NCBI GenBank assembly: GCA_003162395.1 | Contig: PMON01000004.1 | Span: 24,711-88,710 of the forward strand | DNA length: 64,000 bases | DNA from: Acidimicrobiaceae bacterium | GTDB lineage: Bacteria > Actinomycetota > Acidimicrobiia > Acidimicrobiales > RAAP-2 | Direction: 5' to 3' | In this document: one piece after another, positions 1-64,000 of the stretch | How positions within the stretch are numbered: position 1 is the stretch's first letter | Layout of the letters: each line of letters starts with the position of its first letter | The notes under the pieces: model-generated | What the model saw: the letters and a program-made list of their open reading frames with translations, nothing else | Database searches by the model: none | Told to the model about the DNA's origin: nothing | Translations under genes and position numbers: made by a program

Positions 1-281
1 GCGGGGATGCCCATCCGGCCCTGGCGGTCGATCTCGACGTCGACGGAGCCTGCAGCCCACACGCGTGCGAAGTTCCTGGCCGCGGCCGTCCCCTCCCGGG
101 ACGCCGCCAGCATCTCGGAGGCCTGACGGTCGAACTCCCCCGGGGTCCACAACGACAGGCACCGCTCGTAGTTCTGGGTCAGGCAGCCGCCGTGTTCGAA
201 GCTCGTCCGAAATCGAGCGGGCAGGATCACCCGCCCCTTCGCATCGAGACTGTGGTCGAACCGCCCAACGAACCCCGACAC
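1..281 (-). CDS. mraZ: Transcriptional regulator MraZ (N-terminal part, runs off left edge)
   Basis: The reverse strand reads VSGFVGRFDHSLDAKGRVIL and continues through PARFRTSFEHGG and the second-repeat motif EIDRQGRMGIP. This is the duplicated AbrB-like fold of MraZ, the regulator at the head of the division and cell-wall (dcw) cluster. About 93 residues are visible of a usual 140-150. The GTG start is chosen because it immediately precedes the conserved FVG(R)FDHSLDAKGR block and has GGAAGG about 6 nt upstream. By family knowledge it binds its own promoter and represses the dcw operon, so rsmH, ftsL and ftsI are expected beyond the left edge. The upstream region carries its predicted binding boxes. 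Confidence 0.95.
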   Translation of the reverse strand, partial: MSGFVGRFDHSLDAKGRVILPARFRTSFEHGGCLTQNYERCLSLWTPGEFDRQASEMLAASREGTAAARNFARVWAAGSVDVEIDRQGRMGIP

Positions 282-313
282 CTGCGTCCTTCCGACTCGG
301 TTCGAGGGCCCCT

Positions 314-364
314 CCCCTTCGAACCACTTCGCGCCACAGTATGCCCTTCCCCACCACCTGTCAA
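314..364 (-). promoter_or_regulatory. mraZ promoter with MraZ-box direct repeats
   Basis: On the reverse strand TTGACA (359-364) is followed after exactly 17 nt by TACTGT (336-341), a near-consensus sigma-70-type promoter. Three G-rich boxes follow at a 10-bp period: GTGG at 334-337, GTGG at 324-327 and GGGG at 314-317. Ten-bp-spaced GTGG/TGGG repeats are the known type of MraZ target, so autoregulation is inferred. The first box touches the -10 element. Confidence 0.8.
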
Positions 365-456
365 CACTCTTTGTGCCCTAGTCACGCACTCGGACACGAC
401 ACGGCTCGGGTGCCGCTAGCGACGTGCGTGAGACCAGCGCGCACGGGGTCGCTGCG

Positions 457-1131
457 TCAGGAGAAGGGCTGCACGTCGACCGCGATCGTGGCGCCCGACG
501 TGCTCACGACCTCGACGAAGGTCGTGAGCACGTCGTCGACGGCAAGTCCGGGCGCCACCGAGAGGATCGACGCCGCCCTGCGCAGCCCGGGGACCTTTGG
601 AGCCGCCGGGGACAGATACAGGCAGAGGTCTCCTGGGTCCTCGACGGCGAGCACGCTCGAGACGAGCGCTCCCTCGCGGACTCGCCACTGGGAGATCCCG
701 AGGACCTTTCGCCCGTTCACGGTCAGCTCGCCGGGACCAACGCCAGCGAAGCAGGCGATCGCCCCTTGCCGCGCGTCGACGACGGCCCCTCGGTGCATCG
801 CCGCGTCGACGCCGTGAGTCGCCAGCGCCGTCCGCCACCAGTCCCCCACCAGGTACGCCGAAGAACGGACATCGTGGTCCCGTGCAAGTGCCCCGCGCAG
901 CCACAGCTCGACCCATCGATCGGCCGGACGAAGCAGGACCGCGCCGCCGCCGCCGTGGCGCCGGCGAACGCCGACGCCGTCTCGGTGGAGCGCGACGTCG
1001 TGCAGGTCGCCGGCCGACTGGCGCGCACCGAGCACGACCACCGGGTCGTCTTGACGCAGCACCCCGAGCGTCGTGTGCTCCAGCTTTCGGAGGCGCTCGA
1101 CGTCGAAGAGCGACGCCGGCCGAGCGGTCAC
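457..1131 (-). CDS. Lipoate-protein ligase A / biotin-lipoyl ligase family protein
   Basis: The 224-residue product has the family signatures RRRHGGGGAVLL (RRxxGGGxV loop) and, further on, VNGRKVLGISQWR, which carries the invariant lysine that contacts lipoyl-AMP. The family attaches lipoate or octanoate to E2 and GcvH proteins or acts in octanoyl transfer. Substrate specificity cannot be read from the sequence. The GTG start is chosen because it forms a GTGA overlap with the stop of the upstream HNH gene, implying translational coupling. An upstream ATG at 1197 would lie inside the HNH gene. Alternative names are LipM- or LplA-like. Confidence is high for the family and low for the exact reaction. 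Confidence 0.85.
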   Translation of the reverse strand: MTARPASLFDVERLRKLEHTTLGVLRQDDPVVVLGARQSAGDLHDVALHRDGVGVRRRHGGGGAVLLRPADRWVELWLRGALARDHDVRSSAYLVGDWWRTALATHGVDAAMHRGAVVDARQGAIACFAGVGPGELTVNGRKVLGISQWRVREGALVSSVLAVEDPGDLCLYLSPAAPKVPGLRRAASILSVAPGLAVDDVLTTFVEVVSTSGATIAVDVQPFS

Positions 1132-1634
1132 GAGGCGAGCGGAAGGAACGGCGCCCAGAGCGGATCGGGGTCCTCGATCGGGCGCCATCGCCACCACAGC
1201 CCTTGCGGGGCGCTCGGCTCATGGCGCAGTCGCCACCCGAGCTCTTCGAGTAGTCGATCGCCCTTCTCGACGTTGTGCCGGCGGCACGCGGCGACGACGT
1301 TGCTCCAGTCATGGACGCCGCCGCGGCTTCGCGGCACGATGTGGTCCACGGTGTCGGCGTGCTCCCCGCAGTAGGCACAGCGCTGCCGGTCCCGCGCGAG
1401 CACCGCTCGGCGCGTCACGGGCGGGATGCGCGCGTGCGGCGGCAGTCGCACGAGCGTGGTCAGGCGCACGATCGAGGGCACCGTCACCGTCAGGCGCGGC
1501 GATCGGATGATGCGGGGCTCATCATGTGTCGCGACCGCCTCGGCGCGTCCGACGAGGAGCAGGACGACGGCGCGACGATCAGAGACCAGCTGCAGCGGCT
1601 CGTAGGTCGCGTTGAGTAGGAGCACGCGCCCCAT
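1128..1634 (-). CDS. HNH endonuclease
   Basis: The 168-residue protein has a C-terminal HNH module: CAYCG zinc knuckle half (about residue 86), DTVDHIVPRSRGG with the catalytic His, then WSNVVAACRRHN. The N-terminal half (MGRVLLLNATYEPLQ) is typical of the stand-alone chromosomal actinobacterial and cyanobacterial HNH proteins of unknown role. Only one knuckle cysteine pair is obvious, because the second half is AACRRHN. There is no Shine-Dalgarno. Instead TAGGGT sits 7 nt before the ATG, suggesting a leaderless mRNA. It is translationally coupled to the ligase-like gene behind it. Confidence 0.9.
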   Translation of the reverse strand: MGRVLLLNATYEPLQLVSDRRAVVLLLVGRAEAVATHDEPRIIRSPRLTVTVPSIVRLTTLVRLPPHARIPPVTRRAVLARDRQRCAYCGEHADTVDHIVPRSRGGVHDWSNVVAACRRHNVEKGDRLLEELGWRLRHEPSAPQGLWWRWRPIEDPDPLWAPFLPLAS

Positions 1635-1641
1635 GGCCCGA

Positions 1642-1647
1642 ACCCTA
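1642..1647 (-). promoter_or_regulatory. Putative leaderless -10 element of the HNH gene
   Basis: TAGGGT on the reverse strand ends 7 nt before the ATG at 1634 and there is no ribosome binding site. It overlaps the TAG stop of the preceding 98-residue gene. Four other genes here share this TAGNNT arrangement. Confidence 0.5.
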
Positions 1648-1941
1648 CCGTTGACGCCGGCGCGCCCGGCGCGACCAGTGGATCGCCGTCACGAGGTCGT
1701 CGAGCGCTGGGAGGGCTTCTTCGTCGCCGAACGCAGTCTCCATTCGGAAGCGCCAGTACCGCGAATCAGGGAGCGGGAGGAACGGTGGCCGGCGCCACCA
1801 GCCACGCGGCGCGAATCGGATCGCGCTCGTCGCGCCCGACCACCACGCGGTCGGTCGACGAACGAGTGACGCGAGCGCGTGCACCGGCACGGCGGCGTTG
1901 CGACCCTCGGTGCGGTCGTCCACGACGTGTCGGACGTTCAC
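1645..1941 (-). CDS. Hypothetical 98-residue protein
   Basis: I do not recognise the family. The product is basic and tryptophan-rich (RRPTAWWSGA, FAPRGWWRRPPFLPLPD, YWRFRMETAFGDEE) and ends in an Arg-rich tail. The GTG start forms a GTGA overlap with the stop of the ROK kinase gene, which supports a real, coupled gene. The WW..PPFLPLPD..YW.FR pattern looks like an ordered small domain rather than a chance frame. It is soluble, with no signal peptide or membrane segment. Its position between ROK kinase and HNH gives no functional hint. Confidence 0.6.
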   Translation of the reverse strand: MNVRHVVDDRTEGRNAAVPVHALASLVRRPTAWWSGATSAIRFAPRGWWRRPPFLPLPDSRYWRFRMETAFGDEEALPALDDLVTAIHWSRRARRRQR

Positions 1942-2822
1942 CGCGGGATCCAGGTCGCCCCGAGGTGGCGCATCGCGATCGCGCCCGCGCCCACGAGCGG
2001 GGCTCGGTCGCCGAGCCCGACCGGGATCACCCGACAGGCGCGCGAGAAGTCGAGCCTGGAGCGCGTGGACAGCTCGGACTGTGCCGCGTCGAAGAACGCC
2101 TCGCCGAAGCCGAGCGCGACCGACCCCCCGACGACGGCGAGGTCGAGGTCGAGGAGGTTCGCGACCGAGGCGACCGCTCGCCCGACGAGCGTGCCACTGC
2201 GCACCCTCACCTCGATCGGCGCAAGTGCGGCGCGTGCGCCCGTCACCGCTTCGATCGCGGAACCCGATGCCTCGGCCTCGAGGCATCCGTGCGAGCCGCA
2301 CGAGCACCGGCGACCGTCCGGCTCGACGATGACGTGGCCGACGTGGCCGGCGTTGCCCAGGCGACCCCCGAGCAGACGGCCATCGAGCACCAGCCCGCCT
2401 CCCACACCCGTTGAGACGACCATGGCAAGGAAGTTCCTCGAACCGCGAGCAGCGCCAAGCCAGCCCTCCGCGAGCGCGAGCGCCTTCGCGTCATTGTCGA
2501 CGATGACGTCGAGTCCGAGCTCGTCGCCGAGCATCTGGGCGAGGGGGAAACGTCGCCACGCCGGGATGTTGAGCGGCGACACCGTCGCTGCGTCCATAGG
2601 ACCGCCGCAGCCGACTCCGCAGATGCGTGGGCTCACGCCAAGCGTTGACTGCACGTGGCGCACCAGCACGACGACGGCGCCGAGCAGCTCTTTGGCGTCG
2701 CGATCCTTCGGGGTCGTGATCGACGTCCTGCCCGACAGTGATCCGTCGGGTTCGACGAGCGCAGCGGCGATCTTGGATCCGCCGATGTCGAGTGCGAGGA
2801 CGCTGCCGGCCGGATCCGGCAC
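1938..2822 (-). CDS. ROK family sugar kinase (probable glucokinase)
   Basis: The 294-residue protein begins with the ATP-binding phosphate loop LALDIGGSKIAAALV and carries the zinc motif CSCGSHGCLE that defines ROK enzymes. VDNDAKALALAEGWLGAARG holds the catalytic Asp, and GHVGHV (family E/G-H-x-x) sits before the zinc site. ROK kinases phosphorylate glucose, fructose, ManNAc or similar sugars. Some members are repressors with an N-terminal HTH, which is absent here. The GTG start lies 5 bp after the stop of the DUF3040 gene. Glucokinase is the most likely activity, and it would feed free glucose from the nearby glycogen enzymes into glucose-6-phosphate (inference). Confidence 0.88.
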   Translation of the reverse strand: MPDPAGSVLALDIGGSKIAAALVEPDGSLSGRTSITTPKDRDAKELLGAVVVLVRHVQSTLGVSPRICGVGCGGPMDAATVSPLNIPAWRRFPLAQMLGDELGLDVIVDNDAKALALAEGWLGAARGSRNFLAMVVSTGVGGGLVLDGRLLGGRLGNAGHVGHVIVEPDGRRCSCGSHGCLEAEASGSAIEAVTGARAALAPIEVRVRSGTLVGRAVASVANLLDLDLAVVGGSVALGFGEAFFDAAQSELSTRSRLDFSRACRVIPVGLGDRAPLVGAGAIAMRHLGATWIPR

Positions 2823-2827
2823 GGGCG

Positions 2828-3223
2828 TCAGTCGTCGTCGCGACGGAAGCGGTTCTTGAACCAGTCGCGGGCCTCATGGACGTTGCGCTCGATGCCCGCA
2901 GCCCCGGAAGGCTGGGCGCCCTGGAACCCTCGCGTGATGTCGTGCCAACTCGCCCGCCCCATGCGGCGGAGGCTCTGCTGGATCACGACTGCCGAGACGA
3001 ACATGATCGCCACCCCGAGGAGGCCAAGGAAGAGCGAGGTGGCGTAGAGCCACACCAGGACGATGAGACCGACGAGGAACGTGCAGGCAGCCCACTTCGC
3101 GTGCCGACCGGCGTGGCGATAGAGGGACTCGTTGCGAACCTTGTCCGCGAACTCGGGGTCCTCACGGTTGAGGGACTCCTCGAGCTCGGCGAGAATCTTT
3201 TGCTCGTGGTCCGACAGGGGCAC
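2828..3223 (-). CDS. DUF3040 domain membrane protein
   Basis: The 131-residue product starts VPLSDHEQKILAELEESL, the hallmark N-terminus of DUF3040, a short actinobacterial family. Two membrane segments follow (about residues 45-62 and 64-82: WAACTFLVGLIVLVWLY, then SLFLGLLGVAIMFVSAVVI). The C-terminus is charged and basic. The GTG start is supported by AAGGAGGAA 5 nt upstream. The function is unknown. In several actinobacteria the family is found near cell-division genes, which fits the neighbouring mraZ but is not proof. The ROK gene starts 5 bp downstream, so they probably share a transcript. Confidence 0.88.
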   Translation of the reverse strand: MPLSDHEQKILAELEESLNREDPEFADKVRNESLYRHAGRHAKWAACTFLVGLIVLVWLYATSLFLGLLGVAIMFVSAVVIQQSLRRMGRASWHDITRGFQGAQPSGAAGIERNVHEARDWFKNRFRRDDD

Positions 3224-3327
3224 GGCTTCCTCCTTCCCGCCTCGGACCCTTGGTCCCTGCCTCATGGTAGTTCCGGAGATTGTCGCCATCCACGTCGGAC
3301 AGCCCTCGGGCCGGCGAATCTGGCTGA

Positions 3328-4776
3328 TCAGTTGGGCGCGAACCCCAGCAGCTGGGTGGTCGAGGCGACAAACACCATGTTGTCGCCGACCGCAGGGGTC
3401 GCGAAGTGGTTCTGCTCGGCCCCGAAGCCGAACCGCAGCCTCACCGCGCCCGTGGCTGGGTTGATCCCGTAGAGCGTCGAGCCGCCGCCTGACCCCGCGA
3501 TCGCCCACACGATCCCCGCCGCATAGACGGGAGGGCCCGAGACCGCAGACTGGGTCCACACGCCGGCGCCGTAGGGCGACTTGGTGAACACGTGGACGGC
3601 GTCGAGGCCGCCGTCGCAGGGCACGACGACGAGCGAGCCGACCAGCGCGTCACCGCCGTCGGCGCTCCCGAGGCCCGAGCAGACCGGGAACGTGTGCACC
3701 GCGCCGTTGATGTGACCGAGGTGGGACTGATTGAGGACGTAGCCCAACTCGGTCTTCCCCACCTGTAGCAGCTGTCCGTCGGGCAGCAGCTGCGGCGCCC
3801 CCGATCCGAGGTCGAGGTCCGACCCGTTGTCCGTGGGCCACGTCCTCGGTGCGAAGAAGTCGATCAGGTGCATCGTCGGGGTGAGCTTGAGCACCGCGTC
3901 GCTGTAGTCGTAGGCGTCCGACGACGAGGTCGCGTTGCCGTTCCCGTCCGCGACGAAGACGTCCCCTGCGCTGTTGACCGACGGCGCTCCGCCGCCCATC
4001 CACACGGCACCTCGGCCCTGGCCGGGCCTGCTCGCCACCTCGTAGCGATCGATTCTGCCGCTGCCAGACTCGGGCACGCTCACGACCCAGCCGTGGTAGT
4101 TGCCGCAGTCGCCGTAGTTGCCACCGAAGCCGATGATCACCATGCCCTTCGAGATCGCGAGCGAGGCGCGCTGCAAGAGGTAGATGACCTGCTGGCCCGG
4201 CGGGTCCACGCCGAGGGCGAGCAGCGTTCGGCCCGTGGCAAGGGAGAGCCCGAAGATCCGGTGCACCGGGTTGGTCTCGCGCTTGCCTGTGCCGATGTCG
4301 GCGACCACGAACAGCTCGCCTCGGCCTTCGTCGATCACCGGGGTCGAGACGATCCCGACTCTCGGACCGATGTCGCCGCACACGCCACCTGGCTGGGTGT
4401 AGCCCTCGCCGAGACGTCGCGTCCAGATCGTCTTCCCGGTGACAGTCGAGATGGCGTACACCCGATTCTGGAGCGTCGTGACGTACGCCGTGTCCCCGAC
4501 GATCAGCGGTGAGGCGTACATCTGGTCGTTCTTGTCAGACGGCCCCGACGTCGGGAGGCGCCAGTCGAGCCGCACCTTGCGCGACGTGAACGCACCCTTG
4601 ATCGAGCCGTCCCCCGTGCGGAGCACGTCGTGGTGGTAGGTGGTCCAGTCGGCAGCCGGGACTCTGGCTCGGTCGACCGTCCTCGACTGCACCGAGGCTG
4701 CGACGGCAGCCGTGACGCCGAAGACCATGGCCGAAGTGAGGACGATCGAGATCGACGCTCGCTGGATGCTGCGCAA
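3328..4776 (-). CDS. Exported PQQ-like beta-propeller protein
   Basis: The 482-residue protein has a signal peptide (RSIQRASISIVLTSAMVFG, then VTAAVAAS) and blade repeats of the PQQ or YVTN type: VGDTAYVTTLQNRVYAISTV, VSTPVIDEGRGELFVV and GSTLYGINPATGAVRL. No PQQ-binding or quinoprotein catalytic residues are evident, so a structural or binding role outside the membrane is more likely than dehydrogenase activity. The TTG start at 4774-4776 is chosen because GAGGAGG lies just upstream and it places the signal peptide at the N-terminus. ATG codons further upstream would add an unlikely Arg-rich extension. Another propeller protein occurs at 46.1 kb. Confidence 0.8.
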   Translation of the reverse strand: MRSIQRASISIVLTSAMVFGVTAAVAASVQSRTVDRARVPAADWTTYHHDVLRTGDGSIKGAFTSRKVRLDWRLPTSGPSDKNDQMYASPLIVGDTAYVTTLQNRVYAISTVTGKTIWTRRLGEGYTQPGGVCGDIGPRVGIVSTPVIDEGRGELFVVADIGTGKRETNPVHRIFGLSLATGRTLLALGVDPPGQQVIYLLQRASLAISKGMVIIGFGGNYGDCGNYHGWVVSVPESGSGRIDRYEVASRPGQGRGAVWMGGGAPSVNSAGDVFVADGNGNATSSSDAYDYSDAVLKLTPTMHLIDFFAPRTWPTDNGSDLDLGSGAPQLLPDGQLLQVGKTELGYVLNQSHLGHINGAVHTFPVCSGLGSADGGDALVGSLVVVPCDGGLDAVHVFTKSPYGAGVWTQSAVSGPPVYAAGIVWAIAGSGGGSTLYGINPATGAVRLRFGFGAEQNHFATPAVGDNMVFVASTTQLLGFAPN

Positions 4777-4918
4777 GTGGCCTCCTCGGCCTTGGCGACC
4801 GGTCTCGATGCTACGGCCAGGCTCGTGAGCCAGCCCCGCATCGTGGCGTCGGGGAGTCATTTCGGTGTCATCGAGCATCACACCCGCCAACGGCCCCCGC
4901 GAGCAGATACCGCAGGGC

Positions 4919-5161
4919 TCAGTCGTGCTTCGAGGACGAACCACGCCGCCGCGCGAACCGGATGACAACGCCACCGAGCACCGCCGACAAGACGATGACG
5001 AGGAACAGCGGGGCCTTGGCCGTGGTGAGCCAGAAGTGGATCCTCACGGACTGCCAGTTGCTCACGGCGAACCACACAAGCAGGCCCACGGCGATCGCCG
5101 TCAGGATCTGGCGGTTGTCTGGTCGGCGCGCGGGCGTGCCGTCCGCTGGGGTTTCGGCCAT
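4919..5161 (-). CDS. LapA (DUF1049) family small membrane protein
   Basis: The 80-residue protein has two hydrophobic segments (ILTAIAVGLLVWFAVSNW and APLFLVIVLSAVLGGVVIRF) around the conserved N-W-Q/E-x-V-x-I/V-x-F core typical of LapA/DUF1049 proteins. A basic cytoplasmic tail (RFARRRG) follows. In Proteobacteria LapA (YciS) regulates LPS synthesis; in Gram-positive actinobacteria the role is unknown. The ATG start is preceded by GAGGAGGCGAC. It is transcribed divergently from the phosphorylase gene. Confidence 0.85.
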   Translation of the reverse strand: MAETPADGTPARRPDNRQILTAIAVGLLVWFAVSNWQSVRIHFWLTTAKAPLFLVIVLSAVLGGVVIRFARRRGSSSKHD

Positions 5162-5297
5162 GTCGCCTCCTCGCTCACGCAATGATGACCCAGATCGCTG
5201 TTCGCACCGTGGATCCGCAGGGCGGGCTGGGCAGCGGCGGTGCGTGGGCGTTTCGTCGCGCCACGTGGGGAATGATGGGACCTGGAAGGAGGCAGCG

Positions 5298-7880
5298 GTG
5301 CACGATCAGGAGACGTCGGTCGCCACCGCCCCCCATCTGGTCTCCTTCGAAGAGCTCGTAGCCGTGGCCTCGAATCTTCGCTGGACTTGGCACGTGGATG
5401 TTCGAACCCTGTTCGCGGCCCTGTTCGCCGAGGAAGAGCCGAGTCAGCTGGAGTGGCCCCTACGACTGCTGCGCAGGGCCGGCCCGACCCGCGTGCGGTC
5501 GCGGCTGCGTGCGAACCCCGAGCTCGCGGCCCTAGCTCGCGAGGTCGTCGAGGACCGGTCCGACTACCTCCATGAGGCCCCGATCACGTGGTATCCGACG
5601 ACCCACGGCGGCGCGCCGCCGCTGCGCGTCGCCTACTTCGCCGCGGAGTTCGCCCTCACCGACTCGCTGCCCATCTTCGCGGGTGGGCTCGGGGCCATCG
5701 CCGGCGAGCAGCTCAAGTCCTCGAGTGCGCTCGGCGTCCCCCTCGTCGGCGTCGGGCTCCTCTACCGGGAATCCTCCCACCAGCGCCTCGACGTCACGGG
5801 CGTGCAGCGCGAGATGTACGAGGTGCTCGACCCGAACGGGCTGCCGGTGACCCTGCTCCGTCACCTCGACGGCATGCCGCTCAGCGTGGAGCTGGCGTTC
5901 CCCGGTCGTGTCATCGCGGCGCAGCTATGGACCGCACCAGTCGGACGGACGTGGCTGTACCTCTTGGACACGGACGTCGAGCAGAACTCGCCCAAGGACC
6001 GGCTGATCACCGCGCGCCTCTACGGCGGCGACCTCGAAACGCGGATCCAACAAGAGCTCATCCTCGGAATCGGCGGCATCAAGGCGCTGTCGCTCGTCGG
6101 TACCGAGCCGAACGTGCTGCACCTGAACGAGGGTCACTCCGCGTTCGCGGCACTTGCCCTTATCGCGGGGATTGCCGCGCGCAACGACGTCGACTTTCAC
6201 GTTGCGCGCCGCATCGCCGCGGCGCAGATGGTCTTCACCACCCACACCCCGGTGAACGCGGGGCACGACTACTTCCCTGCGGCCCTCGCGGGTCCGTACC
6301 TCGCTCCGTACGCCGAGCTGTTCGGCATCGAGCTCGAAGAGCTGCTCGCCCTCGGCCGGTACCGACCCGAGGACCCGACGGACACTTTTTGCCCGACGGT
6401 GCTCGGACTCCGGCTCACCGACATGCACAACGGCGTCAGCCGGCTGCATGGCGCCGTCACGCGCCAGCAGTGGGGCGGGCTCTGGCCGCGGCTCCCCGTC
6501 GACGAGGTGCCGATCGGGCACGTCACGAACGGTGTGCACCTTCAGTCGTGGATTACCCCTGAGGTTGACCGGCTGCTCGATCGACAGCTCGGCGAGGAGT
6601 GGCGCCGCGTCCCCGGCGAGCCGGAGTCCTGGGCGAGGCTCCTCGATGTCGGCGACGCCGAGCTGTGGCACGCCGCTCGGGTCGCGCGCCAGCGGCTCGT
6701 GATCGCGACGCGAGACCGACGGCGCGACGCGCTCGACCTCGATGCCCCCGACGAGGCCTTCGAAGAGGTAGATCGACTCTTGGATCCTGACGCCCTCACG
6801 ATCGGTTTCGTCGGGCGCTTCGTTGCCTACAAGCGCCCGACCCTGTTCCTCTTGGATCCCGAGCGGCTCGAGCGGCTGCTCACGGATCCCGAGCGGCCGG
6901 TCCAGATCGTCTTCGCGGGCAAGGCGCACCCCGACGACGAGTCCGGCAAGCGACTGCTGCAGACCGTCACGGACTTCGCGGCGCAGCGCGGGCTCTCGCA
7001 CCGGCTCGTGTTCATCGAGGACTTCGACCTCACCGCGGACCGCGCGCTCGCCCAGGGCGTGGACCTCTGGCTCAACACGCCCCGCCGCCCGCTCGAGGCG
7101 TGCGGGATCGGTGGCATGAAGGCGGGTGTGAACGGGGCGCTCAACTTCAGCACGTTGGATGGATGGTGGGACGAGGTGTGGCACGACGCCATCGCGAGTG
7201 CGCCGCCCATCGGGTGGTGCATCGGCACCGACGAGATGATCGAGGACCACGACCTCCAGGACGCCCTCGACGCCGAGTCGCTCTACTCCCAGTTGGAGCG
7301 CGACATCGTCCCGTGCTTCTTCGAGCGCGACGACGAGGGCATCCCGCGACGATGGCTTGCATCCGTCCGACAGTCGATGGCGACGCTCGCAGAGACGTGG
7401 CGATCCCACCGGATGGTCCAGCAGTACGTGGACGACTTCTACCTGCCGAGCGCCGTCCGCGCGAGCCGGCTCACGAGCAACGACGCGGTTCGAGCCCGCC
7501 GGCTCGCGTCGAGCCTCGAGCGCATCGAGCGCGCATGGCAGGCAGTCGCGGTGCAGGTGCTCGGCGTCGAGCACGACGATGGGGTGATCACCATCGACGT
7601 CGCCGTCGCGCACCCCGGCCTCGGCGCCAACGACCTCACCGTCGACGTCTGGGTCCGGCCGACCGACTCGGGGCCGTACCCCGTGGCCGCGCACCGCACC
7701 GACACCAGCCCGGTTGTCACGAGCGGCGGCATCTTCCGCACGAGGCTCGCGACCAGCGGGCTCGAGGGCGCTGACTTCGCGGCGCGGGCACTCCCCCGGG
7801 TCGAGGACGCCCCGAGCAGGTTCCTGCCCGGTCTCATCGCCTGGTCCCCCAACGCCCAGTACGACACCACGCCGTCTTGA
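5298..7880 (+). CDS. glgP: Alpha-glucan phosphorylase (GT35), first copy
   Basis: The product is 860 residues. It releases glucose-1-phosphate from alpha-1,4-glucans and belongs to the short 'alpha-glucan phosphorylase' branch of GT35 (AEFALTDSLPIFAGGLG, LHLNEGHSAFAAL, VFTTHTPVNAGHDYF, VGRFVAYKRPTL). The pyridoxal-phosphate lysine is K608 in GIGGMKAGVNGALN. The usual motif is GTSGMKAxxNG, so the loop differs from that of the second copy. About 150 extra C-terminal residues (after position 700) resemble an Ig-like domain (GVITIDVAVAHPGLG, LTVDVWVRP). The GTG start has GGAAGGAGG upstream. The stop overlaps the ATG of the malQ-glgB gene, so the two are coupled. Confidence 0.92.
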   Translation: MHDQETSVATAPHLVSFEELVAVASNLRWTWHVDVRTLFAALFAEEEPSQLEWPLRLLRRAGPTRVRSRLRANPELAALAREVVEDRSDYLHEAPITWYPTTHGGAPPLRVAYFAAEFALTDSLPIFAGGLGAIAGEQLKSSSALGVPLVGVGLLYRESSHQRLDVTGVQREMYEVLDPNGLPVTLLRHLDGMPLSVELAFPGRVIAAQLWTAPVGRTWLYLLDTDVEQNSPKDRLITARLYGGDLETRIQQELILGIGGIKALSLVGTEPNVLHLNEGHSAFAALALIAGIAARNDVDFHVARRIAAAQMVFTTHTPVNAGHDYFPAALAGPYLAPYAELFGIELEELLALGRYRPEDPTDTFCPTVLGLRLTDMHNGVSRLHGAVTRQQWGGLWPRLPVDEVPIGHVTNGVHLQSWITPEVDRLLDRQLGEEWRRVPGEPESWARLLDVGDAELWHAARVARQRLVIATRDRRRDALDLDAPDEAFEEVDRLLDPDALTIGFVGRFVAYKRPTLFLLDPERLERLLTDPERPVQIVFAGKAHPDDESGKRLLQTVTDFAAQRGLSHRLVFIEDFDLTADRALAQGVDLWLNTPRRPLEACGIGGMKAGVNGALNFSTLDGWWDEVWHDAIASAPPIGWCIGTDEMIEDHDLQDALDAESLYSQLERDIVPCFFERDDEGIPRRWLASVRQSMATLAETWRSHRMVQQYVDDFYLPSAVRASRLTSNDAVRARRLASSLERIERAWQAVAVQVLGVEHDDGVITIDVAVAHPGLGANDLTVDVWVRPTDSGPYPVAAHRTDTSPVVTSGGIFRTRLATSGLEGADFAARALPRVEDAPSRFLPGLIAWSPNAQYDTTPS

Positions 7881-10800
7881 TGGAGCCCTACGAGGAGTCC
7901 TTGCCAGCCGAGCTGGTGGAGCTCGCCGCCGCCTGCGGCGTGCTCGTCTCGTACGTCGACCACGGCGGGGTGCGGCGCTCCGCGGAGCGAGAGCCGCTCA
8001 TCGCGGCACTCGAGGCGCTCGGAGAGTCCGACGCGGGCTCTCACCCCGAGCGGGCACTCGCCGAGCGACGTGCCCGCCGGGCACAAGCGATAGTTGAACC
8101 GGCCCAGGTCGTCGCGCAGGGCCAGGCATCGATCGCGATCACCCCGCCGGCGAGGTCGCGCAAGCTCGAGTGCGTCCTCACCACCGAGCGTGGGCAGGTG
8201 GTCGAGTGGACCGCGGCAGTCGACGAGCTCGTCCGGGACACCGCGCACCCCCGGTCCGACAGGCGACGCTCGCTCCTGCTGCCGATCGAGCTCGACTCGG
8301 GGTACCACTCGCTCGACGTGCGCACGTCAAAGGCGGCGGCCACGACACACCTCCTCGCCAAGCCCACGCGGGGTGCGAGAAGCCGATTCGACGGGACGTG
8401 GCGCGCGGTCGGCGTCGCGGCCCCGCTGTTCTCGCTGCACGGCGAGCACAGCTGGGGCTGCGGCGACTTCACGGACCTCGACGAGCTGGCCGCGTTCGCG
8501 TCGCGGCACGGTGCCTCGGTCGTCGCGACGCTGCCGCTGCTCGCGGGATTCGGCCCTGAGCCGTTCGAGCCGAGTCCGTACCTGCCGGTCAGCCGGCTCT
8601 TCTGGCATGAGCGGTGGATCGACGTCGAAGCGGAGTTCGACGAGGCGACCCCGCCAAGCATCGTCGCGCGCGCGAGCGAGCTCAAGCGAGCCGCGCGAGA
8701 CGCCGCGTCCAGGTCGCACCCCCTCGTCGACGGCGCCCACTCGATGTCGATCAAGCGCGACGTGCTCGCCGAGCTCCTCGGTTCGTTGCGCGACAGCGGC
8801 TCGACGCGACTGAGCGAGCTCGAGGACTTCGTCGCCGATCGACCTTCGGTCGTGGACTACGCCCAGTTCCGAGCTGCGGGTGACCGGCTCGGGATCGACT
8901 GGCACAAGTGGCCGACGAGGCTCCGCGACGGCACGATCGACGCGCGTGACGTCGACGCAGAGGTCGTCGAGCAGTACTGCTTCAACCAGTGCCTCGCCCA
9001 CCGACAGCTCACTCGAGTCGCCACGAGGTGCGAAGAGCGCGGCCAGGTGCTGTCTCTCGACCTGCCGCTCGGCGCGCACTCGCGGGGGTACGACAGCTGG
9101 CGGCATCGTGACCAGTTCGTCGAGCGACTGTCCGTGGGCGCGCCACCCGACCGCTTCTTCCCAAGGGGCCAGTGGTGGGGATTCCCCCCGCCCAGGTTCG
9201 ACGCGTCGCGAGCAACCGGCCACGCGCTGTTCCGCGCCGCGCTGGTGCACCACCTGAGCGTCGCGGGCATGCTCCGGATCGACCACGTCCTCGGGCTGCA
9301 GCGCCTCTTTTGCATCCCCGAGGGCGCCACTGCGGCCCAGGGCGTCTACGTCGGCGCACCGATCGACGAGCTGCTCGCGGTGGTCGCCATCGAAGCGGAG
9401 CGTCACCACGCCTCGATCGTCGGCGAGGACCTCGGCACGGTCGACGCCGCGGTGCGCAGAGCGATGGACCATGACGGGGTCCGGCGGTCCTTCGCCGTCG
9501 TGCTCTCGGTCGGACGGACGGGCCCGCTGTTCGAGGCCGCGGTGCCCCCCGGCTCGGTGGCGTCGTTCACGACCCACGACTTACCGACGTTCGACGGGTG
9601 GTGGCGAGGCGTCGACATCGACGAGCGCGTCACCTACGGCCAGCTCGACGAGGCTGGCGCCGCGGTGATGCGCGAGCAGCGCGACCTCGAGCGCGCCGCC
9701 CTCATGTCTGCGACGCTGCGCCCTGTGACGACGTCGAATCTCCCCATCGAGCCACCCCCCGAGCTGCTCACCGCCACGCTCGAGGCCCTGGCCCTCAGCG
9801 ACGCCGGGCTCGTCGTCGCCCAGCTGGGCGACCTCGCGGGCGAGCGCGACGCCGTGAATCTCCCGGGCACCTCCGTCGAGCGCCCGAACTGGCAGTACCG
9901 CATCGACCCGCCGCTCGAGGACCTCGAGACGGACCCTTCGGTGTTCGGCTCGCTCGACGAGCTCCACGCTCGACGCCCGTCTGAGCTGCACCCCGAACCG
10001 AGCCGGCCCGGGATGCACTCGGGGACTGACTTCTCGGTCACTCGACTCGGGCCGATCGACGAGCATCTCTTCAACGAGGGTCGCCACGCGCAGCTGTACG
10101 ACCGGCTGGGCGCCCACGAGATGGAGGTCGACGGGCGGCGCGGAACCTACTTTTCGGTCTGGGCCCCGAACGCCGCGTGGGTCGAGGTCATCGGCGACTT
10201 CAACGGCTGGGATGGCCGCCAGCACCCGCTCGCCCGGCACGAGGACACCGGCGTCTGGGAGGGCTTCATCGGCGGTGTCGGCCTCGGCGAGCGCTACAAG
10301 TATAAGCTCGCCTCGACGGTCGGCGGCGAGCCCTTCGACAAGGCTGACCCGTTCGCGAAGCGAGCCGAGCTCGCCCCTGGCACCGCGTCGATCACCGCCG
10401 AGCTGCGACACGCCTGGGGCGACGGCGAGTGGATGGCGTCCCGGGCCGCACGCCAGACGGTCGACCAGCCGATCTCGGTCTACGAGCTGCACCTGGGCTC
10501 GTGGGCGCGCTGCGTCGAGGAGGACGACCGTCCCCTCACCTACACCGAGATCGCGCCACGCCTCATCGAGCACGTGCGGGAGTACGGCTTCACGCACGTG
10601 CAGCTGCTGCCAGTGAGTGAGCATCCGTTCTACGGCTCGTGGGGCTACCACGTGACGGGCTTCTTCGCGCCCACGGCCCGCTACGGCGAGCCCGACGAGT
10701 TCGCCGCCCTCGTCGACTCGCTGCACCAAGCAGGCGTCGGCGTGCTGCTCGACTGGGTGCCCGCGCACTTCCCGAGCGACGCCTTCGCCCTCGCGACCTT

Positions 10801-11923
10801 CGACGGGACGCATCTGTTCGAGCACGCCGACCCGAGACAGGGGGTGCACCCCGACTGGGACAGCCTGATCTTCAACTACGGGCGACTCGAGGTGCGGTCC
10901 TTCCTGCTCAGCGCGGCGTGCTCGTGGCTCGATCGGTACCACGTCGACGGCCTTCGCTTCGACGCGGTCGCCTCGATGCTGTACCTCGACTACTCACGGG
11001 AGCCCGGCGAGTGGGTGCCCAATCGCCACGGCGGCCGCGAGAATCTCGAGGCAGTCGAGTTCCTGCAGGCGTGCAACGAGGAGCTGCACCGGGCCTTTCC
11101 CGACGCGATCACGGTCGCCGAAGAGTCGACCTCGTGGCCAGGGGTGACCGCACCGACGAGCGAGGGCGGGCTCGGCTTCGACTACAAGTGGGACCTCGGC
11201 TGGATGCACGACACGCTCGACTACCTGGCCAAGGACCCGATCCACCGCAGCTTCCACCACGATCGGCTCACCTTCCGCTCGGTCTACGCGACCTCCGAGC
11301 AGTTCATCCTGCCGCTCTCCCACGACGAGGTCGTCCACGGCAAGGGGTCCTTGCTCGACCAGATGCCCGGCGACGACTGGCAGCGGTTCGCCAACCTGCG
11401 CCTCTTGTTCGGGTACCAGCTCGTCCAGCCCGGCAAGAAGCTCTTGTTCATGGGCGACGAGTTCGGACAGCCGTCGGAGTGGTCCCACGAGCGGAGCCTC
11501 GACTGGCACCTGCTCGAGCGCGCCGAGCACCGCGGCATCGCGTCACTCGTGGCACGCCTGAACGAGCTGTATCGAAGCGAGCCGGCACTGCATCGAGACG
11601 ACCTCTCGGACCGAGGCTTCTCCTGGATCGACGGCGACGACCGGGACCACAGCGTGGTGAGCGTCGAGCGGCACGACGGCGACACCTCGCTGCTCGTCGC
11701 GGTCCTCAACGCGACCCCCGAGCCCCGCTACGACTACCTCGTCGGCATGCCGGCGCCAGGGGCGTGGTCACTGCTCGTCGACAGCGACGCGGTCGAGTTC
11801 GGCGGCTCGGGTCTCGCGGTCGTCGACAACGTGGAGACGACCCATGAGCCGTGGCACCGCAGGGCCGACCGTGCCTCGCTCATCCTGCCGCCGCTTGGGT
11901 TTGTGATCTACTCGCGTCGGTGA
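7880..11923 (+). CDS. malQ-glgB: Fused 4-alpha-glucanotransferase (MalQ) and glycogen branching enzyme (GlgB)
   Basis: One uninterrupted frame of 1347 residues holds two complete enzymes. Residues about 1-690 are GH77 amylomaltase: WGCGDFTDL, nucleophile D468 in RIDHVLGL, acid/base E516 in GEDLGTV, and D567 in TTHDLPTF. Residues about 720-1347 are GH13 branching enzyme with a CBM48 start (FSVWAPNAAWVEVIGDFNGW), nucleophile D1028 in LRFDAVAS, the Glu pair E1081/E1082 in VAEES, and D1149 in SHDEVVHGK. The linker (about 690-720) is short and carries the typical GlgB N-terminal LFNEGRHAQLYDRLGAH. The ATG overlaps the phosphorylase stop by one base; a TTG three bases earlier is also possible. The enzyme would transfer linear glucan segments and create alpha-1,6 branches. 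Such a fusion is unusual. Confidence 0.93.
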   Translation: MEPYEESLPAELVELAAACGVLVSYVDHGGVRRSAEREPLIAALEALGESDAGSHPERALAERRARRAQAIVEPAQVVAQGQASIAITPPARSRKLECVLTTERGQVVEWTAAVDELVRDTAHPRSDRRRSLLLPIELDSGYHSLDVRTSKAAATTHLLAKPTRGARSRFDGTWRAVGVAAPLFSLHGEHSWGCGDFTDLDELAAFASRHGASVVATLPLLAGFGPEPFEPSPYLPVSRLFWHERWIDVEAEFDEATPPSIVARASELKRAARDAASRSHPLVDGAHSMSIKRDVLAELLGSLRDSGSTRLSELEDFVADRPSVVDYAQFRAAGDRLGIDWHKWPTRLRDGTIDARDVDAEVVEQYCFNQCLAHRQLTRVATRCEERGQVLSLDLPLGAHSRGYDSWRHRDQFVERLSVGAPPDRFFPRGQWWGFPPPRFDASRATGHALFRAALVHHLSVAGMLRIDHVLGLQRLFCIPEGATAAQGVYVGAPIDELLAVVAIEAERHHASIVGEDLGTVDAAVRRAMDHDGVRRSFAVVLSVGRTGPLFEAAVPPGSVASFTTHDLPTFDGWWRGVDIDERVTYGQLDEAGAAVMREQRDLERAALMSATLRPVTTSNLPIEPPPELLTATLEALALSDAGLVVAQLGDLAGERDAVNLPGTSVERPNWQYRIDPPLEDLETDPSVFGSLDELHARRPSELHPEPSRPGMHSGTDFSVTRLGPIDEHLFNEGRHAQLYDRLGAHEMEVDGRRGTYFSVWAPNAAWVEVIGDFNGWDGRQHPLARHEDTGVWEGFIGGVGLGERYKYKLASTVGGEPFDKADPFAKRAELAPGTASITAELRHAWGDGEWMASRAARQTVDQPISVYELHLGSWARCVEEDDRPLTYTEIAPRLIEHVREYGFTHVQLLPVSEHPFYGSWGYHVTGFFAPTARYGEPDEFAALVDSLHQAGVGVLLDWVPAHFPSDAFALATFDGTHLFEHADPRQGVHPDWDSLIFNYGRLEVRSFLLSAACSWLDRYHVDGLRFDAVASMLYLDYSREPGEWVPNRHGGRENLEAVEFLQACNEELHRAFPDAITVAEESTSWPGVTAPTSEGGLGFDYKWDLGWMHDTLDYLAKDPIHRSFHHDRLTFRSVYATSEQFILPLSHDEVVHGKGSLLDQMPGDDWQRFANLRLLFGYQLVQPGKKLLFMGDEFGQPSEWSHERSLDWHLLERAEHRGIASLVARLNELYRSEPALHRDDLSDRGFSWIDGDDRDHSVVSVERHDGDTSLLVAVLNATPEPRYDYLVGMPAPGAWSLLVDSDAVEFGGSGLAVVDNVETTHEPWHRRADRASLILPPLGFVIYSRR

Positions 11924-11958
11924 CCGCCAGCAACCCCGGCCGCGCGCGCGACGTCCGC

Positions 11959-11964
11959 TAGGTT
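11959..11964 (+). promoter_or_regulatory. Putative leaderless -10 element before second phosphorylase
   Basis: TAGGTT lies 9 nt before the ATG at 11974, in a 50-bp gap without a Shine-Dalgarno. This suggests that the second phosphorylase gene has its own transcript as well as any read-through from malQ-glgB. Confidence 0.4.
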
Positions 11965-11973
11965 CGACGTCTC

Positions 11974-14142
11974 ATGCCGCCCCGTGGATCCGGTGAGCCG
12001 CATCCCACGGACGGCTCACGCGACCTGACGCGTGCGATCGATCGGCTCGGGAGGCGGCTGCCCGAGCCGCTCCAGCCGCTCGCCGAGATCGCCTACAACT
12101 ACAAATGGTCGTGGACCCCGGGGGGACGCGAGCTGTTCCGCGCGTTCGGCGCGCACCGCTTCGGCCTCACGAACGAGAACCCGGTCCGGTTCTTGCGCGA
12201 CCTCTCCGAGCCTGACCTGCTCACCTGGGCGACCGACGAGCGGTTCCTCGAGCAGCTCGACCGCGTCGCGAACGACCTTCGAGACGACCTCCAGCGCCCC
12301 GACAGCCCGTCGTTGGACGGCGGTCCCGTCGCGTTCTTGTGCGCAGAGTTCGGCGTGCACCGCTCGCTGCCGGTGTACTCGGGCGGGCTCGGCGTGCTGG
12401 CGGGCGACCTGCTGAAGGAGGCCTCGGACCAGGCGGTGCCGTTCGTGGGCGTCGGGCTCTTCTATCGAAGGGGCTACTTCCACCAGCGCATGGACCGGTC
12501 GGGGTGGCAGCAGGAGTACTGGATCGAGTCCGACCCGAACGTGATGCCGGCGGTGCGCGTGACCACGGCCGACGGTTCGCCCCTCACGATCAATGTCCCG
12601 ATCTGGGACGGCGAGCTCGACGCGCACGTCTGGCGGGTCCAAGTCGGCCGGGTCCCGTTGTTCCTGCTCGACGCCGAGCTCGGCGAGAACACGCCGCTGC
12701 AGCGGTGGGTCTCCTCGCGCCTCTACGAGGGCAACTCGTCGATCCGCCTGGCGCAGTACGCGCTGCTCGGGGTCGGCGCGGCGCGGGCGCTCGACGCGAT
12801 GGGGATCAAGCCCTCGCTCTACCACCTGAACGAGGGGCATGCCGCGCTCGCGACGCTCGCCGTCGCCTCCTCGCTGTCGGCTGCCTCGGACTCGCCCGCC
12901 AGCCACAGCGGCGAGGCGATCGAGCAGTCGCGCTCGAAGTTCGTGTTCACGACCCACACCCCGGTGCCCGCGGGCAACGAGACCTACAGCAGAGACGAGG
13001 TCCTCAGCGTCCTCGGTCGCCTCTTCGACGAGCTGCACTTCGACGGCCACGAGGTCCTCGCCCTCGGACGGATGCATCCCGCGGACGCCGCGGAGCCGAC
13101 GGGGCTCACGCCGCTCGCCATTCGGGGCTCTCGGTCGACCAACGCGGTCAGCCAGCGCCACGGGGCGATTGCCCGCGCGATGTGGCACGAGATGTTCCCG
13201 CATGGCGGGACCGACGATGTGCCGATCACCCACGTGACGAACGCGGTGCACCTCCCCACGTGGATGGCCCCGCCCATGCGCAAGCTCCTCACCGAGTGCT
13301 TCGGCGATGGTTGGGAGCGCTTCGCGAGCGACCCCATCTTGTGGAAGCAGGTCGACGAGATCGACGACGAGCGGCTCTGGGACGTGCGCTGCACGCAGCG
13401 AGACGAGCTCGTGTACCAGATCCGGCGCAAGGTGGTCGTGGATCGGCTCGCCCGGGGCGAGGACATCGACTTCGTGCAGGCCGGACGCGACGCGTTCGAC
13501 CCGAGCTTCCTCACGATCGGCTTCGCGCGGCGACTCGCGACGTACAAGCGGCTCAACCTCCTCGTGCACAATGTCGAGCGCGCCCTCTCGCTGCTCAACC
13601 ACGACCGTCCGCTGCAGTTCGTCTTTGCCGGCAAGGCGCACCCTCTCGACGACGCCGCCAAGGCGTTCGCCCAGCGGATGTTTGAGCTCAAGCGCGTGCC
13701 CGAGGTTGGCAACAGGGTCGTGTTCCTCGAGGACTACGACCTGAGCGCGGCGACCACGGTCGTCGCCGGCTGCGACGTGTGGCTGAACCTGCCGAGGCCG
13801 CCCTTCGAGGCGAGCGGCACGAGCGGCATGAAGGCCGCGCTCAATGGGGGCCTCAACCTGAGCGTGCTCGACGGCTGGTGGATGGAGGCCTACGACGGCT
13901 CCAACGGATGGGCGATCGACGGCAGCGTCGACCCTGACGAGGCGGCGAAGGACGAGCGCGACGCCAACGCGCTCTACGACCTCATCGACAACGAGGTGAA
14001 GCCCCTCTTCTACGACCGAGACGAGCACGGCATCCCCACGAAGTGGCTCGAGCGGGTGCGCGCGTCACTGCGCACCCTCGGGCCCCGCTACTGCGCGACG
14101 AGGATGCTCGATGACTACGTCACCCAGATCTACCGCAGCTGA
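11974..14142 (+). CDS. glgP: Alpha-glucan phosphorylase (GT35), second copy
   Basis: The 722-residue product has FLCAEFGVHRSLPVYSGGLG, YHLNEGHAALATLA, FVFTTHTPVPAGNETY and ARRLATYKRLNL, and the canonical pyridoxal-phosphate loop ASGTSGMKAALNGGLN with K620. It is the standard short alpha-glucan phosphorylase. Compared with the first copy it lacks the C-terminal beta-rich extension and keeps the consensus loop, so the two copies probably differ in chain-length preference or regulation (inference). It follows malQ-glgB by 50 bp and converges on glgX with a 12-bp gap and no obvious terminator. Confidence 0.93.
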   Translation: MPPRGSGEPHPTDGSRDLTRAIDRLGRRLPEPLQPLAEIAYNYKWSWTPGGRELFRAFGAHRFGLTNENPVRFLRDLSEPDLLTWATDERFLEQLDRVANDLRDDLQRPDSPSLDGGPVAFLCAEFGVHRSLPVYSGGLGVLAGDLLKEASDQAVPFVGVGLFYRRGYFHQRMDRSGWQQEYWIESDPNVMPAVRVTTADGSPLTINVPIWDGELDAHVWRVQVGRVPLFLLDAELGENTPLQRWVSSRLYEGNSSIRLAQYALLGVGAARALDAMGIKPSLYHLNEGHAALATLAVASSLSAASDSPASHSGEAIEQSRSKFVFTTHTPVPAGNETYSRDEVLSVLGRLFDELHFDGHEVLALGRMHPADAAEPTGLTPLAIRGSRSTNAVSQRHGAIARAMWHEMFPHGGTDDVPITHVTNAVHLPTWMAPPMRKLLTECFGDGWERFASDPILWKQVDEIDDERLWDVRCTQRDELVYQIRRKVVVDRLARGEDIDFVQAGRDAFDPSFLTIGFARRLATYKRLNLLVHNVERALSLLNHDRPLQFVFAGKAHPLDDAAKAFAQRMFELKRVPEVGNRVVFLEDYDLSAATTVVAGCDVWLNLPRPPFEASGTSGMKAALNGGLNLSVLDGWWMEAYDGSNGWAIDGSVDPDEAAKDERDANALYDLIDNEVKPLFYDRDEHGIPTKWLERVRASLRTLGPRYCATRMLDDYVTQIYRS

Positions 14143-14154
14143 GTCGCGTCGTCG

Positions 14155-16179
14155 TCACGCACCCGCGGCGAGCAGCACGGTGATGCTCCGTGGTGGCACC
14201 TCGACCTCCGCGCTGGCATCGTGCCGCACCTGGGGACGAGCGGGGTCGAACGTGCACAGCGACTCGACCAGCCGGCCGACAACGCTCGTTGGCAGCGTGA
14301 AGGTGACCGGCTCCCAGTAGCCGTTGATGAGCAGCACGGCCTCGTCGCCGTGATGCGCAGAGCGAATCGCCACGCACCGGTTGGTCGCGTCCTCCCAGTC
14401 GTCGTCAGCCATCGCCTCGCCCGTCGTCGAGTACCACTCGAGCGCCGACGCCGCGTCGCCACCTCCGGGCGAGCGCAGTGCGGGGTGCGCGCGTCGCAGC
14501 GCAAGCACGCGCGAGGCGAACTCGAGCGTCGGCTTGTCGACGTGGCCCCAGTCAAACCAGCTGAGCTCGTTGTCCTGGCAGTAGGGATTGTTGTTGCCCT
14601 GCTGGGTTCGCCCGAGCTCGTCGCCCCCGAGGAGCATCGGCACACCCCTGCTCAAGAGCAGCGTGGTCAGGATCGCGCGCGCCTGGCGGCCACGCAGCGC
14701 GACGATGTCGGGGTCCGAGGTCGCCCCCTCGGACCCGCAGTTCCAGGAACGGTTGTCGTCGGTCCCGTCCGTGTTGTCCTGGCCGTTCGCCTCGTTGTGC
14801 TTGTGGTCGTAGCTGACGAGGTCACGCAGCGTGAAGCCGTCGTGGGACGTGACGAAGTTGATCGACGACGTGTCCGGGCGCCCGGCAGCCTCGAACAGGT
14901 CCGACGAGCCCGCGACCTGCGTCGCGAGCACCGACAGCGTGCCGTCCTCGCTCCGCCAAAAGTCGCGCGCCGAGTCGCGGAACCGCCCGTTCCACTCGCG
15001 AAACGGCTCTGGGAAGCGGCCGAGCGCGAAGCTGTCCTCGCCGCCGACGTCCCACGGCTCGCTGATCAGCTTGGTGGAGGCGACCACCCGATCACCGACG
15101 CAACGCGCGAGGATCGGGGCGTGCGCGTCGAACTCTCCGTGCGGTCGCGCGAGAGTCGGGGCGAGGTCGAATCGGAAGCCGTCGACGTGGCAGGCGGTCG
15201 TCCAGTAGCGAAGCGAGTCGATCACGAGGTCGATCGCGACGGGGCTCGCCGAGTTGATCGAGTTTCCGCACCCCGTTGTGTCGACGAGGTGGCACGCGTC
15301 GTCAAGTCGGTAGTACGCGGGCTCGTCGATCCCGCGGAAGCACAGCGACGGACCCTCGTCGTCCCCCTCCGAGGTGTGGTTGTAGACGACGTCGAGGATG
15401 ACCTCGAGCCCGGCTCGATGCAGCGCGCGCACCATTGACTTGAACTCGCTGACCTGGGCGCCCGTCTCGCCCGTCGACGAGTAGCGCGACGCAGGTGCGA
15501 AGAACCCGATCGAGTTGTACCCCCAGTAGTTGGTGCGACCCTGATGGACGAGGAACGGCTCGTCGACGAACTCATGGACCGGCAACAGCTCGACGGTCGT
15601 CACGCCGAGCTTGACGAGATGCGAGACGAAGGCATCGTGGGCAAAGCCGGCGTAGGTGCCGCGCAGCTCGGTGGGCACCCCGGGGTGTCGCATCGTCGCG
15701 CCGCGCACGTGCACCTCGTAGACGACAGTGTCCTCCCAGGCGTGGCGCGGACGGACGTCGTCGTCGTCGCCCCAGTCGAACCCCTCGTCGATCACCACGC
15801 TGCGCTGCACGAAGGGGGCCGAGTCGACGCCGCTGCCCGCGGTGAGCTGACCGTCGAGATGGTCGACGCGGCCTGCGATCGCGCGCGCGTAGGGGTCGAG
15901 CAGCACCTTTGACGGGTCGCACCAGAGCCCTCGCGCGGGATCGAACGGACCGTGGACCCGGAATCCGTACTGCTGGCCCGGCCCGACGCCCTCGACCGTC
16001 GCGCGCCACACCGCGTCAGTGGCCTCGAGCGCGACGCGCGTCTCCTCGCCGCGCTCGTCGAAGAGACACAGCTCGACCCCGGCGGCCTGGCTCGAGAACA
16101 TCGCAAAGCTCGTCGTGCCATCACCCGCGGTGGCGCCCAGCGGGAGGGGCTCGCCTGAGTTGGTCGGCGGCTCGGTCAC
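14155..16179 (-). CDS. glgX: Glycogen debranching enzyme GlgX (isoamylase type, GH13_11)
   Basis: The 674-residue protein carries an N-terminal CBM48 (YGFRVHGPFDPARGLWCDPSK, in part) and a GH13 barrel with VLLDPYARAIAG, ILDVVYNHTSEGD, nucleophile D338 in FRFDLAPTLAR, acid/base E374 in ISEPWDVGG and D447 in TSHDGFTLRD. It hydrolyses alpha-1,6 branches of phosphorylase limit dextrins. QDNELSWFDW near the C-terminus is typical of GlgX/TreX. The GTG start forms a GTGA overlap with the stop of the GH63-like gene, so the two are coupled. It is convergent with the second phosphorylase, whose limit dextrins it would trim. Confidence 0.95.
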   Translation of the reverse strand: MTEPPTNSGEPLPLGATAGDGTTSFAMFSSQAAGVELCLFDERGEETRVALEATDAVWRATVEGVGPGQQYGFRVHGPFDPARGLWCDPSKVLLDPYARAIAGRVDHLDGQLTAGSGVDSAPFVQRSVVIDEGFDWGDDDDVRPRHAWEDTVVYEVHVRGATMRHPGVPTELRGTYAGFAHDAFVSHLVKLGVTTVELLPVHEFVDEPFLVHQGRTNYWGYNSIGFFAPASRYSSTGETGAQVSEFKSMVRALHRAGLEVILDVVYNHTSEGDDEGPSLCFRGIDEPAYYRLDDACHLVDTTGCGNSINSASPVAIDLVIDSLRYWTTACHVDGFRFDLAPTLARPHGEFDAHAPILARCVGDRVVASTKLISEPWDVGGEDSFALGRFPEPFREWNGRFRDSARDFWRSEDGTLSVLATQVAGSSDLFEAAGRPDTSSINFVTSHDGFTLRDLVSYDHKHNEANGQDNTDGTDDNRSWNCGSEGATSDPDIVALRGRQARAILTTLLLSRGVPMLLGGDELGRTQQGNNNPYCQDNELSWFDWGHVDKPTLEFASRVLALRRAHPALRSPGGGDAASALEWYSTTGEAMADDDWEDATNRCVAIRSAHHGDEAVLLINGYWEPVTFTLPTSVVGRLVESLCTFDPARPQVRHDASAEVEVPPRSITVLLAAGA

Positions 16180-18887
16180 GTCGCGGACGCGCCCCCCGAG
16201 AACAGCGTGTCGCTCAAACCGGCAGCGTCATCGTGGATCCGGATGATGAGGTCCGCGACGAGCCCCGTCCAGCCAGTCTGGTGCGAGGCGCCAAGTCCCG
16301 CCCCGTTGTCGCCGTGGAAGTACTCATTGAACTGGACGTTGTCGCGCCACCGCAGGTCCGAGCGGAATCGCTCAATCGTCCCGAAGCACGGGCGGCGCCC
16401 GTCGCTGCCGACGAGGAAGATCGAGATCAGCCGCCGACGAAGGTCCCTCGCGATCTCGCGGTACGTCAGGTAGGCACCTGAGCCGGTGGGGTACTCAACC
16501 GACACCTCGTCGCCGTAGAACTCGCCGAGCCGGGCCAGGGCCCCGCACACGAGGTAGTTGAGCGGGAACCAGACCGGCCCGCGCCAGTTGGAGTTGCCGC
16601 CGAACATGTGGGTGGTCGATTCAGCGGGCTCATAGTTGATGGAGGCGTGGAATCCCTCGACGTCGAGCTCGAACGGGTGCTTGAGGTGAAACTTCGACAG
16701 CGACCGGAGCCCGTACGGGGAGAGGAACTCGGACTCGTCGAGCAGTCGCGAGATCAGCCGATCGAGGTGCGAGATTTCGACGACGCCCAGCAGCAGTCGT
16801 CGCCGTCCAGGTTCGCCTCGCACCCACTGCTCGTCGTCGAGCTCGTCGAGCTCGGCCGCCCCAGCGCCGACGAGCTCGGCGCCCTGCTTACCAAACCGTC
16901 CGAGCTGGCGCACGAGGTCCTCATCGAGCACCATCGTGGCGAGGAGGGGGATCGCCCCGACCATCGAGTGCACGGCGATCATGACCTCCGAGCCGGTCGG
17001 CCCTTCCAGCTGGTCGTAGAAGAACCCGTCCTCCTCTCCCCAGAGCCCGAGGTTGTTGAGCGCTCGCCGAACGAGGGCGAAGTGCTCGAGGAACTTGAGC
17101 ACCAGATCATTGGTCGGCCGACCGCTGCCGCGGTTGAGCTGGACAGCCATGACCGCCATGGAAAGCGCGTAGTACGCCATCCAGCCCGTGGCGTCTGCCT
17201 GTCGCAGCAGGTAGCCAGGCGGCAGGTGCGATCGGTCGATCGGTCCGATGTTGTCGAGCCCGAGGAAGCCGCCTTCGAAGAGGTTCGAGCCGTCAGCATC
17301 TTCTCGGTTGATCCACCACGTGAAGTTGACCAACAGCTTGTCGAAGACCCTGCTCAAGAAGTCGTAGTCCTCGTCCCCGGACGCAGCGAACACCTCGAGT
17401 GCGGCCCTCGCCTGCACCGGTGGGTTCAGATCGCCGAAGTCCCACTCATAGGCAGGCAGCGCGCCGCTCGGATGCTGGAACCACTCCCGACACAGGAGGA
17501 TCAGCTGGTACTTCGCGAATGCCGGGTCGATCCTCGCGAGGGCCACGCAGTGAAAGGCCAAGTCCCACGCCGCGAACCACGGGTACTCCCATTTGTCAGG
17601 CATCGACATGATGTCGAACGCGTCGAAGTTGCGCCACTTGGAGTTGCGCCCCTCGGCACGACCCGTCGGCGGCGCGGGACCCGTGGGGTCGCCGTCCAGC
17701 CACCGAGCGACGTCGTAGTAGTAGAGCTGCTTGCCCCACAGCATCCCGGCGAACGCCTGGCGAAGGACACGGCCCTCGTCCTCGCTCGCCGCCGACGGGG
17801 TGACAGCCGCGTAGAACTCGTCTGCCTCGCTCGACCGCTGATCGAGGACGCGGGCGAACGGCTCGCCAAATTGCGAGTCCGCGGCGCTCGCGGCGGCCTC
17901 GTCTCGTGGCTGGAGGCGCAGACGCACGCGCACCGTGGCGTGCGGCTCGACCTCGAGGGCGTACCAGAACGAGCCCTTGGTGCCCACGCCGTCGGGGTTG
18001 ACGCTGTCGGCACCGCGCACGACGTGGTCGTTGATCGCGTCTTTCGGGAACGCCGAGGCCGCGTGGTCGGTGCCGGCGGCAACGGCCGGATTCGACTCGT
18101 TGTCGCACACGAGGATCCTCGGCACGGCGCCGTCAGGCCCGGTGTCGGCGGTGAGCCGCAGTGTGCCGAGCCAGGGGTGCTCGACGCGCAGCGCACCTGG
18201 GCCGTCGACCTCCAGTACTGGGCGCGCGGCGTCGTGCTCCCATGACCAGGTGTTGCGAAACCATGCCGTGGGGAGCACGTGCAGGGTGTCGAGCTCGGGT
18301 CCTTCGTTCGTGACCTCTATTTCCCACAGCACGTCGGTGGGATCGGCTTTCGCGTAACGGACGACGACGGTCCAGTACCGATCGTCGTCGAACGCCCCGG
18401 TGTCGAGCAGCTCGTACTCGGGCTCTTCGAGGCTCCGCGCGCGATTGACGTCGATGAGGTCCTGGTAGGGGAAGGGCGCCTGGGGATAGTGGTACTGCCA
18501 GACGTTCCAGACGTGGCTCGGCACCGAGTCGAGGTACCACCAATACTCCTTCACGTCCTCCCCGTGGTTCGCCTGGGACGGGTTGAGCCCGAACAGCCGC
18601 TCCTTCAAGAACGGGTCGCGCCCGTTCCAGAGCGCGAGGCCGAGGCAGAAGTGCTGCTCGACGTCGCAGAAGCCCGCGAGCCCGTCCTCACCCCAGCGAT
18701 AGGTCGTCGATCGCGCGGCATCGAAGGGCAGGTACGCCCACGCATTGCCGTCGGCGCTGTAGTCCTCGCGGACGGTGCCCCACTGGCGCTCGCTGACGTA
18801 CGGCCCCCACCAGTACCACTCGCTGGCGGAGCGCAAGCCGTCCTCGAGGCGACCGAAGGACGCAGTCCGGCGGTGCTCCTCGGTCAT
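16176..18887 (-). CDS. GH63/MGH1-like glucosidase, 903 residues
   Basis: The protein matches the large bacterial 'glucosidase' family related to eukaryotic mannosyl-oligosaccharide glucosidase (GH63, (alpha/alpha)6 barrel). Signatures are GLRSASEWYWWGPYVSERQW near the N-terminus, DKWEYPWFAAWDLAFHCVAL and GGNSNWRGPVWFPLNYLV. No signal peptide is seen, so it acts in the cytoplasm. Coupling to glgX suggests a role on glucan or glucose-containing compatible-solute substrates. The true substrate is unknown; smaller relatives hydrolyse glucosylglycerate. The ATG start has CAGGAGAG upstream. Confidence 0.85.
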   Translation of the reverse strand: MTEEHRRTASFGRLEDGLRSASEWYWWGPYVSERQWGTVREDYSADGNAWAYLPFDAARSTTYRWGEDGLAGFCDVEQHFCLGLALWNGRDPFLKERLFGLNPSQANHGEDVKEYWWYLDSVPSHVWNVWQYHYPQAPFPYQDLIDVNRARSLEEPEYELLDTGAFDDDRYWTVVVRYAKADPTDVLWEIEVTNEGPELDTLHVLPTAWFRNTWSWEHDAARPVLEVDGPGALRVEHPWLGTLRLTADTGPDGAVPRILVCDNESNPAVAAGTDHAASAFPKDAINDHVVRGADSVNPDGVGTKGSFWYALEVEPHATVRVRLRLQPRDEAAASAADSQFGEPFARVLDQRSSEADEFYAAVTPSAASEDEGRVLRQAFAGMLWGKQLYYYDVARWLDGDPTGPAPPTGRAEGRNSKWRNFDAFDIMSMPDKWEYPWFAAWDLAFHCVALARIDPAFAKYQLILLCREWFQHPSGALPAYEWDFGDLNPPVQARAALEVFAASGDEDYDFLSRVFDKLLVNFTWWINREDADGSNLFEGGFLGLDNIGPIDRSHLPPGYLLRQADATGWMAYYALSMAVMAVQLNRGSGRPTNDLVLKFLEHFALVRRALNNLGLWGEEDGFFYDQLEGPTGSEVMIAVHSMVGAIPLLATMVLDEDLVRQLGRFGKQGAELVGAGAAELDELDDEQWVRGEPGRRRLLLGVVEISHLDRLISRLLDESEFLSPYGLRSLSKFHLKHPFELDVEGFHASINYEPAESTTHMFGGNSNWRGPVWFPLNYLVCGALARLGEFYGDEVSVEYPTGSGAYLTYREIARDLRRRLISIFLVGSDGRRPCFGTIERFRSDLRWRDNVQFNEYFHGDNGAGLGASHQTGWTGLVADLIIRIHDDAAGLSDTLFSGGASAT

Positions 18888-18978
18888 TCAGCTCTCCTGA
18901 GCATGGGGAGTCGGGCTTGTGTCGGGCCGAAGGGTAGCGCGGGGGCAGGCGTGCGAGCCCGGACCCGCGCGTGGCGGC

Positions 18979-19746
18979 TCAGAGCCCGGGGCTCGACTGC
19001 ATGAGGCCGCCGTCGGCGAAGATCGTCGTCGCAGTCAGGTAGCTCGCCGCGTCGCTCGCGAGGAACGCGACGACCGACCCGATCTCCTCGGGCTGGGCCA
19101 TTCGCCCGAGCGGGATTGCCGCGTTCAGCTTGGCGAGCGCAGCGGGATCACCGATCGTCGACGCGTTGATCGGCGTGGCGACCGCCCCTGGTCCGACGCC
19201 GACCACGAGGATGCCGTGCGCGGCGAGTTCGACGCCTGCGGTGCGCGTCAGCATTCGCATGCCCCCCTTTGAGACGCAGTACGCGGTGTTGCCGGGCATG
19301 GGCCAGTCCTCGTGCACCGACGTGACGTTGATGATCCGCCCGCCGCCGCCCTGGGCGATCATCTGTCGCGCCGCGAGCTGGGTCCCGAAGAACGCGCTCT
19401 TGAGATTGATGGCGAGCACGCGGTCGTACTGCGACTCGGTGGTGTCGAGTACGGAGGTGCGCGTCTCGACGCCGGCGTTGTTCACCATCACGTCGATCCG
19501 GCCGAACGCCGTCACGGCCGAGGCGATCAGGCGCTCGAGGTCCGCGACGTTGCTCACGTCCGCCTCGACGCCGAGGGCCTTGTCGCCAAGCGCGCGCACC
19601 TGGTCCTCCAGGGCCTCAGTCGCCTGCTCGTCGGCGACCCAGTCGATGACGATCGTCGCTCCCTGCGCGGCGAGGGCGAGCGCGATCGCCTTGCCGATGC
19701 CACTGTTGCCCCCGGTCACCACTGCGACCTTGCCTGTCAGCGCCAC
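18979..19746 (-). CDS. SDR family oxidoreductase (glucose 1-dehydrogenase-like)
   Basis: This is a 255-residue classical short-chain dehydrogenase: cofactor motif TGGNSGIGKA, NNAGVETRTSV, catalytic Ser in NVTSVHEDWP, AYCVSKGG with Tyr/Lys, and the C-terminal FADGGL. GIVIDW-type strand 2 (TIVIDWVADE) lacks a clear NADP-selecting Arg pair, so the cofactor is unsure. The closest named relatives are glucose 1-dehydrogenases and 3-oxoacyl-ACP reductases. Given the adjacent glucan cluster, glucose oxidation is possible but not shown. The GTG start has GGAGGG upstream and lies 30 bp behind the DUF2254 gene on the same strand. Confidence 0.85.
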   Translation of the reverse strand: MALTGKVAVVTGGNSGIGKAIALALAAQGATIVIDWVADEQATEALEDQVRALGDKALGVEADVSNVADLERLIASAVTAFGRIDVMVNNAGVETRTSVLDTTESQYDRVLAINLKSAFFGTQLAARQMIAQGGGGRIINVTSVHEDWPMPGNTAYCVSKGGMRMLTRTAGVELAAHGILVVGVGPGAVATPINASTIGDPAALAKLNAAIPLGRMAQPEEIGSVVAFLASDAASYLTATTIFADGGLMQSSPGL

Positions 19747-19776
19747 GAACCCTCCGGTCCTCGAGTCGCGACGAGC

Positions 19777-21213
19777 CTAGGACGGGACCGCAGCGGGCTC
19801 GTCGTCCATGCCCGTGATGGCAGCGAGGAGGCGCTCGTGCCTCGAGCGCACGTCGGCGAGGTCGCGCGGCTCGTGAACTGTCGCCTCGGCAACCGCGAGG
19901 ATCATCTCGCCCTGACGGGCGAGCGCCTGTCGTTGCCTCGACTCGACGGTGGCCCGAGTGACCGCCGTCATCGCGTCGAGGAGCCGGATCAAGACTGCGG
20001 GCATGCCCCCTGCGCACTGGCGGATCTTGTCGAACGCTCGATTCACCATGCGGCTGTAGGAAGGGTCCCACGAGATGAGGCGGATCCGACGGAGTTGATC
20101 CCGGTACACGCCCTCGGTGAGCGACCGCTGCGACAACTCGCTCAGGCCCGCAGAGAGCCAGTCGATGCAGGTCAAGGCGGTGAACGTGTCGTTGACGGCG
20201 GGCGAGAGCGCTCGGATGGCGATCTCTACGAGCTGGTCGATCGCGAAGACCGGGTCCTGCAACAGGGTCCGGTGAGGCCCCAGCGCATGGGCGCGGCCAA
20301 GCGCAGCAGCGACCTGCGGCGCGGCGGTGCTCGGCCAGACCTCGGCGAGCGGGTGCCCCTCGACGACGAAGTGTCCAGGTCGATGCTTGAGGCGGATCAC
20401 CGCGTCATTGTGCGCCGCGATCTCCACGAGCTGGGCGTAGCCGACGTGCTGGAGGTAGCCACTCGAAGTGGCGGCCACGTCCCCGCCGCTGCGCTCGAGA
20501 GCCTCGAGCAGCGTGTCGACCGATCGTCCCTCGTCGTCGGGTCGCTCCGCCGTCGAGTCGGCGCGCGCGGGGAACTCGGCCACGATCGCCTGATGCAGGT
20601 CGCGCGCGATCGACGCGATCACCTCGGGAAGCTGGATCATCTTGGCGATGTGGTGGATGAAGTAGATCAGGACGCCCACGTCGACGAGCGAGAGCGCCTC
20701 GGCGACCGTGATCGACAGGTGGGGCACGAACCCTCCACGCGGTCCGGTCGTGATCGACGCGAGCACGAGCACGGCGTACACGAACGTCGCGACGAAGACG
20801 CCGAGGGTGACCTGGCTGCCGACGTCACGGATGAAGTGACGCATCATGCGGGGGCCGAACTGCTGGGACGCGAGCGTCAGTGCGAGGATCGTGATGGAAA
20901 AGACCACGCCGACCACCGTGATGACTGCCGCAGCGATCGCGATGACGACCTGGCGGCCCGCATCGGCGTCCCCCGTGCGAAGCCATGTCGGCAGGGTGAG
21001 GCGCTGGGAGTAGACGTGGTGATCGAAGGCGATCGTGGCCGCGAACAGCGCGATCGAGACGAGGACGAGGAGGGTCGGGACCAACCAGAGCGTCGTGCGG
21101 GCGGCCTCGATGCGCCAGCTCGGCAGCCGACGCTGGCGGCGGGGGTCGTGCTCGCGGGGCACGAGTCCGTGGCCGCCGGGCGTCCCTGCAGATGAGGAGC
21201 TCGCGGCCGTCAC
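19777..21213 (-). CDS. DUF2254 membrane protein
   Basis: The 478-residue protein has four predicted membrane spans in the N-terminal half (LWLVPTLLVLVSIALF; VVIAIAAAVITVVGVVFSIT; TLGVFVATFVYAVLVLAS; LVDVGVLIYFIHHIAKM) and the family core ALTLASQQFGPRMMRHFIRD. A soluble C-terminal domain follows with RALSPAVNDTFTALTCIDWL, a strongly conserved DUF2254 block. The function is unknown; it has been speculated to be a channel or sensor. The GTG start is used and has only a weak ribosome binding site. It is transcribed divergently from the nitronate monooxygenase gene across 281 bp that hold no other feature I can identify. Confidence 0.88.
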   Translation of the reverse strand: MTAASSSSAGTPGGHGLVPREHDPRRQRRLPSWRIEAARTTLWLVPTLLVLVSIALFAATIAFDHHVYSQRLTLPTWLRTGDADAGRQVVIAIAAAVITVVGVVFSITILALTLASQQFGPRMMRHFIRDVGSQVTLGVFVATFVYAVLVLASITTGPRGGFVPHLSITVAEALSLVDVGVLIYFIHHIAKMIQLPEVIASIARDLHQAIVAEFPARADSTAERPDDEGRSVDTLLEALERSGGDVAATSSGYLQHVGYAQLVEIAAHNDAVIRLKHRPGHFVVEGHPLAEVWPSTAAPQVAAALGRAHALGPHRTLLQDPVFAIDQLVEIAIRALSPAVNDTFTALTCIDWLSAGLSELSQRSLTEGVYRDQLRRIRLISWDPSYSRMVNRAFDKIRQCAGGMPAVLIRLLDAMTAVTRATVESRQRQALARQGEMILAVAEATVHEPRDLADVRSRHERLLAAITGMDDEPAAVPS

Positions 21214-21494
21214 CGTGTCAGCTCCCCCGAAACGAGTGCGTCATCGGCGTCGCGATGGAGGGGCGTCATGGTCGACGTGGGTCGTGGCATCGCTGCTTCT
21301 CTCTGCCGACCAGTCTTCCCGGCGCACCGTAGGGCACCATTGTATCGGCGGCGATCCGACGCTCGATGGGACAGCTCGAGCCTCCGAGTCCGCCATGACG
21401 CGCACGGGCAGCACCGTGCGGTGCGGCAGGGTCGCTCGACGGCTGGTTGTGGTCGGGACGCCGTGAGTAGCGTGACCGCGACAAGGAGGACATC

Positions 21495-22469
21495 GTGCTT
21501 TCGACACGACTCACTGAGGCGCTGCGAATCGACCATCCCGTCATGCTCGCTGGCATGGGGGGCGTGTCCTACGCCGCGCTTGCCGCCGCGGTGTCGAACG
21601 CTGGCGGCTTCGGGTGCCTCGGGGCATCGACGATGTCGGAGGCGACGATGGTCGACGAGATCAGCGCGACGAGGGCAGCCACGGACAAGCCCTTCGGCGT
21701 CGACCTCCTCACGGCGATGCCCGGGGACCTCGTCCACTCCGTCGAGCTCGTGATCGAAGGCGGCGCGAGTGCCTTCGTCGCGGGGCTGGGCGTTCCCTCG
21801 AAGGTGGTGGAGCTATGCCACGACCACGGGCTGCTCGTCGTGTCGATGTGCGGGAAGGTCGACCACGCTCGGCGGGCCGTCGACGCAGGCTGCGACCTCG
21901 TGGTCGCGCAAGGCACCGAGGCGGGTGGCCACACCGGCACCGTCGCCACGATGCCACTCGTACCGATGATCGTCGACGCGGTAGGCGGCGACGTCGCCGT
22001 CGTTGCCGCAGGTGGGATCTTCGACGGCCGGGGCCTTGCGGCCTCCCTCGCGCTCGGTGCCGACGGGATTTGGGTCGGGACGCGCTTCATCGCGACGCCC
22101 GAGGCGAGGGGGATCCCCGGGTTCAAAGAGCGGATCCTCGAGGCACGTGAGGACGGCACGACGGTGTCCCGGGCATACTCGGGCAAGACCATGCGCGTGA
22201 TCAAGAACGACACGACCGCCTACTACGAGCAGAATCCTGGCGCGCTGAAGCCGTTCCCAGATCAACTCGGCGTGTCGTTTCGCGACGGGACGTTCCACCT
22301 CGGCGGCGACGAGTCGACACTCGGCATCGATCCGGCGAGAGAGGGCTACCCGGCCGGACAGGCAGTCGGCGCGATCGATGCGCTCGTGCCCGCCGGCGAG
22401 CTCCTCCTCTCGATCGTCAGCGAGGCCGAGGTCGTCCTGGCCGCGCTCGCGACGCTCGCGGGTCGGTGA
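21495..22469 (+). CDS. Nitronate monooxygenase (2-nitropropane dioxygenase family)
   Basis: The 324-residue TIM-barrel flavoprotein carries the FMN-binding pattern MLAGMGGVSYAALAAAVSNA at the N-terminus, GTEAGGHTG with the family catalytic His, and VVAAGGIFDGRGLAASLALG with GADGIWVGTRF. The family oxidises alkyl nitronates such as propionate-3-nitronate, and some members are enoyl-ACP reductase (FabK)-like. The GTG start has AAGGAGG 6 nt upstream. The stop overlaps the next start as GTGA, so it is coupled to the acetyltransferase. Confidence 0.9.
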   Translation: MLSTRLTEALRIDHPVMLAGMGGVSYAALAAAVSNAGGFGCLGASTMSEATMVDEISATRAATDKPFGVDLLTAMPGDLVHSVELVIEGGASAFVAGLGVPSKVVELCHDHGLLVVSMCGKVDHARRAVDAGCDLVVAQGTEAGGHTGTVATMPLVPMIVDAVGGDVAVVAAGGIFDGRGLAASLALGADGIWVGTRFIATPEARGIPGFKERILEAREDGTTVSRAYSGKTMRVIKNDTTAYYEQNPGALKPFPDQLGVSFRDGTFHLGGDESTLGIDPAREGYPAGQAVGAIDALVPAGELLLSIVSEAEVVLAALATLAGR

Positions 22470-23074
22470 GCGGACCGCCGCCGCTCAACGAGCCCCTGCC
22501 TGGCCTCGTCGTCGGCGCGAGGCTCCGCCTCGAGATGTGGCGCGGTGAGCCTGACGCAGTGGAGGCGATCCGAGCGCTCATCGACCGCTCGCGGCCCACG
22601 CTGTCGCAGTTCCTCGGCTGGGCGGTCGAGCCGCTCGACGCTGCGGCCGAAGCCGCAGTGCAGGCCGACATCGAGCGCCGCTGGCGTGAGGGGCGCGACG
22701 CGGGCTGGGTGATCGTGGAGGACGGCGCGCCCCGGGGCATGCTCGGCCTGCATCGCAGGGGTGGGCCCGACGAGCTCGAGATCGGCTACTGGCTCGACGA
22801 CGCGGCGACCGGCAGGGGCCTCGTGACCGAGGCATGCAGGATGGCGATCGACGTGGCCTTCGGCATCGAGGGCATCGACGTCGTCGAGATCGTCCACGAC
22901 GCAGCCAACCTGCGATCCGGTGCGGTGCCACGGCGCCTCGGCTTCTCGAGGGTCGCGGCGTTTACCGTTCCGCCCGAGGCGCTGCTCGAGTCCGGCATCA
23001 AGGTCCGCTGGGTTGTGCGCCGGGGGGACTGGCTCGCGCGTCGCGAGCCGTCATCGGTGCTCTCGACTGCCTGA
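22466..23074 (+). CDS. GNAT family N-acetyltransferase (RimJ/RimL-like)
   Basis: The 202-residue product shows the GNAT fold order: RLRLEMWRGEPDAVEAI at the start, GMLGLHRRGGPDELEIGYWL (motifs C/D), TGRGLVTEACRMAIDVAFG (acetyl-CoA loop, with G-x-G-L/x-x-E) and NLRSGAVPRRLGFSRVA, the conserved N-x-x-S-x-x-x-x-x-x-x-G-F block of RimJ/RimL proteins. The acceptor is unknown. The GTG start forms a GTGA overlap with the upstream stop. Confidence 0.9.
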   Translation: MSGPPPLNEPLPGLVVGARLRLEMWRGEPDAVEAIRALIDRSRPTLSQFLGWAVEPLDAAAEAAVQADIERRWREGRDAGWVIVEDGAPRGMLGLHRRGGPDELEIGYWLDDAATGRGLVTEACRMAIDVAFGIEGIDVVEIVHDAANLRSGAVPRRLGFSRVAAFTVPPEALLESGIKVRWVVRRGDWLARREPSSVLSTA

Positions 23075-23097
23075 GCTCGCTGCCCGATCGAGGGCAC

Positions 23098-23114
23098 GGC
23101 GACCCCTGGTCGCC
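23098..23114. terminator. Bidirectional hairpin between acetyltransferase and msrA
   Basis: GGCGACC-CCT-GGTCGCC is a perfect 7-bp stem with a 3-nt loop between two convergent genes. There is no U-tract, as is common in GC-rich actinobacteria. Confidence 0.5.
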
Positions 23115-23133
23115 CCTCCAGACCGGTGTCTCG

Positions 23134-23784
23134 TCAGTCCTGTGCGAACACGCCCACGGGGCACGACACGCCGGTGCCGCCGAGCCCGCAGTAGCCATTC
23201 GGGTTCGCGATCAGGTACTGCTGGTGGTAGTCCTCGGCGTAGTAGAAGACACCGGCGTCCTCGATCTCGGTCGTGGGAGTGGGGTGGCCCGAGTCGACGA
23301 GCCGCGCGCCGTAGGCGTCGCGGGCGCGCAGCGCGAGCTCGCGCTGTCGAGGCGTCGTCGCGTAGATCGCGCTGCGGTACTGGGTGCCGACGTCGTTGCC
23401 CTGACGGAACCCCTGCGTGGGGTCGTGGGACTCGAAGAACAGCGAGAGCAGCGCCTCATAGGTCGTCACGTTGGGGTCGAAGACGACCAACACCGCCTCG
23501 GCATGACCCGTTCGGCCGCTGCAGACCTCCTCGTAGGTGGGATTCGGCGTGTAGCCGCCCATGTAGCCGACTGCGGTCGTCACGACGCCGGGTGCCTGGA
23601 AGAACTTCCGCTCCGCACCCCAGAAGCATCCGAGGGCGAAGTACGCGACCTCCAAGGACGGGTCAAACGGCGGCGTGATCGGGACGCCGAGCGCTCGGTG
23701 CACGACGCTGACGGTCATCGGCGTCGCGCGCCCCTTGAGCGCGTCTTCGGGTGCCACCATCTCCTGATGTCGCTTGGAGAACAT
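23134..23784 (-). CDS. msrA: Peptide-methionine (S)-S-oxide reductase MsrA
   Basis: The 216-residue protein reduces the S-epimer of methionine sulfoxide. The catalytic cysteine is C53 in [37 protein letters not shown] and [23 protein letters not shown] are the standard blocks. The C-terminal [16 protein letters not shown] supplies possible resolving cysteines. The ATG at 23784 has GAGGAGG 8 nt upstream. About 45 residues precede the catalytic core, longer than minimal MsrA but common in actinobacteria. It is divergent from the ABC transporter. Confidence 0.96.
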
Positions 23785-23894
23785 GCTGACGACCTCCTCT
23801 GCGCGCCGCGCGCCGCGCGGTGCAGCGTACCGGTCGTCAGCGCGATCTCGGCGCCGAGTCGTGCCGCCGGGAGGACCTGCGAGACTTTGGCGTC

Positions 23895-24797
23895 GTGATC
23901 GAAGCACGAGGGCTCGTCAAGCGCTACGGCACGACCACCGCGGTCGACGACCTGACGTTCAGCGTCCGTGCGGGCATCGTGACGGGATTCCTCGGCCCGA
24001 ACGGCTCGGGCAAGTCGACCGCGATGCGGATGATGATCGGGCTCGACCATCCCGATGCGGGCTCGGTCACGATCGACGGCCGCGCGTACGGCGAGATCAC
24101 GTGGCCCCTCCACGAGGTCGGCGCGCTCCTCGAGGCAAAGGCGCTCCATCCCGGCAGGTCGGCTCGCAACCATCTCCGAGCGCTTGCCGCGTCGAACCGG
24201 ATCGCGAGGTCGCGAGTGGAAGAGGTGATCGAGCTCGTCGGCCTCGCGTCGGTCGCGAACAAGCGGGCCGGGGGCTACTCCCTCGGCATGGGACAGCGGC
24301 TCGGCATCGCCGCGGCGCTCCTGGGCGACCCTGAGGTGCTCCTGTTCGACGAGCCGGTCAACGGCCTCGACCCCGAGGGCATCCAATGGGTCCGCGAGCT
24401 GCTGCGCTCGCTCGCCAAGCAGGGAAGAACCGTCTTCGTCTCCTCGCACCTCATGAGCGAGATGGCGCTGACGGCCGATCACGTCATCGTGATCGGCCGC
24501 GGCAGGCTGCTCGAGGACGCCGACATGGGCGAGATGATCGCCCGGGCCGGCTCCAGCGTGTCGGTGCGCTCGCCCGACGCCACGAGCCTCGCTGCGGCGC
24601 TCACGCGCTCCGGTGCAACGGTACGCCGTCAGGCGGACGGCGCGCTCGTCGTGACCGAGCTCGATGCCGCGACGATCGGCGAGGTCGCCGCGCGCGAGCA
24701 CCTGGTGCTCCACGAGCTCGCCCCCCAGCGAGCCTCCCTCGAGGAGGCCTTCATGGCCCTGACCAAAGAGCACGTCGAGTTCGGGCACTCGACGTGA
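23895..24797 (+). CDS. ABC transporter ATP-binding protein
   Basis: The 300-residue ATPase has Walker [10 protein letters not shown], a variant signature [12 protein letters not shown] in place of LSGGQ, Walker [16 protein letters not shown] and switch His in VSSHLMSE. The [10 protein letters not shown] signature and the C-terminal 80-residue extension are typical of DrrA/NatA-like drug or daunorubicin-type exporters. The GTG start lacks a ribosome binding site. GAGACT sits 8 nt upstream, so a leaderless start is possible. Its stop overlaps the permease start as GTGA, so the two form one exporter. Confidence 0.92.
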
Positions 24798-25576
24798 ACC
24801 TCCTCCCGACCATTTCGAGCGAGTGGCTGAAGTTTCGGTCGGTTCGATCCACCCTCTACACGCTTGTCGTCACGGTCTTTCTCTGCGTTGGCATCGGCGC
24901 GCTCGGGTGCTTCGCCGAGCGCCAGCAGTGGCCGAGCGAGCATCTTCCCGAGCACCTCGCGTTCGACGCGGTCCGCACAAGCCTGTTCGGCTTCTTCTTC
25001 GCCGAGATCGCGATCGGGGTGATCGGCGTCCTCATCATGTCGTCGGAGTACTCCTCGGGATCGATTCGCATGACGCTCGCGGCGACGCCGCGGCGCCTCT
25101 CCGTGCTCATCTCGAAGGCGGGCGTCCTCTTCGTCGCCACGCTCGTGGTCGGCGAGGCATGCGCCTTCATCTCATTTTTCATCGGACAGGCGATCCTGCA
25201 CCCGGTGACGCCGTCGGACACGCTGGCGTCCGCGGGCGCGCTCCGCGCGGTCTTCCTTGCCGGCATGTCCCTCGCGCTGCTGGCGCTGCTCGCGCTGGGA
25301 TTCGCCGCGATGCTGCGGCACACCGCGGGCGCCATCACGGTGTACGTGTCGATCCAGCTGGTGCTCTTGCTCATCGTCTCTGCGCTCCCCTCGTCCTGGA
25401 ACGTGCACATCTTCAAGTTCCTGCCCGAGGTGCTCACCCAGTCGATGCGCGCGGCGCACTCGAATGGCGTGCAGTTCACGTCGTTCTCCCCATGGATCTC
25501 GACGCTCGTGCTCGCTGCCTACGCGATCGCGTCGCTGATCGGCGGCGGCTGGCTCCTCCTTCGTCGCGACGCCTAG
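24794..25576 (+). CDS. ABC-2 type transporter permease
   Basis: The 260-residue product begins SEWLKFRSVRSTLYTLV, the usual ABC-2 amphipathic start, and has about six membrane spans (for example LVVTVFLCVGIGALGCF, FFAEIAIGVIGVLIMSSEY, LFVATLVVGEACAFISFFIG, LALLALLALGFAAML and TLVLAAYAIASLIGGGWLLL). SSEYSSGSIRMTL is a conserved loop of this family. It pairs with the ATPase through a GTGA overlap. The exported substrate is unknown. It converges on the next gene with 31 bp between. Confidence 0.9.
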   Translation: MNLLPTISSEWLKFRSVRSTLYTLVVTVFLCVGIGALGCFAERQQWPSEHLPEHLAFDAVRTSLFGFFFAEIAIGVIGVLIMSSEYSSGSIRMTLAATPRRLSVLISKAGVLFVATLVVGEACAFISFFIGQAILHPVTPSDTLASAGALRAVFLAGMSLALLALLALGFAAMLRHTAGAITVYVSIQLVLLLIVSALPSSWNVHIFKFLPEVLTQSMRAAHSNGVQFTSFSPWISTLVLAAYAIASLIGGGWLLLRRDA

Positions 25577-25607
25577 GGCGGCCCCCTCGACGGAACGTTG
25601 ACGACCG

Positions 25608-26072
25608 CTACGTCGCCGCGCGCTCGAAGACGTCGAGCCGCCAGTTCCCGGTGCGCCGGTAGTCACAGAGGTCGGCGAGCACGCTCGTCATCACCTCGAG
25701 GACCGTCGCGGGGCCGACGTCGCCGGGCACCTCGAGCAGCAGCCCTCGCTGGGTGTGGTCCTGGCGGATCGGGAATGCCACCCCGTTGAGCATCGACTCG
25801 ATCCTGGCGGCGCCGAGACGTCCGCGAGTGTGGAGCACGCCGAGCGTCCCGGCTCTCGGGATCCCCTTGCGCGGCGGCGACGTCACGAGTGTCGCCACGG
25901 GAGAGCCGCGCTTCGTGCGGAGCGAGAAGACGCTGACCGACAGCACCTCGATGTCCGTCGAGTCGATCTCAGGTGTCAGGTTGCACCAGCCCTTGCCGCT
26001 GGCAATACTCGCAATCGCCTCGATCGCCCCTGCCTGCTCGTCGGCGAACTCGAGCTGGCGATGCGTCGTCAC
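25608..26072 (-). CDS. Conserved hypothetical protein, 154 residues
   Basis: I do not recognise the family. The sequence is soluble with alternating strands and helices: AIEAIASIASGKGWCNLTPEI, VLSVSVFSLRTKRGSPVATL, GTLGVLHTRGRLGAARI, GLLLEVPGDVGPATVLEVM and ADLCDYRRTGNWRLDVFERA. The GTG start is fixed by a GTGA-type overlap with the stop of the CoA-transferase gene, so it is translated together with it. The balanced, folded-looking composition supports a real gene. A role with the CoA-transferase is inferred only from coupling. Confidence 0.65.
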   Translation of the reverse strand: MTTHRQLEFADEQAGAIEAIASIASGKGWCNLTPEIDSTDIEVLSVSVFSLRTKRGSPVATLVTSPPRKGIPRAGTLGVLHTRGRLGAARIESMLNGVAFPIRQDHTQRGLLLEVPGDVGPATVLEVMTSVLADLCDYRRTGNWRLDVFERAAT

Positions 26073-27244
26073 ACGTCCCCCAACGAGGCACGAATTTGCT
26101 CGCCGTCTTGGTCGAGGACGGGTGGCGAACGGCGCACCGGCAGCCAGTTGCCGTCGACCCTGATCGGCGAGCGAAGCATGTGGAACTCCCCCGCGCTGGT
26201 CGTGGCGGTCGTGACAAGGCCGCCGTCTCGGATCTGCGGGTCTGCGAGTGCGCTCTGCACGGAGTGCACCGGGCCGCACGGTACGCCGGCTTCGGTGAGC
26301 ACGGCAGCCCAGTCGGTCGCCGAGCGCGTCGAGAAGCGTGCCCGAAGCGCCGCGTCGAACTCCTCGCGGTGCGCGATCCTCGCGGCATTGGTGGCGAAGC
26401 GGGGGTCCTCGGCGAGCTCGGGCGCACCGAGGGCGCCGCACATCGCGACGAAGTGGCCCCTCGTCGCCACCGCGATGAACAGGCTCCCCTCCGACGTCTC
26501 GACGGGTCCGTAGGGGGCGATGCTCGGGTGGTCGTTGCCGAGCCGTCCAGGATCCTCGCCCGTCACGAGGTACCCCTGCGCCTGATTGACGAGGGCGACG
26601 ATCGTCGACTCCAAGAGCGGCACCTCGAATCGATGCGACGGGTTGGTCCCGCGTGCTCTCGCGAAGAGTCCCGCGAGGAGCGCGGCCGCCGCGAAGAGTC
26701 CCGTGACGACGTCGGCGACGGGCGCGCCCACCTTGAGCGGCGGGCCGTCGGGCATGCCCGTGACCGACATCAAGCCGGATCTCGCCTGGGCAAGGAGGTC
26801 GAAGGAGGGGACGTCGGCGAGCGGCCCCCCGCTGGCGGCACCTCGCACTGACACCCACACGACATCGAGTTGCTCACGCAGCTCGGCGAGTCCGAGCGCG
26901 ACGAGCTGGTGCGGCAGGAAGTTCTCCACGACGGCGTCGGCGTCCCTCGCGAGCCGGGCCACGAGCTCGAGGCCCTCGGGTGAGGCCAGGTCGACCGCGA
27001 TCGACCGGCGATTGCGGTTCACCGACAGGTAGTAGGTCGCGTCGGCGCCGAACGACGGAGGTGCGAAGGCCCTGATCCGATCGCCGTGGTCCGGCGCCTC
27101 GACCTTGATCACGTCCGCACCGAGGTCAGCGGCGACGAGCACGCAGAGCGGTCCTGCCAAGATCTTGGACAAGTCGAGGACTCGCACGCCCTCGAGCGGC
27201 AGTCCGGTCCCCTTCGACGCGGGATCCTCGGGCCACGACCCCAT
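26069..27244 (-). CDS. CaiB/BaiF family (class III) CoA-transferase
   Basis: The 391-residue protein has the family N-terminus LPLEGVRVLDLSKILAGPLC, LGADVIKVEAPDHGDRIR, YYLSVNRNRRSIAVDL, and PSFDLLAQARSGLMSVTG with the Asp that forms the acyl anhydride. ETSEGSLFIAVATRGHFVAM and GVPCGPVHSVQSALADPQI complete the pattern. It transfers CoA between carboxylic acids; the substrate (carnitine, formyl/oxalyl, bile acid, 2-methylacyl) is not predictable. The ATG at 27244 has GGGGAG upstream. Its stop overlaps the start of the hypothetical gene. Confidence 0.92.
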   Translation of the reverse strand: MGSWPEDPASKGTGLPLEGVRVLDLSKILAGPLCVLVAADLGADVIKVEAPDHGDRIRAFAPPSFGADATYYLSVNRNRRSIAVDLASPEGLELVARLARDADAVVENFLPHQLVALGLAELREQLDVVWVSVRGAASGGPLADVPSFDLLAQARSGLMSVTGMPDGPPLKVGAPVADVVTGLFAAAALLAGLFARARGTNPSHRFEVPLLESTIVALVNQAQGYLVTGEDPGRLGNDHPSIAPYGPVETSEGSLFIAVATRGHFVAMCGALGAPELAEDPRFATNAARIAHREEFDAALRARFSTRSATDWAAVLTEAGVPCGPVHSVQSALADPQIRDGGLVTTATTSAGEFHMLRSPIRVDGNWLPVRRSPPVLDQDGEQIRASLGDV

Positions 27245-27430
27245 CAGCGGCTCCCCGGGTCCGCCGCGGCGTCCGTGCCGAGCCCGCTGGTGCGCATCGT
27301 CTGGAACGGGCCGTGCACACGACAGCGGCGATAGAGGGCCTCCACGCAACGCGGGATCCTTTCACTTGTGCCGGGGCGGGACAAGTGGGCGGCTACGGCG
27401 GGCGGCCAGCGACGCGACCTCGTCGCGGTT

Positions 27431-28879
27431 CTAGGTGGCCTCGGCGAGCACCGGCCACCGCCCGAGACGCGCCGGTGACAGCAGCATCGACGTGTAGGTC
27501 CGGTCGAGGTGCTCCTGGCGCCAACCGGCGAGCGCCTGGGCGAGCGGGAGGACCACGTCGGGCTCGAGGCGCTCGGTCCGCCACGTGGGGTCGGCCCCGA
27601 CGTCGAAGCACCGCCACGTGCCGTCCCCGAAGTGGACGTAGGCAAAGGACGCCGTGCGCACGACGGCGAGGTTCTGGCGCTCGAGACGGCGGTCGAGCGG
27701 CCACCCGCTCGGCTTCGATCCGATGAACACGAAGCGCCAGTCCCACTCCCAGTGCGCCGCGTCGCGCCACCATGGAGGTGTCGAACCCTCGAGGAACGCG
27801 GTGAGCGGGAGGCCGTCGACCTGGGCGGGGATCTCGACGTCGAGCAGCTGGCAGACGGTCGGCAGCACGTCGACGTTCTCGGTGAATGCCTCGACCACTG
27901 TCCCGTGCGCCTGTGGGTGCCGCGGATCACGAATGAGGAGTGGCACGTGGTAGCTCTCCTCGAAGTAGCCAAGCTTCTCGACGAGCCCATGGTCGCCCAG
28001 CTGCTCGCCGTGGTCGGTGGCGACCATGACGGTCGTGTCGCCCCATTCCTTGCGCCCCTTGATGGCCGCGATGACGCGGCCGAGCTGGGCGTCGACCTCG
28101 GTGACCATCCCGTAGTACTGAGCCCTGAGCTCGCGCATCGCGGCCTCGTCTCGAGGGGCGGCGACCTCGGGCAACGTGAGCACCGTGTCGTGCATCGGAT
28201 GGACGTCCGTGGCGCGCTCGATGGGCATCGGCACGTCGGCGGGGTCGTAGAGCGAGCTGTACTCCCCGGCCGCGGCGTAGGGCGAGTGCGGCCGGAGGTA
28301 CGAGAGGTGCGCGAACCACCCTGCGGGCTGGACGTCGAGCCACTCGAGGAACCGGTCGGTGAGGAACGCCGAGTGCGAGTGGACTGCTGGTCGGCCAGGC
28401 TCGCCCCGGAGCGCCTGGATCCAGTTCGCGGGGACGTCGTAGCCAAATCCGTCGAGCCAAGCCAGCCACGGGGACTGGTCCTCTGGCATCTGGAGCCCGA
28501 TGGAGAAACCCGGGAGCACGCCGTCGTAGCCGTCGAGCCGAGGGTCCGACGGGCCGTCGGCGACCATTGGGTCGAGGCCGATGTCCGTGTAGCCGAACAA
28601 CGTCGGGTCGTAGCCGCTGCGCCGGGCAACGCGTGCGAGGTTGTCGAACCTGTCGGCGAGCGGTGTGCCGTTCGCCACGACTCGGTTGTTCATCTGGTAG
28701 GTGCCGGTGTAGAGGGCCGCTCGCCCCGGCGAGCAGGGCGCGGCCTGGGAGTAGTGCCGTGCGAAGCGCACGCCGTCAGCGGCAATTGCGTCGAGCGTCG
28801 GCGTGCGCACCAGTGGATGTCCCGCCGCGCCCATCGCGTCTGCGCGGAGCTGGTCGAGTGTCACGAAGAGGACGTTCAC
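27431..28879 (-). CDS. Sulfatase (alkaline-phosphatase superfamily)
   Basis: The 482-residue enzyme has the metal motif LFVTLDQLRADAMG at the N-terminus and the formylglycine signature C-S-P-G-R with C49 (consensus C/S-x-P-x-R). HLSYLRPHSPY and VATDHGEQLGDHGLVEKLG supply further metal ligands. The Cys-type site implies maturation by a formylglycine-generating enzyme, which is not in the window. No signal peptide is seen, so it is cytoplasmic. The substrate is unknown; choline-sulfatase or phosphonate monoester hydrolase relatives are possible. The GTG start is chosen because the conserved domain begins immediately after it. Confidence 0.9.
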   Translation of the reverse strand: MNVLFVTLDQLRADAMGAAGHPLVRTPTLDAIAADGVRFARHYSQAAPCSPGRAALYTGTYQMNNRVVANGTPLADRFDNLARVARRSGYDPTLFGYTDIGLDPMVADGPSDPRLDGYDGVLPGFSIGLQMPEDQSPWLAWLDGFGYDVPANWIQALRGEPGRPAVHSHSAFLTDRFLEWLDVQPAGWFAHLSYLRPHSPYAAAGEYSSLYDPADVPMPIERATDVHPMHDTVLTLPEVAAPRDEAAMRELRAQYYGMVTEVDAQLGRVIAAIKGRKEWGDTTVMVATDHGEQLGDHGLVEKLGYFEESYHVPLLIRDPRHPQAHGTVVEAFTENVDVLPTVCQLLDVEIPAQVDGLPLTAFLEGSTPPWWRDAAHWEWDWRFVFIGSKPSGWPLDRRLERQNLAVVRTASFAYVHFGDGTWRCFDVGADPTWRTERLEPDVVLPLAQALAGWRQEHLDRTYTSMLLSPARLGRWPVLAEAT

Positions 28880-29023
28880 GACCCGAACTGTGACAGGCCG
28901 AGTCTGCTCGCGCCAGCGGCGGCCTCGATGCAGTTGTCGCTTGCCGCATCGACGCGGGATCGACCTCGACATGTCACTATCTGAGCGGCCACGGCCCAAT
29001 CGAGCGCGCTCACTGGAGGCTTG

Positions 29024-29623
29024 ATGACAACGACGGATCGACGGTGCCCCAACGGCCACCCGATCGATGCCTCGGCGTCGTTCTGCACGCAGTGCGGGGC
29101 GCAGAACTCGCAGAGCGGCAGTGCTCCCCGAACATGCGCCAACGGCCACGAGCTCTCACCGATTGATGCCTACTGTCCGCAGTGCGGCGCGCCCTCCCCG
29201 TTCCCGGCACCTGTGTTCGCCACGAGCTACGCCCCGCCACCGCCGCCAGGGTTCGCGAGCGCGGTCCCCTACGGCGTCGGGGTCCCCGGCGCACCTCCGT
29301 ACGCGCCTCAGTACGCGCCCCCGTACCTGTACGCGCGGCCCCTGGGCACGAACGGTCTCGCGATTGCCTCGCTCGTGGTCAGCCTCTGCGTGTTCTGTTG
29401 GGGGGTGAACGCGATCGCCGCGCTCGTGCTCGGCATCGTCGCCCTCAATCAGATCAAGCGGACGAATCAGGACGGACGCGGCCTCGCGATCGCAGGGATC
29501 GCGATAAGCGCGGTCCAGCTCGCACTCGGCGTGGTGTGGCTGATCCTCGTCATCGTCCTCGCACACGCCGGGAGCTCGTCATCTGATTTGCCGGCGCATC
29601 CACTCCCCTGGGCGCCGACGTGA
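29024..29623 (+). CDS. Double zinc-ribbon DUF4190-type membrane protein
   Basis: The 199-residue protein has two N-terminal zinc ribbons, each begun by C-x-N-G-H and closed by C-x-Q-C-G-A (RRCPNGHPIDASASFCTQCG and CANGHELSPIDAYCPQCGA). A Pro/Tyr-rich linker follows, then two membrane spans (GLAIASLVVSLCVFCWGVNA, then IAALVLGIVALNQIK; GLAIAGIAISAVQLALGVVW onward) in the DUF4190 pattern NGLAIASLVxSL...LGxVALxQIKR. Its function is unknown. ATG at 29024 is preferred over TTG at 29021 because GGAGG at 29014-29018 is then well spaced. It is divergent from the sulfatase. Confidence 0.8.
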   Translation: MTTTDRRCPNGHPIDASASFCTQCGAQNSQSGSAPRTCANGHELSPIDAYCPQCGAPSPFPAPVFATSYAPPPPPGFASAVPYGVGVPGAPPYAPQYAPPYLYARPLGTNGLAIASLVVSLCVFCWGVNAIAALVLGIVALNQIKRTNQDGRGLAIAGIAISAVQLALGVVWLILVIVLAHAGSSSSDLPAHPLPWAPT

Positions 29624-29695
29624 GTCATCCCAAATGGGCACACCGCTAGACCGTGGGCGTGGTCCAGCCCCTCCCGCGCCGCAAGGGCGCCGCAC

Positions 29696-30124
29696 CTACG
29701 ACGACAGGCGCTCGCGCCACGCGGGGTCGAGCTCGTTGAGAAACGTCGCGCACCGCTCGGCCTCGTCGGCTTCGCCGATCGCCTCGGCCGCGAGCCGCAG
29801 CGAGTTCAACGAGCGGAGGAATCCCAGATTCGAGACCTCCGAGGCGTACACACGTCCTGAGCCGCGCCAGCCTGCACGTCGGAGCGCGTCGAGGCCACGG
29901 TGGTATCCGACGCGCGCGTACGCGTACGACGCGACGGGCTCATCGGCTGCTTCGGCGAGACCGGCCCACGCCTCGAGGAGCGCCGGCCATCGGGCCGCGA
30001 CGTCGCGCAGGGCTCCCGCATCGTGCTGTGCGGCATCGAGTGCGGAGCGCTGCTCAGGTGTAGGGCTTGGGAGCGTCGTTCCCTCAGCGTGGCTGCTGAA
30101 CGTCACGGGGTGGACCTCGGTCAT
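29696..30124 (-). CDS. DUF3151 family protein
   Basis: The 142-residue soluble protein contains SYAYARVGYHRGLDALRRAG, then WRGSGRV and NLGFLRSLNSLRLAAEAIGE, which are the signature blocks of DUF3151, a small actinobacterial family of unknown function. The ATG start lacks a strong ribosome binding site. TAACAT occurs about 18 nt upstream on the reverse strand and could be a -10 element. It is divergent from the methyltransferase gene. Confidence 0.88.
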   Translation of the reverse strand: MTEVHPVTFSSHAEGTTLPSPTPEQRSALDAAQHDAGALRDVAARWPALLEAWAGLAEAADEPVASYAYARVGYHRGLDALRRAGWRGSGRVYASEVSNLGFLRSLNSLRLAAEAIGEADEAERCATFLNELDPAWRERLSS

Positions 30125-30174
30125 CGTTGGATCACGAGGGCATGTTAGGGACCGTCGAGCCGGGGTGCGCTGAG

Positions 30175-30909
30175 ATGGACGTCGCCGAGTCGCGCGCGCG
30201 GCCCAACCAGTTCGCCCGGCAGCTCTTCGCCGGCCTGCCCAAGCGTTACAACCTGCTCGCTGAGCTCTTGTCCTTCGGCCAGGACCGACGGTGGCGCGAC
30301 GAGATGGTCACGCACGTCGCAGGTCATGCGCCGAGCCGGATCCTCGACGTCGCCTGCGGGCCCGCGGCCGTCACGTGCGCGCTCGCGAATCGAACGAGCG
30401 CCCGTGTGATCGGACTCGACGTCAGCGTCGACATGCTCACCGAGGGTGTCGCCAACGTGTCGAGGGCGGGACTCGCCGACCGCGTCTCGATGGTGCTCGG
30501 GCGCGGGGAGCAGCTTCCCTTTGAGGACAGCTCCTTCGACGGACTCACGTTCACGTACCTGCTGCGCTACGTCGCCGACCCCGCCGCCACGATCGCCGAG
30601 CTCGCCCGAGTCGTGCGACCCGGTGGCCCGATCGCCAGCCTCGAGTTCGCGGTGCCGCCGAGCCCCGGTTGGCGCGCGGCGTGGTGGCTGTACACCCGGG
30701 CGATCTTGCCCGTGGCGGGCCTCGTGACTGGAGGGCCAGCGTGGTTCGACGTCGGACGCTTCCTCGGTCCCAGCATCTCGACGCACTACCGCGAGTACCC
30801 GATCCCCTGGACGCTCGCGGCGTGGGAGGACGCCGGCATCGCCGAGGTCGCTCATCGATCGATGAGCCTCGGCGGCGGCCTGGTCGTGTGGGGTGTCCGA
30901 CACCCGTGA
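30175..30909 (+). CDS. UbiE/MenG-like SAM-dependent methyltransferase
   Basis: The 244-residue product has FAGLPKRYNLLAELLSFGQD followed by RRWR, matching the UbiE/MenG N-terminal block, then the SAM motif ILDVACGPAAVTCALA, MLTEGVANV, PFEDSSFDGLTFTYLLRYV and ELARVVRPGGPIASLEF. It is probably a C-methyltransferase of the quinone family, but it could act on another prenylated ring, because several residues differ from MenG (LLRYV instead of GLRNV). ATG at 30175 is chosen at the first sensible start; the alternative at 30142 adds 11 residues. The stop overlaps the next start as GTGA, coupling it to a UbiA-like membrane protein. Confidence 0.8.
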   Translation: MDVAESRARPNQFARQLFAGLPKRYNLLAELLSFGQDRRWRDEMVTHVAGHAPSRILDVACGPAAVTCALANRTSARVIGLDVSVDMLTEGVANVSRAGLADRVSMVLGRGEQLPFEDSSFDGLTFTYLLRYVADPAATIAELARVVRPGGPIASLEFAVPPSPGWRAAWWLYTRAILPVAGLVTGGPAWFDVGRFLGPSISTHYREYPIPWTLAAWEDAGIAEVAHRSMSLGGGLVVWGVRHP

Positions 30910-31682
30910 CCGAGGCAGCACCCGACGCGGGGGCAGCGGAGCTCCGACCGGCCTACTACGCCCACCCACGATTCCTCCGCCGACGCTCGGTCCGGGACTG
31001 GTGGACGCTGCTGCATCCTCCCTACACCCTGTGGCACCTCGCCTACGTCGTGATCGGCGGGTGTCTCGTTGGGCCCGTCCGGGTCTCACGCCTCATCGCG
31101 TCGGTCCTCGCGTTCTTCCTCGCGGTGGGGATCGCCGCGCACGCGCTGGACGAGCTGCACGGTCGCCCGCTGCGGACGTCGATCCCGGACTGGGCGCTCG
31201 TCGTCGCAGCGGTGGGCGGGCTCGCGGGCGCGGTCGCCCTCGGGATCGTCGGCGTCGTCCAGGTCGGCTGGGTCCTCGCGATCTTCATCGTCGTCGGCCT
31301 CGTGCTGGCGCTCTCGTACAACCTGGAGCTCTTCGGCGCGCGCCTCCACACCGACGCCATGTTCGCGGCGAGCTGGGGGGCGTTCCCGGTCCTCACCGGC
31401 TACGCCGCGCAGCACGACACGATCAGCGTCCCCGCGCTGTGCGCGGGCGTGTTCGCCTACTTCTTCGCGAGCGCCCAGCGTCGGCTCTCGACCCCCGCGA
31501 GGCGCCTGCGGCGTCGCACGAACTCGGTGTCAGGGCGGATCGTGGCGCTCGACGGCTCGGCGTCCGAGCTCACGGCCGCGTCGATCCTCGCTCCCTTGGA
31601 GGGCGCGCTCGCCGCGCTCAGCTGGTCGGTCGTGGCACTCGCGGTCGCGCTCGCGCTGGCCCAGCTGCACCCATGGCGATGA
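30906..31682 (+). CDS. UbiA-like integral membrane protein
   Basis: The 258-residue protein has about seven hydrophobic segments. The loop AHALDELHGRPLRTSIPD resembles the first Asp-rich motif of UbiA prenyltransferases (NDxxDxxxD followed by RPL), but with fewer acidic residues. A second region LSYNLELFGARLHTDAMFA may correspond to the second motif. It is therefore a divergent UbiA relative rather than a standard MenA. Its GTGA coupling to a UbiE-like methyltransferase suggests one pathway acting on a prenylated or lipid-soluble substrate (inference). The last 20 bp lie in the segment that is repeated at 33.16 kb. Confidence 0.6.
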   Translation: MTEAAPDAGAAELRPAYYAHPRFLRRRSVRDWWTLLHPPYTLWHLAYVVIGGCLVGPVRVSRLIASVLAFFLAVGIAAHALDELHGRPLRTSIPDWALVVAAVGGLAGAVALGIVGVVQVGWVLAIFIVVGLVLALSYNLELFGARLHTDAMFAASWGAFPVLTGYAAQHDTISVPALCAGVFAYFFASAQRRLSTPARRLRRRTNSVSGRIVALDGSASELTAASILAPLEGALAALSWSVVALAVALALAQLHPWR

Positions 31683-31710
31683 ACGCCGGCGGCCCGGCGC
31701 GCCGTGCCGC

Positions 31711-32703
31711 CTAGAGGCTCGGCTTGAGGGCGGTGCCGAGCACCGTGCTGAGCCACAGCGCGTACGTCTCGGTGATGTGCCCAGTCGAGTAGTAGACGAT
31801 GCGGTAGCCGCCCGACGATTCCCCGATGATCGGGCTGCATGACACGGGCTTCGTCGCCGAGGAGCACAGCCAGGGGAGCACGTTGACATAGCGCGCCCTT
31901 TCAGCCTTCGCCGCAGTCGACTCGGCCGCACGCTGCGCCTGCAGGGCCGGGGTGTCGCTGATGGTGCACGTCTGGATCGAAGACGGGTTTGCGGCCAGGC
32001 ACTGGGGAGGGACCGCGTCGCTCTGCGACGCGGTGCTCACGGTGTTCCCGATGACGAGCTTGTGCATCCGCTTGGAGTGCAGCGACTTGAGGGTCGTCTC
32101 GAGCCCCGCACGCCACTGGGCGGGCGTGATCGTGTTGTACGCGCCAGCTGCGTTCGCTGCCTGGCTGTTGAAGTTCTCCGAGATGATGACCAGCGAGGGG
32201 TTGAGCTTGTTGATCGCCACGATCATGTGCTTCCGGAACACGTTGCACGACGTGTAGGGCGCCTTGTCCACCGGGTTCCAGACCGAGACGTCGGCCGGGG
32301 GGCACGCGTACTGGAGCAGTGCGACCAGCTTCCAGTGGTCAGCCTTCGCGATCGCGTTCACCGCGGGGAACCACATGAAGGCGTGGGAGTCCCCCCAGAT
32401 CACCATGGTCTTCGATCCCGCCTTGTCGCCGAAGACGCACTTCGAGGGATTGAGTGTCTCGCCCGTCGTGTTGCACGCAGCGAGCGTCGGCGTCCCGAGG
32501 GTCGCGATGTCCTTCGTGGCATTGGCGAGCGACGGGCTCAGATTCGACGGCAGCGTGGTGATCGACAGCGAGCTCGCGACCTCAGCGGCAACCTTTGAGG
32601 CGCTTCCGGGCCCGGACGAGGCGCCCGACTCGCTGATGCCGAGCAGGACGACGGTGCCGGTGAGCAGCGTCGCCGCCAGCGTTCGCGCGATTCTGACATC
32701 CAT
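31711..32703 (-). CDS. Exported SGNH-domain protein 1
   Basis: The 330-residue protein has a signal peptide (RIARTLAATLLTGTVVLLGI). Its C-terminal SGNH domain is like the one attached to OafA-type acyltransferases: VIWGDSHAFMWFPAVNAIAK with S106, GETLNPSKCVFGD before it, and YYSTGHITETYA near the end. In the usual triad an Asp stands three residues before the His (DxxH); here the sequence is STGH, so the Asp is absent. It may be a stand-alone O-acyl transferase/esterase or an inactive binding protein. The ATG start has GGAGAG upstream. It is a tandem paralogue of the gene at 33.2 kb. Confidence 0.8.
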   Translation of the reverse strand: MDVRIARTLAATLLTGTVVLLGISESGASSGPGSASKVAAEVASSLSITTLPSNLSPSLANATKDIATLGTPTLAACNTTGETLNPSKCVFGDKAGSKTMVIWGDSHAFMWFPAVNAIAKADHWKLVALLQYACPPADVSVWNPVDKAPYTSCNVFRKHMIVAINKLNPSLVIISENFNSQAANAAGAYNTITPAQWRAGLETTLKSLHSKRMHKLVIGNTVSTASQSDAVPPQCLAANPSSIQTCTISDTPALQAQRAAESTAAKAERARYVNVLPWLCSSATKPVSCSPIIGESSGGYRIVYYSTGHITETYALWLSTVLGTALKPSL

Positions 32704-32845
32704 TTTCGGGCTCTCTCCGCATCGGTGTGGTCGTCGAATCGTAGACCTGCAGTTGGGCAATCGCGAGGTCGCCGGCTACCCATCTTCTTTTGGCTCATCT
32801 GGGCGTGGATCTCACACCTCACTGAGTAGGCACACCAACGCACTT

Positions 32846-33012
32846 GCTCCTCGTCGACCTCGATGGACACGTTCGGCACGGGCAATGATGGCTCGCACTC
32901 GAATGTCTCGTCGACTCGGTCGCCGCTCACCCCACCAATGGCGGGTCCACGCGCCCGGCTCCCAGTGACGACCGACCGAACCTGACACACCCTGGGCATC
33001 ATCTCGATGTGG
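32846..33012 (+). pseudogene. 3' remnant of an IS1595-like zinc-ribbon gene
   Basis: This segment aligns with 35356-35591, the end of the intact zinc-ribbon gene. The translation SSSTSMDTFGTGN corresponds to SSSSSMGMRGAGN, and the end LGIISMW is identical. Between them about 70 bp are missing, and the final block is in another frame. The 5' two thirds, including the zinc ribbon and HTH, are absent: the sequence switches abruptly after the SGNH upstream region at about 32846. It is a clear decayed copy within the tandem duplication. Confidence 0.75.
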
Positions 33013-33104
33013 TGCGACCCACACGTAGCCGCACAACCCGTTGCTCCTCCCCCTGCGCCCCCGCGCACGAGCCGGCGCCGGCGCTGCGGGGCTCCTGTGG
33101 CCTA

Positions 33105-33141
33105 CGACGATCAGTGGCTCCTCCGGGGTCGGGGATCGTCG
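33105..33141 (+). repeat. Decayed hairpin downstream of zinc-ribbon remnant
   Basis: CGACGATC (33105-33112) pairs with GATCGTCG (33134-33141). The segment aligns almost gap-free with the intact 13-bp-stem hairpin at 35699-35728. The inner arms have decayed while the outer arms stay complementary. Confidence 0.55.
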
Positions 33142-33220
33142 CGCTGGCGGAGCGAGGCGCTCAGCTGCACCCGTGGCGACGATCGACGAGGGTGTGGTCT
33201 CGCCGCCGGGGCTGCGCCGC

Positions 33221-34210
33221 CTACAGGCTCGGCTTGAGCGCGGTGCCGAGCACCGTCTTGAGCCACAGCGCGTACGTCTCGGTGATGTGCCCGGTCGAGT
33301 AGTAGACGACCTTGTAGCCAGAGGAGTCACCGATGATGTCGCTGCACGACACGGGCTTCGTCGCCGTCGTACACGTCCAAGGCAATACGTTGATGTAGCG
33401 GGCGGACTCGGCCTTCGCGGCATTGGACTCCGCTGCCCGCTGGGCTTGCTGGGCCGCGGTGTCGCTGAACGTGCAGGTCTGGATCGAGGTGACGTTCGCC
33501 GCGAGGCACTGCACCGGGACGTCCAGACCAGGGTCCGTCGACAGCACCGTGGCGCCAATGACCAGCTTCCTCATCTTCTTCGAGTGCAGTTCCTTGAGGG
33601 TGGTCTTGAGAGCCGCCTGCCACTGTGCCGTCGTGATCGTGTTGCTGGCGCCCCCACCGGATGCGGCCATGCTCGAGAATGCCTCGGTCACGATCACGAG
33701 CGACGGATTCAGCTTGTTGATCGCAGCAATCATGTTCTTTCGAAAGGTGTCACACGCCTTGTACGGCGTCTTCGTGAACGGGTTCCACACAGAGACGTCA
33801 GCAACAGGACACCCGTACTCGATGAGCGCCACGAGCTTCCAATGCTCTGTCTTGGCGATCGCGTTGACCGCGGGGAACCACATGAATGCGTGGGAGTCCC
33901 CCCACAGCACCATGGTCTTGGATCCCCTCGTGTCCCCGAAGACGCACCTCGAAGGATTGAGCGTGACGCCGGTCGCATCGCACCGAGAGAGCGCCGGCGT
34001 CCCGACCGTCGCCACGTCCGTTGCAGCATTCCCCAGCGAGGGGCTCAGTTTTGCGGGAAGCGTCTTGATGGACAGCGACGCAGCAACGTCGGCAGCCACC
34101 TGAGCAGCATTCCCCGGCGAGGTCGAGGCCCCGGATGCGCTGATGCCGACGAGGGCCGCGGCGGTCGCAACCACGCAGGCCGCGAGCACTCGAACAAGCC
34201 TGACGTTCAT
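33221..34210 (-). CDS. Exported SGNH-domain protein 2
   Basis: The 329-residue paralogue of SGNH protein 1 is similar over its whole length: VLWGDSHAFMWFPAVNAIAK, KLVALIEYGCPVADVSVWNP, CDTFRKNMIAAINKLNPSLV, and VVYYSTGHITETYALWL at the end. It has a signal peptide (RLVRVLAACVVATAAALVGI). Like its partner it lacks the Asp of the usual DxxH motif. The ATG start has GAGGAGCACA upstream. Both paralogues keep their cysteines (TSIQTC/SSIQTC, WTC/WLC), fitting an exported disulfide-bonded protein. Confidence 0.8.
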   Translation of the reverse strand: MNVRLVRVLAACVVATAAALVGISASGASTSPGNAAQVAADVAASLSIKTLPAKLSPSLGNAATDVATVGTPALSRCDATGVTLNPSRCVFGDTRGSKTMVLWGDSHAFMWFPAVNAIAKTEHWKLVALIEYGCPVADVSVWNPFTKTPYKACDTFRKNMIAAINKLNPSLVIVTEAFSSMAASGGGASNTITTAQWQAALKTTLKELHSKKMRKLVIGATVLSTDPGLDVPVQCLAANVTSIQTCTFSDTAAQQAQRAAESNAAKAESARYINVLPWTCTTATKPVSCSDIIGDSSGYKVVYYSTGHITETYALWLKTVLGTALKPSL

Positions 34211-34751
34211 TGTGCTCCTCGGTCGTCGGATCTGTCGTCGGATCGTAGACCCGAAGTTGGGCAATCGCGATGTCGCGGGGAAGCGGCTCTCTCTGGCTCA
34301 TCTGGGCGCTGAGCACACACCTCACTGGAGGCGCACAACAACGCACTTGTGAATTGTCTTCTTGTTGCGTGGTTCGTGGCGGTGTGTGGAGTCAAGGCTG
34401 CGAATTTCTCACTCGTGACGTTGTGCTTGACGAACCGTGGTGACCGAGCGAGGCACGTGTACGGGATTGACCCCGTGCAGTGTCCGCGTCGGCACGCCCG
34501 TTTGTCGCACGGCCTCACGAGGTGCGTCCCCGACGACGGGGTCCTCTCGTGACGACGGCGTGCCCCCCGCCGCGTCATGAGAGGGCCCCCGAGGTCGCAC
34601 CCAGGGCCACCTGTCACCAGTGGCCCACCACCTCTTCTTCGCCGCGCACGTGCGCAGCGAGGCACCTCCAGCACTCGAGGCGCCCCCTCTCGTGCCGGAG
34701 CACGACCTTCACGGTCCGGCAAGTCGCCGTGCCCACAACCAGGGAGGAACG
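34211..34751. other. Intergenic region between SGNH gene 2 and the zinc-ribbon gene
   Basis: No convincing gene is present. The first 135 bp repeat the region upstream of SGNH gene 1. Further on lie a CCCCG-ACGA-CGGGG hairpin, the large hairpin at 34544-34583, a GGGCCAC/GTGGCCC inverted repeat at about 34604-34626, and the 13-bp word CCAGTGGCCCACC (34617-34629) that recurs at 35685-35697 on the other side of the zinc-ribbon gene. AGGGAGGAACG before 34752 is the ribosome binding site. Confidence 0.5.
34544..34583. repeat. Long imperfect hairpin upstream of the zinc-ribbon gene
   Basis: CTCTCGTGACGACGGCG pairs with CGCCGCGTCATGAGAG across a 7-nt loop, with one G-T pair and one bulged A. It could be a terminator, a regulatory structure or part of the element end; the sequence alone does not decide. 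Confidence 0.45.
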
Positions 34752-35594
34752 ATGACCAGCGACACCACCCACGACGTCTCGATGGAGGCGCCACTCACCG
34801 AGTTCGACCTCGCCGCACTCGATGAGCTGCTGCGTGGCGACGCCTTGCGCGCTTCGGGCGAGACGCGGTTCCCCGCGACCAGCGCAGTGCTGGCGAGGAT
34901 CGCAGAACGACTGCCGACGGAGGCTTCTGCCTACGAGCTGCTCGAGCACCTGCGCTGGCGCGGCTCGCCGATGTGCCCGCACTGCGGCGTCGTCGGCGCC
35001 CACGCGTACCTTCGGCCAGCGAACGGGCACAGCCGCACGACCAACCGCGGACGCCAGTCCGAGCGGCGGGTGTGGAAGTGCCGGTCGTGCAAGCGGCAGT
35101 TCTCGGTGATCACCGGGACGGTCATGCACGGCACGCATGTGCCCATCAGGACATGGATCCTCGTCGCCTTCGAGATCGCGTCCACGAATCGCGAGCTCAG
35201 CGACCGTGAGGTCGAACGGCGCTACGGCCTGAGCTCGAAGTCTGCCCACTTCCTGTTGCAGCGGATCCGCGACGACCTCTCACGTCCGTCGGAGGACTCG
35301 TTGTTCGCACGCGTCGTCGCCGGCGACCGCGAGGCCGTGAGCTCCTCGGTGGGCGGCTCCTCGTCCTCCTCGATGGGCATGCGAGGCGCGGGCAACCGTG
35401 GCGCACCGTCGCATGGCTCGTCGATCTCCAACGTCACGCCGATGCCGAACGGCGCGTCCATGCCGAACGGGGCGTCGATGGCGAACTCCAAGGCCCTGCA
35501 CCCCTCCAACGGCGCGCCCGTACGACCCGCGTCGAGCCGTGACGGCCGTCCGACCCTCCCCGATGCACCGCTCGGCATCATCTCGATGTGGTGA
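34752..35594 (+). CDS. IS1595-type zinc-ribbon/HTH protein lacking the transposase catalytic domain
   Basis: The 280-residue protein matches the N-terminal part of IS1595-family transposases. It has a zinc ribbon (LRWRGSPMCPHCGVVGAHAY with CRSCKRQFSV, Cys pairs C-x2-C and C-x2-C), VITGTVMHGTHVPIRTWILV, and the helix-turn-helix LSDREVERRYGLSSKSAHFL with LLQRIRDDL. In IS1595 proteins a DDE domain (VEVDETYxGG) follows. Here it is replaced by a low-complexity Ser/Asn/Gly-rich tail with an 18-bp tandem repeat (MPNGAS twice, 35442-35477). It cannot transpose by itself and may be a domesticated DNA-binding protein. The ATG start has AGGGAGGAACG. A remnant of a second copy lies at 32.8 kb. Confidence 0.75.
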   Translation: MTSDTTHDVSMEAPLTEFDLAALDELLRGDALRASGETRFPATSAVLARIAERLPTEASAYELLEHLRWRGSPMCPHCGVVGAHAYLRPANGHSRTTNRGRQSERRVWKCRSCKRQFSVITGTVMHGTHVPIRTWILVAFEIASTNRELSDREVERRYGLSSKSAHFLLQRIRDDLSRPSEDSLFARVVAGDREAVSSSVGGSSSSSMGMRGAGNRGAPSHGSSISNVTPMPNGASMPNGASMANSKALHPSNGAPVRPASSRDGRPTLPDAPLGIISMW

Positions 35595-35967
35595 CGACTC
35601 GGACATAGCCGCACGCCGACGGCGGCTCGCGCGTCGCCCCCCCTGCGACTCCCGCGCGCGAACCGCCGTCGGTGCTGCTGGGCCCCAGTGGCCCACCGCG
35701 ACCCGTGGCCCTTTGGGGCCACGGGTCGTCGCGTGTGGTCGGCTCTGCTGAGCTCAACCGAGCTCGACGACGCCCGGCCCGAGGGCGGCGGGGCCAAGCT
35801 CGAGGCGTCTCGCACCAGCAGCGCGGAACGGGCGGTCGAATGGCGGCGACCTTCGTCGACAACGATCCGCGCCCGCGGTCACGTGCGGGGTATCCGCGCT
35901 TGGCTGTCGTCCCACTCTGCGGCCATCGCTGGGCGACGCCCAACATGGCGCCGACCTGCGAGGCCGG
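35595..35967. other. Intergenic region downstream of the zinc-ribbon gene
   Basis: No gene is supported. The first 130 bp match the flank of the decayed copy at 33.0-33.14 kb, including the hairpin at 35699-35728. After that the sequence up to the stop of the S8-type gene at 35968 shows no recognisable feature. Confidence 0.5.
35699..35728 (+). terminator. 13-bp perfect hairpin after the zinc-ribbon gene
   Basis: CGACCCGTGGCCC-TTTG-GGGCCACGGGTCG forms a perfect 13-bp stem with a 4-nt loop about 105 bp after the stop codon. No U-tract follows. It is probably a factor-assisted or GC-type terminator, possibly also an element end, since a decayed version ends copy A. Confidence 0.55.
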
Positions 35968-38900
35968 CTACATGACCTTGTAGCTGAACGTCAGTGACGC
36001 GAGCTCGTCGCCGCCCGTGTCCTCGAGTCCGATGAGCTCGTTCGCCTGGAAGACGTCATCGACGTTGATGACGCCGGTGACCGTCGAGCCCACTCGTGCC
36101 GTCGGCTTGATCCTGACCACGATCGTGACGGCGTGCCCCGGCAGGACGAAGACCGGCTTGAAGGTCTTCGTGAGCAAGTTGTCGGCGCTCCAGAGGTCGC
36201 CGGTCGACGGCGTCGCGGTCAGGTCAAAGGCCCTCGTGACCGCGTGGAACGACGCGTTCGCCGTCACCGCCGGCGCGCCCGACGCGGTGTACGGCCCGAT
36301 CTCGCTCGGGTTGAGGTACCACAGGCCAGGTGCAACCTCGCCCGGCGTCGAGAATCGGAGGCTGGCGGCGTCGCCGCTCTGGTGCACCGTGACGCCAGGC
36401 GCGGCGAGGGCTGGTGTGAGGTCAGGGTCCCCCGTGAACGGGCCGGTGTCGAACGTCACCGGCGCGCTCCCCGTCAGGCTCGCGACGACCTCGCTCGTGT
36501 CCGTCGGGACCTCATAGAACGGGAAGCTGCCGCCAGGCGGCAGGGGTAGCGACATGCCCTGGTCGCTCCCGTTCCCGTCTGCGAGCCGGACCGTGGACAG
36601 GTGCGTCAGCCGCGGGTCGAGGAAGAACGCCTCGGGCGACGGACTCGTGTTCCGCACGGTCACTTTGAACGCGTAGGTCCGCAACCGGTGCAGCTTCGTC
36701 CTGGCAGCAGACGGGAGGTTCGACACGACGTCGACGTGGTTGAAACGGACCTGTCCTTGGAAGGGCTCGGCGAGCTCGGAGCCCGACACCGGCTGCAGCC
36801 AGTCGAGCACGAGTGTCCAGGTGCCGGCCTGGGGGGCGTCCTTGTAGACGTTGACGTGCCCCGTCGTGACCAGCGTGCCCACGCGGTCGAGCGTCACGCT
36901 CGACGACGAGGCGACAGCCTGGCCCTCGGGATCGAGGAGGAAGGCCGCGACTCCGTCGTTCTCGTCGGCGAACGACGTGCTGACGTCGAGGTCGCGGAGT
37001 CCCCTCGGGACCTTGAACTCGTAGGTGTTCGTCTGGGCCGGGTTGCCCCGCCCGTTGCCCCCGGTCAGCACCCCGGTGAACCTGCCGCCGTTCGCACCGA
37101 TGCCCACGAGCGTCCGCACCGTCACGGGGATCGTGTTCACCGGCCCGCTCGTCGTGCTCAGGACGATCGACTGCGCGGTGTCGCCCGAGATGCTCGACGC
37201 GCCCGGCGTGAAGGTCGACGTCGAGGTGTGCCCGGCGGGGATCGACAACATCGAAGGCGAGATCTTGCCGGCAGGCGCGAACTCGGACTCGGAGGCAGCC
37301 CACTGGATGGTGCCGCTCGTGCCCGTGCCACTCGCCCCGTTCTGCACCGTGAAGAAGACGGCGGTCCAGGCTCCGGCGGTCGGGTTCGCGACCTGGATGT
37401 TGGCGTAATCAGCGAGTCCTTGCGGTAAGGAGTAGCCCGCGTAGGCGCCCGTCGGGTCGAACAGCGCCACGTGCAGCAGCGAGCTCTGGCCGGTGTAGGG
37501 GTAGTCGGCCGAGAAGTTGAGCCGAGACGGGCCCGTCGTCGTCGGCACCGTGAAGGCCTCTTCTTGGTAGACCTCGGTGACGCCGCTCCAGATCGCGAAC
37601 GTGTTCGCCGTCGACGGCCCGCACGAGCTCGTCGTGGCCGAGGGGTTCAAGCAGAACGATCCCGACTGCGTCGCGACGTGCTTCGTCAGCGCCCTCGTGG
37701 AGAGCTGCACGTCGACTGCGGCGTTGCCGGTGTTGGTTACGTGGATCGTCCGAGATGCGCTGACGCCCGGGTTCTGGGTGAGGTCGATCTGGCTCGGACC
37801 GATGAGCAGCCCGCCCTGGGGCGTGCCCGACGTGCCCGTGATCGACGCGGCCTCCTTGACGGCGGCCAGCACGTTGAGCAGCCCGGCGCCCTGCTGTTCT
37901 GCCGGCGCGCTGACGTCGACCGCGGTGCTCACGAGGATCTGCTTCACGAGCGCCGGGGTCGGGTCGGTGCCCCCGTGCGTCGTGGCGTAGGCCTGGATCA
38001 CGTCGGCGGCAGCGCCGGAGGTGAGCGGAGCCGACTCGCTCGTCCCGCCCGACAGCTGGATCGACGAGGCCGCGGGCGTGGACTGGTCGTTCGTGCACTC
38101 CGTGAACAGCGCGACGTTCGCGTCGCACAGGGTCCAGTTGAGGTCGCCCGGGGCCACGAGGTCGACCGTCGTCGCGCCGCTCTGTGCGAACCCGCCGGAG
38201 GACAGGCCCGAGATGTTGTTGTCGAGCCAGGTCCCGCTCCCTGCGGTGGGCGTCGTGGCGTTGCTGCCGCCGTAGGTGTCCTGCAGGTAGCCGCGGAACG
38301 TCGTCGAGGCGCCCACACTGATCAGGTTGGGGTCCGTCGCAGGTGAGCCCAGCGTGCTGGTGATGCCGGCGTCACCTGAGCTCACGACCACCGTGACGCC
38401 TGCGGCAACTGCGTCGTCGTCGGCGATGCGCGTCGCGTCAAGGGCGGTGTCGGGGAAGTTGTTCGACCCGAACGACTCGTTGAGGACCTTGACACCGTGA
38501 CCGACGGCGTAGTCGATCGCCTGGACGAAGTTGGACTCCGTCGTGGCGTGGTCGGTTGAGAAGACGTCGAGGCCGAGGACGCTGGCGCCAGGCGCGGCGC
38601 CCGTGATCCTGATGTCGCACGGCGAGGACAAGGGGTGCGACGCGTTCACGTAGGTGTCCAGGTTGTACGTCATGTTGCCTTGCGCCCCGATCGACCCGGA
38701 GTCGAGGAACGCCTCGCCGCCCCCGGTCGGCGTGCCCGACGGGTCGCCCGTGAAGTTCTCCTGGGTCAGCATCGCCGACCCTGTCGGCGAGCCCGCGGAC
38801 GCGTAGAGGGCATTGCGCTGGAAGTCGAGGTTCGCGGGGTCGACGCCGTCGGCGATGTAGGCGACCGTCACCCCGGCCCCGTCGTCGCCAATGGCAGCCG

Positions 38901-39480
38901 CGGCTGGGGCGTTGATGGTGTTGATCGCCTCTGGGTCGGCCTCGGGAGACGCGGCGGTGCCGCAGATGGACGGCGGCACCGCAGGGACCTTCGGGATGGC
39001 GCCTGCTCGCGCGGTCGGCGTCACGCCGGCGGCTGCCCGCGGCAGGGTGTTCGTCGCGAGCTGCGGCATCGGATAGGGGATGGCCGCGTCGGGGACGACG
39101 AGACGGACCGGCGGCAGCGAGCCCAGCGCGGTTCGCTGTGCCGCGGTCACGTCCGCGACGACGTACGGGATCGACCTCCCCGACGTGACCTCGGCGGCGC
39201 CGGTGGACCGCAGCATCGAGACGAGCGGGGACTCTTCGCGCTGGAGGTCCGTCGCGCGAGTCCGTGAGCGCGCGCCAAGGCCCGACGCGTCGTCACGGAG
39301 CAGGACGATCACCCTGCTCATCGGGCCACTCGTCCTCGGCAGGGCGACGGCGCTGCTGCGACCCGCGCTCGCGGCGATCGGAGCGACGGCGCCTGCGGCG
39401 AGTGTCGGTATGGCGATGGCGAGCCCCACGCCTAGCACGAGTCCCTTGGCAATGATCGAACGCAGTCGGGTCCTTCGCAT
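35968..39480 (-). CDS. Large exported S8-like (subtilase-fold) protein, His motif not found
   Basis: The 1170-residue protein has a signal peptide (LRSIIAKGLVLGVGLAIAIP, then TLAAGA), a propeptide-like region, and a subtilase-fold domain at about 200-520: TVAYIADGVD with D211, GAAPGASVLGLDVF, VKVLNESFGS with the oxyanion Asn, and GGTSESAPLTSG with S481. The usual HGTxVA block before GAAPGA is replaced by GSIGAQGNMTYNL, so the catalytic His seems missing. A long C-terminal region contains beta-sandwich repeats (VSASRTIHVTNTGNAAVDVQ) suited to the cell surface. It may be an atypical peptidase subgroup or a non-catalytic binding protein. The ATG start has GGAGGATC upstream. Confidence 0.8.
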   Translation of the reverse strand: MRRTRLRSIIAKGLVLGVGLAIAIPTLAAGAVAPIAASAGRSSAVALPRTSGPMSRVIVLLRDDASGLGARSRTRATDLQREESPLVSMLRSTGAAEVTSGRSIPYVVADVTAAQRTALGSLPPVRLVVPDAAIPYPMPQLATNTLPRAAAGVTPTARAGAIPKVPAVPPSICGTAASPEADPEAINTINAPAAAAIGDDGAGVTVAYIADGVDPANLDFQRNALYASAGSPTGSAMLTQENFTGDPSGTPTGGGEAFLDSGSIGAQGNMTYNLDTYVNASHPLSSPCDIRITGAAPGASVLGLDVFSTDHATTESNFVQAIDYAVGHGVKVLNESFGSNNFPDTALDATRIADDDAVAAGVTVVVSSGDAGITSTLGSPATDPNLISVGASTTFRGYLQDTYGGSNATTPTAGSGTWLDNNISGLSSGGFAQSGATTVDLVAPGDLNWTLCDANVALFTECTNDQSTPAASSIQLSGGTSESAPLTSGAAADVIQAYATTHGGTDPTPALVKQILVSTAVDVSAPAEQQGAGLLNVLAAVKEAASITGTSGTPQGGLLIGPSQIDLTQNPGVSASRTIHVTNTGNAAVDVQLSTRALTKHVATQSGSFCLNPSATTSSCGPSTANTFAIWSGVTEVYQEEAFTVPTTTGPSRLNFSADYPYTGQSSLLHVALFDPTGAYAGYSLPQGLADYANIQVANPTAGAWTAVFFTVQNGASGTGTSGTIQWAASESEFAPAGKISPSMLSIPAGHTSTSTFTPGASSISGDTAQSIVLSTTSGPVNTIPVTVRTLVGIGANGGRFTGVLTGGNGRGNPAQTNTYEFKVPRGLRDLDVSTSFADENDGVAAFLLDPEGQAVASSSSVTLDRVGTLVTTGHVNVYKDAPQAGTWTLVLDWLQPVSGSELAEPFQGQVRFNHVDVVSNLPSAARTKLHRLRTYAFKVTVRNTSPSPEAFFLDPRLTHLSTVRLADGNGSDQGMSLPLPPGGSFPFYEVPTDTSEVVASLTGSAPVTFDTGPFTGDPDLTPALAAPGVTVHQSGDAASLRFSTPGEVAPGLWYLNPSEIGPYTASGAPAVTANASFHAVTRAFDLTATPSTGDLWSADNLLTKTFKPVFVLPGHAVTIVVRIKPTARVGSTVTGVINVDDVFQANELIGLEDTGGDELASLTFSYKVM

Positions 39481-39649
39481 GCAAGATCCTCCGAGGCTGG
39501 TGACGTCTCGTCGAGTCACGTTGGTCAGCCAAAACATTGGCACGGCACCGACCAGCGACGTGACATACGCGTCCTTCGACCCGTCCCGGCCATGGTGAAG
39601 ACGTGCCCGAGCGGTCCCGACTGCCCGGATGTCCGACAACCATCGGCGA

Positions 39650-39671
39650 TCGGGTCGTGGTGACGACCCGA
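39650..39671 (-). terminator. Hairpin after the 161-residue hypothetical gene
   Basis: TCGGGTCGT-GGTG-ACGACCCGA is a perfect 9-bp stem with a 4-nt loop, 10 bp downstream of the stop at 39682 on the minus strand. It probably separates that gene from the S8-like gene. Confidence 0.6.
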
Positions 39672-39681
39672 GTCGTTCAGC

Positions 39682-40167
39682 TCAGTCGAGCTCCGCCAGA
39701 ATCTCGCCGATGATCTTCGTCGTCTCGTGGGCTGACATGGGCTCGCCGCCCTCTGCCTCGGCGACCTCGGATGAGAAGTCTTCAACCGAGTGCACACCAC
39801 CAATGAGGACATGGCGCAGGGCCTCGCCGCTCGCCGTCGGGTCGTCGATCGACTCCATTGCCTCGGTGACGGAGTGGTCCGGGGACGTCGCCACCTCATG
39901 GACGAGGGTCATCGCTTCTTGTCGGCCGCTCGCCGTCGAGACGACCGGCGCGCGCTCCGGGTTCTGCTGGAAGTCCCACTCGGCGAGGGCTTCGTCGTAC
40001 CCACCCTCGCCCGGATGCAGCACCCGGGTCCCCGGTGCAGCGTCTGGCTGGGTCGCGCCGGGCTCGGCGGTGACCGACGGCTGTCCGTCGCCGTCCTCGG
40101 TTGGGTGCGTGCGCACGTGCTTCACCGGCACCACGAGCGTGCCGTCGTCGTTTCGAACGATCTCCAT
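39682..40167 (-). CDS. Acidic hypothetical protein, 161 residues
   Basis: I do not recognise the family. The protein is strongly acidic and soluble, starting MEIVRNDDGTLVVPVKHVRT. An Asp/Pro/Thr-rich segment follows, then helices GGYDEALAEWDFQQNPERAP and EAMTLVHEVATSPDHSV, and a C-terminal HETTKIIGEILAELD. The ATG is preceded by GGGAGGCTTCGCC. No cysteines, signal peptide or membrane segment are present. Its own terminator and ribosome binding site support a monocistronic real gene. Confidence 0.65.
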   Translation of the reverse strand: MEIVRNDDGTLVVPVKHVRTHPTEDGDGQPSVTAEPGATQPDAAPGTRVLHPGEGGYDEALAEWDFQQNPERAPVVSTASGRQEAMTLVHEVATSPDHSVTEAMESIDDPTASGEALRHVLIGGVHSVEDFSSEVAEAEGGEPMSAHETTKIIGEILAELD

Positions 40168-40534
40168 GGCGAAGCCTCCCTGGGCCCACGGCGCCAACGT
40201 GCGCTCGCTGCCAACTCATGTCTAATGACTTGCTGCCCTCGCTCTGCGTCTGGCAGTCGCCCCTCGCTTCGTGGCGGCGCGCACAAGATTCTCAATAGGA
40301 GCTCTCATCAGGCCTCATGAAGTTGACGACGCGATCGGAATCGCGGTGCAACTCGAGCGCGGCAGCCCCGAACAGCGTTGATGCGCGACAAAACAGTCGA
40401 GGCGTCCAGTGTCGCCGTGCACGCCCGTCGCGTCGGTTCGCATCCACGCCAACGTGGTACGAGCGTCCAACGAGCACGTGTCCGACCGCCATCGACAAGG
40501 TGCGGGCGAACACGCGGGGTTAGGGTCTTGTCCC
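40168..40534. other. Intergenic region upstream of tldD
   Basis: The region holds the leaderless-type element of tldD at its right end and the divergent upstream region of the acidic hypothetical gene at its left. A 73-residue minus-strand frame (40292-40513) exists but has no ribosome binding site or recognisable domain, so I do not call it. Confidence 0.45.
40521..40526 (+). promoter_or_regulatory. Putative leaderless -10 element of tldD
   Basis: TAGGGT lies 8 nt before the GTG start at 40535, with no Shine-Dalgarno between. It is identical to the element of the HNH gene. Confidence 0.5.
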
Positions 40535-42031
40535 GTGGCCAAGCACGTGCCGTCGTCGGACGTCGACGCCGTGATGGCGGCGGCACTCGATGCAGCACGA
40601 CAGCTCGGCGTGAGCGACGCGAGCGTCCGTGTCGAGACGATTCGGGCCCAGGTCGTGGCGCTCCGCGATGGCGCCCTCGAGACGTCGAGCGACGACACCG
40701 AAGACGGCGTGGGGCTCCGCGTCGTCCACGACGGGTCGATCGGCTTCGCGGCGACCGCCGACGTCTCGGTTGACGCGGCGGCGCGGCTCGCGCACCAGGC
40801 CGTCGGTGCGGCCAAGGTCGTCGCCGCCGTGCGACGGCGCCCGCTCGAGCTCGCTGCCGAGCCGGGGCACGGCACGGTCTCGTGGTCGTCGAGCTACCGC
40901 ACCGACCCGACAGCCGTTCCGATGGCCGAGAAGGTCGCCCGGCTCGCCGAGTGGAGCCGCCGACTTCTCGGCCAAAAGGGCATCGACCACGTGACCGCGC
41001 ACGTGCGTGCGGTCTCGGAGTCCAAGCACTACGCCGATCTCCAAGGGACCGTGGCGACACAGCGCAGGGTGCGCGTGCACCCGTCGGTCGAGGCGGTGGC
41101 GCTCGATCCACAGGGCGGGTTCGAGGCGATGCGCACGTGCGCGCCGCCGGTTGGGCGTGGGTGGGAGTACCTGGACGGCGAGGGGTGGGACTGGGACACC
41201 GAGCTGGACGAGCTGCCGGAGCTGCTCGCCGAGAAGCTCGCGTCGCCGTCCGTCGACGCGGGCCGATACGACCTGGTGATCGACCCGACCAACCTGTGGC
41301 TCACGATCCACGAGTCGATCGGCCACGCCACCGAACTCGACCGCGCCCTCGGCTACGAGGCCGCGTACGCGGGTACCTCCTTTGCGACGCCCGACAAGCT
41401 CGGCACGCTGCGCTACGGCTCGCCGATCATGCACGTCACTGGTGACCGCACCGCCGAGCACGGCCTCGCCTCGGTCGCGATCGACGACGAAGGCGTCGCG
41501 GCGCAGTCCTTCGACCTCGTGAAGGATGGCCTGCTCGTCGGCTACCAGCTCGACCGAGCGACGGCGTCGGCCGCGGGGTACGACCGCTCGAACGGCTGCG
41601 CGTTCGCCGACTCGCCGCTGCACGTCCCGATCCAGCGGATGGCGAACGTGTCCCTCCAGCCCGCGCCGTCGGAGGGGCCGACGACCGCGGAGCTCATCGC
41701 CGGCGTCGAGCGCGGCATCTTCGTCGTCGGGGACAAGAGCTGGTCGATCGACATGCAGCGGTACAACTTCCAGTTCACCGGCCAACGGTTCTTCCGCATC
41801 ACCGCGGGACGCCTGGACGGCCAGCTCCGTGACGTCGCGTACCAGGGCACGACGACCGAGTTCTGGGGCTCGATGGAGGCGGTCGGCGGGCGCTCCACCT
41901 ACCTGCTCGCCGGCGCGTTCAACTGCGGGAAGGGCCAGCCAGGACAGGTCGCCCCGGTCAGCCACGGCGCCCCTTCGGCACTCGTTCGCAACGTCAACGT
42001 GCTGAACGCACGGGCTGAGGGGGGTCGATGA
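40535..42031 (+). CDS. tldD: Metalloprotease TldD
   Basis: The 498-residue product carries the TldD zinc motif HESIGHATELD (HExxxH: H259, E260, H264) and the flanking conserved blocks LVIDPTNLWLTI, DRSNGCAFADSPLHVPIQRM and FVVGDKSWSIDMQRYNFQFT. With TldE (PmbA) it forms a heterodimeric peptidase that clips peptides such as microcin B17, CcdA and RiPP leaders in known systems. No RiPP precursor is apparent nearby, so a general role is likely. The GTG start follows a TAGGGT element without ribosome binding site. The stop overlaps the tldE start as ATGA. Confidence 0.95.
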   Translation: MAKHVPSSDVDAVMAAALDAARQLGVSDASVRVETIRAQVVALRDGALETSSDDTEDGVGLRVVHDGSIGFAATADVSVDAAARLAHQAVGAAKVVAAVRRRPLELAAEPGHGTVSWSSSYRTDPTAVPMAEKVARLAEWSRRLLGQKGIDHVTAHVRAVSESKHYADLQGTVATQRRVRVHPSVEAVALDPQGGFEAMRTCAPPVGRGWEYLDGEGWDWDTELDELPELLAEKLASPSVDAGRYDLVIDPTNLWLTIHESIGHATELDRALGYEAAYAGTSFATPDKLGTLRYGSPIMHVTGDRTAEHGLASVAIDDEGVAAQSFDLVKDGLLVGYQLDRATASAAGYDRSNGCAFADSPLHVPIQRMANVSLQPAPSEGPTTAELIAGVERGIFVVGDKSWSIDMQRYNFQFTGQRFFRITAGRLDGQLRDVAYQGTTTEFWGSMEAVGGRSTYLLAGAFNCGKGQPGQVAPVSHGAPSALVRNVNVLNARAEGGR

Positions 42032-43425
42032 CAGGCTCGCAGCCGGGCCTCGCACCGCCCGCCGACGTCGTCGAAGCAGGACTCGGCGCCGCTCGCTGCG
42101 CAGGCTGCGTCGTGGTCGTCGAGGACACGAGCGAGGCCGAGGTGCGATTCGCCGTGAACACCACGACCACCAACGGCATCCGGCGTGCGCGTCGCGTCAC
42201 CGTCGCGAGCGTGGCCGAGGTCGACGGCGGGCTGGGCGTCGGTGTCGCCACGCGTTCTGGCGCGGTCGACGTCACGGACCTCGTGCGGGCCGCCGAGTCC
42301 CAGGCGTACTCGGCGCCCGTGGCCGACGACGCTTCGCCGCTCCTCGGCGGGGTCGTCGACGCCGAGTTCGGCGCCACACCCCCCGAGACCGACCTGTCGG
42401 TGCTGAGCGGCGTGCTCTCGGGACTGTCGGCCGTGTTCGAACGCGCAGAACGCGCGCGAACCGTGCTCGCAGGCTTCGCCTCGCACACCGTCGCGACGAC
42501 GCACCTCGGCACGTCCGCAGGGTTGCGCAGGCGGCACGTGCAGCCGACTGGCGCCGCCCAGATGGTGGCACGCACGTCGGACGGCGCGAACTCGGCATGG
42601 GTCGGCGTCGGCACCCGCGACTTTGCCGACGTCGCCAGCGAGGCGCTGGAGGACGAGCTCGTCCGGCGGCTCGGGTGGGCGTCGCGACGCGTCGACGTCG
42701 ACGCCGGACGCCACACCGTGGTGCTCCCCCCGTCGGCGGTCGCGGACCTCATGGTGTACGTCGCCGGATCCGCAGGGGGCCAGGACGCCGAGGATGGGCG
42801 GACGGTCTTCTCCAAGCCCGGAGGTGGGACGCGCATCGGCGAGCAGCTCTCGTCGCTCGCGTTCGAGCTGCGCAGCGACCCCGCAGAGCCGGGGATCGAG
42901 TGCGCCCCGTTCCTCACCGTGACCGCCTCGAGCGCGGAGGCATCGGTCTTTGACAACGGGCTCGCGCTGGACCGCACGTCGTGGCTCCGCGACGGGAGGC
43001 TCGAGCACCTGCAATACCACCGTGCCGGCGCGGTGCGGCACGGTGCGCAGGTCGCGGCACCAGGCGACAACCTCGTGCTCGAGCTTGCCGGCGCACAGGG
43101 GACGACCGCGGACCTCGTCGCGAGGACCGAGCACGGGCTGCTCGTGACCTGCCTGTGGTACATCCGCGTCGTCGACCCGGCGACGCTCCTGCTCACGGGG
43201 CTCACGCGCGACGGCGTCTACCTCATCGAGGACGGCGAGGTGACAGGGACCGTCACCAACTTCCGGTTCAACGAGAGCCCGGTGGACCTCCTCGCTCGCA
43301 CGACCGACGTCGGCGCGACGGTGCGAACGCTCGGGAGGGAGTTCGGCGACTACGTGAACCGCACCGCGATGCCCGCGCTGCGCGTCGACGACTTCAACAT
43401 GAGCTCGGTCAGCCCGGCGAGCTGA
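42028..43425 (+). CDS. tldE: TldE/PmbA family protein
   Basis: The 465-residue partner of TldD has the same fold (FAVNTTTTNGIRRARRVTVA, DAGRHTVVLPPSAVADLMVY, GLLVTCLWYIRVVDPATLLL, then LTRDGVYLIEDGE and TNFRFNESPVDLL). The HExxxH zinc motif is absent, as in PmbA/TldE. It is needed to complete the TldD active complex. The ATG start overlaps the tldD stop by four bases (ATGA), ensuring coupled synthesis. Confidence 0.93.
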   Translation: MTGSQPGLAPPADVVEAGLGAARCAGCVVVVEDTSEAEVRFAVNTTTTNGIRRARRVTVASVAEVDGGLGVGVATRSGAVDVTDLVRAAESQAYSAPVADDASPLLGGVVDAEFGATPPETDLSVLSGVLSGLSAVFERAERARTVLAGFASHTVATTHLGTSAGLRRRHVQPTGAAQMVARTSDGANSAWVGVGTRDFADVASEALEDELVRRLGWASRRVDVDAGRHTVVLPPSAVADLMVYVAGSAGGQDAEDGRTVFSKPGGGTRIGEQLSSLAFELRSDPAEPGIECAPFLTVTASSAEASVFDNGLALDRTSWLRDGRLEHLQYHRAGAVRHGAQVAAPGDNLVLELAGAQGTTADLVARTEHGLLVTCLWYIRVVDPATLLLTGLTRDGVYLIEDGEVTGTVTNFRFNESPVDLLARTTDVGATVRTLGREFGDYVNRTAMPALRVDDFNMSSVSPAS

Positions 43426-43481
43426 CTCGAGCGCCGAGGCACTTGGTCACCGCGCCCGGCCGACTCCGCGGGATCACTCGC

Positions 43482-43497
43482 GCGGTCGAACGACCGC
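43482..43497. terminator. Hairpin between tldE and the CocE-type gene
   Basis: GCGGTC-GAAC-GACCGC is a 6-bp stem with 4-nt loop between two convergent genes. The short stem and the lack of a U-tract make it a modest candidate. Confidence 0.35.
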
Positions 43498-43616
43498 TCG
43501 ACCTCGCTCACTGCTGCTGCGTGGTCGTGTGATCACCCGGCGGCTCGCCACCGTCGCAGCCCAATGACGCGGCTCCCGCAGCTCGGCAGCACGCGCACGC
43601 ACGAGCGCGCCCGCGG

Positions 43617-45929
43617 TCACCCTCCGTTGGTCGTCGCGACGTACGTGCGGCACGGCTCGCCGCGGTTGGTACCGCACGCGGGCTGCGCGTCGGTCGGCAC
43701 CACGCCCGCCACGGTCGGCAGCACGAGCGCTGACGGCCCGAGGGTGATCGTGTCGGTCGTGCCGACCGGGTACGTGGTGCTGAACGCCCATGACGGTCGG
43801 TCGCCACCCGGTGCCTCGATCGTCACGCGCAGTCGCGACCCCGCCCTGAACGTGTAGGCGATTGGATCGATGGGGACCCGGATCTCCACGGCCGGGCCGT
43901 TCGGCGTCAGGTCGTGCCGGGTCGAAGGGCTGAACGTGTAGACGGGGTCGAACACGCTCGATGCCCCGCGGTTGAGCGTGGACGCGTAGCTGGCCCGCAG
44001 GAACCCCGTCGTGACATAGAACTCCTGGCCGTCCGGGCGAACCTCTGAGACCGTCACCTGGAGGTCGGTGTCCGACGCGGTCGACTTCAGCCACACGTTC
44101 AAGCTCGCGTCACCCACCACGGTCATGTTGGACGCCAGCGGCGCGGTGATGAAGCCGACCGCCGAGGTGCCCGTGACTGGTTCCCAGTCATAGTTCGGCT
44201 GGGCAGCCCAGGCGTTGAACCCTGGTGCTGCTCCCGTGGTCGCGGGCCGCAGCGACGGGTCGGGCTCGAAGGACACCGAGCTCGACGCGGGCTTGGAGAG
44301 CTGGAGGCTGCCAGCGCCAAGGAAGTAGGTCCGCGCCTTTGTCGACGCTGGCGGGAACTGGGTGAAGCCCTTGGAGTAGGCGGCCTGGGGGTGGCCCGAC
44401 CCTGCCTTCGAGTTCCCGTTGTCGAAGTTGACCGTGACTCGCGGCTGGCCCGACGCGAATGCCGCGAGCGCCGCGGCGTAGCTCTTGGCCGTAGTCTCCG
44501 GCACCTTCGGCATCGTCGCCGAGCCGCCGATGGAGCTGGCGATGCCCCCGATGATCAGCATGGGCAGCGTGCCCGGCGCCTTCGGGACGGCCTTGGCGAC
44601 ATAGAGGTCGTTGAACGCGATCCATCGATTGAGCACGTCGGGATCCAGCGAGTCGCCGTGCGTGCCGTTCTGCATCGTGACGTACACGTGCTTGTCCTTG
44701 GCGAGCGCGCCGACGAGCGCGGGCCACTGCGGGCCGACCTGCTCGTCTTGGAGCGCTCCGACCAAGAACACCGGGACCGAGATCTTTGGGGCCCACTTGA
44801 CGGGCGATCGGAGGTCGTACAGCGACGGGGTCCGGCTCGGCGCGCCCGCGAGGATCGCGTCGATGTTCTGTGCCTGACCGTGGAAGTGCTGGTTGGCGAG
44901 GCACTTCGCGTCGCCGGCCTGGATCTCCGCCCATGCCCACGGCTGGCCCTCGGTCGCGGATGCCGGCTTCGCATCGTGGACACGATCGGCGATCCACGAC
45001 GCGGCGAAGCCGGTGTTGGTGATCCCACCCGGCGAGCCCGTCGAGTAGAGGTCGTCGGTCGGGCTGAGCGGGGCGATCGACGCAAGGCCCGGGGGCCGCA
45101 GTCCGGCTACGGCGAACTCGCTGATGCCCGAGTACGAGATGCCGACGAGGCCGACCTTGTGACCCTTCGCCCATGACTGGGCCGCCACCTCTTGGATCGC
45201 GTCATAGCCGTCAGTTGGCTCGGAGGGACCGAAGAGGTCGAATGCCCCACCCGAGCAGCCGGTGCCGCGCATCTGCAGGGAGACCACGGCGAAGCCGAGC
45301 GTCAGTGCGAGTACCGCTCCGACGACGGTCGCGGTGTCGGGCAGCAGTGCGGGGTTCCCCTTGTAGGTGCCGAGCTCGGCGTCGAGGAGCGAGCCCGGCG
45401 CCGCGGTGCCGTAGCCCGAGTACTCGATGAGCGTCGGGAACGGCCCCTGGCGCAGTGACGTCTTGCCCGCCGGGAGCCGGACGGTCGAGGCGAGCGTGAT
45501 CCCGTCGCGCATGGGGATGTAGTTGAGACCCACGTGCATCTTGACCGAGCCGTAGAAGCTCTTCGGCTTCGGCTGCGTCTGGGACAAGACGGTGAACGAG
45601 GGCGTCGACGAGGTCGACCCCTTGTCCTTGAGCGAGAAGCGGTACCCCTTGCCAGGGGTCACGTCATGGATCACGAGCGCGCCGAGCGAGTCGGTCGTGC
45701 CCTTCCCTACGGCATGATGCGCCGAGTTGAAGAGGGTCGCGACCGTGCCGGTGGGAGCCGTGAGGTATGCCGCCTCCACCGATCCGAGTGCCCGCGGCGT
45801 CACCGCCGCACCCGCGCCCTGGCTGAACGGCGCGCCGACGGCGGTCAGCACCCCGATCGCGAGGGCAGACGCGGCGAGGGCGCCGAGTCCTCTCGAGCCG
45901 CGACGACGATGCACGAGTGTGTGTGGCAC
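43617..45929 (-). CDS. Exported CocE/NonD (X-Pro dipeptidyl-peptidase) family hydrolase
   Basis: The 770-residue protein has a basic N-terminus with signal peptide (LGALAASALAIGVLTAVGAP) and a Ser hydrolase domain with nucleophile motif GISYSGI. VSLQMRGTGCSGGAFDLFG is the family oxyanion block, PVFLVGALQDEQVGP carries the acid residue, and NGTHGDSLD supplies the His. The C-terminal jelly-roll X-Pro domain is recognisable (VVGDASLNVWLKSTASDTDL). Family members cleave X-Pro peptides, cocaine or acyl esters and lactams; the natural substrate is unknown. The GTG start has AGGGGGATC upstream. Residues 60-130 form an extra N-terminal domain. Confidence 0.88.
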   Translation of the reverse strand: MPHTLVHRRRGSRGLGALAASALAIGVLTAVGAPFSQGAGAAVTPRALGSVEAAYLTAPTGTVATLFNSAHHAVGKGTTDSLGALVIHDVTPGKGYRFSLKDKGSTSSTPSFTVLSQTQPKPKSFYGSVKMHVGLNYIPMRDGITLASTVRLPAGKTSLRQGPFPTLIEYSGYGTAAPGSLLDAELGTYKGNPALLPDTATVVGAVLALTLGFAVVSLQMRGTGCSGGAFDLFGPSEPTDGYDAIQEVAAQSWAKGHKVGLVGISYSGISEFAVAGLRPPGLASIAPLSPTDDLYSTGSPGGITNTGFAASWIADRVHDAKPASATEGQPWAWAEIQAGDAKCLANQHFHGQAQNIDAILAGAPSRTPSLYDLRSPVKWAPKISVPVFLVGALQDEQVGPQWPALVGALAKDKHVYVTMQNGTHGDSLDPDVLNRWIAFNDLYVAKAVPKAPGTLPMLIIGGIASSIGGSATMPKVPETTAKSYAAALAAFASGQPRVTVNFDNGNSKAGSGHPQAAYSKGFTQFPPASTKARTYFLGAGSLQLSKPASSSVSFEPDPSLRPATTGAAPGFNAWAAQPNYDWEPVTGTSAVGFITAPLASNMTVVGDASLNVWLKSTASDTDLQVTVSEVRPDGQEFYVTTGFLRASYASTLNRGASSVFDPVYTFSPSTRHDLTPNGPAVEIRVPIDPIAYTFRAGSRLRVTIEAPGGDRPSWAFSTTYPVGTTDTITLGPSALVLPTVAGVVPTDAQPACGTNRGEPCRTYVATTNGG

Positions 45930-46102
45930 GAGGGATCCCCCTGAGGTCGACCGAGAAGGCCGTGTCGGCACGCTAGCAACGCCGCCGCGAGATGACTCGT
46001 TGCCACCTCACGTGAGGACGGATCGCTTCTCCCCTCGAATGGACGCCATGGCCAACGTGCCGGGCGCGTGTCAGAATTGGTCGGAGTTGAGGAGGTGGCA
46101 GC

Positions 46103-47389
46103 GTGCGGTCGAGTCCCAGAGCTGCAGTCGCCCTCACTTGCGTCGCGATGTTGACGACGCTGTTGGCGACCGCCCTCACGGCATCGCCCGGCGATGCGGT
46201 CTCCACTGGTCACGTCAACACGGTCAAGAAGCCGATAACGCTGACGTCGCAGCGTCGAATCAACCTGGTCGGCCCGGGGTCGGCTGCCGTCACGTCCAAC
46301 GGGCTCGTCTTTCTGAGTGCCGTGCGTCCCACGATCCCGAAGGGCTCGAAGGAGCCCGGCAGCGTGCTCTACGCGTTCAGCCGAAACGGAACGCTCGTGT
46401 GGCACGCGTCCTATGCGACCTTTCCGACCGTGCCCCCGGTGCCCGCGTACCTGACGGCACCGGCCGCCGGTGGCGGCATCGTCTACGTCGGCTGGAACCG
46501 TGAGAGCGCCGACCAGTACGACGGGGCGATGGATGCATTTCACGCGACCACAGGGAAGTTGATCTTCCAGGGGGGACAAGGTGGCACGTCCGCGCCGACC
46601 GTTGCCGGCGGCACGCTCTACTCGAACTGGCAGTTCATCTGCTGCATGGGCGAGCAGGACGCCGAAGCAACCCAGGGGCTCAACGCGGCGACCGGAGACG
46701 CAGTCTTCACGACGGACCCGGGTCTCGGCACGCCGACATCACCAGCGGCAGCTGCCGGAGGCCTGCTCTACGTGGCAACGGGTGGAACGCTCAATGTCTT
46801 TGACGCACTCGGTCACACTGGTTGTGGGCCGCCCCCGTACCCGTCTCCCCCGTTCAGCTATCCGTCGTACTGCGCACCGCTGTGGTCGGACTCGGCGCTG
46901 GGCACGATCACCGGGACGCCGAGAATCGTCGGCGGCACGCTCTTCGTAGGAGCGGCTGACGACCTGTACGCCTATCCCGCGAGCGGGTGCGGTGCTCCCC
47001 AGTGCATGCCAGCGTGGACAGCGTCAGCGAATGGACCGCTGACGACCTCAGCAACCAGCACCGCAAAGCTGGTGTTCATCGCGTCGCACAAGGGGACGCT
47101 CTACGCGTTCTCTGTCGCGGGATGTGGCCACAGCACCTGCTCGCCCATTTGGACCGGCAGCGTCAGGGGGGCGCTGACCGCGCCGACAATCTCGCGAGCA
47201 ACCGTCTACGTGGGATCCTCCAAGGGAGTCGTCTACGGCTTCAACCTGGCGGGCTGCTCCAAGCCGACGTGCTCACCGACGCTCGAGGCGCACGTAAGGG
47301 CGCCAGTCGCCAACGCGTCGGTTGTCGACGACGGCCACCTGTTCGTGACCGATACGGCGCACACGCTGCACGTCTTCAGGTTGCCGTAG
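46103..47389 (+). CDS. Exported PQQ-like propeller protein with Cys-pair repeats
   Basis: The 428-residue protein has a signal peptide (AAVALTCVAMLTTLLATALT) and propeller blades such as GGGIVYVGWNRESADQYDGA and APTVAGGTLYSNWQF. The last three blades share a module with G-C-G-x-x-x-C-x-P-x-W (SGCGAPQCMPAW, AGCGHSTCSPIW, AGCSKPTCSPTL), probably disulfide-stapled loops. No cofactor ligands or enzymatic motif are visible, and the role is unknown. The GTG start has GAGGAGGTGGCAGC upstream. It is divergent from the CocE-type gene. Confidence 0.8.
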   Translation: MRSSPRAAVALTCVAMLTTLLATALTASPGDAVSTGHVNTVKKPITLTSQRRINLVGPGSAAVTSNGLVFLSAVRPTIPKGSKEPGSVLYAFSRNGTLVWHASYATFPTVPPVPAYLTAPAAGGGIVYVGWNRESADQYDGAMDAFHATTGKLIFQGGQGGTSAPTVAGGTLYSNWQFICCMGEQDAEATQGLNAATGDAVFTTDPGLGTPTSPAAAAGGLLYVATGGTLNVFDALGHTGCGPPPYPSPPFSYPSYCAPLWSDSALGTITGTPRIVGGTLFVGAADDLYAYPASGCGAPQCMPAWTASANGPLTTSATSTAKLVFIASHKGTLYAFSVAGCGHSTCSPIWTGSVRGALTAPTISRATVYVGSSKGVVYGFNLAGCSKPTCSPTLEAHVRAPVANASVVDDGHLFVTDTAHTLHVFRLP

Positions 47390-47754
47390 GAGCCCGAGTC
47401 CAGCTTCCTGGTGCTCCCCACGAGGCGTGCAATCGACTCTCGACCGCAACGGTCGTCGATGGGCCAATATGGCCGGGACTCGAACCGAGTGGCGAGAGCA
47501 TCGCCGGCAGTACGGTCCTAGCCCATTGATCTGGTCATCGTCTCCAAAACCGGGCTGAACTGAACCCCGTTTGGGGATCCACATGACCTTGACCCCACCT
47601 CGGATCCGCAGAACTCGACCTCCAGAGTCGATCGCTTCAGCCGTGGGCGTCGATGATCACTGCACCCTGCGAGTCCCCGGCAGCCCAGAGCAAGCACCTT
47701 GTCGTAAATTCGAGGTTCGGACACGGGCGGGTCGTGCCACGCGAGGGGGCTCAT
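47390..47754. other. Gap with integrase-5'-like and tRNA T-arm-like words
   Basis: No gene is supported. At 47395-47470 the sequence resembles 56813-56890, sharing AGCTTCCTGGTGCTCCC and AACGGTCG. On the minus strand this reads GSTRKLDSG, matching GSTRKLNSG of the integrase remnant at 56.8 kb. Just beyond, GGGACTCGAACC (about 47474-47485) is the complement of a tRNA T-arm, but no tRNA folds around it. It may be a scar of an integrated element next to a tRNA-type attachment site. Confidence 0.35.
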
Positions 47755-48756
47755 GTGAGACGGGCTGGTGCGATCCTACTTGGAGCGTCGCTCGTTGCTC
47801 TGTTCGTCTGGGCGGTCCCCTTCCATGCAGCCAGTTCGGTGGCACGCTTCCCAACTGGCGCATCTACGACGACAACCACATCCGAGACTGCAGCATCTCT
47901 AATCAGGAAGTTCGCTTCCCTCAACCAAGTCGAGAAGCTCGTCGCTGCGTCCGTCAAAATCCAGCGGCTGAATGCACACACGTCCGACGAACTGTCCAGG
48001 ATCTACTGGGACGATGTCGACACCGTGGACGGGATACCCATCACTTGCAGATCCGCAACGAGGGGCTGCGTGTTCGGTGACGCAGGGAGCGACGTCGCCG
48101 TGGTCCTCTTTGGGGACTCACATGCGAGGATGTGGCTGCCGGCCATCGCTCCGGTTGCCACCGCTGATCACTTGAAGCTCGTCGTGATTGGTAGGACTGG
48201 CTGTTCGCTTGCAATCCACCGCATCTCGCAGATGTTTGGGGGGTGTGCCTCGGTGATCGCGAGCGACATCAAGGTCATCGATGCCATCAGGCCGGCGGCC
48301 ATCATCATGTCCGATCGAACCTCGTACACGGGCATGACCCACGCCCAGTGGCAGGCTGGCTTGACCGAGACCATCGACGGTCTCCGACCATCCGGAGCCA
48401 AGGTTGCGATGATTGGCGACATTCAAGTGTTCGACCCTGGAATGGTCTCCGACCTCTTGGAGTGCCTTGCCGTGCACACTACGGCCGTCCAGGACTGTGC
48501 AGTCTCGAACCCAAATCGAGCGGCTCCGGGTCAGGAGCAAGCCGAGGAGAGGGCGACGTCTCTGGCACACGATCTCTACATCAATCCAACTCCTTGGCTG
48601 TGTACACGCCAAACTTGCTCCCCGGTCATCGGAGACAACATCGTGTACTGGGATGCCGCTCATGTGAGCGTGAGATACGCCGCCTATCTCTCAGGGGTGA
48701 TGGGAAGTGCGCTGAGCAAGTTCCTGGGAGCTGCGATTCTTGACAAGAGGACGTAG
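47755..48756 (+). CDS. Exported SGNH-domain protein 3
   Basis: The 333-residue relative of the two SGNH proteins at 31.7 and 33.2 kb has a signal segment (AGAILLGASLVALFVWAVPF). Its core motifs are VVLFGDSHARMWLPAIAPVA, THAQWQAGLTETI and a C-terminal WDAAHVSVRYA. Unlike the tandem pair it retains D-x-x-H, so the Ser-His-Asp triad can be complete. Third codon positions here are less GC-rich than in the left part of the window, suggesting acquisition. The GTG start has GAGGGGG upstream. An earlier in-frame ATG at 47653 would give a poor, non-hydrophobic N-terminus. Confidence 0.72.
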   Translation: MRRAGAILLGASLVALFVWAVPFHAASSVARFPTGASTTTTTSETAASLIRKFASLNQVEKLVAASVKIQRLNAHTSDELSRIYWDDVDTVDGIPITCRSATRGCVFGDAGSDVAVVLFGDSHARMWLPAIAPVATADHLKLVVIGRTGCSLAIHRISQMFGGCASVIASDIKVIDAIRPAAIIMSDRTSYTGMTHAQWQAGLTETIDGLRPSGAKVAMIGDIQVFDPGMVSDLLECLAVHTTAVQDCAVSNPNRAAPGQEQAEERATSLAHDLYINPTPWLCTRQTCSPVIGDNIVYWDAAHVSVRYAAYLSGVMGSALSKFLGAAILDKRT

Positions 48757-48824
48757 CACCCCTCCGAGTCGCATTCGTCAGACGAGTCTCCAACGCCGGG
48801 CGACGCACACGGATCACCTCAGGT

Positions 48825-49706
48825 TCAGCCAGAGGCGCACTCCTTGGCTCTCCGTGCTGACTCCACCGTGCAAGGTGGAAGTCGCGACTCGGACGGTGGC
48901 CGGTAGTTCTGCACGGCCTCTTCGACCGCGAGTGCGAGTAGCGCCTGCCCAGCGAGGCTCGGATGGATGCCGCATCCGTCCCCGACGAGCTGGGTGAGCA
49001 GTCCGGCAGTGCAGAGGTTCCCGCTCGACCCAGCGGCGGCAGTCTCGAAAGCTCCCCACCCGTCAGCAACCTTCACGTGGTACCGGGACACCGCCCTGTC
49101 AACGGTCCTGTTCACGTCCGGCGAGTAGTCGACTCCTGCGAAGACGAGGGGGTAGTAGTTCACGATGACGATCGTTCCTTGGTAACTGCTACGCAGCCCC
49201 TTTAGCGTCGTTGCCACATCCGAGGAGAGCCGGGCAAGGACACCTGGCAGCTGCCTGACGCAGTTGTCCGAGGTCGCTTGCTGGCAACTGAGCGTGTCGT
49301 TGATGCCGATCATCAAGGTCACCAGCGTGGTGTTTGGGTGGCTCTTCAGATAGGCCGTCGCGTACTGAATCTGGGTCCCCGCGTACTGGACGTGCAACGC
49401 GCATGCGAGCACGGAGGCGTCCATCCGGAGGAACTCCAGCGAGGTCTCACCAGAGCAAGCTGCGTTCGCAACCTGCATTCCGAGCGCTGCACCGACGTCC
49501 TCGGGGAATCCGGTGAAGCTGGCCGGGTCTGAGTAGACGGGCGTTGGGACCGAGTCGGGATCGCGCAGGCCGAAACTGATGGAGTCGCCAAGCGCAAGGT
49601 AGTCGCTTCGAGCGCGCGCCTGCGACCTGTGAGCCTCCGCTAAGACTGCGGCCGCGACAACGAGGACTACGGCCACGGCGACGGCTACCAATCCACGCCT
49701 GGACAT
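48825..49706 (-). CDS. Exported SGNH/GDSL-type esterase
   Basis: The 293-residue protein starts with one membrane or signal segment (LVAVAVAVVLVVAAAVLAEA), then has the GDSL block YLALGDSISFGL with nucleophile Ser, an oxyanion Gly in NAACSGETS, GINDTLSCQ (GxND) and CGIHPSLAGQALLALAV with the His. The residue three before the His is Cys instead of the usual Asp (DxxH), although an Asp lies two positions earlier. It probably hydrolyses acyl esters outside the cytoplasm. There is no Shine-Dalgarno; TAGATT stands 6 nt before the ATG. Confidence 0.82.
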   Translation of the reverse strand: MSRRGLVAVAVAVVLVVAAAVLAEAHRSQARARSDYLALGDSISFGLRDPDSVPTPVYSDPASFTGFPEDVGAALGMQVANAACSGETSLEFLRMDASVLACALHVQYAGTQIQYATAYLKSHPNTTLVTLMIGINDTLSCQQATSDNCVRQLPGVLARLSSDVATTLKGLRSSYQGTIVIVNYYPLVFAGVDYSPDVNRTVDRAVSRYHVKVADGWGAFETAAAGSSGNLCTAGLLTQLVGDGCGIHPSLAGQALLALAVEEAVQNYRPPSESRLPPCTVESARRAKECASG

Positions 49707-49712
49707 CGGCCC

Positions 49713-49718
49713 AATCTA
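49713..49718 (-). promoter_or_regulatory. Putative leaderless -10 element of the GDSL esterase
   Basis: TAGATT on the reverse strand is 6 nt upstream of the ATG at 49706, and no ribosome binding site is present. Confidence 0.45.
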
Positions 49719-49719
49719 G

Positions 49720-50289
49720 GTGCGTCTCCTCTTGGAAGACCGAGCGGCGCCGTCGCGGCTCACAGATCTGCTCTTCGAGCGACAGGGCGATCTGGCGATG
49801 CGATCTGGACGGCTTGAAGGATTGCTCTTCGAGGCCATCGAAGGAGCAGCTGCTTGTGCGAGAGCGCCAACTGCTCGAAGAGACGGTCAGGCTCATCCCC
49901 ACACCGCAGTCGCTCATCTCCGAGGGCATCGGCCAGATGGCACCGTCAGTTGTGCTTGTAGGAGTCGGCGGAAATGACTCGAGTCCGCCATCCTTGACGC
50001 TGGGATCGAGTTCGATCTGGCACTCGCTCGGGAGGTACAGCAGGCGCGCGAAGTCTGCAACTGGGCGGTCGGCAAGGCTGCGTTGATGTTGGACGAGTGC
50101 AAACTCAATCAACCGGAGGCTGTCGGTACCTCCAGCGCCGTTGACTCGTCACTCCAGAGATTGCGACGAGCTTGGTCAGCTTCATCGTCGATCCGTTTCA
50201 CGAAGCTACGTCATCACCTATCTCGCCGGGAAGGGCACTGTGCGAGTCCTACGTCGGAGATAACCCCGCTCGATTCTCACGTTTGCTGA
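49720..50289 (+). pseudogene. Possible frameshifted gene remnant
   Basis: Three short plus-strand frames follow each other and each looks helical: LTDLLFERQGDLAMRSGRLE with GLLFEAIEG, then LLVRERQLLEETVRLI with PTPQSLISEGIGQMAPS, and finally ILDAGIEFDLALAREVQQAR with EVCNWAVGKAALMLDECKLN. Joining them needs two frameshifts, near 49850 and 49965. I do not recognise the protein. A minus-strand frame also runs through part of the region, so this could instead be chance. From 50290 to 50441 nothing is seen apart from the ribosome binding site of the next gene. Confidence 0.25.
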
Positions 50290-50441
50290 CGGAGCAGCTT
50301 CGCGTTCGAGATCTACTCGAGTCGTCAGGACACGCACCAGAGGTGGCGAGCTAGAGGACCCGCAGGGCAAATTCGGTGTGCCTCTACCTTTGATCCGAGG
50401 ACGCGGTACAACTCAGGGCCCAACAGACAAGGAGACCGAAG

Positions 50442-50747
50442 ATGCCGGCAACTCTCAAGCTGACGCATAAAGCGATCGGAGTGGAGATCCGTCGTGGCAC
50501 GTTCGATGTCGTGATCGACGGTGAGCGTGTTGGGTCGATCGAGATGAACGACACGATCGAGATACCAATCGAAGCTGGACATCACACCCTCCGAGTCCGC
50601 AACGGCCGAAACTTGAGCCGCACTCTGACCTTCGAGGTGGGCGAGGGCCAGGTCGTCGCCTTCCGATGCACCGGAAAGAGGTTCTTGCCGATCTTTCTCG
50701 TGTCGTTCGTCGTGCCACGCCTGGCGCTCTCGCTCCGTCCGGAGTAG
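50442..50747 (+). CDS. Small PEGA-like hypothetical protein, 101 residues
   Basis: The protein reads VEIRRGTFDVVIDGERVGSI, EMNDTIEIPIEAGHHTLRVR and LTFEVGEGQVVAFRCTGKRF, a compact all-beta pattern similar to PEGA domains (V-x-V-D-G...G-x-H-x-L-x-V). The C-terminus is hydrophobic (LPIFLVSFVVPRLAL) and could attach it to the membrane. The ATG has AAGGAGACCGAAG upstream. The role is unknown. It is probably monocistronic, and the downstream cyclase gene has its own promoter. Confidence 0.65.
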   Translation: MPATLKLTHKAIGVEIRRGTFDVVIDGERVGSIEMNDTIEIPIEAGHHTLRVRNGRNLSRTLTFEVGEGQVVAFRCTGKRFLPIFLVSFVVPRLALSLRPE

Positions 50748-50988
50748 CAGGGGCTCAGGAATCGAAAGGTTCCTGAGCAACTCAAACCTGGAGAGCCCCT
50801 TGGCGACTCGAATCGGCCTCCCCCTTTCACCTGCGCATACTCGCATCGACCCAGATCAGATGGTCTTTCTCGTACGACATCGTCCAGCCAGCTACAGACC
50901 ATATGCCCTGGATTGGGCACGAGATGGGCACGAAAGGAGTCCGCGTCTGAAAACTGCCTCTGAAGCGTGACCGTCCAAGGCAACTCTC

Positions 50989-50994
50989 TAGAGT
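50989..50994 (+). promoter_or_regulatory. Putative leaderless -10 element of the cyclase gene
   Basis: TAGAGT stands 6 nt before the GTG at 51001, with no ribosome binding site. A weak -35 (GTGACC, 50967-50972) lies 16 nt further upstream. Confidence 0.5.
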
Positions 50995-51000
50995 TTCGCC

Positions 51001-53766
51001 GTGGAGATGCCCCACGGCACGGTGACGCTGCTCTTCACGGACATCGTCGGGTCCACGCAGCTCTGGGACACCGCGCCGGCCGCCATGGCGACGGCGCTCG
51101 AGCGCCACGACGAGATGCTGCGCGCGTCGATCGGGGACGCGGGCGGCTGGGTCTTCAAGACCGTCGGCGACGCGTTCTGCGCGTCCTTCGAGACTGCGGA
51201 GGCCGCGATCCTCGCTGCCGCCGAGGCGCAGCGCGCTCTCATTGCGCAGCAATGGAGCGGAGAGACGCCGATCGTGGTCCGCATGGGCGTCCACACCGGG
51301 GCGTGCCAGGAGCGCGATGGGGACTACTTCGGTCCACCTGTGAACCGGGTGTCACGGCTCGAGGCGATTGCCCACGGCGGGCAGGTCGTGCTCTCCAATG
51401 CGGTTGCCCAGCTCGTCGCTGACTCCCTGCCTGCCGGCGTCCAGCTGCGCGCCCTCGGCGAGCACCGGCTGAGGGACCTCCAGCGTCCCGAGGAGGTCTT
51501 CCAGCTCGTGATCGAGGGACTGCCCGATGAGTTCCCGCCGCTGCGGTCCCTCAGCAACCCGCTGCTCAAGCACAACCTCCCCCCTCAGCTCACGAGCTTC
51601 GTTGGACGCTCTACCCAGCTTGCCGAGGTGGCCGCCCTCCTCGGCGGCGCACGCCTCGTCACTCTGGTCGGGGCCGGTGGGTGCGGAAAGACCCGACTCG
51701 CTCTGCAGGTCGCAGCGGACCTTCTCGATGCTGACGGCGACGGCGTGTGGTTCGTCGACCTCGCTCCCCTGCGGGACCACGAGGCCGTCGCGCCCGCCGT
51801 GGCCGCGGTGCTCGGCATCGGCGAGGAACCCGAGCGCGACATCGCCGATTCGCTCGCTGCTGGGATCGGGGACCGCTCGATGCTCGTGCTCCTCGACAAC
51901 TGCGAGCACCTGGTGGACGCCTGCGCGAAGCTCGCCGATGCGCTGCTGCGTGCATGCCAGGGGCTGGTCCTTCTCGCCACGAGCCGCGAACCACTGAGCA
52001 TCGACGGGGAGCACACGTATCGGGTGCCATCACTTGAGGCGCCTGCGGCGAACCTGGGGCTCGACGAGTTGCTCGCGTTCGAGTCGGTGCAGCTGCTGGT
52101 GCAGCGGGCGAGATCCTACGACTCGACCTTCGAGGTGACCGCGGCGACCGCGGGGTCAGTGGGAGCGATCTGTCATCGGCTCGACGGCATCCCGCTCGCC
52201 ATCGAGCTTGTTGCGTCGCGGCTCTCGATGATGACGCCCGCAGAGATCGAGCGACGACTCGACGATCGCTTCCGGCTGCTTTCGGGCTCGAGCCGCAGCG
52301 TCGTCCATCGCCAGCAGACACTCCAGGCGTCGATCGACTGGTCGTACGAGCTGCTCACGGGGCCGCAGCAAGCGGTACTCCGACGCGCCAGCGTGTTCGT
52401 CGGCACCTTCGACCTCGCCGCGGCGGAGGCTGTGTGCGCCGCTGACGACGTCGATCCCCACGACGTCGTGGTGCTCGTCCACTCGCTCGTCGACCGCTCG
52501 CTCCTGCGGCCGGTGTTCACGAACCGCGACACGAGGTTCGGGATGGGCGAGTCGGTGCGCGAGTACGCGGCCGGAAAGCTCGAGGTGCTCGACGACCGGG
52601 CGGCGGCCAGGGATCGACACGTCGCGTGCTACGTACGCCTCGCGACACGGATCGAGATGCCGCCGGATTCGATGATCCGCCCGGAGTCGATCGCCGACGA
52701 GCGAGCGAGGCTCGAGATCGGCTACGAGGACGCGGACAACCTGCTCGAGGCGCTGCGACGTGCACTCGAGGTCGGCGAGGATCAGGACGCGATGCTGCGG
52801 CTCGCGTACTGCTGGAGCGAGCGGTGCTGGAAGGATCACCAGTACGCCGAGGGCGTCGAGCACCTCCGGCGTGCTCTCGAGTGTGCCGCGAACGGCGCGC
52901 CCGCGTTGCGCGCACGCGTGCTCTTGGAGCTCGGCAACTTCCTCGTCGCGCAGGGACGGACGAGCGACGGTGCCGCGTCGTACGACAACGCGAAGGCCAG
53001 TGCCCTTACGGCCGACCGGATTGACGTCGCCCTCGTCGTCCTGGCACGGCTCTCGTACGTTGGGCACAAGCTCGGCGACGGGTCTGTCCACGCCGCGACC
53101 GAGGAGGGTGTCGCGCTCGCGGAGGCAACGGGCGACGAGGACCTCATCGCCTATGCGCGGTACGTGCGGGGCTCAAAGCTCGCTCTTGAGGACCCCGAGG
53201 CGAGCCTGGCGGACCTCCGTGGGGCCGCGACGCACTTCCGGTCACGCCGGATGGAGAAGTGCTACTGGGAGTGCGTGGCGGACCTCGCCATGGCTGAGCT
53301 CGAGGTTGGGGACCTGGAGCATGCGAAGGGCCACTTTGAAGAGGTGCTCGCCTCTGACGTCGGCGTCGATGACGCGTTCCTCGAATCGACGTACTTGAAT
53401 CTCGCGGAGATCTGCCTCCAGTTCGGGGACGCGCACGGAGCGGTCGCAAGCTGGCGCGGCGGCTCGCAGTCGATTGCAACGAGCGCGAAGGCCGCCTACT
53501 TCGTCCCGACGATCCTCATCGCGGCGCTGTGCTGCTCGGCGATCGGCGCCACGCTTGATGCGGCGCGCCTCCACGGCGCAGCGGAGCGGCTCGCCGAGGA
53601 CCTGGACGAGCGGTTCGAGCCATTCGAAGCGGGACTACGTGACGCGGACCTCGCGTCGATCAACGCTGCCCTCGGTGACGACACGTTCGAACGCGAGCGA
53701 CGTGCGGGGCGGGAGCTCACCTTTGACGAGTCGATGGCCATCGCCATTGCGGCCCTCCCGGACTGA
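51001..53766 (+). CDS. Class III nucleotide cyclase fused to NB-ARC-like ATPase and TPR repeats
   Basis: The 921-residue protein begins with a class III adenylate/guanylate cyclase domain. LLFTDIVGSTQLWD carries metal Asp D14. VFKTVGDAF supplies K53 for base recognition and the second metal Asp D57. NRVSRLEAIA supplies N115 and R119, so catalysis looks possible. From about 197 an ATPase of the AfsR/NB-ARC type follows (SFVGRSTQLAEV, P-loop LVGAGGCGKTRLA at 222-234, Walker B LVLLDNCEH, ATSREPL), then TPR-like helices from about 580 to the end. No C-terminal LuxR HTH is found, unlike the longer relatives. It probably makes cAMP in response to a bound signal or protein partner. Confidence 0.88.
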   Translation: MEMPHGTVTLLFTDIVGSTQLWDTAPAAMATALERHDEMLRASIGDAGGWVFKTVGDAFCASFETAEAAILAAAEAQRALIAQQWSGETPIVVRMGVHTGACQERDGDYFGPPVNRVSRLEAIAHGGQVVLSNAVAQLVADSLPAGVQLRALGEHRLRDLQRPEEVFQLVIEGLPDEFPPLRSLSNPLLKHNLPPQLTSFVGRSTQLAEVAALLGGARLVTLVGAGGCGKTRLALQVAADLLDADGDGVWFVDLAPLRDHEAVAPAVAAVLGIGEEPERDIADSLAAGIGDRSMLVLLDNCEHLVDACAKLADALLRACQGLVLLATSREPLSIDGEHTYRVPSLEAPAANLGLDELLAFESVQLLVQRARSYDSTFEVTAATAGSVGAICHRLDGIPLAIELVASRLSMMTPAEIERRLDDRFRLLSGSSRSVVHRQQTLQASIDWSYELLTGPQQAVLRRASVFVGTFDLAAAEAVCAADDVDPHDVVVLVHSLVDRSLLRPVFTNRDTRFGMGESVREYAAGKLEVLDDRAAARDRHVACYVRLATRIEMPPDSMIRPESIADERARLEIGYEDADNLLEALRRALEVGEDQDAMLRLAYCWSERCWKDHQYAEGVEHLRRALECAANGAPALRARVLLELGNFLVAQGRTSDGAASYDNAKASALTADRIDVALVVLARLSYVGHKLGDGSVHAATEEGVALAEATGDEDLIAYARYVRGSKLALEDPEASLADLRGAATHFRSRRMEKCYWECVADLAMAELEVGDLEHAKGHFEEVLASDVGVDDAFLESTYLNLAEICLQFGDAHGAVASWRGGSQSIATSAKAAYFVPTILIAALCCSAIGATLDAARLHGAAERLAEDLDERFEPFEAGLRDADLASINAALGDDTFERERRAGRELTFDESMAIAIAALPD

Positions 53767-53881
53767 GGGCAACGACGCCATCGGATGTGTCACCATTGCC
53801 CCGGCACCATCGAGCCGCTGGCACGGTGCTAAGACATCGACGGTCCGATTGCTCAGGAACTCACTGCCGAAGGGGGCCAAG

Positions 53882-56587
53882 GTGGGCACTGGCACGCGCG
53901 TGAGCGGTGGCCGATGGGGCAGGTGGGCGCTGGCCGTGCCGTTGCTCCTGCTCGTCGCCATGGTGACGTCCGTCACGCCGTCCTCGGCGACCACGACGCC
54001 AGCATTCCTGTTCGCCACGCCAGCGGGCCGCGGCACGCAGACGTGCGCGAACGCAGCCAACGCCTGCACCCTGTCGAAGGCGCTCATCGCCGCAGGACCA
54101 GGCACGACGATCGACCTCGTGACTAAGGGCAGCCTGTCGAACTCGGCCACCTGGTACCAGGGCGGGTTCTCCGTCGACACCCCCGGCACGTCAGCCGCCA
54201 AGCCCGTGACCATCAACGGCGAGAGCGACGCGATCATCGACGGCGACCAAAGCCACGCCGACCTCACCGTAGGCCCGATCTACCTCGACCTCGACGACGT
54301 GTCGATCGACGGGAGCGGCAACGGACCGGGGCTGCGCAACAACGACGGGGGCTCAGTCACCGTCGAGAACTCAACGTTCACCGGGGACACCAACTCGGAC
54401 AACTACGGCGGTGCGATCGACAACAGTGACACGCTCCAAGCTGGCACCATCGGACGCGACACCCTCACGGTCCGCAACAGCACCTTCAGCTCCGACAGCG
54501 CGCTCGAGGGCGGGGCGATCTTCAACGAGGACGGGTCCGTCGATGTCGCCGGCTCGACGTTCACGAGCGACGAGGCCGACGCGGACGAGGGCGGGGGCGG
54601 TGCGATCATGAGCGGGTTCGCGGTCGGCGTGCACGCCCCGGCGGGAACCCTCGTGGTCACGAGCTCAATCTTCGAGAACAACATCGCGAACGGCGTCGGC
54701 GGCGCCATCGACAATGCCGACGGCGCGACTGGCACCGCGGACATCACTGACTCGACCTTCAGCGACAACAACAGCGGCAAATATGGCGGCGCGATCTCGA
54801 ACGGCTACAGCGGCGGCTCGGGAAGCATGGACGTCAGCGAGTCGACGTTCAACGACGACCAGACCGCGATCAACGGCGGCGGCATCGACAACGGGGACTA
54901 CGGTGCGGGCGCACTCCAGGTGCTGCACTCGACGTTCGACGACGACGTGGCCTCCGGCAACGGCACCGGCATCGACTCGGCGGACAACGGTGGCTCGGGG
55001 TCGACGACCGTCGGCGGCGACATCTTCAACGACACCTGCTACCACTCGAGCGGCGGCTGGCTCGACCGTGGCTACAACGTCGGGCGGAACGCGTCGTGCT
55101 TCAATGCGTCGAGCTCGGGCAACGTCGACGACGCCACCCTTTACGCCGACGTCTCCGGGCTCGAGCAGCTCCACAGCCCGCTCCCCATCATCGTGCCGTC
55201 AGCAGGAAGCCACGCCGCCTCGACCATCCCGAACGGCGTCGCGCAGCTCTGCCCTGTCGCGGGTGACGAGCGTGGGATGCCGAGCCCCGGCAGCGTGCCG
55301 TGCGACGCCGGTGCCGCCCAGGTGCCCGGCGGAGCCACGGTCCGGCTCCTTGCCTCGCCGCTGCCGACGACGACGGGGGCCGTCACGTACAACGTCGTAG
55401 TCCAGGGCTCGCTCGGTCTCGAACCTGCTGGGTCGGTCCAGATCGTCGACAGCCACTCGGGCCACTGCGAGGTCACGTTGCTCGTGTCCGACGGCGCAAC
55501 GGCGACCCACGGCTCGTGTGCCCTGACCGAGTCGGCGGCAACGTCGCCGTACGCGGTAACCGCGACCTATGTCGGCAACGCGAACTACGGCGAGTCGTCG
55601 ACGTCGATCGTCGTGCGGGGAACCGTGGCCGGATCGTCGGGCGCGGCCACGACAACGAACGGCGGCATCACCGTCACGGGAACTGGTGGGAAGTCCGGAT
55701 CCTCGGACGTGAGCGAGGCCAAGTACGCCAGCGACCCAGAGCCGACGAAGCTTGCCTCGGGATCGAAGTACTTCGACGTCGCCGAAGGCAAAGCCACGAG
55801 CGGCGCGGCCGACGCGCACGGGACTGCGGCGTTCGCTGCGGTCAAAGTCCTCGACTGCGACAAGGTCACCTCGACCTCGCGGCTCTACTGGTGGGGCACT
55901 AAACACAAGCGCGCCCAATGGCTGCCGGTCGTCGGCAACCGCGGTCCCACGTACGTCAAGGGCAAGCCCGCGTGCCTGACTGTGACCCTTACCAGCGCGT
56001 CCTCTCCCACGGTGGCCGAGCTCACGGGCACCCCCTTCGCGACGACGAGCCCCCGGCTGCGGATCACGGGATCGACGATCATCGACACACACGTCCACCG
56101 GTTCGGTCGCGTGGTCCTCGCGGCGGCCGGCGGGAGCGCCCCGTACACCTGGCACCTCCTCATTGGCACGCTGCCGAAGCTCCTGAAACTTCGGTCAAAC
56201 GGCGTGCTGTCCGGTACCCCGGAGGCTGCAGGGACGACGACCGTGGTCGTGCAGGTCACCGACACCGCAACGTCGACAACGCCGCAGGTTCACGTCATCG
56301 CGACGCTCCAGATCGTCGTGCTGCCGCTCGCGCCGACGGTGAAGTCGATCGGCCCGGCGTCGGGCAGCCCGAAGGGCGGCACCAGGCTCACGATCGACGG
56401 TACCTACCTCGCAGGCGCTTCCGCGGTGTACTTCGGGGGCACGGCAGCATCCAAAGCGTCCTTCAAGGTGAACGCCGCCGGCACAGTCCTGATGGTGACG
56501 GCGCCGGCGCACGCAGCGGGGAAAGTCGACGTCACCGTGACGACCAGGGGTGGGACGAGCAACGCGGGCTCCTACAAGTACACCTGA
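53882..56587 (+). CDS. Exported beta-helix protein with Ig-like and IPT/TIG domains
   Basis: The 901-residue protein has a signal peptide (WALAVPLLLLVAMVTSVTPS) and a right-handed beta-helix with repeats of the form V-x-x-S-T-F-x-x-D/N-x-x-x-x-x-G-G-A-I (for example VRNSTFSSDSALEGGAIFNE and ITDSTFSDNNSGKYGGAISN). An Ig-like domain (TTTGAVTYNVVVQGSLGLEP) follows, then a putative-Ig segment (LRSNGVLSGTPEAAGTTTVV) and a C-terminal IPT/TIG domain (IGPASGSPKGGTRLTIDGTY). It lacks an LPXTG anchor. It probably acts in adhesion or glycan binding at the cell surface. The GTG start has AAGGGGGCC upstream. Confidence 0.78.
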   Translation: MGTGTRVSGGRWGRWALAVPLLLLVAMVTSVTPSSATTTPAFLFATPAGRGTQTCANAANACTLSKALIAAGPGTTIDLVTKGSLSNSATWYQGGFSVDTPGTSAAKPVTINGESDAIIDGDQSHADLTVGPIYLDLDDVSIDGSGNGPGLRNNDGGSVTVENSTFTGDTNSDNYGGAIDNSDTLQAGTIGRDTLTVRNSTFSSDSALEGGAIFNEDGSVDVAGSTFTSDEADADEGGGGAIMSGFAVGVHAPAGTLVVTSSIFENNIANGVGGAIDNADGATGTADITDSTFSDNNSGKYGGAISNGYSGGSGSMDVSESTFNDDQTAINGGGIDNGDYGAGALQVLHSTFDDDVASGNGTGIDSADNGGSGSTTVGGDIFNDTCYHSSGGWLDRGYNVGRNASCFNASSSGNVDDATLYADVSGLEQLHSPLPIIVPSAGSHAASTIPNGVAQLCPVAGDERGMPSPGSVPCDAGAAQVPGGATVRLLASPLPTTTGAVTYNVVVQGSLGLEPAGSVQIVDSHSGHCEVTLLVSDGATATHGSCALTESAATSPYAVTATYVGNANYGESSTSIVVRGTVAGSSGAATTTNGGITVTGTGGKSGSSDVSEAKYASDPEPTKLASGSKYFDVAEGKATSGAADAHGTAAFAAVKVLDCDKVTSTSRLYWWGTKHKRAQWLPVVGNRGPTYVKGKPACLTVTLTSASSPTVAELTGTPFATTSPRLRITGSTIIDTHVHRFGRVVLAAAGGSAPYTWHLLIGTLPKLLKLRSNGVLSGTPEAAGTTTVVVQVTDTATSTTPQVHVIATLQIVVLPLAPTVKSIGPASGSPKGGTRLTIDGTYLAGASAVYFGGTAASKASFKVNAAGTVLMVTAPAHAAGKVDVTVTTRGGTSNAGSYKYT

Positions 56588-56725
56588 GAGTCGACCGCAA
56601 ACGGGACAAGCTGGCTCAACCGACGAAGCATTGGCCCGGCCTGCCGTAACGAATTCGCAAGGGCGACGTCGTGCGTCGAACTCACGAGGATCGATGACTT
56701 GGACAGGGCCCAACTTTGGATCGCG

Positions 56726-56857
56726 TCAGATGCCGGTAGCTCTCGATGGCGGCGAAAGGCCCGGAGCTCGCCCAACCGAAGGACCGTGAAGGCGCGCCTG
56801 CCAACGCCCCGAGTTGAGCTTCCTGGTGCTCCCCCACGTGCTGTGCGACCGGCTCAC
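56726..56857 (-). pseudogene. Integrase (tyrosine recombinase) N-terminal remnant
   Basis: The minus strand reads VSRSHSTWGSTRKLNSGRWQ and then ARLHGPSVGRAPG before a stop. GSxRKLxSGRWQARxxxPxGR is the start of the arm-binding domain of phage-type tyrosine recombinases (typically G-S-V/I-R-K-L-P-S-G-R-W-Q-A-R-Y). Only about 43 residues remain, with no core-binding or catalytic domain. The GTG at 56857 is a possible original start. It marks a former integration module beside the repeat cluster. Confidence 0.55.
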
Positions 56858-56951
56858 GATCCCAACGGTCGCCCGTTTGGCACGAATTTGGCACGACCGA
56901 CCGTCGATGCTAGATGCGGGCTCCTTCCGGAGCACTCGATCTCTCGCTGAT

Positions 56952-57055
56952 CAGGTCTGCAACTTGCGCAAGGAGGACAGGTGCCTCCGCGGTGCCCACA
57001 GGCGTAACGGGCCCGGGGCGCAGGGAAGCCGTCTGGAGGATCGTGACGACGAGCC
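56952..57055 (+). repeat. About 100-bp repeat, copy A
   Basis: The core begins CAGGTCTGCAACTTGCGCAA, continues through GGAGGACAGGTGCCTCC and ends at GGAGGATCGTGACG. Copies B (inverted) and C (direct) lie at 59.1-59.3 kb on the other side of the lipoprotein gene. Internal GGAGG/CCTCC arms form a small hairpin. Confidence 0.8.
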
Positions 57056-57218
57056 GTGGAACCTGGGCATTGCTTAGCCTTGTTGAATGGAGTTCCACCC
57101 CAATGGCCCTGGGGTATGCCACTGCCTTGAGTCAGTGAGATGATTCAGCAAAGTGGCAAGGAAATTCTCGGCACCGCCGGGATATAGGTTGAGAGATGGG
57201 CCAACGAGAAGAGGCCAA

Positions 57219-59060
57219 ATGAGAGTTCGGCGCCATGCGCCTATTGCAAGGATGGCCGGGGTCGTCCTGACGGCCGGAATCGCCCTGGCGCTCTCGGGGT
57301 GTTTGTCTTCGACCTCCCCGCCAATCAACGGCGCTGCCGGCTCACCGACAATCACCGTGGTCCACTCCAACGTTACGCACGGCAACCTCAATCTGTACTT
57401 GTCTGATCTGTCCTGCTCGTCCGTGCACGACTGCTGGGCGACCGGACAAGACACCGTGCCAGAGGGTCAAGGCATTCCGATGTACACGCTTCTGATGCAC
57501 TATGGCAGCGACTCGTGGCATCAGGTGCTCCGTACCGGGGACGCCCAGAGCTCCGACCCACCGCAGCTTGGGCAGCTCTCGTGTCCGGCTGTCCGGTGGT
57601 GCATGACCACCGTCGGATTCACCGGGATTACGGTCGGAATCCACTACCCCACGTTCGCCATCATTTCGAACGGTCGGCTCCACCTTCTCCGCACGACTGC
57701 GATCGGCGCCTTCTCCGCGATCGACTGCCGAAGCAAGTCTGACTGTGTCGGGGTCGGATTGAGGTCGGGAGGCAGTTTCGCTGCGGCTAGGTGGAACGGC
57801 ACGGTTTGGACGGCAATGCCAACTGAGGGCGTCAACGGTCAAGCGAGCGCTGTGTCCTGCCCGACGGCGACCTACTGCTTGGCTGTCGGCAGCAACTACG
57901 GAGTAGGTGTCACACAGGGACCCGGCGCCATGCGATGGAACGGCTCGGTCTGGCGCTCGACCCCGCAACCGGTCGGGAAGTTTGGCACAGCACCTCCCTG
58001 CCAACGAGAGTGTCCCGAGCGGCCGTCCATCGCTCCGAGGTTCACGGCAGTCTCGTGCACCGCACCTTCACAATGCGTCGCACTCGGCTCGGGATACGGG
58101 TCATTCGGCTTCTCTTGGAACGGAACAGCCTGGACCGAGATGCCCGCACTCTTCGACTCGGGCATTGGTGCGATCTCCTGCCCTTCCGGCGGGCCTTGCC
58201 TCGGCGTCGGCGGAGCGAAGGTTGTTTCAATTGTTGGCGACGCTGTCTCTCAGGTCAGCCCACCAGCATCAATCGCGAAGGGAAGCCAAGGTCTGAGCGC
58301 CGTTGACTGCCCATCATCTCATCAGTGCGTCGTGCTCGGAACCACTGCGCCAGTTTCGAGCCAGTCCGAACAGATGGCGTCGAGTTGGAATGGCAACTCG
58401 TGGCACATGCAGCCCTTCGTTGCACCAGCGTTCTCATTAGTGCGTCCTGATGATGTCTCCGAGGAGCTCGGGCCGTGCACAGGCGATCCGAGGTCGAAGG
58501 TGGTCACCGTCACGCTCGTGCCGCACCACGGGTTCGCGGCCGTTAGCCCGACGTGTCAGATCGTGGATCGCGGGCAGCTCCTCGATGTCCGCAATGTGAC
58601 GAAGGGGAGCGCGACCACGGCGATCGGAACCACGTTCGTCTTCACGCTCAAGCCTGGTGAGACCGCCCGGCTTCAGCCGGCACTGAGCGCGCTGTTTGCG
58701 CAGGGACATCAAGCGCTGGGGTTCACCGGCTCGAACTACGGCACGTTCGTCGATCTATGGATCGGCAGTCGCTCCGAGCAGCCCGGCTATCAGCTCACCG
58801 TCTCCGGCGACGCTCCACTCTCGACCTGCGGCTCCCTTGGGGGTGGGCGAACGGTCAAGGCGTACTGGGCAAGGAATGAGCAGCTGTACCGATCGTTCCC
58901 CTGGTCGAACGCCCTCAATGCACAGCGGCCTGCCGCCAAGATGACTCTCTGCGTTGTTGTGGCATCGAACCATACGCGGACTCTCGAGGTGCTCAATAGG
59001 GCAGGAACGAGCTTGCTCTCCACTAGCGCTCCAAGCAGCGTCCTCGTGCAACACTTCTGA
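57219..59060 (+). CDS. Exported lipoprotein with repeated W-N-G blades
   Basis: The 613-residue protein has a lipoprotein signal (MAGVVLTAGIALALSGC) with lipobox LSGC, so the mature form is membrane-anchored at the Cys. Repeats of the form S-C-x5-6-C-x-A/V-x-G-x-x-x-G-x-x-x-x-x-W-N-G-x-x-W (for example SCPTATYCLAVGSNYG with MRWNGSVW, and SCTAPSQCVALGSGYG with FSWNGTAW) indicate a disulfide-linked beta-propeller. After about residue 415 a separate beta domain follows. No enzyme motif is seen. Codon usage is less GC-biased than in the left part. The ATG start has GAAGAGGCC. The gene is flanked by inverted repeats A and B, which suggests it moved as a unit. Confidence 0.75.
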   Translation: MRVRRHAPIARMAGVVLTAGIALALSGCLSSTSPPINGAAGSPTITVVHSNVTHGNLNLYLSDLSCSSVHDCWATGQDTVPEGQGIPMYTLLMHYGSDSWHQVLRTGDAQSSDPPQLGQLSCPAVRWCMTTVGFTGITVGIHYPTFAIISNGRLHLLRTTAIGAFSAIDCRSKSDCVGVGLRSGGSFAAARWNGTVWTAMPTEGVNGQASAVSCPTATYCLAVGSNYGVGVTQGPGAMRWNGSVWRSTPQPVGKFGTAPPCQRECPERPSIAPRFTAVSCTAPSQCVALGSGYGSFGFSWNGTAWTEMPALFDSGIGAISCPSGGPCLGVGGAKVVSIVGDAVSQVSPPASIAKGSQGLSAVDCPSSHQCVVLGTTAPVSSQSEQMASSWNGNSWHMQPFVAPAFSLVRPDDVSEELGPCTGDPRSKVVTVTLVPHHGFAAVSPTCQIVDRGQLLDVRNVTKGSATTAIGTTFVFTLKPGETARLQPALSALFAQGHQALGFTGSNYGTFVDLWIGSRSEQPGYQLTVSGDAPLSTCGSLGGGRTVKAYWARNEQLYRSFPWSNALNAQRPAAKMTLCVVVASNHTRTLEVLNRAGTSLLSTSAPSSVLVQHF

Positions 59061-59107
59061 TTCGGTGGCGAACCAGGTGGCGACACTGACGGCGTTCGCC
59101 GTAACGA

Positions 59108-59182
59108 TCCTCCAGACGGCTTCCTAGCGCCCCGGGCCTGTTACGCCTGTGGGCACCGCGGAGGCACCTGTCCTCCTTGCGC
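59108..59182 (-). repeat. About 100-bp repeat, copy B (inverted)
   Basis: The reverse complement is nearly identical to copy A over about 75 bp (about three differences), ending at the word GCGCAAGGAGGACAGGT. Together with A it brackets the lipoprotein gene as an inverted pair. Confidence 0.8.
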
Positions 59183-59213
59183 TCAGGTCTGCACTTGCGC
59201 AAGGAGGACAGGT
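59166..59213. repeat. 17-bp perfect stem formed by repeat copies B and C
   Basis: ACCTGTCCTCCTTGCGC (59166-59182) and GCGCAAGGAGGACAGGT (59197-59213) pair perfectly around a 14-nt loop. The structure lies about 100 bp downstream of the DUF3037 stop, so it can also terminate that operon. Confidence 0.75.
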
Positions 59214-59282
59214 CCCTCCACGGTGCCGAAAAGCGTGACAGGGCCGGGGCGCTAGGGAGCCGTGTGGAGGATCGTCACGGTC
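59184..59282 (+). repeat. About 100-bp repeat, copy C
   Basis: It runs in the direction of copy A from CAGGTCTGCACTTGCGCAAG to GGAGGATCGTCACGG. It is more diverged than B, but the GGAGG/CCTCC hairpin arms are kept. It lies head to head with copy B. Confidence 0.75.
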
Positions 59283-59310
59283 CGTGAGACTTGGCATGAC
59301 GTCGCATGCC

Positions 59311-60075
59311 TCAACGAATGATGGGCAAACGCCGCGCGCCTGCCAGATGTTCATCCATCTGATCGAGCGGAATTAGCGGAATGAGAGCTTTGTCGAACCA
59401 CCTGCGAACCCTGTCGTATGAATCGATAGCAGACTGGGCATTCGGCGAGACCGGAGGCTGCACCACGGCCAGACCGTCCACTTCGGTTTCCCGAACCGCG
59501 TGCAAGAAGAATCCAGCGTCGTGCTCGACAGGCGTCAGCTTTCTCGCGGACGATGCAAAGGAGAGCACTTCCACGGCTTCGGTGCTGTCGCCCCTACTGA
59601 CGACGGCGTCGACAAGGAAGTCTCCGATGTACGCACCCCTGGCCACGTCTAGGCCCCGGCTCCTTATGCGCCGAACGACCTTGTCGAGTATCCGTCCCTT
59701 CGACAGCGCATTGCCGCCTCCGTACTGCGGCCGAACGTATGCAAGGAAGAGGGCATTCAACACCATGTCTGGGTCCGGCACGGCGGTCGGACGGGGCTCG
59801 GTGAAATAGAGGGAGTCGTGCATCGACGACCGCCACTCACTTAGGACACCGAGGGAGGGCTTGCGCTCTTGGTTGAACTGAGCCTCTATCCCTGTGACGA
59901 TGCCATCGAGGACTCCCTGGTCATGCAGGCGGGTGCTGATTGCACTGATCGGCGCCGCACGGATGCCGCCGAAGTGCCCGTCACGATCGACAAGAACGAC
60001 GGCGACGTTCCTGGCCTCGTCTCGCGTCGCGTCGACGCGCCAACGAAGTAAGGAGAAGTGTCCTTGCACACTCAT
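59311..60075 (-). CDS. DUF3037-like protein of the HipA-like operon
   Basis: The 254-residue soluble protein starts SVQGHFSLLRWRVDATRDEA followed by RNVAVVLVD, matching the DUF3037 N-terminus (a Y/F-S-x-x-R-x-x-P/D...E-x-x-N-x-G-V-x-L pattern). The C-terminal half continues with ALSKGRILDKVVRRIRSRGL and VEVLSFASSARKLTPVEHDA. DUF3037 genes are often next to HipA-like kinase genes, but their function is unknown. The ATG overlaps the HipA-like stop as ATGA. It is the last gene of a three-gene operon, followed by the B/C hairpin. Confidence 0.7.
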   Translation of the reverse strand: MSVQGHFSLLRWRVDATRDEARNVAVVLVDRDGHFGGIRAAPISAISTRLHDQGVLDGIVTGIEAQFNQERKPSLGVLSEWRSSMHDSLYFTEPRPTAVPDPDMVLNALFLAYVRPQYGGGNALSKGRILDKVVRRIRSRGLDVARGAYIGDFLVDAVVSRGDSTEAVEVLSFASSARKLTPVEHDAGFFLHAVRETEVDGLAVVQPPVSPNAQSAIDSYDRVRRWFDKALIPLIPLDQMDEHLAGARRLPIIR

Positions 60076-60890
60076 GACCGCGCCCAGGCTTCCACGACTG
60101 TACGCAGGTTAGCTCGACGCTCTGCCAGCCAGGCACCGATCGCCAGACGCCTCTGAGCCGGGGATCCCCACTCAGCGCCGATTGGGACCTGACTCACCGC
60201 CGTCAGAAGGTCGGCATCACTGAGACTCTCGATCCGTCGCAGAGGGACGTCGACAAGGTTCACGTCTCGTCCGACGGTTTCGTCAACGCCAGGGATTGGC
60301 GCGACCACCATCTGGATCGGAAGACTCGCCCTGCCGTCGTTGAACCACTCTCCGTGGTCGATCGTGTACACGCGGCCGTTCTGCACGCCAACGAGCAGCT
60401 GCTGATCCGCCATACCGAGCCACGTCTGGAAAACGACGGTCACCGCCCGCGACTGCGGATCGATCGAGTCTGGCTTGAAGGAGCCGTTTGCCAACAGCGG
60501 CTGCAGGTCCTTGCTGTTGATTACTCCGTGGACGTGTTCGATTCCGCAGAAGACGCCGACAAGTCGCTGAATCACGGCATTTGATGCGAAGCACTCCGGT
60601 GTCACACGAATGATGCGTGCATTCGGACCAGCGCCGACCTCGTGTGCCAGTCGACCCGCGATCAGCTCAGACACCAAGCCCTGCTGCGCCCTGGCCTTCA
60701 CCCAGTAGGACTTGCCGTCTACGCCTAGAAACGCGTTGGGCTCGGCATGCGTGCCGGTTGCGGCGGCAAGGTCATCCCTGGTCGTGATCGCCTCAACGAC
60801 GGTGTAGCCCTTCGCGTCAAGGACACCGAGTGCTTCGGTCGATTCCCAGATTGTCATCGCGATCCAATCAGCGATCTGGTCGCTGTTCAC
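60072..60890 (-). CDS. HipA-like kinase domain protein
   Basis: The 272-residue protein resembles the short HipA-like kinases: FLGVDGKSYWVKARAQQGLV with ATP lysine K65, SELIAGRLAHEVG with the pairing Glu E75, and VYTIDHGEWF with the metal Asp D178. The catalytic loop, usually D-x-x-x-x-N before that block, reads GMADQQLLVG. It keeps D162 but the Asn is not obvious, so kinase activity may be weak or altered. HipA proteins phosphorylate GltX or other translation factors as toxins. The GTG start lies 4 bp after the stop of the upstream 363-residue gene, and its own stop overlaps the DUF3037 start. Confidence 0.7.
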   Translation of the reverse strand: MNSDQIADWIAMTIWESTEALGVLDAKGYTVVEAITTRDDLAAATGTHAEPNAFLGVDGKSYWVKARAQQGLVSELIAGRLAHEVGAGPNARIIRVTPECFASNAVIQRLVGVFCGIEHVHGVINSKDLQPLLANGSFKPDSIDPQSRAVTVVFQTWLGMADQQLLVGVQNGRVYTIDHGEWFNDGRASLPIQMVVAPIPGVDETVGRDVNLVDVPLRRIESLSDADLLTAVSQVPIGAEWGSPAQRRLAIGAWLAERRANLRTVVEAWARS

Positions 60891-60894
60891 GCCA

Positions 60895-61986
60895 TCAGAA
60901 CGGCTCCTCGGGCGCGCTCACCGGCAGGTAAATGCCTCGTCCGAGGAACCAGCAGACGACGACCGGTTCCTGCGACTCTGGACGGAACATCAAGCTCGCA
61001 CGCTGGTCGACCGTCTTGGCTTTGAGCAGGGCGTCCAGAGCTTCCTCGCTCGGATTGATCGCATTCTTGAACTCCTCGCCCTGGCGCCTCCAGCTCCACC
61101 CGGGCCGCTCCTTGGCGAGCCGCTCGTCGCGATAGGCACCCAATGACGTGTGAAGCAGGCCAGCCTGAAGTGCCTTGCGAAGTCGTAGCGAGCCATTATC
61201 TGCTACCCACGCAGTCGCCTCCGCGAGCTCCTTCTTGCGGGCGCTGCTCGCGCCGGCCACGCGGCGCCCCTCGTCGATGGTCGGCCAGGTCTTGGGGATC
61301 AGACTCATTAGCTGTCCCCGTAGCTCGTCGGTCATCTCGACCGCGACGGTGATCTCATCGACGACTGCCTGCAGTCGATCACGAGCGGCTTCGACCTCGC
61401 TCCGCACGTCGGCCTCGGTAGCAGGAAGATCGTTCATGACCGAGTTCGCTGCGTCCAGCACGTCGTGTGCGGACTGCAACCCCACTGACGTCGTCCATTC
61501 GCGCCATGCTGCGACGAGTGCCGCGAATTCGCGAGACTCGGCGGAGTCGGATCCCAGTGCTGCCTCACGCCGCGTGCTCTCGATCGTCAGCAACTCGTCC
61601 AGCGGGAGGTAGCGATCGAATACACCTGCGGTATCGGTGCCGCCATAGGACACCAACAACTCCGGGCCCGTCCACACCGGCGGCGTCGTGTCGAACCCGA
61701 AGTCGTCCACGTTGGTCGGAGCGCGGTTCACGATCTCCACGAGGATCTCTCGGCCAATCACCAACTCGGCGCCAACGACCGTCGGTGGACCATCGCCATA
61801 GCCAGAGGCTTCCGAGTAAACGGGTTGAGGATCTAGCTCGAAGAATTTCGACCACTCGCGTGATCCAGGCTCCAGATATCGGTAGTCCAGGGTCGCGGAG
61901 GTTTCTCCTTGACGGACTGCGTCGAGCAAGCCCAGCTCGCTGAGTCGGACCAGAACACGCGCATACGGCGCGCTGAAGTTATCCAC
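60895..61986 (-). CDS. Unknown 363-residue protein, first gene of HipA-like operon
   Basis: I do not recognise the family. The N-terminus (FSAPYARVLVRLSELGLLDA) looks like a winged helix. A beta-rich middle follows (TVVGAELVIGREILVEIVNR), then a helical segment with coiled-coil character at about 190-230 (ATEADVRSEVEAARDRLQAV), and a C-terminal block (RASLMFRPESQEPVVVCWFL, then GRGIYLPVSAPEEPF). The GTG start has AAGGAGG upstream. A CCTCA-C-TGAGG palindrome at 62013-62023 in the leader could be an operator. It is co-transcribed with the HipA-like and DUF3037 genes; a regulator or sensor role is inferred only from the DNA-binding-like start. Confidence 0.65.
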   Translation of the reverse strand: MDNFSAPYARVLVRLSELGLLDAVRQGETSATLDYRYLEPGSREWSKFFELDPQPVYSEASGYGDGPPTVVGAELVIGREILVEIVNRAPTNVDDFGFDTTPPVWTGPELLVSYGGTDTAGVFDRYLPLDELLTIESTRREAALGSDSAESREFAALVAAWREWTTSVGLQSAHDVLDAANSVMNDLPATEADVRSEVEAARDRLQAVVDEITVAVEMTDELRGQLMSLIPKTWPTIDEGRRVAGASSARKKELAEATAWVADNGSLRLRKALQAGLLHTSLGAYRDERLAKERPGWSWRRQGEEFKNAINPSEEALDALLKAKTVDQRASLMFRPESQEPVVVCWFLGRGIYLPVSAPEEPF

Positions 61987-62061
61987 GTCGGCCTCCTTGG
62001 CTTCCGTACCGGCCTCACTGAGGTCGGCTAAGTCAAACGCCTACGAGGACCCCTCGCAGGC

Positions 62062-62083
62062 CGTCGTGGCACCTGCCACGACG
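62062..62083 (-). terminator. Hairpin after the restriction-modification operon
   Basis: CGTCGTGGCA-CC-TGCCACGACG is a perfect 10-bp inverted repeat, about 65 bp downstream of the endonuclease stop. It separates the restriction-modification operon from the HipA-like operon. Because it is symmetrical it could also be a protein-binding site. Confidence 0.55.
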
Positions 62084-62148
62084 CACGTCACGCTATCAGG
62101 CGTTGTCGGCCAAGGTGTCGCGCTCGTGGTGGACGAGCGATTTAGCCG

Positions 62149-62988
62149 TTACTGCAGCAGGCCGAGGCGGCGAGCAGCATCCTCTAGGTCACTTCGGAAC
62201 TCTCCGAGGCCCGAGAGGGCATATAGACCATCAATCTGTCCCGAGGCGCGAAGCTCGTAGATGCGCCGCAGATCGCTGATCCTGCTCTTCCAGCCGATGC
62301 CATCAACTGCGGCCATCACGTATTGCACCGGCAGCCGCTTGTTGGCCATGTCCTCGATCTCCCTGACGGCATCGGTGAGCTTGGAGCCAGTCGAGTCGAA
62401 TCCTTTGGCCGCGACCACAATTCGCGCATCCGCGCCGCCACCAGGGATCGCAAGGTCACACGGGGCAGATGCACCGTTCCTCCCAATGAACCGAGTCCTT
62501 GTTGCGCACGCAAGACCTAGGTCGCGAGCGACTCGTTCGATTTCATCCTCGATCCGCCGCCCCGTCTCGCCCGCGTATGCGGCGGTCCTCCTCGTGCCAG
62601 CTCGTGCGACCAATACGTCTCCGAAGTCGTACGTGCGCTCCCGCTGTTCCTCAACCAGCCTCACGAGGTCGTACTTCTCGTCGAGCATCTCGACGATCTG
62701 AGCGGCCCGCTCCAGGGACAGACCATTCCAACCGGCGGTACCGAGGTGGTGTTTGAGCACGTTCTTCAACTTCTCTCGCGTTAGCCCGACTGCCAGTCCG
62801 AGGATCGGCACGGCTTCTGGCTCGGCAGCCACGAAAACTGCGAGAGTTTGGCGATCGACTTCGTCCAAGGTGGAGAGGCCCGCCGCTACATCTCGAATGC
62901 GCTCGCTCTCAGCGGTAGGGATCGTTGGATCGAATGGATCGCTCAATTGAGTGAGCGAAGCCACGTAGTCATCGAACGAGCCGATCAT
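62149..62988 (-). CDS. Putative type II restriction endonuclease (PD-(D/E)xK-like, DpnII-type)
   Basis: The 279-residue protein is coupled to an adenine methyltransferase. An N-terminal helical domain is followed by APCDLAIPGGGADARIVVAA and KGFDSTGSKLTDAVREIEDM, which fit a PD-(D/E)xK core with D178 and K195. The position two before the Lys is Ala (A193) rather than Asp/Glu, so the metal site is atypical; E210 may substitute. KGFxSTGSKxTD is a pattern known in DpnII/MboI-like enzymes. The recognition site is unknown. The ATG shares its A with the methyltransferase stop (TAATG). Confidence 0.65.
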   Translation of the reverse strand: MIGSFDDYVASLTQLSDPFDPTIPTAESERIRDVAAGLSTLDEVDRQTLAVFVAAEPEAVPILGLAVGLTREKLKNVLKHHLGTAGWNGLSLERAAQIVEMLDEKYDLVRLVEEQRERTYDFGDVLVARAGTRRTAAYAGETGRRIEDEIERVARDLGLACATRTRFIGRNGASAPCDLAIPGGGADARIVVAAKGFDSTGSKLTDAVREIEDMANKRLPVQYVMAAVDGIGWKSRISDLRRIYELRASGQIDGLYALSGLGEFRSDLEDAARRLGLLQ

Positions 62989-63974
62989 TAGCGGCCGATG
63001 AAGACGTATTCGACAGCCTGGCGTCTTGCTGCGGCGGAATGAGTGCCGAAGTGATACCGGTGATCGATCGTCCGGACTTCGACTTCATCCTTCACTGATC
63101 GGAGAAGCTTTGTGATGACCTCTGCCTCTGGCACAGCGTTTGAAGAGTACGACAAGACAATCGTCGAATCACGGAAGTGCTCGAACATCCTCTCAAGTGC
63201 ATCGACAATCGTGTGCTTGTAACTGAACGGTGTAAACCGCTTGACAAGTTTCTTGGTCATGGTGTCCTCCATGATCTCGACACCTCGCCAATAGACGCTC
63301 AGTCCTTCAAGAAAGTGGTAGCGCTTGATGTAACAGTTGTCATCTCGCGGAGGGGCATACGGTGGATCGAGGTACACAACGTCGTATCCTCGTGGATCAA
63401 CACTGAAGACGTCGGAGTGAGTCGCACGGCACTGGCGTCCGCTGTCAAAGACGATCCGGTTGTACTCGGCTGCCGCTTCGACAAAGTGTTCCCTAAGGGG
63501 GAGCCGGAGATCCCGACGTCCGTCGTCGTATCGCAATTGGGTGAAGGTAAATACACCACGTGGCTGCTTGCGAGCGGCCGCTAGCACGAGTGAGGCAATC
63601 GCGATCGAACGCTTTGTGCCCTTGAGAAGGTCAATATGAGACCAAGCCGAATCAAGAAAGGTGAGATCACTGCCGGTGAAGTAGAGGCCTTCGAATGTTC
63701 TGCTGATGAAGTCACGATCGTCTGCCGCTGGACCGATGATCCTCGCAACGTCGTTCTTGTTGAGAACTGTCTTCTGATTCGCAACGGCGGCACTCGCGAT
63801 GATGCCCGGGAACGCGAGGAAGTCATTCGACGTCACCGAGTACCCCATCGCTTTCATCGCGTAGGAGACAACTCCGCTACCGGAGAACGCGTCGAGTGCA
63901 GTATCTCCACCTACCTCGCCGAAGACTGCTGCGAGGTGAGGAATCAAGCGGTACTTCGAACCCATGTATCGCAA
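62988..63974 (-). CDS. DNA adenine N6-methyltransferase (D12 class)
   Basis: The 328-residue enzyme begins MRYMGSKYRLIPHLAAVF, the D12-class start, with SAM-binding DAFSGSGVVSYAMK in place of FxGxG and the catalytic DPPY at 203-206 in VVYLDPPYAPP. SYKHTIVDALERMFEHFRDS and VLSYSSNAVP fit the class. It methylates adenine in the site cut by the neighbouring nuclease. It is the first gene of the operon as far as seen. Its promoter would lie at or beyond the right edge, because only 26 bp remain. Confidence 0.92.
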   Translation of the reverse strand: MRYMGSKYRLIPHLAAVFGEVGGDTALDAFSGSGVVSYAMKAMGYSVTSNDFLAFPGIIASAAVANQKTVLNKNDVARIIGPAADDRDFISRTFEGLYFTGSDLTFLDSAWSHIDLLKGTKRSIAIASLVLAAARKQPRGVFTFTQLRYDDGRRDLRLPLREHFVEAAAEYNRIVFDSGRQCRATHSDVFSVDPRGYDVVYLDPPYAPPRDDNCYIKRYHFLEGLSVYWRGVEIMEDTMTKKLVKRFTPFSYKHTIVDALERMFEHFRDSTIVLSYSSNAVPEAEVITKLLRSVKDEVEVRTIDHRYHFGTHSAAARRQAVEYVFIGR

Positions 63975-64000
63975 ACGTGGGTATGAGGCAGATTTGAGGA

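Follow-up and report, generated by a model that had tools for sequence, protein, structure and literature searches.

A DDE-less IS1595-type gene shared by two species of an Acidimicrobiaceae genus, a probable case of transposase exaptation

What becomes of a transposase gene that keeps its DNA-binding half and loses its catalytic half: does it decay, or can the host retain it for another purpose? This question is raised by an open reading frame in the window, by which we mean the whole 64,000-nucleotide stretch analyzed here (G000:C61:24711-88710), taken from an Acidimicrobiaceae genome of 2.65 Mb that is 86.7% complete. The frame lies on the forward strand at 34752-35594 and encodes 280 amino acids; its ATG at 34752, its stop codon at 35592-35594 and its reading frame were confirmed. 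A sequence-only reading had described it as a possible domesticated transposase, and this description is supported by the absence of a DDE domain, the presence of an ortholog and the purifying selection on its DNA-binding half.

All parts of the gene described below lie on the forward strand. The zinc ribbon (aa 55-116, 34914-35099) matched the Pfam family PF12760 (Zn_ribbon_IS1595) with an E-value of 3.6e-10 and 40.1 bits, against a cut-off of 25.4, and retains all four of its cysteines in two CxxC motifs (residues 75 and 78, and 110 and 113). It is followed by a helix-turn-helix (HTH) region (aa 132-176, 35145-35279), with modelled helices at residues 132-145, 151-158 and 162-176, which can be aligned residue for residue with 28 intact IS1595 transposases. 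A ribosome binding site, GGGAGG, is found at 34742-34747, a few bases 5' of the ATG. The zinc ribbon and HTH are thus intact and preceded by a good ribosome binding site, as the sequence-only reading had stated. IS1595 transposases combine PF12760, an HTH and the DDE domain PF12762 (NF033547), and the window protein resembles them in its zinc ribbon and HTH, its identity to intact members reaching 46-53% across approximately aa 47-190. Unlike them, it lacks the DDE domain, has altered HTH positions, and carries an extra N-terminus of 46 amino acids (34752-34889), with a predicted helix at residues 17-33, that cannot be aligned with intact IS1595 transposases. It also ends in a low-complexity tail rich in Ser, Asn and Gly (aa 191-280, 35322-35591). 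The tail is predicted to be disordered and contains an 18-bp tandem repeat (35442-35486; 2.5 copies, 88% matches) encoding PNGASM-PNGASM. The NF033547 score of the protein was 26, against a cut-off of 75. The AlphaFold model had a mean pLDDT of 53 (low confidence), with values of 70-88 in the HTH and about 31 in the unstructured tail, and a Foldseek search with this model gave no significant fold match.

The likeness to transposases stops just inside the DDE domain, where their 'VVADETYIGG', which includes the first catalytic Asp, corresponds to 'VVAGDREAVSSSVGG' in the window gene. According to the alignment, a vestige of the first DDE strand (FARVVAGDREAVSSSVGG, 35307-35357) occupies the place of this Asp. 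We found no DDE sequence in the six frames of 31600-36200 with a full-sensitivity profile (best domain E-value of 1.4), no PF12762 in the protein with Pfam, and no PF12762 in either genome of the genus; the domain was found in nine of 10 other relatives tested. Thus, neither the nearby frames nor the rest of the assembled genome yielded a DDE domain. The sequence-only reading had held that the DDE nuclease is replaced by a Ser/Asn/Gly-rich tail with an 18-bp repeat, and this is correct; the catalytic domain in a nearby frame that it had named as counter-evidence did not turn up. With the catalytic domain gone and one copy of the gene present, mobility has been lost. Given that the genus is represented by only two genomes, both of them incomplete metagenome-assembled genomes (86.7% and about 64% complete), the assemblies may simply lack a partner transposase.

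The gene occurs in both genomes of the genus. The second genome, and the only other species of the genus compared, is the Acidimicrobiaceae MAG palsa_608 (PLCI01000060.1, locus L036; about 64% complete), hereafter G001. Its ortholog, which answers the earlier call for homologues of the same architecture, likewise lacks a DDE domain and is 87% identical over the full length, including the end of the tail ('..MW'). It has a matching ATG and a matching ribosome binding site, and the N-terminal extension is kept with five amino-acid changes in 46 positions. Synteny around the two genes extends over about 27 kb; within it, the immediate neighbours differ while the gene itself persists. Over aa 47-190 (144 codons covering the zinc ribbon and HTH), there are 39 base differences and two amino-acid differences (dN 0.006, dS 0.438, dN/dS about 0.014). 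When the same substitutions were placed at random in a neutral simulation of 20,000 runs, the mean was 28 amino-acid changes and the minimum was 19. The DNA-binding half is thus under very strong purifying selection. The tail evolves fast, with a dN/dS of about 0.41 and indels in whole codons, which suggests weak constraint with the frame kept. The whole genes of the syntenic neighbours have dN/dS values of 0.07 to 0.42 (excluding one frame that is probably spurious), and setting 0.014 against these compares a domain with whole genes; the whole window gene, including its fast tail, has an unremarkable value of about 0.19. The dS of most syntenic genes is 0.26-0.85, so that of the window gene is ordinary for the region. 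Because the neighbours have similar dS values and dN/dS of 0.07 to 0.42, the freezing can be attributed neither to a recent transfer nor to a cold spot of mutation, and dS values of 0.3-0.5 indicate that the two genomes are not near-clonal. Selection of this kind is evidence of function, not of transcriptional regulation.

We therefore consider it likely that the gene derives from an IS1595 transposase by exaptation (domestication) and is kept as a stand-alone DNA-binding protein, most likely as a regulator similar to InsA. InsA of IS1 is a zinc-finger/HTH protein without a DDE half that has its binding domain in common with the transposase and acts as a repressor (PMC12428005). By analogy, it would be the closest working model for the window protein. 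However, the gene for InsA lies within a mobile element that produces its full transposase by frameshifting, whereas the window gene belongs to a different family and has no element around it, no DDE half and no recognised ends. In the course of events that we propose, the DDE domain would have been lost from the end of its first strand onward before the two species of the genus diverged, and the zinc ribbon and HTH would have been retained as a stand-alone protein binding DNA sequence-specifically. Such a regulator would bind operator DNA and repress or modulate transcription, with targets that perhaps include its own conserved upstream region, and the disordered, fast-evolving tail may serve as a linker or as a segment for interactions. 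The sequence comparisons give good support to exaptation as a DNA-binding protein; we infer DNA binding, transcriptional regulation, its direction and its targets for the window protein itself.

The upstream region is conserved at 89% between the window and G001 (34340-34598), compared with about 80% for neighbouring coding DNA, and its folding is far above that of shuffled sequence (z of -6.5 in the window and -4.2 in G001). It includes a long hairpin at 34412-34521 and a second hairpin with a 22-bp stem at 34538-34589, which is identical in G001. Another hairpin follows the stop codon at 35611-35678; it is terminator-like but without a T run, and a similar inverted repeat is present in G001. 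The hairpins noted around the gene in the sequence-only reading are therefore real and strong, but they and their flanking region are single-copy in both genomes, which rules them out as repeated ends of a mobile element. Among the pairs of the long hairpin that vary between the two species, six hold as G-U and five are broken, with no two-sided change, and two sequences of this kind cannot prove a structured RNA. All Rfam matches of the hairpins were far below the curated cut-offs, and no sigma-70-type promoter-like site was found. It is possible that 34340-34600 forms a structured leader RNA or an operator array.

This region separates the gene from a divergent SGNH-domain protein (PF19040; 33221-34264, reverse strand), which together with another PF19040 protein at 31711-32760 (also reverse strand) forms a tandem pair; the position next to SGNH genes had thus been read correctly. 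As a sub-case of exaptation, the protein could be a local regulator of these divergent SGNH genes, a proposal that draws on the divergent orientation, on the conservation of the intergenic region, which in both species contains strong hairpins, and on the occurrence of the SGNH pair in both. We regard it as doubtful, since the argument is one of adjacency, the immediate neighbours differ between the two species, the search for a sigma-70-type promoter-like site found none, and the G-U-tolerated changes in the hairpin are equally compatible with an RNA leader and with an operator. Furthermore, G001 has a 408-aa ORF (L036:4778-6001) between the hairpins and the gene, overlapping the start codon of the gene (ATGA), and the leader may serve that ORF. 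In the window, the ends alone of this ORF are recognisable, as a 91-aa ORF at 34480-34755. The 408-aa ORF had no Pfam match, and a CAP-family identity suggested by eye was dropped for this reason. On the other side of the gene, the window encodes a 1223-aa subtilase-family peptidase (PF00082, S8; 35968-39639) that is absent from the G001 locus, apparently a lineage-specific gain or loss.

We also conducted profile and homologue searches against 172 genomes of the family, 397 genomes drawn from the order and 395 drawn from the class. The searches showed no other gene of this design; instead, they returned intact IS1595 transposases and frameshifted wrecks. Matches were present in 47 of the 172 family genomes, the strong ones being intact transposases of 320-340 aa or frameshifted copies, and the class-wide profile search found no further member. 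Within the genomes searched, the architecture thus appears limited to a single genus, of which two species were compared. Five candidate loci (L010, L012, L070, L074 and L077) were rejected as DDE-less genes because a DDE half lies nearby in a shifted frame; L069 (in G338) and L013 lack a DDE domain, yet they are single finds that match the DNA-binding half alone. Another genome, G017, encodes a DDE-less IS1595 zinc-ribbon protein (L034:4468-5280) with a different tail, which also matches the DNA-binding half alone. A tyrosine-recombinase-like ORF (L034:2752-3972) lies about 0.5 kb away from this gene, which appears to be an independent DDE-less case in one genome. Viral contigs gave no matches and phages one weak match, and all of the plasmid matches listed are annotated as IS1595 transposases, none spanning 80% of the query. 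We looked for terminal inverted repeats around related elements as a clue to the operator and found no consistent, usable ends. Intact IS1595 loci of the family (L040:3320-3386, L006:3103-3166, L043:3289-3352 and others) share a block of 60-110 bp that is 84-94% identical, located 600-900 bp downstream of the transposase gene; it has no tRNA or Rfam match and is apparently the start of a passenger ORF. A tRNA-Pro(TGG) gene lies close to two intact transposase loci of the family (L008:2498-2571 and L028:2505-2578).

Phylogenetically, the genes of the window and G001 group in a separate clade with a stem length of 1.1 and almost no change between the tips; by path length, the closest sequences in the tree are intact transposases that belong to other families of the order. 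A long stem that carries two nearly identical tips suggests a period of change followed by freezing. Both genes have KNG changed to NRE and AW changed to AH at near-invariant transposase positions of the HTH, and thus the protein may no longer recognise the ancestral transposon ends. This bears on the possibility of a trans-acting transposition inhibitor, in which the DDE-less protein occupies IS1595 ends, blocks promoter and movement, and so shields the host, as InsA does for IS1. InsA, a repressor of IS1 transcription that also competes with the transposase for the ends (PMC12428005), has the same domain content, intact IS1595 relatives are present in other genera of the family, and neither of the two genomes of the genus has an intact IS1595. 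However, both genomes then lack a resident element that the protein could silence, and absence from two genomes is not significant, given that most family genomes also lack close intact elements. The divergence of the HTH residues from those of intact transposases mildly disfavours a pure inhibitor, which we judge to be unlikely.

Since selection signals function without saying which, the protein might also have a non-regulatory DNA-binding role, for example as a nucleoid-associated protein or an accessory protein of replication or repair. Its N-terminal extension and tail are, to our knowledge, unlike those of known bacterial regulators. Nothing specific speaks for such a role, and we think it quite improbable.

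A frame-broken remnant copy, consisting of the tail, stop region and 3' flank, lies at 32846-33182 on the forward strand between the two SGNH genes. Its parts at 32846-32917 and 32922-33182 match 35356-35428 and 35493-35770 with 71-76% identity (E-values of 1e-8 and 2e-28). On its 5' side, 32761-32845 matches 34265-34349 and then jumps directly to the remnant, indicating that about 1 kb with the start, zinc ribbon and HTH is missing. The sequence-only reading had used this copy to argue that the truncation is old. The tail is indeed present in the remnant, and the truncation thus appears to have preceded the duplication. However, the remnant shows 82% identity to the window gene and 77% to its G001 counterpart, so the duplication probably followed the divergence of the two species, which weakens the dating; it is the G001 ortholog, not the remnant, that dates the truncation further back. 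The tandem SGNH genes look older than the remnant duplication and partly converted. Their similarity between species is crossed (31711-34264 and the G001 counterparts), the first G001 copy being nearest to the second window copy, and the 5' parts of the G001 genes are 89% alike, a pattern suggestive of gene conversion or reshuffling. As for an ordinary pseudogene, a randomly truncated transposase still open by chance, such wrecks are common in relatives (the five frameshifted or truncated loci above) and a truncated copy adjoins the gene, but the dN/dS of 0.014 in the DNA-binding half across two species, the synteny, the whole-codon tail indels and the neutral simulation reject random truncation, and the neighbouring true pseudogene copy is frame-broken, so this explanation is extremely improbable.

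In eukaryotes, it is well documented that DDE transposases can turn into transcription factors. Recent cases of bacterial regulators derived from the DNA-binding half of a DDE transposase are rarely described, and our limited search of the open-access literature found none for IS1595. The TldR proteins are TnpB-derived, RNA-guided transcription factors (PMC13418256) and resemble the role proposed here in leading from a transposon protein to a transcription factor; however, they are RNA-guided and of the IS605 lineage, whereas the window gene would encode a zinc-ribbon/HTH protein as the reader. SfsB and Ner are transcription factors derived from mobile genetic elements (PMC8987985) and share with our proposal the recruitment of a host regulator from a mobile-element DNA-binding protein. 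The HTH examples in that review are phage and antitoxin regulators, not DDE transposases, and IS1595 is unmentioned (PMC8987985).

The gene would accordingly be a case of a known category, the exapted transposase, and not a new category. We put at about even the chance that it is a new genus-specific regulator in which an N-terminal helix and a disordered tail flank a bare IS1595 DNA-binding half, one that may work together with the conserved hairpin-rich region upstream, and hence a recent, traceable conversion of a transposase into a transcription factor. Given that intact relatives in sister genera, a truncated form fixed in both species of the genus and an adjacent dead duplicate coexist, it is possible to reconstruct the order of events, namely the loss of catalysis, the change of the recognition region and the freezing, and any shift in DNA specificity would be measurable against the surviving intact relatives.
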